Part shown: piece after piece, positions 1 through 37,672 of the stretch
Numbering within the stretch: the stretch's first letter is position 1
Layout: every line of letters starts with the position of its first letter
Source of the DNA: a virus
Direction: 5' to 3' (one strand)
Length of the DNA: 37,672 nt
IMG/VR virus record: IMGVR_UViG_3300042868_009638
Location: 1-37,672 of that record
Program-made: the position numbers and the translations under genes
The notes under the pieces: generated by a model
Seen by the model: the letters and a program-made list of their open reading frames with translations, nothing else
What the model was told of the DNA's origin: nothing
The model's database searches: none

Positions 1-27
1 TGACTCCGCTGCTCATTGGAGTGAATC

Positions 28-621
28 ATGCTCGCAAACCTGATCAGAGAACATGCTTTGGCCGACGCTCAGAAGGGCGATTGGGAATCAGTGGCAGCGA
101 CTCTCAATGCACCAGTGCAGCGATCTCGACCAACAAAAGCCTACTACACTGAGGTCTATCAGACGCTTGGCGATGCTGACATGCGGAACGCTCTGCGGGT
201 TATGGCTGCGGATGAAATTGGGCAGGCTGGAGTGGCCCGCCTCAATGACGCGAGTCTCGACGGTGGTATGTACTTCGCACATCCGATCACGGTCGGTCTG
301 ATCGAGTCGTTGCGATCGCAACTGAACCCCGGGGTAGCGGACAGGTTGCTCAGCCTCGGAATCGTCGAATCTACGCTGGCTGCGGATGCTGGACTGGAGC
401 CAGTGACTGCTGAGGAATGCTCAGCGGCGTACCTTGTTGGTGCTGATGTTTTGCTGTCGGTGAACATCACAAGCGGCGTCACTCGCTGCAGCCTGCAGGT
501 CATCCGCGATGGGCATCAGGTTAAAATGCAGAGCCTGACTGAGGGTCAGGGTAGCGAAGCCGATCAGGCACTGCTTACAGCGATCGAAACGGCCATCAAT
601 GCTTACCTGACGGGAGGCTGA
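28..621 (+). CDS. Unknown protein of the tail-fibre end of the late operon
   Basis: A 197-residue protein. The ATG is preceded by a GGAG ribosome site at 17-20, and the gene lies 4 bases before the tail fibre gene, so the two are probably co-translated. It has no signal peptide or membrane segment. The first 120 residues look mostly helical and the rest alternates short strands and helices, ending in a helix rich in Ala and Thr. I do not recognise a named family. Position next to a fibre gene suggests a virion accessory or tail-assembly role, which is inference only. Confidence 0.75.
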   Translation: MLANLIREHALADAQKGDWESVAATLNAPVQRSRPTKAYYTEVYQTLGDADMRNALRVMAADEIGQAGVARLNDASLDGGMYFAHPITVGLIESLRSQLNPGVADRLLSLGIVESTLAADAGLEPVTAEECSAAYLVGADVLLSVNITSGVTRCSLQVIRDGHQVKMQSLTEGQGSEADQALLTAIETAINAYLTGG

Positions 622-625
622 TCTC

Positions 626-2407
626 ATGGCAACCTGGTTTGCTCAAAATTCGTCAGTCAATATCGACTCCGCCAACCAGTGGAACAGTGCGGCAAATGGC
701 TCTGGATCGTGGTTAACATGGGCTAGTCTTGCTGCTGGTGACGTGCTTGTCGCGAATGGCAAAACGTCGATAACGATAAACGTCAACACGACGTGTGCGA
801 CAATCACAACTTCGGCAACTGGCGGAACTGCTGGTGGTGGCTTCATCCTCGCGGCTGGCGTAACGCTCACGGCGAACATCACCGCTGGTTCAAGCGTTTG
901 TGTGCTGTTTTCCGCATCGTCCCCAGCGACAATTGTCGGGAACATCACCGGGGACACGACGGCAGGAAATGGCGGGTACGGAGTCAACGTCACGGGGACG
1001 GGTACACTGTCCATCACTGGAAATGTAACAGGAGGTGGGGCTACAAATGCTGCTGGAATCGTACACAATTCCGCTGGCATTATGACCATCACCGGGAATG
1101 TGACCGGAGGCACTGGAGCTGGTGGTGATGTCGGCGGGAATGCCGTGCATAGTAAGTCCACGGGGCAAATCACGATCACGGGAACCGTGACTGGAGGAAG
1201 CAATAGCTCTTCACTTGGAGCACGAGCGGCAAGCGGCACGATTAACATCGTTGGTGATGTTTATGGTGGTTCCGGAAGTGCAGCTTACGGTGCCTCGAAC
1301 GTTTATCTGATTACAGGAAATATCTACGCAACAACAGCATCAAACGCTGTGTTACTGCCGTTGCGTCACGTCGGAAATCTGTATTCTGCGAGCAACGGAA
1401 CACTACCGCTGGCTGGCTCTGGTGCATACCTGATCGACGCATCGGCTACCGTATCTCACGAATATCGCATCAACTCAGGTGGATCACCAGGAACCGCAAG
1501 AACATTGACGACAGCAGGCTCAAATCAGGCAGCCACAACAGACGTGCGATCAGGTGTTAGCTACGGTGGTGGCACAGGGTCGTTGGTTGTACCAAGTCCA
1601 TCCTATGTCGCTTCCGGAGTTCCGACCGATAACACAGTCGGAAGCTACACGGGAGGCGGTCTGGATGCTGCGGGCGTGCGTGCTGCGATCGGATTAGCGT
1701 CCGCAAATTTGGACACGCAATTATCGACGATTGATGATTTTCTGGACACAGAGGTCGCAGCAATAAAAATCAAGACGGATCAGCTCGCATTCACGAGCGG
1801 AAAAGTAAACGCGGAACTGGACTCCGCTACTGCAACCCAAATCGATACTATCGAGGCGGCTCTGACCACGCTGGGCTCAGACTCTACCACAGTTGAGCGA
1901 TCTGTCTCAGATACAAACGCGATCACATTCTCTTGGCCTGTCAGCGGTGCAACCATCACTGGCACTGCCTCATTGAACAACGGCTCCTACGGGGCTGTTG
2001 CTGGAGCCATCGCGTTCCTTCGCACTGAGACTGGTCGGCACTACTACACGCTGGCTTACAATGTCGCAGACCGTCCTGCTGCTGAGGGGCAGGTTCGGTA
2101 TAAGTTTGTTGATGGGACTTATACCGGATATGTGGTGCTTCGCACCGTAAACCTTGTCACAGCGGCTCAGGTGAACGCTCAGGTTCTGGATGTTCTGTCG
2201 GTCGACACGTTCGCTGAACTCACTGCCCCTCCGGCAGCAACATCCAGCTTGAAGGACAAGATCACTTGGTTGTTTATGTACGCTCGCAACAAAGTCACGC
2301 AGACTGCAGCACAGCGTAAACTGTACCGCGATGACGGAACGACTGTCGCCGGGACTTCCGGAACCACAGACGACGGCACGACATTCACGAAGGGTGAGGA
2401 CGCATGA
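626..2407 (+). CDS. Probable tail fibre or receptor-binding protein with beta-helix repeats
   Basis: A 593-residue protein. Residues about 60-230 are a Gly, Thr, Asn and Val-rich repeat in which motifs such as ITGNVTGG and ITGTVTGG recur, the pattern of a right-handed beta-helix stalk. Residues about 350-410 form a heptad-like helical stretch (LDTQLSTIDDFLDTEVAAIK), typical of trimeric fibre necks. The C-terminal part contains a beta domain (about 430-510), then a helical segment with SLKDKITWLFMYARNK. Similar C-terminal segments occur in phage fibres and receptor-binding proteins. The product most likely sits at the tail tip and contacts the host surface. No catalytic motif was seen. The end overlaps the next gene by ATGA. 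Confidence 0.75.
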   Translation: MATWFAQNSSVNIDSANQWNSAANGSGSWLTWASLAAGDVLVANGKTSITINVNTTCATITTSATGGTAGGGFILAAGVTLTANITAGSSVCVLFSASSPATIVGNITGDTTAGNGGYGVNVTGTGTLSITGNVTGGGATNAAGIVHNSAGIMTITGNVTGGTGAGGDVGGNAVHSKSTGQITITGTVTGGSNSSSLGARAASGTINIVGDVYGGSGSAAYGASNVYLITGNIYATTASNAVLLPLRHVGNLYSASNGTLPLAGSGAYLIDASATVSHEYRINSGGSPGTARTLTTAGSNQAATTDVRSGVSYGGGTGSLVVPSPSYVASGVPTDNTVGSYTGGGLDAAGVRAAIGLASANLDTQLSTIDDFLDTEVAAIKIKTDQLAFTSGKVNAELDSATATQIDTIEAALTTLGSDSTTVERSVSDTNAITFSWPVSGATITGTASLNNGSYGAVAGAIAFLRTETGRHYYTLAYNVADRPAAEGQVRYKFVDGTYTGYVVLRTVNLVTAAQVNAQVLDVLSVDTFAELTAPPAATSSLKDKITWLFMYARNKVTQTAAQRKLYRDDGTTVAGTSGTTDDGTTFTKGEDA

Positions 2408-2667
2408 CGACGACGGCAGCAAAACGCAGTGCGGCGGTTACGATCGGCATGCCGTTCAGCGTGACTGTTCCGTTCCCGAATGCAGCGGACGACCAGGGAT
2501 CACGGTGGCACGGCGCGTTCTGCTATTTTATGGGGGCAGACTTACCGGTCCCAACCGTCGGCTGGACAGTGTCTGGACGCGAGCGAGTGTTTAAGGCAGA
2601 ATCTGTGTCTCGAGTCTTTGCGGCGTCTCGCAATCCTCGGGTGTGGCGATTCAGGGAGAGAATGTGA
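2404..2667 (+). CDS. Small fibre-associated unknown protein
   Basis: An 87-residue protein whose start lies in an ATGA overlap with the fibre stop codon, and whose stop shares a TGATG junction with the next gene. This tight coupling is the main evidence that it is real. The first 60 residues look like a small beta domain with several aromatic residues, and the C-terminus is basic (NPRVWRFRERM). No family recognised. It could be a fibre chaperone or a minor virion protein; neither is shown. Confidence 0.65.
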   Translation: MTTTAAKRSAAVTIGMPFSVTVPFPNAADDQGSRWHGAFCYFMGADLPVPTVGWTVSGRERVFKAESVSRVFAASRNPRVWRFRERM

Positions 2668-3035
2668 TGTCGGATTATCCAAGTGGAGTCGAGTCAAGCA
2701 ACGTGATTGAGAAACACACTCGCGCGACGATCACTGTTTACCTCGACCTGAACAAGAGACTGCCACCTGACTTAACGGTGTCGAATCCTACGGCAGATCC
2801 TGTCGATGCGACATTGACTATCACTGACGTGGACACGATCGACGTGGATACAGTTGTCGAGTCGGACTCAGGGTGCAGTGGGCTCACGCTGATCGCAGGC
2901 CGAGCGATTCAAATGACGATCGCCGGCGGAGCCTCCTCAGACGACGAATCAATCGTGACAGTTGGCTTCGATATCAGCAACGGCGATGAAGATTATCTGG
3001 ACTGCCGGATTCTGGTGGGTGGCGTCAGCGCATAA
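2667..3035 (+). CDS. Small beta-rich virion-type protein
   Basis: A 122-residue acidic protein. An earlier in-frame GTG at 2643 exists, but ATG at 2667 has a GGGAG ribosome site 7 bases upstream and a TGATG junction with the preceding gene, so 2667 is preferred. The sequence alternates Asp, Thr and Val-rich strands (TLTITDVDTIDVDTVVES), which suggests an immunoglobulin-like or beta-sandwich fold as in decoration or fibre-tip proteins. It is the last gene of this block before a convergent junction. Confidence 0.65.
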   Translation: MSDYPSGVESSNVIEKHTRATITVYLDLNKRLPPDLTVSNPTADPVDATLTITDVDTIDVDTVVESDSGCSGLTLIAGRAIQMTIAGGASSDDESIVTVGFDISNGDEDYLDCRILVGGVSA

Positions 3036-3060
3036 AAAACGGAGCCATCCTTGGCTCCGC
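3036..3060 (-). terminator. Rho-independent terminator of the minus-strand operon
   Basis: A 7-bp stem CGGAGCC/GGCTCCG (3040-3046 with 3053-3059), loop of 6. Read on the minus strand the hairpin is followed by six T residues (3034-3039), so it terminates the leftward operon just after the gene ending at 3077. Read rightward it has no T tract, so it may only weakly stop the fibre operon. Confidence 0.8.
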
Positions 3061-3076
3061 CGGACTCCGTTCGAAA

Positions 3077-3907
3077 CTACTCTGCAGCAGAGTCGACGAT
3101 GTTCAATCGCCCTGCATCATGCATCCGCTGCAGTTCTTCCTTGTACTTCTCTTTGATCACGGAAGCCGTCGCAGGATCCAGAGTGCCCGTTCGCTGTGGA
3201 ACAACGACCGAGTAATCCTTTCCTGATGCAGACTTCTCAACCTTCAGCCCCAATGATACATACGCCATTGTGTGTGGGACGTTAAGCTGCCGGAAAAACT
3301 TCCGGATCGGCATGATCGACGTTGGGCCGAGCTGGATCCGCAGGGGCAGAGCCTCTGCCTTCCGGAGCACGTAGAGGATCTGATAATCCTTCGCCTTCTT
3401 GCCCTTCGATCCGGCCTTCGTCGAGCTTCCGAACTCGCAGTACGGCAGTTTGTTCGGGCCATCCCAGTAGAAGTACCGGACGGGATTCCCTTCGGCATCC
3501 TCACGCAGGGCTCCGGCTTCCTTCAGGACTTCTGCCGGCACTTCGTGATTCGGGAGAACTTCCTGCATGTCCGCAGGAACTTCCGCCCAGGGAATATTCA
3601 GCCGAGCATACTTCATGTCGTCAGAGACGAGCACAGGCTTGTCGTCGGACGTTTCGTCGGCCTTCCAGAGAATCCCTTTCTGGCAACGGAACACGATCAC
3701 GCCTTCGATCGCTGCCGTGGATTCCATCCCGTTGGCGCCGTTGATGGTCCAGAACATTCCTCCTCCGGACGGAGTCTTGACTCGGGGAAAGTCGGACTCC
3801 ATGAACGTCGATCCATCGCCGTTTTCCAGCATTGCTGCTGCCAATTCGCTGCCATCGGCAAGAACTGAGAAATCGGACTTCTGATACTGCACAAGAGCTG
3901 TGGACAT
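3077..3907 (-). CDS. Conserved phage protein, possible DNA-binding replication accessory
   Basis: A 276-residue protein, last gene of the leftward operon. ATG at 3907 has an AAAGG site 7 bases upstream; an in-frame ATG 24 bases earlier lacks one. The N-terminal half contains the segment RVKTPSGGGMFW followed by IEGVIVF, an arrangement I associate with phage early proteins of unknown or suspected single-strand-binding role. The middle has a glycine and lysine-rich loop (STKAGSKGKKAKDY) that may be a DNA contact. The C-terminus (about 245-270) is helical. The protein sits beside two other small early proteins, which suits a DNA metabolism role. The function is not proven by any catalytic motif. 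Confidence 0.7.
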   Translation of the reverse strand: MSTALVQYQKSDFSVLADGSELAAAMLENGDGSTFMESDFPRVKTPSGGGMFWTINGANGMESTAAIEGVIVFRCQKGILWKADETSDDKPVLVSDDMKYARLNIPWAEVPADMQEVLPNHEVPAEVLKEAGALREDAEGNPVRYFYWDGPNKLPYCEFGSSTKAGSKGKKAKDYQILYVLRKAEALPLRIQLGPTSIMPIRKFFRQLNVPHTMAYVSLGLKVEKSASGKDYSVVVPQRTGTLDPATASVIKEKYKEELQRMHDAGRLNIVDSAAE

Positions 3908-3958
3908 TGAACACCTTTCGAAAGGAAACATTGGTTACGTCATCGAATGACGACGATT

Positions 3959-4026
3959 TCACATGGCAGGGATCGAACCTGCAGCCGCCGTGCAATCACG
4001 GAATCTACCAATTGAGTTACATGCGA
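3959..4026 (-). tRNA. Truncated or degenerate tRNA-like element, Ala(UGC)-like
   Basis: A 68-nt minus-strand cloverleaf. Acceptor stem TCGCATG/CATGTGA, 7 pairs including a G3-U70 wobble (the alanine identity pair). T8 and A9 are present. D arm ACTC-AATTGGTA-GATT pairs at 3 of 4 positions and keeps the conserved GG. T arm GCAGG-TTCGATC-CCTGC is perfect and canonical. The anticodon region is 4 nt or so too short: read with a 7-nt loop ATTGCAC it gives anticodon TGC but mismatched G31/G39 and a 2-nt variable region; read alternatively it folds as CCGTG-ATTG-CACGG with a 4-nt loop. No CCA is encoded. It may be a decayed tRNA or a tRNA mimic. Confidence 0.55.
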
Positions 4027-4028
4027 AA

Positions 4029-4060
4029 ACCACTTTTGGTGAGACCAAGGCTATTGTGGT
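4029..4060 (-). other. Nested hairpin between two tRNA-like elements
   Basis: Outer stem ACCAC/GTGGT (4029-4033 with 4056-4060) encloses a second stem TTGGT/ACCAA (4036-4040 with 4044-4048) with a 3-nt loop. It fills most of the gap between the two cloverleaf structures. It could act as a processing signal, but this is inference. Confidence 0.35.
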
Positions 4061-4083
4061 CCAGCCAACTAAAAATCCCGCAG

Positions 4084-4152
4084 AAACACGGCAGGGTACT
4101 CTCCTGCATTTCCAACTTGCCGTCGTAGTCCTGTAGTTTAGACGACGTGTTT
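4084..4152 (-). ncRNA. Second tRNA-like cloverleaf, no canonical loops
   Basis: A 69-nt minus-strand element with tRNA geometry: a perfect 7-bp acceptor stem AAACACG/CGTGTTT, 2-nt linker with T8, a 4-bp D stem GTCT/GGAC with 8-nt loop, and directly next to the acceptor a 5-bp T stem GCAGG/CCTGC with a 7-nt loop. The loops lack the conserved D-loop GG and the TTC of the T loop, and the anticodon arm is reduced to a 4-bp stem with a 5-nt loop. It is non-coding and lies 16 bases downstream of a gene. A decayed tRNA or a tRNA-like processing signal are both possible; chance folding is not excluded. Confidence 0.3.
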
Positions 4153-4167
4153 CTTTGGAAGACCTTG

Positions 4168-4413
4168 TCAGGCTGTTCTCCAGACCCTGACTTTCTTCTC
4201 AGACTTACCAATCTTCTCGATGCGGAACGACCAGTCTTTGTATTCGTCGTTCTTCTTGAACTGACGAATGCAGGCATAGACTGTCTGGTACGACGCATTG
4301 ATATCGGCGGCATCGTCAACTTCCATCTGCTGGAAATTGTACTCGCGCGGACGACCAACTTTCGCGGGATCCGGAGGAGTCAGTCCTTTGGTAATCTTCA
4401 TTTCAGAACTCAC
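4168..4413 (-). CDS. Small putative DNA-binding protein
   Basis: An 81-residue basic protein starting at GTG in a GTGA overlap with the preceding gene; an ATG at 4401 is a possible alternative start. Residues about 19-24 (VGRPRE) resemble an AT-hook. The rest (DINASYQTVYACIRQF, then RIEKIGKSEKKVRVWR) looks like a short winged helix in which a helix is followed by a strand ending VRVWR, a layout common in small phage DNA-binding proteins. A regulatory or replication accessory role is likely but unproven. It is followed by the non-coding gap with the tRNA-like elements. Confidence 0.7.
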   Translation of the reverse strand: MSSEMKITKGLTPPDPAKVGRPREYNFQQMEVDDAADINASYQTVYACIRQFKKNDEYKDWSFRIEKIGKSEKKVRVWRTA

Positions 4414-4856
4414 GATCTATAAGAGATTCTCGGCTTCTCAATCACCGAGATCAGGTTCAAGACTGAAGGGTCAAGCTGTTCGCCGTTCTCTTCGATTTCC
4501 TTGATCCGCGACCGCAGGGTTGCTGCGTTGTAGTCGCGTTTCACAATGTCCGACGTATCAGGGCATTCAGCCAGCGCCTGGATAAATGCCTGCTTCGCCT
4601 CGGCCTTCTGTTCTTCCGTCGCTCCCTCGGGATACCGGATCGCATAGAACTTGTCGACTCTGGTGTACAGAGTCTTCCCGGACTCCAGCCTCATGCTGGG
4701 CATTCCTTCGTCTGCCATCTTGTCCAGAAGCTCTTGCTCGAGACTTTCGATCTCAGCAGAAACTTCTTTTGTGTCAGCAGCCGCCTTGTTCTTTCGATCC
4801 AGCAACTTCTCGAATTGTCGGGCCAACTCACCAATACTCGGCATACGGTATTCCAT
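4410..4856 (-). CDS. Coiled-coil early phage protein of unknown function
   Basis: A 148-residue acidic protein. The N-terminal 50 residues are a coiled coil (FEKLLDRKNKAAADTKEVSA and onward), followed by a short beta element (MRLESGKTLYTRV) and a long helical C-terminal region. This order, a coiled coil and then a small strand pair, is common in phage early proteins encoded beside single-strand-binding-like genes. ATG at 4856 is used here; ATG at 4844 with GGAA 8 bases upstream is an alternative. Its stop overlaps the next start. Confidence 0.7.
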   Translation of the reverse strand: MEYRMPSIGELARQFEKLLDRKNKAAADTKEVSAEIESLEQELLDKMADEGMPSMRLESGKTLYTRVDKFYAIRYPEGATEEQKAEAKQAFIQALAECPDTSDIVKRDYNAATLRSRIKEIEENGEQLDPSVLNLISVIEKPRISYRS

Positions 4857-4891
4857 TTCTAAAACGAAGTCAAGAAAAACTGTAGGTTATT

Positions 4892-4921
4892 TTATTATCG
4901 GAATGGTAGACCGCTGCTCAA
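4892..4921 (-). promoter_or_regulatory. Possible internal promoter of the leftward operon
   Basis: On the minus strand TTGAGC (4921-4916) and TAATAA (4897-4892) are separated by 18 bases, 36 bases ahead of the gene starting at 4856. The -35 part overlaps the repeated 10-mer TGAGCAGCGG and the stop codon of the upstream gene. The fit to the sigma-70 consensus is only moderate. Confidence 0.3.
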
Positions 4922-5118
4922 TTGTGCTGGCAGAATGATGATTTCAGCAGGGCGATCGCGTCCCGCTTCGGCATCATTCTGATTTCGTACCCCTTGCGTT
5001 TCCATTCGGCTACCGTCTCCGGCAAGGCGTCGAGATCCACAGCCGCACAGCAGCCGCATCGCTTGAAGCCTACCATTGCTGGCTGGATTGCGTTTGCCAA
5101 TTCGAATGGATTCGACAT
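4918..5118 (-). CDS. Small Cys-motif protein, unknown
   Basis: A 66-residue protein with ATG at 5118 and a strong AGGGGA ribosome site. Residues 20-25 are RCGCCA, and a further Cys lies near the C-terminus. The segment VAEWKRKGYEIRMMPKRDAI looks like a helix, strand and helix. The small Cys cluster could bind a metal together with the C-terminal Cys and His, but no named family is recognised. The stop codon lies in the recurring TGAGCAGCGG motif. Confidence 0.65.
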   Translation of the reverse strand: MSNPFELANAIQPAMVGFKRCGCCAAVDLDALPETVAEWKRKGYEIRMMPKRDAIALLKSSFCQHN

Positions 5119-5153
5119 TGCTTCCCCTGACTATCGAACAGTTATTCCGCTGC

Positions 5154-5315
5154 TCAAAACCCCGCCAGCATCAAATCGCGAACTGTATCCCAAAAAAGGA
5201 AGGTCGATTTTCTGCCGTACTGCGAATAGAGCCATGCGGCCCACTCGCAATCGTGACCTGTCACCTGCTCCACGACGTATTTTTCATTCCAGCGAACGTG
5301 CATTTCTTCACTCAC
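5154..5315 (-). CDS. Short unknown protein (53 aa)
   Basis: A 53-residue reading frame in the gap between the methyltransferase gene and the 66-residue gene. It begins with GTG at 5315 (or ATG at 5303) and ends with the TGA of a TGAGCAGCGG motif. The product has many aromatic residues (EWAAWLYSQYG, FLFWDTVRDLML) and no Cys cluster. Support comes from filling the gap, matching strand, and sharing the stop-motif context with both neighbours. The ribosome site is weak. Function unknown. Confidence 0.5.
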   Translation of the reverse strand: MSEEMHVRWNEKYVVEQVTGHDCEWAAWLYSQYGRKSTFLFWDTVRDLMLAGF

Positions 5316-5345
5316 AAAAAGACGACCGGAGTACCAGACCGCTGC

Positions 5346-6647
5346 TCATTGCAGGGCCAACGAACGCTGCTTGAACCGATCAGCAGCCAGTTTCAAATAC
5401 TCCGGATTCAACTCGCATCCAACGAAGTGACACCCGTTTTTCTTCGCGACTGCTGCCGTCGTCCCTGATCCCGTGAACGGATCGAGAACCACACAGGGAA
5501 CCTGAGTTCCCGCTTCGCAGTTGCAACCAGCCTCCCAACCGATCGTCTTCGTTGTCGTGCAATGCCGTTGCGGATCTCGATTGCCGACGATAGTTCCGGA
5601 ATGCCGCTCGTATGGTGAATCAGGATCATCTGACGCCCTGCCGATTTTCGTGTCATTGCCTGGACGTGTCGCCTTCCTGTCTTTCTCGATCTGACGACGC
5701 CAGGGCGTTCCACACTTCGAGCAGCAGCCACTTTCCGATGTTCCGGCCAGAATGCAGGGTTCGATCAGATCAGGCGGGAAGACGGCAAAGTGAGCGCCGC
5801 CGTATGGCTTCGTTGTCACGGTCCAAACTGACCGCTTGTTTCTCTTTTCCCACGGAACGTCGGCAACCTTCATCAATCCGGCTTTCGTTCGATGTTCTTC
5901 CGATTCGCTGGATTCGTACTCGTCAACGTATTTGTGCGACTTGTTTCCAGCCGTTCGAGGCTTTCCCTTTGGCCGCTTCGATTCGTCTCTCCCGTCCATG
6001 TCCCACGCCCCCTGCGATCCGTAGGGACGCCGCTCATCGTTCGTAATGCTGCTCTCCTGAATCGCCTGATTATCAAAGAAATACCGTTCAGACTTCGTCA
6101 GGAGAAACATGTACTCGTGTGATTTCGTGCAACGGTCCGTGACGCTCTCAGGCATAGGGTTCGGTTTGTGCCAGATAATGTCCTGCCGAAGATACCAGCC
6201 GTCTTCCTGAAGCGCGAAGGCGACCCGCCAGGGGATTCCAATCAGGTCTTTTGGCTTCAATGCTTTTACTCGAAGCCCGAACCCAGTTTCCAATTGTGGC
6301 CGCTCTGTCGTCTGTGCTCCTCGAGATAGCGACGATGACGGTCCTGCCCCGCCGTTGTAGGCATTGTACGAATCACCGAGATTCAGCCAGCACACGCCAT
6401 CGTCGCGTAGAACCCGCTTGACCTCACGGAAGACTGCCACCATCTGAGCGACGAATTCAACCGGAGTCGCCTCGAGTCCGATCTGGCCATCACAACCGTA
6501 GTCACGCAGCCCGAAGTATGGCGGGGAAGTCACGCAGCAATGCACGCTCTGCTCCGGCAGTGTCTTCAGGATTTCGCGGCAGTCACCGAGATAGATTTTG
6601 ACTCCGTCTCTGTTGAATGCTGGTTTTTGTGGGTCTGACAGAATCAC
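5346..6647 (-). CDS. Beta-class DNA methyltransferase (N4-cytosine or N6-adenine)
   Basis: A 433-residue methyltransferase that would transfer methyl groups from S-adenosylmethionine to amino groups of DNA bases. The catalytic motif IV, TSPPY, is at residues 40-44 and the AdoMet motif I, DPFTGSGT, near residues 389-396, so the order is that of the beta class. TSPPY is more frequent in N4-cytosine enzymes. A CCSKC segment near residue 285 may be a zinc ribbon, as in related phage enzymes. GTG at 6647 has GGAG 5 bases upstream and gives the usual N-terminus, so it is preferred over a longer frame to 6692. No partner restriction gene is present, so protection of phage DNA or regulation is the likely role. 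Confidence 0.93.
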   Translation of the reverse strand: MILSDPQKPAFNRDGVKIYLGDCREILKTLPEQSVHCCVTSPPYFGLRDYGCDGQIGLEATPVEFVAQMVAVFREVKRVLRDDGVCWLNLGDSYNAYNGGAGPSSSLSRGAQTTERPQLETGFGLRVKALKPKDLIGIPWRVAFALQEDGWYLRQDIIWHKPNPMPESVTDRCTKSHEYMFLLTKSERYFFDNQAIQESSITNDERRPYGSQGAWDMDGRDESKRPKGKPRTAGNKSHKYVDEYESSESEEHRTKAGLMKVADVPWEKRNKRSVWTVTTKPYGGAHFAVFPPDLIEPCILAGTSESGCCSKCGTPWRRQIEKDRKATRPGNDTKIGRASDDPDSPYERHSGTIVGNRDPQRHCTTTKTIGWEAGCNCEAGTQVPCVVLDPFTGSGTTAAVAKKNGCHFVGCELNPEYLKLAADRFKQRSLALQ

Positions 6648-6701
6648 GATAACTCCAATGTTTTCAACGAATCCCATGAGCAGAGGAACCACGAACCGCG
6701 T

Positions 6702-6899
6702 TTACTGATCGCGCAATCTTAGATGGTATTCAAGATACTCAATTCTTTCTGCCGCATCCTTCATGGTCTTAACCACGATCACAGGCACGGACTTCATCAA
6801 ATCCCCCCGGTCTCTCAGCCTTTCGGTTAGGCTGAGTCCTTGGTATCTCGGAAGATCCGCAACGATTTGATTATGTCTGTTTTCATTCGTCGATACCAC
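6702..6899 (-). CDS. Small unknown protein with C-terminal helix
   Basis: A 65-residue protein starting at GTG 6899 with a perfect GGAGGT site 5 bases upstream, which is the strongest evidence for translation. It is Arg and Lys-rich and ends in a predicted amphipathic helix (MKDAAERIEYLEYHLRLRDQ). No family recognised. It lies directly upstream of the methyltransferase in the leftward operon. Confidence 0.65.
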   Translation of the reverse strand: MVSTNENRHNQIVADLPRYQGLSLTERLRDRGDLMKSVPVIVVKTMKDAAERIEYLEYHLRLRDQ

Positions 6900-6934
6900 A
6901 ATGTACCTCCAACAGCGGAACGCTCATCCGATAG

Positions 6935-7150
6935 TCATAGCGGCTTGAACTCCACCGCTGGTAAATCATCCGAACCAGACGGAACATGATCGACGTAATC
7001 AACTTCGATGCAATCTTCCTCCCAGTCCTTACCGACCGCCGACATCGCCACCGCCAGCCACTCCGAATTCATCCGAAGATGACCTTGCGGAACGTTCCGA
7101 ATTATAACTTGGCAGGTTTCCTGCTTTCGCAGAGTGATAATTGCGTCCAC
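6935..7150 (-). CDS. Small acidic unknown protein
   Basis: A 71-residue protein with GTG start at 7150 and a GAGGGG site. The N-terminal half alternates strands (DAIITLRKQETCQVIIRNV) and the C-terminal half is acidic (EEDCIEVDYVDHV). No recognised domain. It could be an inhibitor or DNA mimic by charge, but this is only a guess. Confidence 0.6.
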   Translation of the reverse strand: MDAIITLRKQETCQVIIRNVPQGHLRMNSEWLAVAMSAVGKDWEEDCIEVDYVDHVPSGSDDLPAVEFKPL

Positions 7151-7209
7151 GTTTCACCCCTCGTGAGAAAACTCAATTCGAGTCACAATCTGATCAGTGT
7201 GCTCCGCGT

Positions 7210-7401
7210 TTACTCATACCCCAAAAACACTTCGTTGTCCGGATCTGCGTGGTAGCTCGCTGCTGTATTCAGCCCTACATTGTCGTAAAACGCCCACGCA
7301 CAATCACGACGGATAAGCATGTCCCATGATTTGTCTGGTCTAATTTTGAAGCGAAACACGCTCAATCGTGACTTCGAAAACACTATGAAATCTTGCGGCA
7401 T
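7210..7401 (-). CDS. Small unknown protein
   Basis: A 63-residue protein with ATG start at 7401 and a weak GAGAG ribosome site. The N-terminal part is basic (SKSRLSVFRFKIRPDKSW) and the rest contains aromatic residues. No recognised domain. Accepted because it continues the same-strand gene series with short gaps on both sides. Confidence 0.55.
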   Translation of the reverse strand: MPQDFIVFSKSRLSVFRFKIRPDKSWDMLIRRDCAWAFYDNVGLNTAASYHADPDNEVFLGYE

Positions 7402-7440
7402 AGTCTTAACTCTCAGGAACAGCGGAGTGCAGATCCGATC

Positions 7441-7593
7441 CTATTCGTAACGCCTTTTTCTGGCATCTTTCAAAAGCCGAGCCGTCAGCAGTTTGCCGAC
7501 GCCAAACATCCTGATTGTTTTCATTCGCCCACGCCGCTTTTCGTTCCGGCGATGGTTGGCGTTTTTTCGGTCGCGTTTTTCTTTTGGTGTCAT
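7441..7593 (-). CDS. Very basic 50-residue protein
   Basis: A short frame whose ATG lies one base after the stop of the upstream gene (TGAAATG), which suggests translational coupling. About 20 of 50 residues are Arg or Lys (for example KEKRDRKNANHRRNEKRRGR), so nucleic-acid binding is likely. No catalytic motif. It fills the otherwise empty 7402-7594 gap on the operon strand. Confidence 0.5.
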   Translation of the reverse strand: MTPKEKRDRKNANHRRNEKRRGRMKTIRMFGVGKLLTARLLKDARKRRYE

Positions 7594-7594
7594 T

Positions 7595-7909
7595 TCATTC
7601 ACTCAAGATCACATAGAAATCAACGCTGTCAAGATCCCATCCCCAATCATCGCCGTCGGCTGTTTCGATATCAAAGTAATCTTCATCGCACCGAATCACG
7701 ATCACTGAATACTCATAAAACCAGTCGTCGACAGCTCTCATTCTGCTGTTTCGAATTCGGCTATTTACCGGAACTGCGACCAGCAATTGAGTGCCATCAT
7801 TCCACAATCGTTTGGTATCCATCGCCTGCCAGCCAACCACGCAGGCCGGAAGACGGGCCGAATCTGGTTTATGCTCTGATGTCTTCGCTGATGTATCGCC
7901 TTCTGACAT
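7595..7909 (-). CDS. Acidic unknown protein
   Basis: A 104-residue protein with ATG at 7909 and a GGAG site 7 bases upstream; its start lies 41 bases inside the preceding gene. The C-terminal half is strongly acidic (RCDEDYFDIETADGDDWGWD), which is a typical feature of small phage inhibitor proteins, but no family is recognised. The middle carries a strand-rich segment (TQLLVAVPVNSRIRNSRM). Confidence 0.65.
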   Translation of the reverse strand: MSEGDTSAKTSEHKPDSARLPACVVGWQAMDTKRLWNDGTQLLVAVPVNSRIRNSRMRAVDDWFYEYSVIVIRCDEDYFDIETADGDDWGWDLDSVDFYVILSE

Positions 7910-8216
7910 GCGGAATCTCCAGATGGTTTTTCAAAGATTCTACTACTGCTCTTAATCTTGTCCAGCCCGCATCGTCGAGAAGTGTATTCTTCGACTCGGA
8001 CTTTCTTTTCCACTTGCTATAGATCTCGCAGTACCAGAACAGTACTGCAGGGAATCCTTTTGCCTTAACGGAAATGCCGGTTGCATTCTTGATCTCTTCG
8101 GGAACCTGCTTCCGAGAGAGCTTTCGCATCCACCATTCCAGTTCGTAGGTGGCGATCGCCAATTTGACTGTCTCAGGGATTTCAGGTTTCGGCTCATGAC
8201 TGTAATCTTTGGTCAT
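7869..8216 (-). CDS. Unknown helical early protein
   Basis: A 115-residue protein that starts in a TGATG junction with the SNF2 helicase stop, so translation is probably coupled. It is rich in helix, Trp and basic residues (ELEWWMRKLSRKQVPEEIK). No recognised catalytic motif. As the immediate partner gene of the helicase it may bind the same substrate, which is inference. Confidence 0.7.
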   Translation of the reverse strand: MTKDYSHEPKPEIPETVKLAIATYELEWWMRKLSRKQVPEEIKNATGISVKAKGFPAVLFWYCEIYSKWKRKSESKNTLLDDAGWTRLRAVVESLKNHLEIPHVRRRYISEDIRA

Positions 8217-9631
8217 CAGAACACATCCTCATCAAACAGGTCCATCAGCAACGCATCCACAATATCACGCTTTTCCTGCCGAGCCTTAATCAGCTTCTCT
8301 TCGACAGTCTTCTTCGCCACAAGGTGGTAATAGATCACATCTCTCGTTTGCCCAGGGCGATACTGGCGAGCCATCATCTGGTCGTAGTCTCCCGGAGACA
8401 GCAGGCCGGAGTTCAGTGTGATGCCAATGCGAGCCCGAGTCAGGTCGATCCCGGATGACCCCGACTTGCACTGCACGCCCATAATGTCGATGTCTTCCGG
8501 GTACGTCGCATGCTCGGTCAGATCCTTGCGGTTCCCGGAGATCTCTCCGTACCGACGACCGAGGATATCGCAGCATCGCTTGACAATCGCCAGATCGTTC
8601 TTGAACCACCCGTAAACACAGACTGGCTCGTCGATGTCTTCAAGCAAGTCCAACAGGGCTTTGCGTTTCTCTGTGTCTGTGTCGAGTTCTTCGCCTTCCG
8701 TGTCCTTGATGAACCCCTGTGAAAGCTGGAGCAGTCGCAAGAACTGCACAGCGCCGTTGCTTCCGACGGCTGTTCGGATTTCTTCGGTAGTTTCTCCGGA
8801 TGCGTTCTCAATGGATCGCTTGATGTCGACCATCGACTCCTTGCGCATCTCATTGTAAAACTTCCTGCCTTTGGCGCTGAGTTCGACTTCGATGACGATG
8901 TCCTGCTTGTCGGGCAGGACCAGAACCTCTGGGCCGATGTAGTACCGGAAGGTAGAGATCTTCGCGTTCATGCGATCCAAGTTGACCCACTTGTCAACCT
9001 TTTGCGGGATGTACTGGTTCATGATCGCGTATTCGTTCTTGAATGCGCCCCAGTATTTGCCGAAGATCTGGTCGTTCAGAAATCTGGCCTGGCCGAAGAT
9101 GTTGCCGGGGTTATTTGGCATCGGCGTTCCAGTCAAGCCAGTCTTCGACCCAGCGCGAGACCCCAGTTTCCACGCATGTTTGCTGCAGGCCGCTGAAGCC
9201 GACATGAGACGATGCGACTCGTCAGCAACGATCTTCTCCCATGTGAACGACGAGAACACTTTCAGAAGTTCCGGTCGCCAGAAGGATTCGTAGGTCACGA
9301 CGAACACGATCGGTCTTTGATGCGATCGCTGGAGGTTAATGGACGTGGCGACAAGCAATGCTTTGTCCTTGGACGAACCTTTGTCCAGTACGATTACGTC
9401 GAACTCTTCAGGGGCATGCTTGAAGAACTCTCGTCGCCAAACCCCGAGGACCGCTGAGGGGCAGAGGATGATCGTGCGCTTCGTTCCAGTCGTGGAAATC
9501 TTGCGCATGTGGGAGACTGCCATGTAGCTCTTTCCGCCACCCATTACGCAATCCAGCAGCGAATAGCGATGCGAGTCGAGATAGTCGATTCCGGCTGGCT
9601 GGTGGGCCCATGTCTGTTTCTTCTCCGTCAT
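8216..9631 (-). CDS. SNF2-type superfamily 2 helicase/ATPase
   Basis: A 471-residue DNA-dependent ATPase with both RecA-like domains. Walker A VMGGGKS is at residues 29-35, motif II DESH at 137-140, motif III TGTPMPN from 167, motif V SGSSGIDL and motif VI QMMARQYRPGQ in the last 100 residues. The DESH box with QxxxRxxRPGQ is typical of SNF2 proteins, and compact forms like this are common in phage replication modules. It probably remodels or translocates on DNA during replication or recombination. The ATG has an AGGAGG site and overlaps the upstream gene stop by ATGA. Confidence 0.95.
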   Translation of the reverse strand: MTEKKQTWAHQPAGIDYLDSHRYSLLDCVMGGGKSYMAVSHMRKISTTGTKRTIILCPSAVLGVWRREFFKHAPEEFDVIVLDKGSSKDKALLVATSINLQRSHQRPIVFVVTYESFWRPELLKVFSSFTWEKIVADESHRLMSASAACSKHAWKLGSRAGSKTGLTGTPMPNNPGNIFGQARFLNDQIFGKYWGAFKNEYAIMNQYIPQKVDKWVNLDRMNAKISTFRYYIGPEVLVLPDKQDIVIEVELSAKGRKFYNEMRKESMVDIKRSIENASGETTEEIRTAVGSNGAVQFLRLLQLSQGFIKDTEGEELDTDTEKRKALLDLLEDIDEPVCVYGWFKNDLAIVKRCCDILGRRYGEISGNRKDLTEHATYPEDIDIMGVQCKSGSSGIDLTRARIGITLNSGLLSPGDYDQMMARQYRPGQTRDVIYYHLVAKKTVEEKLIKARQEKRDIVDALLMDLFDEDVF

Positions 9632-9876
9632 CCCTTCCTCCTCTTCCCCTGTTCAATCATCCGATCCCTCTTACTCTTCGCGGCCCTCTTCTTGGCCTGC
9701 GCCAACATGCGATCCAACTGGCCGACGAACTCCGGGTTGCGATCGAACGCCCATTTGCGGACGTTCAGGTTCACTTCCGGATGAACTCCGCCAGCGCAGG
9801 AGTTCAGTCCATAAATGAAAACCCGGATGATGTCGTCAACATGCTCATCCGGCACTGCAAAGACTTCACTGCCCAT
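9628..9876 (-). CDS. Small unknown protein with basic tail
   Basis: An 82-residue protein directly upstream of the helicase, overlapping it by ATGA. The N-terminal 50 residues are of mixed composition, and the C-terminus is a strongly basic helix (AQAKKRAAKSKRDRMIEQGK). A DNA-binding accessory of the helicase is plausible, but no family is recognised. AAGGA lies 8 bases before the ATG. Confidence 0.65.
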   Translation of the reverse strand: MGSEVFAVPDEHVDDIIRVFIYGLNSCAGGVHPEVNLNVRKWAFDRNPEFVGQLDRMLAQAKKRAAKSKRDRMIEQGKRRKG

Positions 9877-9890
9877 CTTTGTTTTCCTTC

Positions 9891-10550
9891 TTAATTTCTT
9901 CTTTCGCGTTGTTTTCTTGCGTCTGCGCCATAGTTTTCGAGGAGAGCAAAGCTAACTGCCCCTCTCATAGCCAGAGTGTCGTCAACATCCAAAGGCAAAC
10001 CGGATTCTTCAACTTCTTTTAAGGTTCGAAAAACCTTTGCAAACTTCAATTGATTTTCAGCGATCAGATGATCTTCACGACCACCGTATGAGGCTTGCAG
10101 CGTGAGGTTTTCGGGAACCTCTGAACGTCGGCGCAGCCAAAAAGCAATTGACTTTGTGAATGCCCAGAAAGTTACTTCCATTCGAGATCGGCAAACACTT
10201 AACCAGGCATCAAAGTACGCTTGGTTAAAGAAGTCTCCGCCTCCGTGAATCCGAACGTGACTAGCGGATTTCGGCAGAGCGACAGAAATCATAGAAACCA
10301 TTTCGTCAAACGACTTCCTGCGTAACTCGTCAAAATTAACCCATCGCACACCACGGACAGCAGGGTAGCGCTCCACGACTGCGGCATAGCACTTAAACTC
10401 CTGCTTTGGTCCATTCGTTTGCTTGCCAGTGTCCCTGTTCGCAGTTGTTAAGCAGGCTTCTGCTAATGGGCAAGAGTGTCCCGCTGGCAAGTTGAACTCC
10501 CACACGGGGAACTGGTAGTACCCTTTTTTGATCTTTGTGAACTTTATCAT
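9891..10550 (-). CDS. GP88-family phage protein
   Basis: A 219-residue protein that I assign to the phage 'gene product 88' family by its pattern: an N-terminal Cys cluster (GHSCPLAEAC and later FKCYAA), then RIHGGGDFFNQAYFDAW and FWAFTKS. The biochemical role of this family is not established. Cys residues at the N-terminus followed by a histidine and glycine-rich strand end suggest a metal-binding site, possibly Fe-S, which is inference. The start overlaps the csrA stop by ATGA. A second, more diverged member lies at 24912-25691. Confidence 0.75.
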   Translation of the reverse strand: MIKFTKIKKGYYQFPVWEFNLPAGHSCPLAEACLTTANRDTGKQTNGPKQEFKCYAAVVERYPAVRGVRWVNFDELRRKSFDEMVSMISVALPKSASHVRIHGGGDFFNQAYFDAWLSVCRSRMEVTFWAFTKSIAFWLRRRSEVPENLTLQASYGGREDHLIAENQLKFAKVFRTLKEVEESGLPLDVDDTLAMRGAVSFALLENYGADARKQRERRN

Positions 10551-10729
10551 GGGCTCTTCTCTTCAGCCTCTTTCTTAATTGCGTCCCAAACTTCCTGCCG
10601 ATGCACAGCGATGTCTGCTGGTGCGTCGATGCCGATGGCAACGCCGCCATTCCGAATGTCGACGATCGTAATGACGATGTTGTCGCCAATCAGAATCTTC
10701 TGGTTCTTCTTCCTTGCCAAACACAACAT
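10547..10729 (-). CDS. csrA: CsrA-family translational regulator
   Basis: A 60-residue CsrA/RsmA homologue, a dimeric RNA-binding protein that binds GGA motifs in mRNA leaders and usually blocks ribosome binding. Sequence MLCLARK, then ILIGD, and VHRQEV at 42-47 align with bacterial CsrA; the RNA-contact residues L4, R6, V42 and R44 are retained. The usual RIG segment is AIG here. ATG at 10729 has AAAGGG 6 bases upstream and gives the normal CsrA start; an earlier in-frame ATG at 10744 would add 5 residues and overlaps the upstream peptide stop by ATGA. It is the second gene of the leftward operon and may alter host or phage mRNA translation early in infection. Confidence 0.93.
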   Translation of the reverse strand: MLCLARKKNQKILIGDNIVITIVDIRNGGVAIGIDAPADIAVHRQEVWDAIKKEAEEKSP

Positions 10730-10740
10730 CGAAATCCCTT

Positions 10741-10833
10741 TCATCCCAAAAAAGAATCCGGATCCACTCCGTAAACCAGCAGGTTCAGAAACTCAATGAA
10801 TCCGACAAGCAAAAACAATCCAATGATCCACAT
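10741..10833 (-). CDS. 30-residue membrane peptide leading the csrA operon
   Basis: A short frame, too small for usual gene finders: MWIIGLFLLVGFIEFLNLLV then a short polar tail. Nearly all of it is one hydrophobic helix. The ATG lies almost exactly where transcription should start from the promoter at 10841-10868, so the mRNA may be leaderless. Its stop is joined to the upstream csrA ATG by ATGA. It may be a small membrane effector or only a leader peptide coupling translation of csrA. Confidence 0.5.
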   Translation of the reverse strand: MWIIGLFLLVGFIEFLNLLVYGVDPDSFLG

Positions 10834-10840
10834 GCGAGGC

Positions 10841-10868
10841 ATCCTACAAAAGTCAAGAGTCGTGTCAA
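10841..10868 (-). promoter_or_regulatory. Promoter of the leftward early operon
   Basis: On the minus strand a perfect -35 TTGACA (10868-10863) and a -10 TAGGAT (10846-10841), spacer 16. A second TCTTGAC lies 12 bases downstream of the first, giving a direct repeat (GTCAAGA on the plus strand) that could be an operator. The surrounding region is AT-rich. Confidence 0.7.
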
Positions 10869-10899
10869 GAAATATTATCGAATAATTCTAGGACAAGAC

Positions 10900-10928
10900 T
10901 TTACTGATTTTCTTTCGATGGATAGGCT
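10900..10928 (+). promoter_or_regulatory. Possible promoter of the rightward early operon
   Basis: TTTACT (10900-10905) and TAGGCT (10923-10928) are spaced 17 bases, 36 bases before the prim-pol start. Consensus match is weak, but the divergent layout requires a rightward promoter in this gap. Confidence 0.3.
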
Positions 10929-10963
10929 ACCATGCCGGAAAACTTTGTTTGAGGAGAATCTCT

Positions 10964-12655
10964 GTGAGTGTTGCGTCCAGTGATGTGCTGCAGTTGGTGG
11001 AATTTGGCCTGTATCCGGTGCGTCTGCATTATCCAGCGTTCGAGCAGGACAGGGTTCTTTGTTCGTGTGGACGCGAGGACTGCAAAGCCCAGGGCAAGCA
11101 TCCCGTCGGCAATCAATGGGGCAAATCTGCTACGCAGGATCCGGAAGTTATCTCAGAACAGTGGGGCGAGAAGCCGTGGAATTGCGGGATCATTCTGGGC
11201 CTGTGTCACGGCATTCCGGAAGAGCAAGCCATCATCGACATCGAAGATGATACGCTCGAAGGCCGAGCGATGGCAGATGCTCTTCTGGCCGATTACCCAG
11301 CGCCGACGTACACCTCTGGGAAAAGCCTTCACCGAATCTATCGCTGGAGTTCTGGACTGCCACCAGTCGCCAACATGACGATCAGCGGACTTGAGTTTCG
11401 CTTCGGAGGCAAGGGTAAAGAGACCCAGTCCGTCGCGCCGCCGTCAATTCACCCGAGCGGGAAAACTTACCAGTGGTTGGAGGGTAAATCGCCGTCTGAT
11501 ATCCCGATCGGGAAGCTGCCGCAGCATGTTGTCGACTACCTCTGCGAGGAATACGCTCGTCAGGGCTCCGTGGCTCCTCGTGGTGCGTCGACAACGGATG
11601 CGTCGAAGTTCCGTTCGCCCATGGGCAAGATCGGGCCTGGTGCCCGCCACCACAGTCTCCTGAAGTATGCGAACAGTTGCTGGCGTGATGCCCTGCTGAA
11701 GTACGGGATCAATGGACTGGAGGAGCAGGAGGCAATTGATCAGGTGTGGATGTGGTTGGCAGGGGCAAACCTGCTGGTCTGCGATCCGCCGAAGACCGAG
11801 GCGGAACTGCACACGATCTTCCAGAGTTCTCAGCGATTCATGCTGGGCGAGTTTCAGAAGGAGATCGAGGCGAATACCGATCTGACTGATCCGCAGCCGG
11901 CAGACAATTCTGATCGGACGCTGGGCGGATGGCTGCATCGGCACGGGATCCGGATGGTCGCCGATCCCCGGGTGGAGTCTGGCGCGAAAAGCATCGACCG
12001 GATCGACGAGTGGCAGAGTAACTGGTCGATGAAATTCGTGACCAAGGCCGACGAGGAACTGGTCGCACAGCTCGAGTTCGAGTCGCCCGTGGCAGTGGCC
12101 CGGAAGATCCAGACGGAGACCAACGGCAAATGGCAGTTGTCCAGGACGTTCCCGGTCTGGGAATGGGATTCGATCTGGAAGGGACGCGCAAACGACAAGA
12201 AGCGCGAGAACGGGATCACGCGAGGGCTCCGGGAATACCTATCAAACTCGGCGAAGGTCGAAGAGAAAGTCGAGAACAGCCTGGCCGAGCAGACCGAGTC
12301 GCTGATCGCCGGGATGGTTGGGCCTGTCAGCCCCGTGATGGACAAACTCGATGAAGCCGTCGAGCGCGGGCACGGGATCCACACCTGGACCAGCAGACTC
12401 AAACTCACTCCGATGGGAGATCTCGCCAGTCACAAGGCTCCGGAGGATCCGACGAGCGGCCTGTACGTTCACGAGGAGAAGGTGTGGAAGCTGATCAAAT
12501 TCGACGAACTCATGAAACGCTACCGAGGCAGTTATGGCTCCGGAGTTCCGAGCCGAATGCTGACCGAATGCATGGAAAAACTGCGATACCAGAAGAAACA
12601 CATCAGGTCCGGACCACTCGAAGGACGATGGTATGGGAAAATGGTAGATAAATAG
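10964..12655 (+). CDS. Prim-pol type primase/polymerase
   Basis: A 563-residue replication protein. The N-terminal 190 residues match the archaeo-eukaryotic primase (prim-pol) domain: a Cys cluster CSCGREDC and GKHP at 33-46, the catalytic acidic pair D92/E94 in IIDIEDD, S121-L-H123, and APPSIHPSGKTYQW at 158-171. Such proteins make primers and can extend DNA. The C-terminal 350 residues are helical and carry no Walker motif, so the helicase function must come from another gene. GTG at 10964 has GAGGAG 7 bases upstream; a frame back to a TTG at 10949 overlaps that site. First gene of the rightward early operon. Confidence 0.9.
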   Translation: MSVASSDVLQLVEFGLYPVRLHYPAFEQDRVLCSCGREDCKAQGKHPVGNQWGKSATQDPEVISEQWGEKPWNCGIILGLCHGIPEEQAIIDIEDDTLEGRAMADALLADYPAPTYTSGKSLHRIYRWSSGLPPVANMTISGLEFRFGGKGKETQSVAPPSIHPSGKTYQWLEGKSPSDIPIGKLPQHVVDYLCEEYARQGSVAPRGASTTDASKFRSPMGKIGPGARHHSLLKYANSCWRDALLKYGINGLEEQEAIDQVWMWLAGANLLVCDPPKTEAELHTIFQSSQRFMLGEFQKEIEANTDLTDPQPADNSDRTLGGWLHRHGIRMVADPRVESGAKSIDRIDEWQSNWSMKFVTKADEELVAQLEFESPVAVARKIQTETNGKWQLSRTFPVWEWDSIWKGRANDKKRENGITRGLREYLSNSAKVEEKVENSLAEQTESLIAGMVGPVSPVMDKLDEAVERGHGIHTWTSRLKLTPMGDLASHKAPEDPTSGLYVHEEKVWKLIKFDELMKRYRGSYGSGVPSRMLTECMEKLRYQKKHIRSGPLEGRWYGKMVDK

Positions 12656-12698
12656 TTGACAAAGTATTTGGTGTTGGTTAGACTCCGGTCTGTGGAGT
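12656..12698 (+). promoter_or_regulatory. Promoter with operator-like inverted repeat
   Basis: TTGACA (12656-12661) and TAGACT (12679-12684), spacer 17, start directly after the prim-pol stop. An inverted repeat ACTCC-GGTCTGT-GGAGT (12682-12698) overlaps the -10 and start site and could be an operator or leader hairpin. An AGGAG ribosome site follows before the gene at 12726. Confidence 0.65.
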
Positions 12699-12725
12699 TC
12701 AGTTGAATAAAAAAAGGAGCCTAAG

Positions 12726-13199
12726 ATGCCTCTTTCAGCACCATACTTTGGAAACGACATCGAAGCACTTCAGCAGGAATGCAGTGTGTCTCTCGCAAAA
12801 CATTACGCATCTGAGCCGACAGAAGATTTGTCAGCGTTCCGGTCCACAGTTCGTGGTTTCGGGGAAGTTTGGGCTGAGCTTTGCGACCGCGTCGACGGGA
12901 CGTTCGTTGTTGCTGGAATCGTGGGGAATATGTCGGGCGTTCCGATTGCTCTGTTCGCTGGATGCGACAGAGACGCGGCTCTGCGATACGCACGAGATTT
13001 TGAGGCAGGGAAGACGTTCACGATCATGAACGATGCTCGCTGGTGCGCGTACATAAACGCCGCCATGAGCGTGAAAAAGCTGAATTCAGCAGATCGGGCG
13101 AATCTGATCTCGCGAGGACGAAAAACAGGAATCACGCTAAGTGGCGTGGTACATACGCAGGAATCTTTGCAAGCGGCATACTTAGCCGGGGAGTTTTGA
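12726..13199 (+). CDS. Unknown early protein
   Basis: A 157-residue protein, the first gene behind its own promoter, with an AGGAG ribosome site. It is mixed alpha and beta with a hydrophobic centre (FVVAGIVGNMSGVPIALFAG) that could be a buried strand pair rather than a membrane segment. No catalytic motif or family recognised. The direct promoter suggests an early high-level product. Confidence 0.7.
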   Translation: MPLSAPYFGNDIEALQQECSVSLAKHYASEPTEDLSAFRSTVRGFGEVWAELCDRVDGTFVVAGIVGNMSGVPIALFAGCDRDAALRYARDFEAGKTFTIMNDARWCAYINAAMSVKKLNSADRANLISRGRKTGITLSGVVHTQESLQAAYLAGEF

Positions 13200-13200
13200 A

Positions 13201-13440
13201 ATGAAGACAATTGAAACACTGAGAGAAGAATTAAGTTCAGCGATCGGCGGCGGGAACACTGGAGACATAGAAACCGCATCAGCAAATCTGGAAGAGGCGA
13301 GGTTTCGCGACGTGATCGAGGCGGCAGAGTGTGTCATCGCAACTGCATTCGGAAACACGGACGGTCTATCAGAATCAGATCAACTTGTGGCTCTCAGGAT
13401 GACGGCTGAAATGCTTCGCAATGCAATGAATTCTTTGTAG
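13201..13440 (+). CDS. Small helical acidic protein
   Basis: A 79-residue acidic protein, almost entirely helical, with GGGGAG 7 bases before ATG. The gene starts one base after the preceding stop. No family recognised. Its acidic helix pattern resembles small phage regulators or inhibitors in general terms only. Confidence 0.6.
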   Translation: MKTIETLREELSSAIGGGNTGDIETASANLEEARFRDVIEAAECVIATAFGNTDGLSESDQLVALRMTAEMLRNAMNSL

Positions 13441-13470
13441 ATCAATTTCATTTTTTCAGGAGAGTTACCG

Positions 13471-13821
13471 ATGTTCGCAGTGAACCGAAAAGTGGCGTGT
13501 ACTGGTTGTGGGGTGAAGTCTGGTCAGTGGATCTTCGAGGAGTTCATGTTTACCGACGGGATCCTCGGGGAGGCTGTTGTCAGCTACGAGGCGAAGTGGA
13601 ACGGGCCTTACATTAAGCGGGATCGCCTGCTTGGTATTGGCGAACGAGACGGTGAAATGGAAATCTTCGACGCGAAGATGGTCAGCGTCAAGGTGTTCAA
13701 CGATGACGGCGACGAAATGCCGTTGACCGAGGACGATGTTCTTGCCTGCTCCAAGATGGTCTTGGGGCGATTCGCGGAGATTGAACGCGATGTTCAGGAC
13801 TTTGAGATGGGATTGCTGTGA
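13471..13821 (+). CDS. Unknown protein with N-terminal CxxC
   Basis: A 116-residue protein with an AGGAG ribosome site. It starts with a CTGC pair (residues 10-13), then mixed strands, and ends acidic. A single CxxC without a second pair gives no clear zinc site. No family recognised. Its stop shares a TGATG junction with the next gene. Confidence 0.65.
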   Translation: MFAVNRKVACTGCGVKSGQWIFEEFMFTDGILGEAVVSYEAKWNGPYIKRDRLLGIGERDGEMEIFDAKMVSVKVFNDDGDEMPLTEDDVLACSKMVLGRFAEIERDVQDFEMGLL

Positions 13822-14051
13822 TGGGCCTGAGTAAAGAGCAGAAGTTGAAGCGATGCGCCGATTGCTACAACAACTTCTACAACGGAAACGGCGCAAAAGA
13901 ATGCTGGTCACTGGCTTCTGCTGAAACGCAGACGGTCTTTGTGGTTCCGACGTGGCAGGAATGGCCTGAGAAACACATGAAGCCGATCGAGAGGCTTTCC
14001 TGCTGGCAACCGAACAGAGGGACCAGCGTCATGAAGCGGGTTTCAAAGTGA
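13821..14051 (+). CDS. Small Cys-containing protein
   Basis: A 76-residue protein with TGATG coupling to its upstream gene. Cys residues lie in RCADCYNN and near KECWSL, with another in LSCWQP, so four Cys could bind one zinc. The layout resembles small phage zinc-binding proteins. Function unknown. Confidence 0.65.
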   Translation: MGLSKEQKLKRCADCYNNFYNGNGAKECWSLASAETQTVFVVPTWQEWPEKHMKPIERLSCWQPNRGTSVMKRVSK

Positions 14052-14488
14052 CATCCCTCGCCAAACGCAAGATCTTCGACTCGCTGGATCTCACGCTCGA
14101 CACGAACGGGGTCGTCTGGGATGGTTCCAAACGCTATCCATCGACAACGTTCGTTTCGAAGCGACACTCGCTGCCTTATTCTGCTGTTGTGGTCGAAGGG
14201 CAGACGTGGATGATCTGGAAACTTCTGTCGAAGATTTGGTACGAGAACCGGCTGATCCTGACTCGCAGTGGTTCTGTGTCGTCGTGGAAGGCCGACGAGA
14301 CTTTCGTGTTGACGACCGTCAGCTCGGGAGTGATTACAGATCCCGAAGAGATTCATTTGATCTGGAGCAAATACTGCGCGGGCGTTCCGTGCAGGGACAT
14401 GGCACGAGTGACCGGATTGGTCGCGTATTGCCGAGAAGACTTTTACAGCATCGTGAAGGATGTTGTTGTGGGAGGGATCAGGGGATGA
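14048..14488 (+). CDS. Unknown early protein
   Basis: A 146-residue protein that starts with GTG in a GTGA overlap with the preceding stop. It is rich in Trp and aromatic residues, strand-rich in the N-terminal two-thirds (QTWMIWKLLSKIWYENRLIL), and helical at the end. No catalytic motif or family recognised. Confidence 0.65.
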   Translation: MTSLAKRKIFDSLDLTLDTNGVVWDGSKRYPSTTFVSKRHSLPYSAVVVEGQTWMIWKLLSKIWYENRLILTRSGSVSSWKADETFVLTTVSSGVITDPEEIHLIWSKYCAGVPCRDMARVTGLVAYCREDFYSIVKDVVVGGIRG

Positions 14489-14697
14489 CCGAGAAAGTAA
14501 AATGCACTTTTAGTGATGCATTCGAGCTTGTGACTGCAACGATCACAATTATCGAACTCGAGGCGTCAAAGTCGATGATCGAGGAGGACAAGGCGAAGAT
14601 CTTCACGATCCTCACAGAGGCTTTCGATGACATGAAGAAGCATCTGAGGCGAATTGATCCAATTGTGAAGCGTAATCTGAATGCAGGGAACAACTAA
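14485..14697 (+). CDS. Small helical protein
   Basis: A 70-residue protein in an ATGA overlap with the gene before it, with AGGGG ahead of the ATG. It is mainly two amphipathic helices (FELVTATITIIELEASKSMI and the KKHLRRIDPIVKRNL end). No family recognised; a dimeric helical protein is plausible. Confidence 0.6.
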   Translation: MTEKVKCTFSDAFELVTATITIIELEASKSMIEEDKAKIFTILTEAFDDMKKHLRRIDPIVKRNLNAGNN

Positions 14698-14711
14698 CGG
14701 AGTCCTTTGCC

Positions 14712-14948
14712 ATGGATGCGCAGCCAGTACAAACAGCCGAACAGTTTGCAACAGAACTGCATGCTCGATGGATGCGGGAACTCTCTGACCGCAAGCGAGG
14801 CTTCTACGGCGAGCCCGACGATTACTTTTACATCCGCCTCGGGAAATTGCACCGACTGGCGGGGACGTTTTACCTTTACAGGGATTCAGACGGAGGATCA
14901 GACAATGCCACGAGACTCCGGGAGTCCATCATTGAACAGGTCGAGTGA
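14712..14948 (+). CDS. Small unknown protein
   Basis: A 78-residue protein with GGAG 9 bases ahead of ATG. It has an aromatic centre (GEPDDYFYIRLGKLHR) and a helical end. No domain recognised. Its 3' end overlaps the next gene by 44 bases. Confidence 0.6.
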   Translation: MDAQPVQTAEQFATELHARWMRELSDRKRGFYGEPDDYFYIRLGKLHRLAGTFYLYRDSDGGSDNATRLRESIIEQVE

Positions 14949-15192
14949 TGTTGTTGTCGGCCAGGTCTTCGGCCTGCTGACAGTGGTCTCAGCACCGTAC
15001 CGAGTAAGATACTCAGCAAAAGGTGCGCACTACCTCGTGATGGTGCAATGCAGTTGCGGATCGCCGGAGAAATCCGTCAAAGTGCAGATGCTCCGCATCC
15101 ATCGCACGAAAAGCTGTGGCTGCATGAAAACGCAGAAGCACTGGTCCATCATGAACGGCAAATCAGGGAAAAAGGAGAAACCGAATGGTTAA
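14905..15192 (+). CDS. Zinc-ribbon protein of the HNH-associated type
   Basis: A 95-residue protein. ATG at 14905 has GGAGGA 7 bases upstream. It begins with VGQVFGLLTVVS and then carries VQCSCG and SCGC, a pattern I associate with the DNA-binding zinc-ribbon found alone or fused to HNH and AP2 phage endonucleases. Here no nuclease part follows, so it is probably a free DNA-binding element. The C-terminus is basic (GKSGKKEKPNG). Confidence 0.7.
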   Translation: MPRDSGSPSLNRSSDVVVGQVFGLLTVVSAPYRVRYSAKGAHYLVMVQCSCGSPEKSVKVQMLRIHRTKSCGCMKTQKHWSIMNGKSGKKEKPNG

Positions 15193-15514
15193 AATCAACC
15201 CGGAATGGCTGAACTATTCGCCGGATGACTTCAGCGGATTGCCCGTTAGTATTCTGCTGAAACAGGCTGGCGTGTTCGGTCGAGACTGGCGGGAATTCTG
15301 GATCACACTGTACACCGAGGATGTTCTTGTGGATGCCGAAGAAGTCAAACTGATGGACCGGCTCCATCATGCGTATGTCGTCGCCATCAGGTCGCGGCGC
15401 GATGAAGTGATGACTGAACTGCATCGAGCGGATGTTCCTGTCGGCAATATCGACGATCCCGGGAATGCACTGCTGGCTGCGTCACTTTATGAAAAACGAA
15501 TGAGGGGGGTTTGA
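15185..15514 (+). CDS. Unknown early protein
   Basis: A 109-residue protein with AAGGAG ahead of ATG and an 8-base overlap with its upstream gene. It is helical with a middle acidic part (EDVLVDAEEVKLMDRLHHAY). No family recognised. The stop is part of a TGATG junction with the next gene. Confidence 0.6.
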   Translation: MVKINPEWLNYSPDDFSGLPVSILLKQAGVFGRDWREFWITLYTEDVLVDAEEVKLMDRLHHAYVVAIRSRRDEVMTELHRADVPVGNIDDPGNALLAASLYEKRMRGV

Positions 15515-15756
15515 TGTCCAACACCAGAATAATCATCACCGAAGAAGCCGGCCTCTTCCGGCTGAGAACTGAACGCGGATTCGTCCTAGGGCCGAGGTTG
15601 TATTCGGTATCACCAGAAGCCGGGAAAGTTCTGCCAGATCTCAAGGATGAGTTCCCAAATAAACTGGCAGCGACTCGCGCCGCCATGGACTGGAATGTGT
15701 ACCTGATCTGGGCATGGAAGAAACGCTCAAAAAGCCGCGAAAGATCCGCCGACTAA
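15514..15756 (+). CDS. Small basic unknown protein
   Basis: An 80-residue protein starting at ATG 15514 in a TGATG junction with GAGGGGGG upstream. It begins with strands (TRIIITEEAGLFRLRTERGF) and ends in a basic helix (WAWKKRSKSRERSAD). Last gene before a new promoter. Nucleic-acid binding is possible by charge only. Confidence 0.6.
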   Translation: MSNTRIIITEEAGLFRLRTERGFVLGPRLYSVSPEAGKVLPDLKDEFPNKLAATRAAMDWNVYLIWAWKKRSKSRERSAD

Positions 15757-15797
15757 CCAAAAACAACTTTTCCAGAATAATTTTACTACTGTTGTTC

Positions 15798-15826
15798 TTG
15801 ACATTGTGTTGGGAATGACGATGATG
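15798..15826 (+). promoter_or_regulatory. Probable internal early promoter
   Basis: A perfect TTGACA (15798-15803) with ATGATG (15821-15826) spaced 17 bases, in a 110-base gap between two gene clusters. The -10 is weak. The gap is AT-rich and contains no other gene, so a promoter is likely. Confidence 0.5.
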
Positions 15827-15866
15827 TGCGTGCGTCATGTGTTTTTGACTTTGAAGGAGATTGGTT

Positions 15867-16280
15867 ATGGGAATTCGATTGGAAGCTGGCAAGCGTTATG
15901 TGACTCGTTACGGTTGGATCACTTCGCCGATTTGCGAGGATCTGGAAGCCGAAGAAAACGGGACCATGCGGTTCTACGCTGGGGATTTCTCGTGGGACAG
16001 CGAAGGACGAGTTTTCCGACTTAGCGAAGACCGCGACGATATTGTCGCTGAACACGTCGAGGTCGCTGTACTGCCGGATGTTCCGGATGATTACGATCAC
16101 CTGATCGTCGAGAAGATGGAAGAGCTTGGCGGGAGTTTTGTTCGGACTCTCGCTGGTGCTTATATGTGCGGTGACTCAGTGAATCGCGGCAAAATTCGCA
16201 ACACGTTCCGGGAATACTGGCAGAAGTATGCGGACCTTGTCGCAAATGACATCGCTCGCAAAAACGGAGGTGCAAATTGA
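15867..16280 (+). CDS. Unknown acidic protein
   Basis: A 137-residue protein. ATG at 15867 has AAGGAG 7 bases upstream; an in-frame TTG 6 bases earlier is less likely. The N-terminal half is strand-rich with many aromatic residues (KRYVTRYGWITSP), and the C-terminal half is a helical region. First gene after the promoter at 15798. No family recognised. Confidence 0.65.
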   Translation: MGIRLEAGKRYVTRYGWITSPICEDLEAEENGTMRFYAGDFSWDSEGRVFRLSEDRDDIVAEHVEVAVLPDVPDDYDHLIVEKMEELGGSFVRTLAGAYMCGDSVNRGKIRNTFREYWQKYADLVANDIARKNGGAN

Positions 16281-16507
16281 ACACAATCACCTGGGAATTC
16301 CTCTCGTCCGTCGGGTTCTCCGTCGAGCCCTGCAACACGATGTTCCATTGGCCTTCGTCGCCTGATGTGAAGATCGAAATTGTCGGCAAAGGCGCCGACC
16401 AGCGTGTCGTCTGCCTGATTGGCCGCAAAACTCAGCTACACCTGAATCGACGGGAAGATGTGGTGGATCTGGTTCGCCTGCTGAAGAAGGGGGTCGCTGA
16501 TGATTGA
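16277..16507 (+). CDS. Small unknown protein, TTG start
   Basis: A 76-residue protein that begins with TTG in a TTGA overlap, with a perfect GGAGGT 5 bases upstream, so a rare start codon is well supported. It has alternating strands (VKIEIVGKGADQRVVCLIG) and a C-terminal helix with LLKK. Function unknown. Confidence 0.65.
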   Translation: MNTITWEFLSSVGFSVEPCNTMFHWPSSPDVKIEIVGKGADQRVVCLIGRKTQLHLNRREDVVDLVRLLKKGVADD

Positions 16508-16715
16508 GACTTATCGAGGATGGGAGATTCGGGAAGCCGACGTGTACTACTTCGACTTCCAGCGTTTTCAGGCAACACAGGTGGGATACGACGCTTCCTA
16601 CGAAGGTCCAGAGGACGGTTGGGTCGGTTCCGGGCCTGTGTTGAACGACTCCACGGTGGAGAATCTGAAGAAAGAAATTGACTGCTGGATTGAGGAGAAC
16701 TCTGATGCTGAATGA
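16500..16715 (+). CDS. Small unknown protein
   Basis: A 71-residue acidic protein starting 8 bases inside the preceding gene. It starts with IETYRGWEIREADVYYFDFQ, a small beta-hairpin pattern seen in many phage early proteins of unknown role, and ends in an acidic helix. No firm family. Confidence 0.6.
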   Translation: MIETYRGWEIREADVYYFDFQRFQATQVGYDASYEGPEDGWVGSGPVLNDSTVENLKKEIDCWIEENSDAE

Positions 16716-16926
16716 ACATGATGAATCCGCGTTCCCCGTGGAAGTCGGACAGACTTGTGATGACCTGCGGGGCATGTCGATGCTCGATTGGTTCGCGGGA
16801 CAGGCACTTGCCAGTTTTAACTGGGAAGACTCTGGCGCAAAGTACGAAACTGATGCGCAGAAATGCTTTGCTATGGCTGAAGCCATGATGAACGAAAGGA
16901 AACGACGCAATGACGAACGAAAATGA
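16705..16926 (+). CDS. Conserved small phage protein
   Basis: A 73-residue protein. ATG at 16705 follows GAGGAG by 7 bases. The central SMLDWFAGQALASF and C-terminal AMAEAMMNERK match a small protein found in many tailed phages near replication genes; it has no assigned function. The overlap with both neighbours supports coupled translation. Confidence 0.7.
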   Translation: MLNEHDESAFPVEVGQTCDDLRGMSMLDWFAGQALASFNWEDSGAKYETDAQKCFAMAEAMMNERKRRNDERK

Positions 16927-17488
16927 CTGGGTGACGCAGGATGTTGTGCCGCGACGACCTGATGTCGACGAATTCCGGTGGGTCAAAAAAGACGGCACAG
17001 CAAGCTCGTGGCTTCTCACTGCGCAGGACTCTAACCAACTGATGTGTGGGGAAATAGTCCTCGAGTCACGACTCGAAATCCGCTGTAAACGCAAGGATCA
17101 CCCTGTTCTCGGGAAGGTAGGAAGCCGGTTCATCAGCCAGCAAGAACTGAACGCCGCGACTAAAACTCGTGCATGGACATTCGGGACTCCGGCGCAGACG
17201 GGGCACTTCCTGATTTCAAGGCGTGACCCTGCCTTGCTCCCGAACGAAGCCTACGCCACCTCCATCTGGTCTCTCCCATTCGGCGGAGGAAGCCTCTGGT
17301 TCATCTACCTCGGGCAAACCTCTGACTTCGCTGATCCTGTTGTCCAGAAGGCTAAGTACACGCTCCTGACTGATCCCAAGGAACCCAATGGAGCTTGGCT
17401 GCGTCGGCCTGATGAAATTCAGGACGCACTCAACAAAGGATGGCTGTTCGTCACCGAACGGGAATTCGAAGTACCGGAGTGGGACTAA
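16910..17488 (+). CDS. Unknown protein
   Basis: A 192-residue protein with AAAGGA ahead of ATG. It is mainly beta with a glycine-rich aromatic core (SLPFGGGSLWFIYLG) and an exposed C-terminal helix. No catalytic signature was seen. It is the longest uncharacterised protein of this cluster. Its stop overlaps the next start by TAATG. Confidence 0.65.
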   Translation: MTNENDWVTQDVVPRRPDVDEFRWVKKDGTASSWLLTAQDSNQLMCGEIVLESRLEIRCKRKDHPVLGKVGSRFISQQELNAATKTRAWTFGTPAQTGHFLISRRDPALLPNEAYATSIWSLPFGGGSLWFIYLGQTSDFADPVVQKAKYTLLTDPKEPNGAWLRRPDEIQDALNKGWLFVTEREFEVPEWD

Positions 17489-17697
17489 TGAGTCTCCACG
17501 ATGCCTCTGAGTGCCCAGCGACCGGAAAACGTCGCTGGGGCACTCGCCCCAAAGCTGTTACCGAACTCAGACTCATCCAGGGACGTTCCCGGCGTGGTCG
17601 CGTCCCGAAACGAGTCTACTTCTGCAAATTCTGCAACGGGTGGCATCTCACCCACGAAGATAAACACAGGCCTCTGAAGGATCTGGAAAATGACTGA
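17488..17697 (+). CDS. Small zinc-finger-like protein
   Basis: A 69-residue basic protein in a TAATG junction. Near the C-terminus YFCKFCNGWHLTH supplies a CxxC and two His, a likely zinc site, preceded by an Arg-rich stretch (RSRRGRVPKR). Nucleic-acid binding is likely. Similar small phage proteins have no known function. Confidence 0.7.
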   Translation: MSLHDASECPATGKRRWGTRPKAVTELRLIQGRSRRGRVPKRVYFCKFCNGWHLTHEDKHRPLKDLEND

Positions 17698-17890
17698 TCA
17701 GGAACTGCTCGAGAACAATGCCCTGCTTGCCCTGCTGCAGATCTACCGGAATACGTTTGAAGAGCCGGATATTCCGCAGGAAGTCATGGCGGAAGCGAAG
17801 AAACACGTTCGCAAGATGATCGACCCGGACAGGGCAACGCCGAAGTGGATGGTGATTCAGGGCGAACGACTAATTGTGTGGGTGCAGTGA
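17690..17890 (+). CDS. Small helical protein
   Basis: A 66-residue protein overlapping the preceding gene by 8 bases and joined to the next by TGATG. Helical with a Leu-rich N-terminus (LLENNALLALLQIYRN). The ribosome site is weak, so translation is probably coupled. No family recognised. Confidence 0.55.
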   Translation: MTDQELLENNALLALLQIYRNTFEEPDIPQEVMAEAKKHVRKMIDPDRATPKWMVIQGERLIVWVQ

Positions 17891-18066
17891 TGATCGATCG
17901 CAGAGACAACTACAACGGTTTCGAAAACTTCGACTTCTTCAATGATGCCCAGGACACCGAACGGTGGCTCCGGCGCGTCGATCGAAAAGACGAAGCTAAC
18001 GAACTGAATCTGAAAACTCTCGAGTGGTTCGAGAACTGGAAGCAGGAAATCAGGAGCAAAAAGTAA
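17890..18066 (+). CDS. Small acidic protein (58 aa)
   Basis: A 58-residue frame starting at ATG 17890, which shares a TGATG with its upstream gene, and ending in TAATG. It is charged and helical (DTERWLRRVDRKDEANELNL). No family recognised. Support is its exact coupling on both sides. Confidence 0.55.
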   Translation: MIDRRDNYNGFENFDFFNDAQDTERWLRRVDRKDEANELNLKTLEWFENWKQEIRSKK

Positions 18067-18632
18067 TGGGCGAAATGACGTACAACAAACTCTCCGGATG
18101 GGTCAAAGTCGACGGAGTCAGGGTCGGCCAGGAACGAAAGAACGGCAGAGTCCTCCGAGTTCCTGCCGGAACGTTCAATGGGGTGCCAGCGTTCCGCATG
18201 ATCCCTGAACAGCAGTGGATTGTCGAAACAGAAACCGCCATCACCACAAATCCCCAGACGATCATTCACCTGAACGGCGATCCGTTCGATAATCGCTGGA
18301 AGAACCTGCGCGTCGGTGATGCCATGGAAGTGGCGCCAGGGAATGATCAGTGGCTTGCTGGTGCTCTGAAGGAGCGGTTCCGGAATCCGCTCGGCGAACT
18401 TTTGCTGATGTATGTGCCGGAAACGGGGGAGATCCTAGCAAACGAAGGCGATCTGGGCAGCAGGATCGTTATGGTCGACGATCGCCCTGTGGTCTTTTGG
18501 GCCGGCGTGTGGTTTGCTGCCGAAGAAGTCGCCTGGTTCCTCGGGACCGGCGTTTGGCCGGAACGCGGGGTGAAGATCCTGAATGGCGAGTATTGTGATT
18601 TGAGGCTGGAGAATCTCAGGAGGATTGTGTGA
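18066..18632 (+). CDS. Tandem HNH-like protein, second site decayed
   Basis: A 188-residue protein with two HNH-like modules. The first has HLNGDPFDNRWKNLR at 68-82, with the His, Asn and DNR-NLR residues expected of an HNH nuclease. The second (about 108-188) has the usual N-terminal pattern (YVPETG, then VWFAAEEVAWFLGTGVWP) but its signature is ILNGEYCDLRLENLR, with Ile where the catalytic His should be. The protein may be a partly decayed homing endonuclease or a DNA-binding protein. Start at ATG 18066 in a TAATG junction. Confidence 0.65.
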   Translation: MGEMTYNKLSGWVKVDGVRVGQERKNGRVLRVPAGTFNGVPAFRMIPEQQWIVETETAITTNPQTIIHLNGDPFDNRWKNLRVGDAMEVAPGNDQWLAGALKERFRNPLGELLLMYVPETGEILANEGDLGSRIVMVDDRPVVFWAGVWFAAEEVAWFLGTGVWPERGVKILNGEYCDLRLENLRRIV

Positions 18633-18967
18633 TGTCGAAGTGGTTGCTTTTAGCAGAAGAAGGAAAACTTAAAGTATTCGTCGATGGGCCTGATGCTCCT
18701 GCTCCGTGGTGGCGGTTTCATAACGCGCAAATTCAAATCGCCGATACCAGAGAATGCCCGGGAACGGCAGTCTTTTCTGGAGCAACCAGGGCGATGGAAC
18801 TTGTTCAGATGAAAATGCGACACAACGAAGAAGCCGAACGCGAAAAGGTCGTTAGGCCTGGCGGATGGCGTGAACCAATCCGGGGCTCGCTGCGAACTGA
18901 TCGTAATGCTCCCTGCGCGTGCGGGAGTGGCCGGAAATCGAAGAAATGCTGCGGAGGTGGGAAGTGA
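18632..18967 (+). CDS. Protein with C-terminal SEC-C zinc motif
   Basis: A 111-residue protein starting at ATG 18632 in a TGATG junction. The C-terminus RNAPCACGSGRKSKKCCGG is a clear SEC-C motif (C95, C97, C106, C107), a zinc site also found at the end of SecA. It probably mediates binding to a protein or RNA partner. The N-terminal 75 residues show no recognised domain. The role of phage SEC-C proteins is unknown. Confidence 0.85.
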   Translation: MSKWLLLAEEGKLKVFVDGPDAPAPWWRFHNAQIQIADTRECPGTAVFSGATRAMELVQMKMRHNEEAEREKVVRPGGWREPIRGSLRTDRNAPCACGSGRKSKKCCGGGK

Positions 18968-19104
18968 AGTGGATCCTGAGAGAACTCGCTGTCCTCGCAA
19001 TCACTGTCCTCGTCGTTACGCCGCTGCTGATCCTGCTCGGACTCTGCATCCCGTTTTCGGCGATGTGGTCCCTTGTGATGGAGGATGATCGCTGTGAGAA
19101 ATAG
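18964..19104 (+). CDS. Small membrane protein (46 aa)
   Basis: A short frame beginning at GTG in a GTGA overlap, with GGAGGT 5 bases upstream. It has one long hydrophobic segment (LAITVLVVTPLLILLGLCIP) after a basic N-terminus, so it is a single-pass inner membrane protein. Its C-terminal end overlaps the next gene. It could be a holin-like or sensor peptide, but no proof. Confidence 0.6.
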   Translation: MKWILRELAVLAITVLVVTPLLILLGLCIPFSAMWSLVMEDDRCEK

Positions 19105-19405
19105 CTCCATGAACACTTCTGCTGCCTCGATATCAGCGGAGGTCGCTGGGGTGACGCTGAGTGAGTGGTTGCGGGAGAAGTGCGGTGTCGAAGGACTGCG
19201 GTGGCAGGAGCTCACGTACTGCTCCTGGCCTGAAGTCTTCGCAAATACTTCCGGGCCGTTCCGTGGCATCGGTGGACAAGCGATGACGACGTTCCGCATG
19301 GAAGCATGGACGTGGGAAGATTGGGCTGTTGTGTTCTGCAATGGTCGGGTTGTGAAGTGCTGCTCGTTTCAGATTCAGGCGGAGTGGGAAGGGAGAGGGA
19401 AGTGA
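19094..19405 (+). CDS. Unknown protein
   Basis: A 103-residue protein. An in-frame ATG at 19085 follows GGAGG directly with no spacer, so GTG at 19094 with a 9-base spacer is preferred. It has an aromatic and Trp-rich middle (LRWQELTYCSWPEVF, AWTWEDWAVVF) and two adjacent Cys near the end. No family recognised. It overlaps the preceding membrane gene by 11 bases. Confidence 0.6.
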   Translation: MRNSSMNTSAASISAEVAGVTLSEWLREKCGVEGLRWQELTYCSWPEVFANTSGPFRGIGGQAMTTFRMEAWTWEDWAVVFCNGRVVKCCSFQIQAEWEGRGK

Positions 19406-19641
19406 CAGTTTTTCACGTTGAATTGCACGATGAATTCCGAAAACAAGTTCTCACAGTTCTCGCCCCAAAACACCTTGTCGCACATGTGACTTTTGAAACT
19501 GATGGTTACATGACAATCAGTGATCTGATCCCGAACGCAATGAATAAGAACATCATTCTCGCCGCAGAAATTTGGAACGAGGCAATCGGCGTTGCCAGAG
19601 AAAAACTACAGAAAGTTGTGATGGAACTTGGGAAGGAATGA
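19402..19641 (+). CDS. Small unknown protein
   Basis: A 79-residue protein with GTG in a GTGA overlap and a GAGAGGG upstream site. It has an N-terminal strand (TVFHVELHDEF) and helical C-terminus (AREKLQKVVMELGKE). It ends 4 bases before the helicase start and may be translated with it. Confidence 0.55.
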   Translation: MTVFHVELHDEFRKQVLTVLAPKHLVAHVTFETDGYMTISDLIPNAMNKNIILAAEIWNEAIGVAREKLQKVVMELGKE

Positions 19642-19645
19642 TTCG

Positions 19646-21838
19646 ATGCCTGAAACTACGGTTGTAGTAGGTTGCGCGGGGAGCGGAAAAACAGAATTTG
19701 CTATGAATTTGCTGGAGGAGAGGCTTCGCGGAGGTTTACGATGGTCACAGATTGGCTACAGTAGCTTCTCCAGATCAGCTTGCTTGGAAGCGGCCCAGAG
19801 AGCGTCGAGGCTCACTGGCGTCGATTCTGATCGGCTGCAGCGTGATGGGTTCTTTCGGACAATCCATTCTGCTGTTCTTCGCTTGCTGGGACTGGATCCA
19901 AAGACTATCCTTGATCATGAATCGGCTGAAGGTAAGCGATTCATGACCGAAGTTCTCGGGGCTCCCAGAGGTGGTGAGCCTGGGACTCTATCGGCGAAAA
20001 TTGATGATGCGTTGAACTGGTGGGATTTGCAGCGGTCGCGTTTGAGCCGCGTAAGACGAATCGATGAACCCGTAGGGGTATACAAAACCAGCGATCACCC
20101 TGATCAGGCATGTTCGGGCACGTTCACGCATCCGCCACGCGCTGGTGGCGCTCATTTTCCCAGTGAATTCGGCGTTTTTTCTGATCCTAGCTTATGCCTA
20201 TATAGGGGAAATGGAATTTCAGAAAAAGAAAAAACACATGCACCTATACGCGAAAATGTTATTTTGGGTGGCGGGTGTGTACTTTCATTAAAAAATCCCC
20301 TATATATGGGGATAATCGATCCGCCGCCACCCACCTTGAACAGGGTGCCGGTGGGTAGTGCGGGTGCCGGGGCAATGGATAAGATAGGAGCTTTAGGTGA
20401 GATTATTGGCAAGTACGAGAGTCAGAAGCGTGTTTGGGGCAAGCTGGACTTTTGTGACCTTCTGTTCAAGTATGCAGGTATTCGAGTCGATGAGAACCTC
20501 GAGTTTCAGGAAACGTACCCCGAGGGATCTGTTCCGGCTGAAATCGACATTTGGATCATCGACGAGTTTCAGGATTGTTCGAGCATCTTGGATCGCTGCT
20601 GCCAGAGGCTCGCAGAGGCCGCTGGAGAGCTTTGGCTGCTCGGGGACGTATATCAGTCCGTCTACGGATTCAGCGGCTCAGAGTGGCAAATAATGCGATC
20701 GAGGGAGTTGCAGGCCAAAGAAGAAGGGAGACGTGTAGTTCTGAACAGGTCTTGGAGGAACCCGGAGCCAGTGATTGAGTGGGGCGAAGACATTCTGAGG
20801 AGAGATCCGCAGTATGAGTCGAGGGAGCCGGTTAGCGAGACCGGAGAAGGAAGCACTGGTTTGGTGGAATGGAAGGAATTGGTAAGATTACTGCCGCTGC
20901 TGGTGAATTCAGACACGATGGTCCTCAGTCGCACTTGGTTTAACCTTGGGAAGGTTACGCAGTTTCTGGACTCTGCGGGGATTCCGTGGAAGTCGATTCA
21001 GGAAAAGATGAAGTCTCGCTGGGAATCGCCGGTGCAGATTGCTTTCGTCCTGGTGATGAGGGATCTTCGGGATGGAAAGAGGATTAGTGAGAGCGACTGG
21101 AGGCGAGTCACCGAGGAACTGCCTCAGAAGATGGATGGCAAGGAACTGTTCGTCCGTGGGGCGAAAGCCAAGTGGAAGAAGATCGAATGCAGCCAAGAGC
21201 CTAAACGGACGTTGGACGAACTCGAGGAATGGGGCGCTGGGCCTGAGTTCGCAGATTTCATTCGCTCCGAGCGATGGCGAGTAGACAAGGTGCTGCTGCT
21301 GGACCAAGCCATCGACCGATTCGGAATCGAATGCGTCAGAGATCCCGGCCTGCGATTGGGATCCTGTCACTCAGCGAAAGGTCTTGGGGCAAGGAACGTG
21401 TTTGTACTTGCTTCGAGCACTGAGAAGGCGAGTGGTGCTGCGGTGGACTTCTACGAAGACCTGTTCCTGAAGTATGTTGCCATTACCAGAACCAGAGAGA
21501 ACTACAGGCTGGTGGTCGACCAGATGGACTTGGCGCGAGGAAAGCCGATGTTCTGGGCGGCTCCGCAGGGATTCAGGGAGTTCGTCAGTTTGCCAGAAGG
21601 AGCGTTTCGTGAAAGAGAGCGAGATACAGACGAAGATTTTGAGGTGGGCGGAGAAACTGCCGGAAGTCTGGATTGTGAAGTATCCGGGGGGAACCTACGG
21701 TCGGAAGGGAGTCCCGGACCTGCTGCTGTCAGTGAAGGGGAAGTTCCTCGCGATCGAGGTGAAGAAGCCGGGAGGCAAGCCGACTCAGATGCAATTGATG
21801 GAGCAGGCGAAGATTCGTATGACTGGATCTCGATCTGA
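19646..21838 (+). CDS. UvrD/Rep-type superfamily 1 helicase with unusual insertion
   Basis: A 730-residue ATP-dependent DNA helicase. Walker A VGCAGSGKT at 8-16, motif Ia near SSFSRSA, TIHS at 72-75, motif II IIDEFQD at 304-310, GDVYQSVYGFSG, LNRSWRNPEPVIEW, motif V SCHSAKGLGA and motif VI KYVAITRTRENYRLV are all present. Two parts are abnormal. Residues about 139-243, between the N-terminal motifs and WGKLDFCDLL, look unlike a helicase and coincide with an AT-rich palindromic stretch. Residues about 655-730 run across the downstream nuclease gene in another frame. Removing both gives about 550 residues, the normal size. ATG at 19646 with AAGGA was chosen over an in-frame start at 19628. Confidence 0.9.
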   Translation: MPETTVVVGCAGSGKTEFAMNLLEERLRGGLRWSQIGYSSFSRSACLEAAQRASRLTGVDSDRLQRDGFFRTIHSAVLRLLGLDPKTILDHESAEGKRFMTEVLGAPRGGEPGTLSAKIDDALNWWDLQRSRLSRVRRIDEPVGVYKTSDHPDQACSGTFTHPPRAGGAHFPSEFGVFSDPSLCLYRGNGISEKEKTHAPIRENVILGGGCVLSLKNPLYMGIIDPPPPTLNRVPVGSAGAGAMDKIGALGEIIGKYESQKRVWGKLDFCDLLFKYAGIRVDENLEFQETYPEGSVPAEIDIWIIDEFQDCSSILDRCCQRLAEAAGELWLLGDVYQSVYGFSGSEWQIMRSRELQAKEEGRRVVLNRSWRNPEPVIEWGEDILRRDPQYESREPVSETGEGSTGLVEWKELVRLLPLLVNSDTMVLSRTWFNLGKVTQFLDSAGIPWKSIQEKMKSRWESPVQIAFVLVMRDLRDGKRISESDWRRVTEELPQKMDGKELFVRGAKAKWKKIECSQEPKRTLDELEEWGAGPEFADFIRSERWRVDKVLLLDQAIDRFGIECVRDPGLRLGSCHSAKGLGARNVFVLASSTEKASGAAVDFYEDLFLKYVAITRTRENYRLVVDQMDLARGKPMFWAAPQGFREFVSLPEGAFRERERDTDEDFEVGGETAGSLDCEVSGGNLRSEGSPGPAAVSEGEVPRDRGEEAGRQADSDAIDGAGEDSYDWISI
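20060..20374 (+). other. Structured in-frame insertion within the helicase gene
   Basis: About 315 bases between the helicase N-terminal motifs and its second half. It contains inverted repeats TATATAGGGGA (20199-20209) with TCCCCTATATA (20296-20306), a near-palindrome ATCCCC-TATATAT-GGGGAT (20295-20313), and GGGTGGCGG paired with CCGCCACCC around it. The composition is AT-rich in the centre and CCA/GGT-rich at the flanks, unlike neighbouring codons. The reading frame is kept, but the translated peptide shows no helicase motif. It could be an inserted element, a cis-acting site or an RNA structure. Confidence 0.6.
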
Positions 21839-21896
21839 GATCGTTGAGAGCTTTGTTGAGGCGAAGTTGATTATTCTGGAGGTGTGGAATGGCTAA
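21609..21896 (+). CDS. VRR-NUC nuclease
   Basis: A 95-residue minimal nuclease of the VRR-NUC family. GTG at 21609 has AAGGAG 6 bases upstream. The PD-(D/E)xK core is seen as GVPDLLLS (D37), then LAIEVKK (E50, K52) and Q60, with YPGGTYGRKG before it. Such small phage enzymes cut branched or flapped DNA and often sit beside a helicase, as here. The gene overlaps the last 230 bases of the helicase frame in a different frame, which is unusual. Confidence 0.93.
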   Translation: MKESEIQTKILRWAEKLPEVWIVKYPGGTYGRKGVPDLLLSVKGKFLAIEVKKPGGKPTQMQLMEQAKIRMTGSRSEIVESFVEAKLIILEVWNG

Positions 21897-22353
21897 AGGC
21901 GGATTCGATCGAGTCGATATTGTGAAGAACGAGACGACCAGACTCTGGGACGTTACGGTTGATTTTCTCGGGGAAAGAACACTTGTTGGATCTTACGGAT
22001 TTCTTGATGAGGCGATAAGAATGCACAAGAAGTCAAAGAAAAACGCAAGTGTCGCGGCGAAAGAACAGGCACTGAAGATCGCTTCTGAAAAGTCAGCGTC
22101 TGATCATGTTGCCGCTTATCTGAAGACAATCCCAAAGAACAGGATCCTTACGCTGACAAAGAAGAACAAAAGTGGAGCGGTAGGAGTGACCTACAGCGAA
22201 AATCGGCAAAGGTGGAGAGCAAGTATCAGCGTGAATGGTAAGAGGATACACTTGGGGTTCTTTGAAGAGAAAGAACGCGCCATCGCTGCCAGAGAAGCTG
22301 CAAACCGGAAGTACGGCTTCGTGAATGTGAGCGAATTGACCGGAGAAACATGA
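21889..22353 (+). CDS. AP2-domain DNA-binding protein
   Basis: A 154-residue protein. The C-terminal half is a clear AP2-like domain: SGAVGVTYSENRQRWRASI, then GKRIHLGFFEEKERAIAA and KYGF. The N-terminal half (LWDVTVDFLGERTLVGSYGF) may be a second diverged AP2-like unit. There is no HNH part, so it is a free DNA-binding protein, perhaps left from a homing endonuclease. It overlaps the nuclease gene stop by 8 bases. Confidence 0.8.
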   Translation: MAKGGFDRVDIVKNETTRLWDVTVDFLGERTLVGSYGFLDEAIRMHKKSKKNASVAAKEQALKIASEKSASDHVAAYLKTIPKNRILTLTKKNKSGAVGVTYSENRQRWRASISVNGKRIHLGFFEEKERAIAAREAANRKYGFVNVSELTGET

Positions 22354-22688
22354 TGGATTCCCTGAACGACCTGTCAAACTATCGAACCGTCGGCTTAATG
22401 GGGCGGCTCATGAAACAGGGAAAACGCTGGGAAACCACGCCGGAGATTAGGAATCGAGCGATCGGCCTGATTGCCGATGTCGTCGAAGACGAAGGCGAAA
22501 ACGTCGCGAACCGCCTCAAAGCCGTCGATCTGCTGCTGAAGTGCGAAGCCCAGAATATGCTGGATGACAAGGTGTCGCTTGAGTTGGCTGGCGGCGGCGG
22601 AGAGGTGGAGCAGCCGAAGGTTATTTTGCTGCTGCCTCCGAATGGCAGCGAGGTATCTGATACTGTTAGCGAAGATGTCGGCGCATGA
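22350..22688 (+). CDS. Possible small terminase subunit
   Basis: A 112-residue protein with GGAG ahead of two adjacent ATG codons. Residues 28-75 are helical (NRAIGLIADVVEDEGENVAN and LKAVDLLLKCEAQNMLDD), and a disordered Gly and Glu-rich tail follows. The AQNMLDD pattern resembles small terminase-like proteins of environmental phages. Position upstream of terL fits, but the two are separated by about 5 kb of accessory DNA. An unrelated helical protein is an alternative. Confidence 0.5.
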   Translation: MMDSLNDLSNYRTVGLMGRLMKQGKRWETTPEIRNRAIGLIADVVEDEGENVANRLKAVDLLLKCEAQNMLDDKVSLELAGGGGEVEQPKVILLLPPNGSEVSDTVSEDVGA

Positions 22689-22691
22689 AAA

Positions 22692-22714
22692 AACCCGAGT
22701 GATGAGTTCGGGTT
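22692..22714. terminator. Terminator-like hairpin after the early operon
   Basis: A 7-bp stem AACCCGA/TCGGGTT with a 9-nt loop starting 3 bases after the preceding stop. A run of A residues precedes it on the plus strand, so read leftward it has a T tract; read rightward it does not. It may stop leftward transcription or act as a mild rightward terminator. Confidence 0.5.
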
Positions 22715-22911
22715 CAGTGAATTCGATGTGATGACTAACAATTCGGCTCGGATGAAATCCTCTGGCGGCGCTGTCGTCTGGGGATCAGGGGAGTCCCATG
22801 GGAATCCGTGGGTAATGTGATAAAAGCGCAGAAGCACATTTCTCCTGATCGACCAAACGTCGAAACGTCATTATGACGATTTGCAGGATCGACGCAAGTG
22901 CTGCTGCTACA

Positions 22912-23044
22912 GACGTGCCTCTGCTGCCGGTCTTGATCTGCCGACCTGCCTCTGCTGCCGACCTGCCTCTGCTGCCGACCCGCCTCTGCTGCCGACCCGC
23001 CTCCGCTGCCGACCTGCCTCCGCTGCCGACCTGCCTCCGCTGTA
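22912..23044 (+). repeat. 17-bp tandem repeat array
   Basis: Six near-identical units of GACCTGCCTCTGCTGCC from 22943 to 23044, plus a diverged copy at 22912-22928 and a 14-base partial spacer. Variation is limited to T/C at two positions. The 17-base period is not a multiple of 3, so an open frame through it is not a protein repeat. Confidence 0.9.
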
Positions 23045-23107
23045 GCTCCTGCTGCTTCCGCTACTGAAGCCTCCCCGGATCGCCCCGCCGGCCCACACCG
23101 GACAACC

Positions 23108-23193
23108 AGATATCCTTGTATTAATACAAAGATATCTTTAAGTATTAATACAAAGATATCTTTAAGTATTAATACAAAAAGACAAAGATATCC
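23108..23193. repeat. AT-rich palindromic repeat array
   Basis: Three 24-base units starting at 23119, 23143 and 23167. Each combines TTGTATTAATACAA (perfect palindrome at 23116-23129) and AAAGATATCTTT (palindrome). It is the most AT-rich block in the window, sits between two iteron-like arrays and could be a DNA unwinding element. Confidence 0.85.
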
Positions 23194-23220
23194 TATTTTC
23201 GGCTGTCCTTATTATGTATC

Positions 23221-23448
23221 CCGGCAGATCCCGAGTATCCCGGCAGATCCCGAGCATCCCGGCAGATCCCGAGCATCCCGGCAGATCCCGAGCATCCCGG
23301 CAGATCCCGAGCATCCCGGCAGATCCCTGAGCCTCCGGCAGATCCCTGAGCCTCCGGCAGATCCCTGAGCCTCCGGCAGATCCCTGAGCCTCCGGCAGAT
23401 CCCTGAGCCTCCGGCAGATCCCTGAGCCTCCGGCAGATCCCTGAGCCT
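23221..23448 (+). repeat. 19-bp tandem repeat array, 12 units
   Basis: Twelve units at exact 19-base spacing. The first five follow CCGGCAGATCCCGAGCATC and the last seven follow CCGGCAGATCCCTGAGCCT, so the array has two sub-families with a sharp switch at 23316. The length and spacing are typical of iterons, but the array could also be a neutral satellite. Confidence 0.9.
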
Positions 23449-23557
23449 CTCATTGTTTTCCTAAAATTATTCTTTCTTTCTATTTACAATGGTCCCGCAT
23501 TCTCTAAGATGCCGATTAGTCATTTTGTCAATTCAACACTTTTGAGGAATCGAGACC

Positions 23558-23848
23558 ATGGAAACGAATTGCACCGGAACACCGAACGATTGCCGGGAAG
23601 CCTGCGTCAGCGCCGACGGAATTGGACCGTTTTGGGATGCTCTTTGCGGGCCGGAGATCAGAGTTGAAAAACGCTGGGTTAATCCAGCCTACCGCGCAGA
23701 GTACAGATGGGAAGTCTCGCTGAGGATATCGCAGGGAATGGTCGCTCATTTATATGAGACGCCTGACAAGATTTTGGCGCTGAAGTATGCTCGCGAAACG
23801 GCTGAGCGTACTGGGCTAATTGTTGCCATCCACGACCGAACGAATTGA
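23558..23848 (+). CDS. Unknown protein, first gene after the repeat region
   Basis: A 96-residue protein with GAGGAA ahead of the ATG. It has several Cys in the N-terminal part (TNCTGTPNDCREACVS), then a beta-rich half, and ends in a helix. No family recognised. It opens a group of small genes with separate ribosome sites that end GAACCATG or similar. Confidence 0.6.
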   Translation: METNCTGTPNDCREACVSADGIGPFWDALCGPEIRVEKRWVNPAYRAEYRWEVSLRISQGMVAHLYETPDKILALKYARETAERTGLIVAIHDRTN

Positions 23849-23862
23849 GAGGAGATTGAACC

Positions 23863-24198
23863 ATGGAATATGAACAAATCATCGGAACCGCACTTCTCAC
23901 TGGCGACCACGAAACAGGAATGCGCAGAACAACTTGCAAGCTGGCAGCATCAACGGCGATGTTTTGCGGGTGCGGACAGATCCACGATCAGAAGAAAATC
24001 CACGTCGTTGAAATTGTCCACAATGACGGGAAAGAACAAACGATTGCGGCTCTGTGCCCGGAATGCTGGCTGAAGAACTTGCCGGCAATTGAGAACGTCG
24101 CGAGGAAAGCAACTGCAGACTATGTCGAAGCAAAACAGGAACCTCCCATTGTGCGCGTCGCAACGTGGGCGAAATTTATCATCGTTAAAGGAGCTTGA
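23863..24198 (+). CDS. Small zinc-binding-type protein
   Basis: A 111-residue protein with GAGGAG before ATG. It carries MFCGCGQIH near residue 33 and LCPECW near residue 65, two Cys pairs that could form one zinc site, with strands in between. No family recognised. Confidence 0.65.
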   Translation: MEYEQIIGTALLTGDHETGMRRTTCKLAASTAMFCGCGQIHDQKKIHVVEIVHNDGKEQTIAALCPECWLKNLPAIENVARKATADYVEAKQEPPIVRVATWAKFIIVKGA

Positions 24199-24201
24199 AC
24201 C

Positions 24202-24399
24202 ATGACCGAACCCGAACCCCGAATTTACAGAATTATTCGTTTCACAGAACGAGGATCCCGCCGGAACATCCGGAGGAACGTCACGCTCACAGAAGCGCGG
24301 AACCATTGCAGCAAACCGGAAACACACGGAGTTCGCGCAGGCGTCCGCTGGTTTGATGGCTTCGAGTATATGCCAGGCTGTAGACCTGACGCAGAGTAG
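24202..24399 (+). CDS. Small basic protein
   Basis: A 65-residue protein with an AAAGGAG site upstream. It is Arg-rich (RIIRFTERGSRRNIRRN) with two Cys and Trp near the end. Possibly nucleic-acid binding. No family recognised. Confidence 0.55.
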   Translation: MTEPEPRIYRIIRFTERGSRRNIRRNVTLTEARNHCSKPETHGVRAGVRWFDGFEYMPGCRPDAE

Positions 24400-24449
24400 A
24401 CCACGTTCACCCCGTTTTTCATTTTCACCACGTTCAAGGAACTCGACCA

Positions 24450-24839
24450 ATGACCCAGAACACTATTAACTTGCGTAGCACAGCGACCCTGACAAACTAC
24501 GTGCGCACCACCGATAGGATGCGAACGCTCGCCAAACAACTTGCCGAACTAAGCAAAATTGAAACGAAACTTCGTCCGGAAGTCCTCGAAGCAATCGGAG
24601 AACGGCGCGAAATAGCGGTTCGCGGGCAGGTTCGGATACTAGAGCCATCGGTGAAGGAATCCATCGGGCAGGAAGACACGGAACGAACTGTTGAGATCTT
24701 CCGAGAACTCGGATTGCCATTGAATACCCGCAGCCCAGAATACTGTGCCCCGGCTTCATTCGCGAAGCTGTGCCGCGATGGAGTAGTTCCGGAAGAACTT
24801 ATTAAACGAACGTCGGAATCCATCGTTATCGTCCACTAA
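24450..24839 (+). CDS. Unknown helical protein
   Basis: A 129-residue protein with AAGGAA upstream. The N-terminal half is a long helix (TLAKQLAELSKIETKLRPEV), followed by strand-like segments and a charged C-terminus. The general layout is like the 148-residue protein at 4410-4856, but no clear homology can be shown by eye. Followed by a strong terminator. Confidence 0.6.
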   Translation: MTQNTINLRSTATLTNYVRTTDRMRTLAKQLAELSKIETKLRPEVLEAIGERREIAVRGQVRILEPSVKESIGQEDTERTVEIFRELGLPLNTRSPEYCAPASFAKLCRDGVVPEELIKRTSESIVIVH

Positions 24840-24853
24840 GACCACCACCAAAC

Positions 24854-24878
24854 CCGCTCGCATTGTGCGAGCGGTTTT
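24854..24878 (+). terminator. Rho-independent terminator
   Basis: A 9-bp perfect stem CCGCTCGCA/TGCGAGCGG with a 3-nt loop, then TTTT, 14 bases after the preceding stop codon. The AACC before the stem can also pair with GGTT after it. Confidence 0.85.
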
Positions 24879-24911
24879 CCATTTTTCGCATTTTGAACAG
24901 GATCGCATATT

Positions 24912-25691
24912 ATGAAATTATTGAGCCCAGCTTCGGCCAACACCAAAACGAGAAAATCAGCGCTCAAAGCCATGGAATACCGCATCGTATCGTTGATGCT
25001 TTCCCCGCACGATTCAGCCGGCGGAAAAACGAATTGTGCGAACGCCTCAAAATCCTGCGCGGCCGCTTGCGTAGGCGGTCCTGATGTGGGATTGTCGCAG
25101 GTTTTCAAATCGATTCAGATCAGTCGAGAAAATAAGACCCGATTCCTTCACGCTGACCGCGCGGGATTCCTGAAACAACTGCGCGAGGAACTGACGGCAG
25201 AACAACGGCTCGCAGATCGGGACGGAAGTATTCTGGCAGCCAGGTTGAACTGCTTTTCGGACCTGAATCACTTCGGAATAATCCGGGAATTCCCGGAAGC
25301 AATTTTCTGGGATTACACCAAAATTTATTCCAGGGTAATCGACCCGCAGCGCCCGAAGAATTACGCTCTTTGCGCGTCATGGACCGAGGAGCCTAGCGAC
25401 CAAACGTCGTGCCTGAATTTACTCCAGGCAGGACACAACGTCGCCGTAGTATTCGCCGAGCCGGGGAACTTCACCGGAAACCGCGCGTTGAACCAGCGCC
25501 TCCCGAAACGCTGGTCGCTGGGCTCGCATACTTACGAAGTATACGACGGAGATGATTCCGACCTGAGATTCCTCGACCCGGGACCAACCCGCGCAGGATT
25601 TGGCCGCATATGCGGTTTGCGGCTGAAGAGCGGCAATTCACAAATGAGATTGGAGGCAATGGCCAGTGGCTTTTGCCAGATTATTGAGTAG
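24912..25691 (+). CDS. Second GP88-family phage protein
   Basis: A 259-residue protein with the order seen in the phage gene product 88 family: Cys cluster TNCANASKSCAAAC near residue 42-53, RLNCFSDLNH, the FWDYTK segment, and a C-terminal CGLRLKSGN. The family has no established reaction. It is larger and closer to the family core than the copy at 9891-10550. It lies alone between two terminators, so it forms its own transcription unit. The ATG has only a weak upstream site. Confidence 0.75.
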   Translation: MKLLSPASANTKTRKSALKAMEYRIVSLMLSPHDSAGGKTNCANASKSCAAACVGGPDVGLSQVFKSIQISRENKTRFLHADRAGFLKQLREELTAEQRLADRDGSILAARLNCFSDLNHFGIIREFPEAIFWDYTKIYSRVIDPQRPKNYALCASWTEEPSDQTSCLNLLQAGHNVAVVFAEPGNFTGNRALNQRLPKRWSLGSHTYEVYDGDDSDLRFLDPGPTRAGFGRICGLRLKSGNSQMRLEAMASGFCQIIE

Positions 25692-25707
25692 ACGACGGAA
25701 CGACGGG

Positions 25708-25740
25708 AGCCCCTGGCATATTGTGCCAGGGGCTTTTTTT
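25708..25740 (+). terminator. Strong Rho-independent terminator
   Basis: An 11-bp perfect stem AGCCCCTGGCA/TGCCAGGGGCT with a 5-nt loop and a run of seven T. One of the strongest hairpins in the window. It closes the GP88-like gene. Confidence 0.95.
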
Positions 25741-25749
25741 GTGCGCCGA

Positions 25750-26035
25750 CTGCAGGCCGGTGATCTCGGGTCGCGACTGCAGGCCGGTGATCTCGGGTCG
25801 CGACTGCAGGCCGGTGATCTCGGGTCGCGACTGCAGCCGGTGAGCTCGGGTCGCGACTGCAGGCCGGTGATCTCGGGTCGCGACTGCAGGCCGGTGAGCT
25901 CGGGTCGCGACTGCAGGCCGGTGATCTCGGGTCGCGACTGCAGGCCGGTGATCTCGGGTCGCGACTGCAGGCCGGTGATCTCGGGTCGCGACTGCAGGCC
26001 GGTGATCTCGGGTCGCGACTGCAGGCCGGTGATCC
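25750..26035 (+). repeat. 27-bp tandem repeat array, 11 units
   Basis: Eleven units of CTGCAGGCCGGTGATCTCGG plus GTCGCGA, starting at 25750, 25777, 25804, 25831, 25857 and then every 27 bases to 26019 (last unit partial). The fourth unit is 26 bases and the fourth and sixth carry GAGCTC instead of GATCTC. Each unit has palindromes CTGCAG and TCGCGA. Frames through it are open on both strands but are artefacts of the period. Confidence 0.9.
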
Positions 26036-26169
26036 CATCGAATTCGAACTATCGACGAAATCGTAGGAGCGGGGAGCGGCGCATTAACGATGTCACTCAA
26101 CTACTCCAAAAATAAAAAAACAACTTCCCACTTCCATTTCTCCAACCATTCGTCTACACTTATCCTTCT

Positions 26170-26361
26170 ATGACCCCAATCCACTTCACCCCCAACGAAC
26201 TCGACTGGCTTCTGAAGCGAGCGTTAGACCGGATTTCAGAGATCACTTCGAATCCAACATCCACGGAAGCCGACGATCCGCTGATTAAGTTTTTGAGAGG
26301 CATCGTGAATAAGATTTACGAATCGCGATGCGAGGAAGACGCATGGAGACCAAACCAATGA
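26170..26361 (+). CDS. Small unknown protein
   Basis: A 63-residue protein with a helical core (LDWLLKRALDRISEI) and acidic tail. No clear ribosome site, and the nearest -10-like box suggests a nearly leaderless mRNA. It overlaps the next gene by 19 bases. Function unknown. Confidence 0.5.
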   Translation: MTPIHFTPNELDWLLKRALDRISEITSNPTSTEADDPLIKFLRGIVNKIYESRCEEDAWRPNQ

Positions 26362-26558
26362 TCCACCCAACCCCCGGCTCCCCCGCCGCCATCGCCTCCG
26401 GCTGTCTTTGCCCGATTATGGACAACCATCAGGGCAACGGTCGCCCCTCTGGCGACGGCAAATACACATTCATCCACTCGGGCCATTGCCCACTGCATGG
26501 TTTCACCCGTCCGGCCCATTCCACAACCACAATCGACAGTTCAGGAGTCCAACGATGA
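26343..26558 (+). CDS. Small Cys/His phage protein
   Basis: A 71-residue protein starting at ATG 26343 with GAGGAA upstream. It contains GSPAAIASGCLCPIMDN and HSGHCPLHG, a pattern seen in small phage proteins with a predicted metal site formed by CxC and HCPLH. No function is known for it. Its stop overlaps the next start by ATGA. Confidence 0.65.
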   Translation: METKPMIHPTPGSPAAIASGCLCPIMDNHQGNGRPSGDGKYTFIHSGHCPLHGFTRPAHSTTTIDSSGVQR

Positions 26559-26785
26559 TTCGCATTTTCCTCGCGATCGCCATTCTGCTCACAGCATCAC
26601 AAACCTCCCTCTCCGCCACCAAGAAGCCGACACCGAGAGAGCTGTACCTCGCTGATCAGGCTCGTCATCGTGCTCAGCGATCTGCGCCGCAGAAGGTGGA
26701 GTTCGACGGTGTTTATTACTGGAACGAGGCGGGGGAGTGTGTCGGGATGAAAACGCGGTGCAAACCGTGTAGAATTGGGCGATAA
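26555..26785 (+). CDS. Secreted small Cys-containing protein
   Basis: A 76-residue protein starting in an ATGA overlap. Residues 1-21 (MIRIFLAIAILLTASQTSLSA) form a classical signal peptide with a likely cleavage site after SLSA. The mature part is basic, with three Cys near the end (ECVGMKTRCKPCRIG). It probably acts in the periplasm or outside the host cell. A lysis or exclusion role is possible but unproven. Confidence 0.6.
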   Translation: MIRIFLAIAILLTASQTSLSATKKPTPRELYLADQARHRAQRSAPQKVEFDGVYYWNEAGECVGMKTRCKPCRIGR

Positions 26786-26786
26786 G

Positions 26787-26876
26787 ATGGATGTTCATGT
26801 GAAAATATTGCTCGTCGTCTTGTTTCTATGTGTAATTTGCAGCGGCGGAGAGGATTCGTCGCTGTTTGGTGATTAG
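26787..26876 (+). CDS. 29-residue membrane peptide
   Basis: A short frame one base after the preceding TAA. It has a basic N-terminus and one hydrophobic stretch (ILLVVLFLCVIC) followed by SGGEDSS. It resembles a lipoprotein signal, but the -3 residue is Cys, not the usual Leu, so the lipobox is imperfect. Next to a secreted protein, it may be part of a small envelope pair. Confidence 0.35.
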   Translation: MDVHVKILLVVLFLCVICSGGEDSSLFGD

Positions 26877-26921
26877 TTTTGAAGTGCGTCAGTTCAACAA
26901 CCATTAGCCGAAGGATCAGAA

Positions 26922-27185
26922 ATGTCGAAGCAGTTTCGTTTCAGGATTAACGTCGAGTGCGACGTTCAGAACGCGGATTCCGAGTCAGTCGCCAGGACAG
27001 CAGCGTTTGCCCTGCTGACTCAGATGCAATCCGAGAAAAAGCGAGGTCGTCCGTCCTCGGACGTGAAGGCGACGATTACAGGAGTGTCGATTGATCAGCC
27101 GAGGTTTCTGGTGGACCAGACTGTCCGGTCGATGACACCTCGAACCATTGACGAATCAGAGACCATCGCAGACGTGACAGAGTAG
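26922..27185 (+). CDS. Small protein with AT-hook-like motif
   Basis: An 87-residue protein with AAGGA ahead of ATG. The N-terminal half is a strand and helix (FRFRINVECDVQNADSESVA), followed by KKRGRPSSD, which resembles an AT-hook. It may bind DNA. It ends just before a terminator. No family recognised. Confidence 0.6.
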   Translation: MSKQFRFRINVECDVQNADSESVARTAAFALLTQMQSEKKRGRPSSDVKATITGVSIDQPRFLVDQTVRSMTPRTIDESETIADVTE

Positions 27186-27195
27186 TTCTCCCCGA

Positions 27196-27235
27196 AAGCA
27201 GTCAGCGATTCCCCCGAGTCGCTGGCTGCTTGTTT
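27196..27235 (+). terminator. Rho-independent terminator
   Basis: A 13-base stem AAGCAGTCAGCGA/TCGCTGGCTGCTT with one G-T wobble and a 10-nt loop, followed by GTTTCC. Closes the preceding gene. Confidence 0.75.
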
Positions 27236-27239
27236 CCTC

Positions 27240-27267
27240 TTGAATTCTCATTCAGTTTTGTTATCGT
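27240..27267 (+). promoter_or_regulatory. Possible promoter of a small RNA
   Basis: TTGAAT (27240-27245) and TATCGT (27262-27267), spacer 16, between two terminators. The next terminator ends near 27368, so a transcript of about 95 bases is possible. Confidence 0.35.
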
Positions 27268-27273
27268 GCGGAC

Positions 27274-27368
27274 ATCGTCGCGTGCAAGGTGACAACGAAA
27301 CATCCGGGTTAACGCCTGGACTAAAACCGTCGATGGACTGCTTGCACCAGTTTGTCGGCGGTTTTTTT
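27274..27368 (+). ncRNA. Candidate small RNA or leader RNA
   Basis: About 95 bases without a gene, starting after a promoter-like pair and ending in a T-run terminator. It can form GTGCAAG/CTTGCAC (27282-27288 with 27341-27347), an inner hairpin CCGGG/CCTGG (27304-27308 with 27315-27319), and the terminator stem. The CTTGCAC strand lies inside the terminator loop, so two folds may compete. Two TGGA sites are present, of interest because CsrA binds GGA. Confidence 0.4.
27324..27368 (+). terminator. Terminator before the homing endonuclease gene
   Basis: A 9-bp stem AAACCGTCG/CGGCGGTTT (27324-27332 with 27356-27364, one G-T) with a 23-nt loop and a run of seven T. It lies 14 bases before the ATG at 27382. 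Confidence 0.75.
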
Positions 27369-27381
27369 GTGGAGATTGGGG

Positions 27382-27936
27382 ATGGCTAAGAATTGTCATG
27401 AGATGAGAAAGAAGAAAGAGACTGAGGAGGCAAAGCTGATCGTATTTGAGGAGCTTGAGTACGATCCTGAAAACGGCCTGTTCAGATGGAAGAAAACCGG
27501 AGGAATGAGAAGGCGTCCGTCTCGCTGGTTCACGGGCAGGTCAAGTAATGGGTACAAACTCATCAAGATCGGAGCAGGGATCTGGCCGTCGCATCGGCTT
27601 GCGTGGCTGCTGCAGACTGGGAACTGGCCTTCTGGACAGATCGATCATGAAGACGGGAAAAGGTCGAACAACGTGTTTACGAATCTACGTGACGTTCCTC
27701 CATCGGGCAATGCGAAGAACAAAAGGATGACATCAGCAAATAAGTCTGGTGTGATGGGAGTGCATAGAGTCGTGAGGAAGGATTATCCGCTCTCGAGACC
27801 ATGGGTTGCATTCATAAAGATAGCAGGGAAACGCAAGCACCTCGGATATTTCGAGACATTCGAAGAGGCTGTTTTGGTGAGAAAGTCTGCCGAAGTGGAG
27901 TACGGATTCCATCCAAATCATGGAAGGCCAAACTGA
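27382..27936 (+). CDS. HNH-AP2 homing endonuclease
   Basis: A 184-residue free-standing endonuclease. The N-terminal part (LEYDPENGLFRWK) and PSHRLAWLLQTGNWPSG lead into the HNH signature IDHEDGKRSNNVFTNLR at 87-103. Residues 120-176 form an AP2-like DNA-binding domain (SGVMGVHRV, WVAFIKIAGKRKHLGYF). Such genes spread by cutting DNA lacking them. It sits directly before the terminase gene, a common homing site. ATG at 27382 has GGAG 7 bases upstream. Confidence 0.9.
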   Translation: MAKNCHEMRKKKETEEAKLIVFEELEYDPENGLFRWKKTGGMRRRPSRWFTGRSSNGYKLIKIGAGIWPSHRLAWLLQTGNWPSGQIDHEDGKRSNNVFTNLRDVPPSGNAKNKRMTSANKSGVMGVHRVVRKDYPLSRPWVAFIKIAGKRKHLGYFETFEEAVLVRKSAEVEYGFHPNHGRPN

Positions 27937-27938
27937 AA

Positions 27939-29372
27939 ATGAAGCTATCAGATCCGCAATACAGAGTTTTGGTAAGCGAGGCAGAATGGGTAGGATACGG
28001 TGGCGCGGCAGGCTCGGGTAAGAGTCATATTGTCACACTTGACATGCTTCGGCACTGTCAGGGTCCGCATGCGAACCCGATGTTTCGCGGTCTGATCATG
28101 CGAAGAACGTACCCACAGTTAACCAAATCAGGAGCCCTGCTGGATCATTGCCGTGAGATGTATCGTCCATACGGAGCTATCTACAATCACACTCGCAATG
28201 AGTTTGAATTCCCGTGCGGGGCGAAGATTGCCCTGGGGTCTTGTCAGTTCGAGAAGAACCTTGAGGACTATCAGGGAGCCCAGCTTGATGCGCTGGCGAT
28301 CGACGAGGCAACACAGTGGCCACTGAAGTTCGTGCAGTACCTGTGGGGTCGCGCGAGAAGTAAGTCTGGAGTTAAGCCGAGGATGAAACTCAGCATGAAC
28401 CCAGATAATGACTCGTGGCTTTATCGATTCCTGTACTGGTGGATTTCACCAGAGACTGGCCTGCCGATTCCTGAACGGTCAGGAGTCATTCGCCACTTCC
28501 GGTATGTTGAACCAGAGTTTCATTGGTACGACGAGCCTCAGTATCAAGTGAGTGCTGAGACTGGCGAACCAGAGTGCGTGACCACATCCGCGACATTCAT
28601 CGGTGCGACACTGCGAGACAACACACACCTGATGCAGTCCGACCCTGCGTATCGTCAGCGTCTCGAGCAAATGTCAGAAGACGACAGGGATCGGTTCCTG
28701 AACGGCTGTTGGCTCGCCTCCTCAAAAACAGGTGCCGAGTGGGACAGAGAACTGTTCACAAATCTCTACATCCCGCTCGAGAAGTTCCCCGTTCCGAAAC
28801 ATGCCAACGACATCGTCCGAATGTTCTGCGTCGACCCAAGCAAGGGTCGCTCCGTCAAGAAGGGTGACTATTCGGCAATTGTCTGCATGGCACAAACGTC
28901 AGAACTGGCGTACGTCGATGCTGACTTGAAACGACGATCGCCGTCGGAGATCATCGAGGACTTATTCCTGTTCTGCGATCAGGATCACCACCGGATCAGA
29001 TCAGGCGACCTGATTGGGATTGAATCGACGCAGTTCCAGAGTATTTTCCGCGACTTGATCATGAACTACGCGGCGAATCACCTGGACTATGCCCTGTCGA
29101 AATATTTGATGTCGGGCGGGATCATTATTCCGGTCGAGGACATGCTAAAGAAAGAAATGCGCATCCGTCGAGGACTGGACAAACGGCTGACGCAGCGAGA
29201 GTTCCGGTTCCTCGAGAATCCGGGGACGACGCTTTTGCTGCAGCAGATTAAGCAGTTCGACGGCATCCCGGGCGTCGGGAAACACGACGACGGGCCGGAT
29301 GCATTGGCGATGTGTACTCAGTTGCCGCGATATGAGCAGGAATACTGGGAAAATCTGAGGAAGGAAAAGTGA
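27939..29372 (+). CDS. terL: Large terminase subunit
   Basis: A 477-residue DNA packaging motor. The ATPase has Walker A GGAAGSGKS at 21-29, RRTYPQL and Walker B LAIDEATQ near 119-126. The nuclease half shows FCVDPSKG (D299), a middle acidic segment IGIESTQ, and the C-terminal KHDDGPDALAM. It cuts and pumps concatemeric DNA into proheads through the portal. ATG at 27939 lies 2 bases after the endonuclease stop. Confidence 0.97.
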   Translation: MKLSDPQYRVLVSEAEWVGYGGAAGSGKSHIVTLDMLRHCQGPHANPMFRGLIMRRTYPQLTKSGALLDHCREMYRPYGAIYNHTRNEFEFPCGAKIALGSCQFEKNLEDYQGAQLDALAIDEATQWPLKFVQYLWGRARSKSGVKPRMKLSMNPDNDSWLYRFLYWWISPETGLPIPERSGVIRHFRYVEPEFHWYDEPQYQVSAETGEPECVTTSATFIGATLRDNTHLMQSDPAYRQRLEQMSEDDRDRFLNGCWLASSKTGAEWDRELFTNLYIPLEKFPVPKHANDIVRMFCVDPSKGRSVKKGDYSAIVCMAQTSELAYVDADLKRRSPSEIIEDLFLFCDQDHHRIRSGDLIGIESTQFQSIFRDLIMNYAANHLDYALSKYLMSGGIIIPVEDMLKKEMRIRRGLDKRLTQREFRFLENPGTTLLLQQIKQFDGIPGVGKHDDGPDALAMCTQLPRYEQEYWENLRKEK

Positions 29373-29373
29373 C

Positions 29374-29541
29374 GTGAGTAAGCGAGGATGCGGTCATTGC
29401 CGCGAAAAGTCGGATCCGGTTGAGTTTGCGATTCAGACGATCTCGATGGTCGTCGACCAATCGTTTCAGCAGAACGCGAACATCGGGATTTACCGGCGCG
29501 CGGTGAGATCGACGTTTTGGTGGTGGAGGTTTCTTCGATGA
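29374..29541 (+). CDS. Short Cys-motif protein after terL
   Basis: A 55-residue frame from GTG 29374, 1 base after the terL stop, to a TGA that overlaps the next ATG by ATGA. It begins SKRGCGHCREK, a CxxC and basic pattern, and ends Trp-rich (TFWWWRFLR). Similar small Cys proteins are common beside terminase genes, with unknown role. Confidence 0.5.
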   Translation: MSKRGCGHCREKSDPVEFAIQTISMVVDQSFQQNANIGIYRRAVRSTFWWWRFLR

Positions 29542-29876
29542 TCGCGAAATACCAGTATTCGGCGACCGTCATTTCGATTTACGACGGCGACACGATCACT
29601 GTGATGGTCGACCTTGGGTTTGGGTCGCACACGAAGCAGAAACTGAGACTGGCGCGGATCAACACACCGGAAGTCAGAGGCCCGCAGCGAGAGCAGGGGA
29701 TTGCGGCGAGGGACTATTTGATTGCCCTGATGCCGGTCGACTCTGAGATCGACGTGAGGACGATCAAGGACAGTCAGGAGAAGTATGGCAGATATCTGGC
29801 GGAGGTGTTCAAGGACGATATTTGCGTGAATGACCTGCTCGTTCAGGCCGGAATGGCGGCATACAAGTCTTACTAA
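29538..29876 (+). CDS. Thermonuclease-like (SNase) protein
   Basis: A 112-residue protein of the staphylococcal nuclease fold. It has YDGDTITV, then LRLARINTPE with the conserved Arg and Glu, and KYGRYLAEVF with the second Arg. The usual calcium-binding Asp of the IDTPE motif is Asn here, which may lower activity. It may trim host DNA or help packaging. GGAGGT lies 7 bases ahead of the ATG. Confidence 0.92.
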   Translation: MIAKYQYSATVISIYDGDTITVMVDLGFGSHTKQKLRLARINTPEVRGPQREQGIAARDYLIALMPVDSEIDVRTIKDSQEKYGRYLAEVFKDDICVNDLLVQAGMAAYKSY

Positions 29877-29926
29877 GATTGTTTCGTCGTGTTTTCCTGT
29901 GTAATCTGCTGTCGAGGAGACATCAG

Positions 29927-31531
29927 ATGGCATATGCGAACGGTTTACCGACGAGTTGGGTGATTGAGAACGAGAAACTGGCAATCGAGGCCACGAAGGC
30001 TGCTGCGCGGATTTTCGAAGAACTTGGAGTCAGTTGCGGCGGAGTGAACGCGAACGGCGATCAGCTTCCGTTTGGCGGCGACGAGCCGCTTGAGACAATT
30101 CAGGATGTCCGGGAGGCAATTGTTCTCGGAGATCAGCTTGGCAGGTTGCCCTGGGGGACAAATGCGAAGGACAATCGCAGTTATTACATCGCTGATACAG
30201 GGCACGCGATCACGGTAAAGCCGAGGGATGAGAATCAGCCGAACTCTGATGCGGTGAAGCGGATTGAGGCGTTCATTGAGCTGTGGACGGCTGAGAATCA
30301 GTGGCAAATGCGGCAGTCTGAAGTCAGTCAACGGTGCGATCGGCACGGTGAGGTGTTCGACCTGCTGAGTTATGACGATGACGGGATGGTCCGGGTTTAT
30401 TTTGGCGAGCCACAGGATCTCGACGATGACCCGAAAAGCAGTTTCGTGGATCCGGACGATGCGTCGAAGGAATACTTTGATTCGCTGGGCGTCCGGAAGA
30501 CAAATGATCTCCGCGCTCAGCCGGTCGCGTACTTCTTGAAGGATGTTTGGTATCCGGACCTGCGTTTTGTCACGAAAATGACAAAGGACGGTAGTCTTGC
30601 GAATTACCGGGGCGACACGATTCCGCAGATGGAAGAATCTCAGGATCGGATTCTGGTTCAGCATCGCAAGAGAAACGTGTTGTCGGCGGATCCCCGGGGG
30701 CTCACTCTTTACTGGCCGGTACGCGAGGAACTGATCTTCGCGAAGAAGTTGCTGGCGAATCTGATGCGAACGAGTTCGTTTCAGGCTGCGTTTGGGGCGA
30801 TCCGGACAATCATGGGGAATCCGTCGAGCGATTCGGTCAAGAGTTACCTGAATACGCAGCAAAATGGCGGCGCGAGCAGCGGGCAATCAGAAACATACGA
30901 CTTTCCGTCGGCAGCGGTTGTCACAATTCCGTCGCAGATCAAGTACGAGTTTCCGGAGACAGGCGCCGGTAACAGTAACCACATAGAAACTCTGGTATCG
31001 CTGCTTCGGTCGTGCGCTGCGGGAATGAAACTGCCGGAGTTCATGCTGACGGCAAACGTCAGCGAGGGGAATTTCGCCTCGACGCTGGTCTCAGAAGGCC
31101 CGTTTCACAAGTCGATGCGGTACGAGCAGAGCCTGATGGTTCAGGAAGACCTGCGGATTCTGAAGCAAGCCCTGTGGTACGCTGCGGAATCAGGAGAACA
31201 CGACCTGACAACGGCTGAAGTGATGCAGGTTGTGCTGGAGATCAAGCCGCCACGAGTTCAGACGAGAAACCGCCAGGAAGATCACGAAGTGATGAAAGAC
31301 TGGTGGGATCGTGGGCTGCTGGGGAATAAGACAGTTCTGGCTCCGGAAGGGCTGGAATCGGTGGCCGAGAATGCTCAGCGGAAGTCAGAACTCGTAACGG
31401 AGCTTCCGTTGCCAGCTGGATCGCCGCAATCGCCGCAAAACATGGGCACTCCGGGTCCAGTTGCGGGCAATAAAGCCGATCCAATGAAAGAAAAGGGTGT
31501 TTCGAAGAAAGATCCGACTCGAAACGCTTAA
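29927..31531 (+). CDS. Phage portal protein
   Basis: A 534-residue protein. It sits directly after the terminase and small nuclease genes and before the maturation protease, the usual portal position. The C-terminal half has the segment LPEFMLTANVSEGNFASTL followed by FHKSMRYEQSLMVQEDL, typical of portal clip and stem domains. It would form the dodecameric channel at one capsid vertex. GAGGAG lies 7 bases before ATG at 29927. Confidence 0.85.
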   Translation: MAYANGLPTSWVIENEKLAIEATKAAARIFEELGVSCGGVNANGDQLPFGGDEPLETIQDVREAIVLGDQLGRLPWGTNAKDNRSYYIADTGHAITVKPRDENQPNSDAVKRIEAFIELWTAENQWQMRQSEVSQRCDRHGEVFDLLSYDDDGMVRVYFGEPQDLDDDPKSSFVDPDDASKEYFDSLGVRKTNDLRAQPVAYFLKDVWYPDLRFVTKMTKDGSLANYRGDTIPQMEESQDRILVQHRKRNVLSADPRGLTLYWPVREELIFAKKLLANLMRTSSFQAAFGAIRTIMGNPSSDSVKSYLNTQQNGGASSGQSETYDFPSAAVVTIPSQIKYEFPETGAGNSNHIETLVSLLRSCAAGMKLPEFMLTANVSEGNFASTLVSEGPFHKSMRYEQSLMVQEDLRILKQALWYAAESGEHDLTTAEVMQVVLEIKPPRVQTRNRQEDHEVMKDWWDRGLLGNKTVLAPEGLESVAENAQRKSELVTELPLPAGSPQSPQNMGTPGPVAGNKADPMKEKGVSKKDPTRNA

Positions 31532-31548
31532 ATTCGGTTGCACGGGAC

Positions 31549-31597
31549 TTGTCAAGTTCGTACAAAATGACTTATTGTCAATTTGGCGATTTGACAA
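31549..31597 (+). promoter_or_regulatory. TTGTCAA repeat cluster ahead of the capsid genes
   Basis: TTGTCAA occurs at 31549-31555 and 31575-31581, and its reverse complement TTGACAA at 31591-31597. The inverted pair is separated by 9 bases. It may be an operator or a late promoter (TTGTCA with TTATTG 17 bases downstream). Confidence 0.35.
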
Positions 31598-31609
31598 AAG
31601 GAGTTTGCC

Positions 31610-31669
31610 ATGGGATGTGGCTGCGGAAGTAAGAAGAAACCGAAGGGCGGCAAGGGCGGAACAAAATGA
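31610..31669 (+). CDS. 19-residue Cys/Gly/Lys peptide
   Basis: A very short frame, MGCGCGSKKKPKGGKGGTK, with GGAG 6 bases upstream and an ATGA overlap with the protease gene. Similar Cys-Gly peptides with Lys tails recur in environmental phages before capsid genes. The function is unknown, and the coupling suggests it is translated. Confidence 0.5.
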   Translation: MGCGCGSKKKPKGGKGGTK

Positions 31670-32646
31670 GTGACATCCTCGTAACAGAAGATGCGTTCGA
31701 AGCCATTGCCGAAGATCGAATTGATCGAGAGCGGGGAATCATCCGGGGAGTCAAGTTGCTGGGGTTGAGAAGTCTCAACAAACGCAACTACGACACACCC
31801 GGAGTCCAGAAGTCAGCGATGAAGTTACTGCCGGGGACATCGATTTACATCGACCATCCAGCGACAGCCACAACCAATCGCTCCTATCGTGACAAATTCG
31901 CTGTTGTCGGCCAGAAGGTTGAGTACCGTCCAGGCGAAGGTTACTTCGGGGACGTGCATTTTAACCCGAAACATGCTGTTGCAGAACAGTTCTTGTGGGA
32001 TGTTGTGAACGCTCCGAAGTCGTTGGGGATGTCGATCAATTCCTCAATCAAGTCCGGAAAAGTCGGTTCCGACGGGGACGTGATTGTTGAGTCCATCGAG
32101 GTTCTCCGGTCTGTCGACATTGTTACGAAGCCGGCAACAACTGCTGGCATTTTCGAATCAGAGGAAGAAGAGATCATGGACCTGAAGACACTCCGCGACA
32201 AGCATCCAGAACTCGTGAAGTCAATTCTCGAAGAAGCCACTGCGACCGACGCGACCGAAGCCGCGCTCGCTCAGGCGAAGAAAGAGAAGGACGAGTTGAA
32301 AGCTCGTCTGGACGCATTGGAAGCCGAGCGAGCGACTGAGAAGTTGCGAGGCGAAGTGTCTGCCGAGTTCACAAAGGTCTTCGAAGGTGTGACCATCGAA
32401 GCTGACCTGATGAAAGAAATCGTCGAGTGCGCCTGCGAAATGCAGGAAGGTGCTCGCAAGAAATTCAATTCGGTTCTGTCCAAGATCAGCCCGATGCTGA
32501 TCGACGACAATCCGGACGACACAGAGGAAACCCCAGTGAAGGAAGAGGAAGAGCAGCCGAAGAAGCCTGCCTACCGTCCGACGCCAGGGAACAAGGCTGG
32601 CTACAAGAAGGGTTCTTTGCTTGAAGAACTCGGCCTGAAGAAGTAA
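31666..32646 (+). CDS. Capsid maturation protease with scaffold domain
   Basis: A 326-residue protein. The first 165 residues resemble a prohead protease: RGIIRGVKLLGLRSLNKRNY, IDHP near 62-65, GMSINSS at 121-127 with the candidate Ser, and SVDIVTKPATTAGIF at 149-163. The remaining 160 residues are a Glu and Lys-rich coiled coil typical of a scaffold. An internal ATG at 32176 with a purine-rich GAGGAAGAAGAG site could give a separate scaffold protein, as in lambda. The end is a basic tail that can bind the capsid protein. Confidence 0.85.
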   Translation: MSDILVTEDAFEAIAEDRIDRERGIIRGVKLLGLRSLNKRNYDTPGVQKSAMKLLPGTSIYIDHPATATTNRSYRDKFAVVGQKVEYRPGEGYFGDVHFNPKHAVAEQFLWDVVNAPKSLGMSINSSIKSGKVGSDGDVIVESIEVLRSVDIVTKPATTAGIFESEEEEIMDLKTLRDKHPELVKSILEEATATDATEAALAQAKKEKDELKARLDALEAERATEKLRGEVSAEFTKVFEGVTIEADLMKEIVECACEMQEGARKKFNSVLSKISPMLIDDNPDDTEETPVKEEEEQPKKPAYRPTPGNKAGYKKGSLLEELGLKK

Positions 32647-32687
32647 TCACTGACCGTTTCGGTTCGTTTGTTTGAAAAGGGCGAGAC

Positions 32688-33221
32688 ATGCCACGCTGTT
32701 TGAATGTAATGCACCAGTACGGTCAGGTTCCTGCGGTCACTGACATCCGTCATATGACTCCGCCGGACACTTTGGTCGATATGTGCCCTGGCGACTTTCT
32801 TGGCAGCGATAGCTCCACGGGAGTTCTCAAGGCTGCACTGATCCAGACGGATCAGGCATGGGACACGAACCTCGCAACGACTCAGGCCGCTGCGAAGTTG
32901 AAGTTTCAGGGTGTGAACCTGCAGGAAATCGATTCGGATGACGGCGTTTGCAACGACGCTCCGGATTGTATTCCGTTTGCTCTGTATCGCGAAGGGTCAA
33001 CCTTTCAACGAGCGTACAAGATCGTTGACGCTGACGGGGCTGCTGCTCCGACAACATGGACTCGTGGTCAGGGATTCACGTTCGGTAAGGTTTCCGGATC
33101 AAATCTGTTAAGCAACGACACGATCCAGAAGACTGACACTGCGAACCTGAAAATCTTCCAGGCAGTGAATGACAGCGGAGCCGAAAGTCAGGCTTACGCT
33201 CTCGTTGAATTCGAATCGTAA
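32688..33221 (+). CDS. Probable capsid decoration protein
   Basis: A 177-residue protein between the protease and capsid genes, the usual place of head decoration proteins. It is Thr, Ala and Asp-rich with few Lys and a beta-like pattern (KIFQAVNDSGAESQAYALVE). It contains three Cys in the first half. AAGGG precedes the ATG. No enzymatic motif. Confidence 0.6.
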   Translation: MPRCLNVMHQYGQVPAVTDIRHMTPPDTLVDMCPGDFLGSDSSTGVLKAALIQTDQAWDTNLATTQAAAKLKFQGVNLQEIDSDDGVCNDAPDCIPFALYREGSTFQRAYKIVDADGAAAPTTWTRGQGFTFGKVSGSNLLSNDTIQKTDTANLKIFQAVNDSGAESQAYALVEFES

Positions 33222-33260
33222 TTTGTGTGGTGATTCCGAGGTTCAGACAAGGACAGTAAA

Positions 33261-34481
33261 ATGGCGAATCGCCAACTCACGAAAAAGGTTGTTGACGCTT
33301 ACAAAAAGCACGGCGAGCAGGTCTTCGAAGAATTCGATGAAGCTCTCGAGTCCAAGCAGATCAAGCCTTTTGATATCGACTTGAATTTCTGCGTTGAGCA
33401 GGACTTCGGGCCGAACTTCAAAGAAAAGATCCTGAACATGGATGCTGATGCGATGGAAGCCATCGTGACCAGCGGCACGTTCAACAAGATGGTTCAGCGA
33501 ACCATCCGCTACTCGCTGCAGGAAAACCCTCGTGAAGAGTACAAGCTCTCCGCGATCACTCCTGTCGAGACTCGTGGTGAGTGCGAAGAGTCCTTCAAGG
33601 ACTGGGGTGTCTTCAGCGACATGAAGGCCCACGAGTTGTGCGAACTTGAAGCCAGCCCGTTGTACGGTGTTGCCAGTGATTATCTGGAACATCCAAACGG
33701 CAAGACTGTTGGGCTCGGCTTGGCGTTCACTCGCGAAGCACTCTGCAAAGATCCGAACGGATTTGCGTTGCAGCAGGTTCCAAAGATCGCTGACGCTCAT
33801 AACCTGTACCGCGAAGAAAAGTTGGTCGACGCTCTGATCGGCTACAACGTGACTTACGACCGCAGCGGAACTCTGTACGACATCTTCTACGAAGATGGCG
33901 CGACAGGCACTCCGTTCGACGACGGTTCCGGTGGACCTTGGATCAATGCAGCTTCACTGACTTTGACCTGCGGCGAAGACCTGCAGACTGTCAAGAATCT
34001 GTTCTACGACATGACGGACTTGGTTCACGGTCGTCCGATGTCGGTCGACGTGACGAATCTGAACGTGTTCACGAGTCAGCGAACTCGGGACCGGATTCTG
34101 CCACTGCTTAACGCAACCAGCGTTGAGCGAGAATCGACCTGTCCGGGATCAGGCGACCTGACACACTTCTTCATGACTCCGGAAGTCGCCAACGGGATGA
34201 CTTTCGCTCCTGTCGAATATCAGCGACTGACTTCGGCTATTGCGGCCCGATACAGTTTGACGCTGACTCAGGCTCGCGAGTGGATCTTCTTCGGCAAGAT
34301 TCCTGAGTTCATGGCGTGGGTCTTCCAGATCCGGCCAACGGTCACGCGACTGAACCTGAGCGAAGAATCTCAGCGTCGTCGAATCGTGGCTCAGTACGAC
34401 AGCATCAGCAAGGGATACGCCTACATCAAGGAGCCACAGAAGGCTGTTTGGTTGACCGGCGATTCCAGCGAATCAACATAG
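33261..34481 (+). CDS. Major capsid protein
   Basis: A 406-residue protein with AAGGA before the ATG, followed by a strong terminator, as is usual for the most expressed head gene. Its position after the protease and decoration genes supports a major capsid protein of HK97-like fold. The C-terminal part has many Arg and aromatic residues (RPTVTRLNLSEESQRRR). The helical N-terminal part (VVDAYKKHGEQVFEEF) may be removed by the protease. No sequence motif alone proves the identity. Confidence 0.75.
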   Translation: MANRQLTKKVVDAYKKHGEQVFEEFDEALESKQIKPFDIDLNFCVEQDFGPNFKEKILNMDADAMEAIVTSGTFNKMVQRTIRYSLQENPREEYKLSAITPVETRGECEESFKDWGVFSDMKAHELCELEASPLYGVASDYLEHPNGKTVGLGLAFTREALCKDPNGFALQQVPKIADAHNLYREEKLVDALIGYNVTYDRSGTLYDIFYEDGATGTPFDDGSGGPWINAASLTLTCGEDLQTVKNLFYDMTDLVHGRPMSVDVTNLNVFTSQRTRDRILPLLNATSVERESTCPGSGDLTHFFMTPEVANGMTFAPVEYQRLTSAIAARYSLTLTQAREWIFFGKIPEFMAWVFQIRPTVTRLNLSEESQRRRIVAQYDSISKGYAYIKEPQKAVWLTGDSSEST

Positions 34482-34507
34482 TCTGCGGTGAGCAGATGAC
34501 GCATCGA

Positions 34508-34541
34508 AGAGCGACGGCGAGTGATCGTCGCCGCTCTTTTT
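34508..34541 (+). terminator. Terminator after the major capsid gene
   Basis: A 13-base stem AGAGCGACGGCGA with TCGTCGCCGCTCT, two mismatches, 4-nt loop and TTTTT tail. It probably lowers read-through to the tail genes. Confidence 0.8.
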
Positions 34542-34569
34542 GTTTCCAGTTCCTGAAGGAAGGTGTAGA

Positions 34570-34833
34570 ATGGCAAGTAGCACGATGTGGGCTGTTCGTT
34601 GTCCTGGCGGGCCAACGAAGGTCGTGAAGTCCAAGAAGCCGATCAGCGAGAACACTGTCAAGGAAGCCTACCTTGAATCGTTTTCGAAGATTCGGACGGA
34701 AGTCGACAAGGATAAAGAGTTGAAGTGGCCAATCCTGAAACCGATTGACGAGACGGAATTCCAGAAGGAATTCGCACAGGTTTGTGCCCCGTCTCCGAGC
34801 AGTGGTCGGGAATGGCGAATCGTTGAAGTCTAA
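34570..34833 (+). CDS. Small head completion-type protein
   Basis: An 87-residue basic protein with AAGGAAGG upstream. It is Lys-rich in the centre (TKVVKSKKPISENTVKEAY). Its place between the capsid and neck genes suggests a head joining role. No family recognised. Confidence 0.6.
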   Translation: MASSTMWAVRCPGGPTKVVKSKKPISENTVKEAYLESFSKIRTEVDKDKELKWPILKPIDETEFQKEFAQVCAPSPSSGREWRIVEV

Positions 34834-34844
34834 GGAGGTCTGCG

Positions 34845-35153
34845 GTGGCAAGCTGTCTTTCGTGTGAAGAGCTAGAGCAGAAGATCTGTGATCTTTCAGA
34901 AGAGATCACAGCAGCCTCCTGCACGGCATCGATCACGAAAGAGGGCGACACCTTCGAGGACAGAACTCCCGGCCTGAACGCGAAGATTGACCTGATGAAG
35001 ACGTACACGGATTTGTACACAGCGAAGAAGTGTGGCTCGTCCACAGACTTGTTCGAGTTTGTGCATGTTCCGTGCGTGACTCCGGTGAGTTGTATTGGGG
35101 ATGTCTGCATTTCGACTCCGTTGATTCGGAGGAATCGCAGGTATCGCCGATGA
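34845..35153 (+). CDS. Cys-rich neck protein candidate
   Basis: A 102-residue protein starting with GTG and AAGGAGG upstream. It has ASCLSCEELEQKIC at the N-terminus, CTASI in the middle and VPCVTPVSCIGDVC near the end, so 8 Cys in total. A helical N-terminus and Arg tail are seen. Position fits a head-tail connector. Its stop overlaps the next start by ATGA. Confidence 0.65.
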   Translation: MASCLSCEELEQKICDLSEEITAASCTASITKEGDTFEDRTPGLNAKIDLMKTYTDLYTAKKCGSSTDLFEFVHVPCVTPVSCIGDVCISTPLIRRNRRYRR

Positions 35154-35833
35154 GCGAGTCAGCTTCGGAATCGTGTTGTCTGGAGATCCCGTGCGGATGC
35201 ACGAGTTGGTTGACGGCATTCTGTGACTACGTTCCGCTGACTTACGAGTATTGCGGCGAGACCACAGAGTTTTTGTCAGCCAGATCAAAGGGCGTGAAGT
35301 TCGAGTCGCAGAACAATCTCACGAACGTGCATATGAGTGATCGGATCTTCCGAGTTTCGACTCAGGAAAATGCGATCGAGGTCGGCGCGGGAGCGGTGAT
35401 TACGGATGCTGACGGTGGTGAGTGGGTCGTTTACGCGACTGAGTATCTGGCATCGTTCTGCGTCTGGAAGTTATGGGCTCGGTCGGTTGCGGCGTGTTTC
35501 CTGCTGACGGAGACGATCAATGTACTCGAAGAAGACTGTGAAAACTGCGACTGCAGTCAGGAAACGGTTTACCGGCGAGTTGCGAGAGTCAAGGGAAGCA
35601 TTTACGCAGAGACAGGGCAGATTCAGTCGAGGAACGACGGGCGAGATCTGGTGTACCAGTATTCTGGAGATTTGGTCAAGTGGCCTCTCAGTGACAAACC
35701 CTCGTCTCGACATCGACTGAAGACCAAGACAGGATCTTACAAGATCACGAGTGTGTCGGATCAGGGAAAGTTTGTCCCGTTCAAAGTTGGATTGGAGAAG
35801 GAAAGTGCTGACTGCTCGGTTCGAGGATCATAG
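35150..35833 (+). CDS. Head-tail connector candidate, Cys-rich
   Basis: A 227-residue protein starting at ATG 35150. It begins ESCCLEIPCGCTSW and has EDCENCDC near residue 126, with mixed beta structure between. The order of genes suggests an adaptor or stopper between portal and tail. No sequence-based family was recognised. Its end overlaps the next gene by 29 bases. Confidence 0.6.
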   Translation: MSESASESCCLEIPCGCTSWLTAFCDYVPLTYEYCGETTEFLSARSKGVKFESQNNLTNVHMSDRIFRVSTQENAIEVGAGAVITDADGGEWVVYATEYLASFCVWKLWARSVAACFLLTETINVLEEDCENCDCSQETVYRRVARVKGSIYAETGQIQSRNDGRDLVYQYSGDLVKWPLSDKPSSRHRLKTKTGSYKITSVSDQGKFVPFKVGLEKESADCSVRGS

Positions 35834-36260
35834 CGACGAAGTCAGCAAGATGATTGCAAAGCGGCTTGCTGTTGCTATCCGTGCAACAGCCGAAAAGTTG
35901 GCAGAGAATTACAAAAAGCAGTTAATGAGACAGCGGGCTCCGCCTCATTCAAAATTAGGACGTATCCCGTATATGTTCTTTGGTCAAGAGGGTGGAATTC
36001 CAAATAATCGGCCTGAAACTGGTTTTTCATCAGAACAACAAGATTTTCTGGCCACTTATATCGAGGGTGGGGCTGAATACGTTTTCGGAGATGTCGACGG
36101 TTATGTAGGATTCATGCCCAGCCACGTTACGAGCAGAGATCAGAATTACTTGTTGGAACACGACCGAACGGGCCGGCCATGGGTAAAACCAGTCTTTGAA
36201 TCGTCGCGAGGCGACATGATCCGAGTCTTCGAAACGAAACTGATGGAACTGAATCGATGA
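35805..36260 (+). CDS. Tail-completion protein candidate (gp10-like)
   Basis: A 151-residue protein. GTG at 35805 has GGAGAAGGAAA upstream. The N-terminal helix (SKMIAKRLAVAIRATAEKLA) and C-terminal RPWVKPVFESSRGDMIRVFE fit the HK97 gp10-like tail-completion family by general pattern. It probably caps the tail during assembly. Confidence 0.65.
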   Translation: MLTARFEDHSDEVSKMIAKRLAVAIRATAEKLAENYKKQLMRQRAPPHSKLGRIPYMFFGQEGGIPNNRPETGFSSEQQDFLATYIEGGAEYVFGDVDGYVGFMPSHVTSRDQNYLLEHDRTGRPWVKPVFESSRGDMIRVFETKLMELNR

Positions 36261-36418
36261 AGTACATTGTTTACGGCGCAGGATCTCCAATTGAGGTGGA
36301 AGCCTTGAGTCCGGAGATCGCTGAAGCCGTCGTGATCCGAGATCATGGAGTGGCACTTGAGAATTTGGTTGTCGTAAGGAAGTCAGATGTCATGTTGCAT
36401 CGAAGACGCAGTTCTTGA
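36257..36418 (+). CDS. Short unknown protein (53 aa)
   Basis: A 53-residue frame starting in an ATGA overlap with its upstream gene and ending 32 bases inside the next one. It starts with KYIVYGAGSPIEVEAL and ends basic (RKSDVMLHRRRSS). Not recognised. Coupled translation is likely. Confidence 0.5.
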   Translation: MKYIVYGAGSPIEVEALSPEIAEAVVIRDHGVALENLVVVRKSDVMLHRRRSS

Positions 36419-36821
36419 AACCCTCCGGGGTTTGAACTGCACGACCATCAAGAGCGAGAATCACTTCCTGAATGAGAAGCGATGTTCGGACTGTCTTCCG
36501 TATGTCGTGGTCAAGATCGATACCCAGTCTGGGCTGCGGACATCGTCCTCAGTTCAGAAGAGTCACACGGTGGACATCAAGGCCTACTTTTCTGATACGA
36601 TGCAGAAGAAGGCCCAGGAATACCGGAGTCTCGTCGAGGACTGGTTGTTTGCGGCGGGGTGTGTTGATCTTGGAAGCTGTGGATGTTTTTGCCAGCGTGG
36701 CAACGCAACTTCGTCGATTCGGAGTGGCACTGGTGGCGTGATCGTTTATAGTCTTGTTTTTCGTGGGACGTACAAGCAGTCGGAGTCTTCAGATTCCGTA
36801 TCCGCGTCTGAATCTGTTTGA
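36387..36821 (+). CDS. Tail terminator-type protein, Cys-rich
   Basis: A 144-residue protein with AAGGAA upstream. It begins MSCCIEDAVLETLRGLNC, and residues 88-105 contain SCGCFC. The gene order before the tail tube suggests a tail terminator or minor tail protein, as the length also fits. The C-terminus is a Ser and Glu-rich tail. No named family was recognised. Confidence 0.6.
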   Translation: MSCCIEDAVLETLRGLNCTTIKSENHFLNEKRCSDCLPYVVVKIDTQSGLRTSSSVQKSHTVDIKAYFSDTMQKKAQEYRSLVEDWLFAAGCVDLGSCGCFCQRGNATSSIRSGTGGVIVYSLVFRGTYKQSESSDSVSASESV

Positions 36822-36833
36822 TGGAGAGTTGAA

Positions 36834-37298
36834 ATGCCATTTTCTGCTGGTGAACTGTGCTGCCCATCGGAAGCCTGCGTGTTGCTGGATACGAACACAA
36901 ATGAAAGCGCGGCGTCCTGGGACACGATCCCGCACGTAACGCGAATCGCGTTCACGAAGACATCGGCTGTCAAGAAGCTTGTCACGTCATCGACCAACGG
37001 CAACGAAAAGACTGCCTGCGGAACGGTCTCGAACACTGGCAATCTGGCAATCGCCTGCCACGACGGAACGGCTCCGGCTCCGTTTGCGATCAATGGCATT
37101 TACCACATCATGTGGTCGGTCAACTGCGACAACATTCTGGAGTCGCCGACGGATCCGTACTACGAAGCGAACATTCGCATCACTTCGGTTCCGGTCGACT
37201 TCGACATCGCCGGCAACTCTCCGGTCATTTACAACTACGGATTCGAAGTGGACGAGTGGCTGCATGAGCCAACGACACAGGGTGAAGAAAACCAGTAA
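36834..37298 (+). CDS. Probable major tail tube protein
   Basis: A 154-residue protein with GGAG upstream. It is mainly beta with a C-terminal segment FDIAGNSPVIYNYGFE, similar to the end of tail tube proteins. It lies after the tail terminator-like gene and before a tail assembly-like gene, the usual tube position. CCPSEAC is at the N-terminus. Confidence 0.65.
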   Translation: MPFSAGELCCPSEACVLLDTNTNESAASWDTIPHVTRIAFTKTSAVKKLVTSSTNGNEKTACGTVSNTGNLAIACHDGTAPAPFAINGIYHIMWSVNCDNILESPTDPYYEANIRITSVPVDFDIAGNSPVIYNYGFEVDEWLHEPTTQGEENQ

Positions 37299-37312
37299 TT
37301 GAGGAGTGAGGC

Positions 37313-37672
37313 ATGATCTCAGTCGTTCTTGGCGGAACAACGATTGAGGTGAGGCCGAAGAGATTATTGAACTACGTTGAGAAGCTCGAGCACATTAAGT
37401 CTCGGCGCGACAAACCGTGGAATCTGATCTCCGGCTTCCCCAAGGATATGACCGAGGAGAATTACAAAATTCTCGTCGGGATAGCGATGAAGCAGGTTTA
37501 CTGCAATTCTTCAGCGGTTTCGATCGAGGAAGAATTGCAGTACGACCGATCGCTGGAAGGTTTTTTCTTCGACGTTTGGCGATGCAACAAACGGAAGATC
37601 AAGACCGGCAAGGGTTCGCGCGAAGAGACGTGGGAAGAGGGGATCCAGCGAATCAAGGATCTCTGGGACCGC
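37313..37672 (+). CDS. Tail assembly protein, runs off the window
   Basis: An open frame of 120 codons with no stop before the window end. GAGGAG lies 7 bases upstream of the ATG. The beginning is a short strand pair (MISVVLGGTTIEVRPKR), then helices, with Lys-rich KRKIKTGKGSREE. Position directly after the tail tube suggests a tail assembly chaperone, whose second product often comes from a frameshift. This cannot be tested here. Confidence 0.55.
   Translation, partial: MISVVLGGTTIEVRPKRLLNYVEKLEHIKSRRDKPWNLISGFPKDMTEENYKILVGIAMKQVYCNSSAVSIEEELQYDRSLEGFFFDVWRCNKRKIKTGKGSREETWEEGIQRIKDLWDR

Follow-up and report, generated by a model that had tools for sequence, protein, structure and literature searches.

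What kind of element lies, in frame, inside the UvrD-type helicase gene of this phage: an inserted mobile piece, an element removed from the RNA, a segment bypassed during translation, or a replication site placed inside a gene? These four possibilities were raised by a first-pass annotation of the window, i.e. the whole stretch of DNA analysed here, a viral record of 37,672 bases whose genes include those for terminase, portal, Prim-Pol, and SNF2-type and UvrD-type helicases.

The helicase gene and the borders of its insert

The product of the gene, which runs from an ATG at 19646 to the end of the ORF at 21838, possesses a Walker A motif and a DExQD motif, matches the Pfam family UvrD-helicase (PF00580) at 2.5e-16, and is modelled with a helicase fold that matches PcrA, UvrD and Rep in fold comparison. 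It therefore belongs with the PcrA/UvrD/Rep SF1A helicases (PF00580, phrog_1967), whose single-fold core it shares; what sets it apart is the insert, absent from all 27 aligned insert-free relatives.

19646–21838, plus strand: helicase ORF, host gene of the insert; SF1A helicase of PcrA/UvrD/Rep fold, 730 aa, phrog_1967
20057–20377, plus strand: in-frame insert of ~107 codons, a loop predicted to be unfolded, between helices 115–132 and 242–264 of domain 1B

The insertion is real, and the borders first assigned to it (20060–20374) agree almost exactly with the segment of low AlphaFold2 confidence (residues 138–244, i.e. 20057–20377) and with a loop that is 94 residues longer than that of insert-free relatives. 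The annotation was also right in seeing no helicase similarity in the segment, for which a Pfam search returned no family up to E = 1. Relatives were collected by scans of viral contigs, which gave close ones first and then a wide family; scans of genome contigs gave none at first and then remote ones only, and tblastn of the helicase against annotated phages found no match at 1e-5 and, with a loose limit, remote helicases only. The alignment with related helicases that had been proposed as a check was made for 37 of them, and sets the borders by the length of the domain 1B loop: the span between two fixed points of this domain amounts to 156–199 residues in ten helicases, the window's included, and to 60–62 residues in the other 27. 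In a tree computed without the insert columns, the ten carriers form one clade (support 100/100) and all fall on one side of a single branch. One gain on that branch suffices to explain their distribution; the tree being unrooted, loss on the other side is possible. Equivalents of the insert occur in contigs from different metagenomes, which makes misassembly unlikely. Nor do the homologues carry the segment as a normal folded domain: they have it, but with no conservation of protein sequence, and the copy in the window is predicted to be unfolded.

At its downstream end, the helicase gene is overlapped in another frame by a VRR-NUC-like nuclease ORF (21474–21896). The helicase tail at this overlap (residues 658–730) is predicted to be unfolded, and its end bears an acidic-aromatic motif similar to that of relatives (EDSYDWISI / EDQEQWWNL). 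Several HNH/AP2-type endonuclease genes lie near the helicase (21889–22353, 14707–15192 and 18024–18632), the AP2 one directly after the VRR-NUC ORF. The phage has two genes of the GP88 family (PF17338), at 9894–10550 (minus strand) and 24912–25691 (plus strand), and the second is directly followed by a 27-bp tandem repeat in 10.7 copies (CGACTGCAGGCCGGTGATCTCGGGTCG; 25747–26034). The two contig ends of a 56.6-kb relative carry one and the same 8-bp tandem array (CCTCCGGG, 16 copies; L119 1–127 and L121 16489–16615); the relative may thus be complete, unless the contig merely broke within a repeat.

Probable translation of the insert and constraint on its peptide

Is the insert translated at all? 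The helicase frame is open in nine of the nine inserts tested; the other two forward frames contain 2–17 stops, and the reverse frames have stops in all but one case. The window's insert keeps the frame, as annotated, with no stop, an outcome with a chance of 0.004 for this insert alone; shuffled inserts have an open frame in 0–1.1% of cases each, and the joint chance is ~1e-22 for the eight counted. The insert is therefore probably translated, being neither spliced nor bypassed.

What, then, does selection preserve in it? The AlphaFold2 pLDDT is 26–32 in the insert and exceeds 90 in most of the helicase core, and substitutions in the insert show no codon-position bias, as opposed to the third-position bias of the flanks. 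In the first half of the insert, two close relatives, L002 and L003, are all but identical, third positions included, whereas ~40–60% of the third positions in their upstream flank differ. Silent change so close to zero is expected of a DNA site, recent exchange being the alternative for that pair. Selection apparently keeps the frame open and hardly anything else at the protein level, and we are confident that the insert is some cis-acting DNA site within a translated loop. Over the helicase gene as a whole (19646–21838), silent sites have diverged strongly from L002 in the first part and little beyond the insert, a shift suggesting that a recombination break may lie near the insert.

Iterons, their layout and a putative origin

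The anatomy of this DNA is as follows:

20073–20106, plus strand: DNA block whose 34 bp recur unchanged in L002 and almost unchanged in L003, even at silent sites; within it lie a GGGTG core in reverse (CACCC, 20096–20100) and the palindrome GATCA-CCC-TGATC
20132–20150: reversed iteron CCGCCAC and hairpin CGCCAC-GCGCTG-GTGGCG; a different hairpin there in L002 and L003
20154–20313: A+T-rich core, candidate unwinding element; GC 0.38, among the lowest 0.08% of the window's 160-bp stretches
20199–20210, plus strand: box TATATAGGGGAA, close to the same place in several relatives
20236–20257, plus strand: conserved DNA ACATGCACCTATACGCGAAAAT, immediately before the middle iterons
20266–20277, plus strand: two overlapping middle iterons, GGGTGGCGG and GGGTG
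20295–20313: palindrome ATCCCCTATATATGGGGAT (ATCCCC/GGGGAT); on the minus strand a hairpin followed by a T run, terminator-like
20324–20332, minus strand: reversed iteron CCGCCACCC
20343–20351, plus strand: right iteron GGGTGCCGG
20362–20370, plus strand: right iteron GGGTGCCGG

The segment had been called structured on account of nested palindromes, all of which are indeed present: besides ATCCCC/GGGGAT, these are TATATAGGGGA/TCCCCTATATA at 20199–20209/20296–20306 and TGGGTGGCGG/CCGCCACCCA at 20265–20274/20324–20333. The term suits the DNA repeats; it suits the RNA less well, whose folding z-score varies from -0.65 to -2.0 with the ends chosen. Positions in repeated 7-mers (both strands) number 57 in the window's insert against 20.1 expected, a value reached in none of 300 dinucleotide shuffles, and 19 against 20.1 in a control stretch of equal length taken from this ORF; repeats of 7 and of 8 bases both exceed the shuffles in the insert and not in the control. 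Across relatives, repeats likewise exceed shuffles in the inserts, which ORF controls as a rule do not, the signal being weaker in the inserts of L003 and L028.

Most of these phages have a short repeat of their own kind, that of the window being GGGTG(G/C)CGG (e.g. GGGTGGCGG):

L002: GATCACCC and GGGTGGCGG
L003: GATCACCC
L004: GGGACA/GGACACA
L024: CTAGTGCGAGTGTA
L028: TGACGG
L029: CGGATCACC and GGTGGGAG
L039: GTGTGACA
L040 and L041: GGCGTTGC

When each iteron was compared with the inserts, it matched chiefly its own. The copies also concentrate there (9 of 9 within the insert in L024, 9 of 11 in L039 and 6 of 8 in L041), and the nine copies of L024 fall within 382 bp, with none elsewhere in its 37-kb record. 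What these phages have in common is an arrangement. Reversed and forward iterons stand at 27:5 in the left half of the inserts and at 3:35 in the right half (Fisher p = 3e-11). In this count the window, L002, L003 and L029 are represented by the core GGGTG; its true weight is somewhat less, given that the close relatives L002 and L003 enter separately, and it is not fully independent of the choice of cores, these having been picked by eye from the sequences counted. In L039 and L041 alike, spacings of 8 and 78 bases separate the first three forward copies, although their letters differ. Within one insert the iterons occupy several codon phases; it is therefore the DNA that is conserved, and not a peptide repeat. 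The A+T-rich middle falls within the lowest 0.02–1.2% of the 100-bp stretches of each record, less markedly in L040/L041, and boxes near the centre (TATAGGRG, CGCGAAAAT and CCCTATATA) recur at comparable positions in roughly one half to two thirds of the inserts, their consensus sequences having been drawn from the same data, so that their P values are descriptive only. The layout persists while the iteron letters differ between phages.

An origin that an initiator opens is built in just this way, of clustered iterons adjoining an A+T-rich tract. On the strength of this likeness, we think it rather probable that the insert is an iteron-type replication origin housed in a tolerated loop of the helicase, and among the four possibilities named at the outset we favour the replication site placed inside a gene, given the phage-specific polar iterons around an A+T-rich core from which we infer the origin function. 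A candidate initiator would bind the iterons and open the core, and the opened site would load the replication proteins of the phage (Prim-Pol and helicases), thereby serving as the origin; the helicase would tolerate all this because the site sits in an exposed loop. Which protein might be the initiator? A search for it gave no clear candidate. One possible iteron binder is encoded by the following gene:

10949–12655, plus strand: Prim-Pol gene; C-terminal ~65 residues modelled as strands and two helices

The modelled C-terminus looks winged-helix-like by eye, and the sequence of the segment matches an MCM-family chain only marginally (E 0.9). The GC skew of the window shows no switch at the insert, and is uninformative because the genes run mostly one way. 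UvrD-type helicases are not known as initiators, which counts against an origin. A search of the open-access literature brought up no previous description of an origin inside a gene for a UvrD-type helicase.

Could the site instead serve another DNA-binding protein, as a site for partition or packaging, as an operator array, or as a fork trap whose polar sites are inverted, while the origin lies in an intergenic region 2.5 kb downstream of the insert? Inverted polar arrays occur in fork traps too, and that region is both repeat-rich and A+T-rich:

22904–23449: three intergenic tandem arrays, 17-bp in 8 copies (CTGCTGCCGACCTGCCT), A+T-rich 24-bp in 2.5 copies (GTATTAATACAAAGATATCTTTAA) and 19-bp in 12 copies (CCGGCAGATCCCTGAGCCT)

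Similar arrays follow the helicase gene in several relatives, and those of the window may be an origin, in place of the insert or alongside it. They run head-to-tail, however, without the polar layout of the insert; the protein searches brought up no recognisable partition gene, and the terminase gene is ~7 kb away. We regard this explanation as the main rival, though clearly the less likely one. Considerably less probable is that the inverted repeats of the left and right sides pair into a functional RNA or mRNA structure that, for example, controls translation of the helicase. The two arms of the insert are complementary, hairpins of differing sequence stand at the same place near 20133 in the window and in L002/L003, and folding z-scores go as low as -2.0 in the window and, on one strand, -3.5 in L003. 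Yet plus-strand z-scores are inconsistent among relatives (-1.3 to -2.7), iteron copy numbers are unequal on the left and right, and a consensus fold is unsupported by its covariation term (+3.5), so that folding of the inserts, singly or by consensus, gave no consistent signal; Rfam covariance models run against the insert at gathering and permissive thresholds likewise gave nothing credible.

The small constraint on the peptide, together with the abundance of tandem repeats in these phages, where neutral expansion of repeat tracts is possible, would suit a functionless linker that gains repeats by slippage; such a linker is hard to reconcile with the polarity of the iterons, with their occurrence on both strands in several codon phases, with near-zero silent change in part of the insert, or with the identical 34-bp block and the persistence of the insert throughout the clade, and we consider it very improbable. 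A self-splicing intron, an intein or a translational bypass segment would account for an in-frame insertion of plausible size, and the peptide KTSDHPD within it superficially resembles an intein block B, a lead only. Against these stand the nine open frames, which argue in particular against a bypass of the T4 gene 60 type, the lack of any credible Rfam match to a group I/II intron or other known RNA family, and the absence of an intein/Hint profile match or of any Pfam family for the segment; we give all three next to no credence, and the RNA-removed element and bypass segment of the first-pass annotation are accordingly unlikely. Its inserted mobile piece does not fit as a recent arrival, since the insert occupies the same loop throughout one well-supported clade, where one change suffices, and no copy was found elsewhere in the searches.

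Meaning and comparison with known systems

The protein loop apparently serves to carry a control site in the DNA, with selection acting on the DNA repeats and on the open frame and hardly on the peptide; disordered insertions of hypervariable sequence in phage enzymes may be mistaken for features of the protein. If the insert is the origin, then nature has provided, in these phages, a series of some six iteron specificities on a single layout, and with it a direct way to the matching initiator and to the reason why origin recognition sequences change so fast. It is conceivable, although we propose it with considerable doubt, that the origin has been kept in the helicase loop while an arms race with origin-targeting elements or nucleases replaced its iterons wholesale and repeatedly, preserving layout and frame.

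The closest parallel is the origin of phage lambda, whose iterons and A+T-rich tract lie in the middle of gene O; in Stx phages related to lambda, two extra iterons in O add 13 residues to the protein (PMC6022878, PMC7466680). Here as there, iterons clustered in the coding sequence of a replication gene adjoin an A+T-rich tract, in frame, and encode a stretch that is flexible (by prediction in our case), and a change in iteron number alters the length of the protein. In contrast, O encodes the initiator itself, whereas the carrier in the window is a UvrD-type helicase with the site in its domain 1B loop, and Pfam and PHROGs assign it to helicase and ATPase families only; the iterons of the window's group, moreover, face opposite ways to the left and right and vary from relative to relative. 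The insert would thus work like a lambda-type origin, but with a carrier gene that is not O-type we do not class it as a member. A second parallel is found in the RepA/ori modules of PLE satellites, iteron origins with a covarying initiator that are attacked by the phage nuclease Odn (PMC8263062). Unlike the window's insert, the PLE origins are intergenic and their initiator is known; in both systems, the type of replicon persists among relatives that differ in origin sequence, and the turnover of iterons described here recalls, speculatively, that of satellite origins under attack by an origin-directed nuclease.
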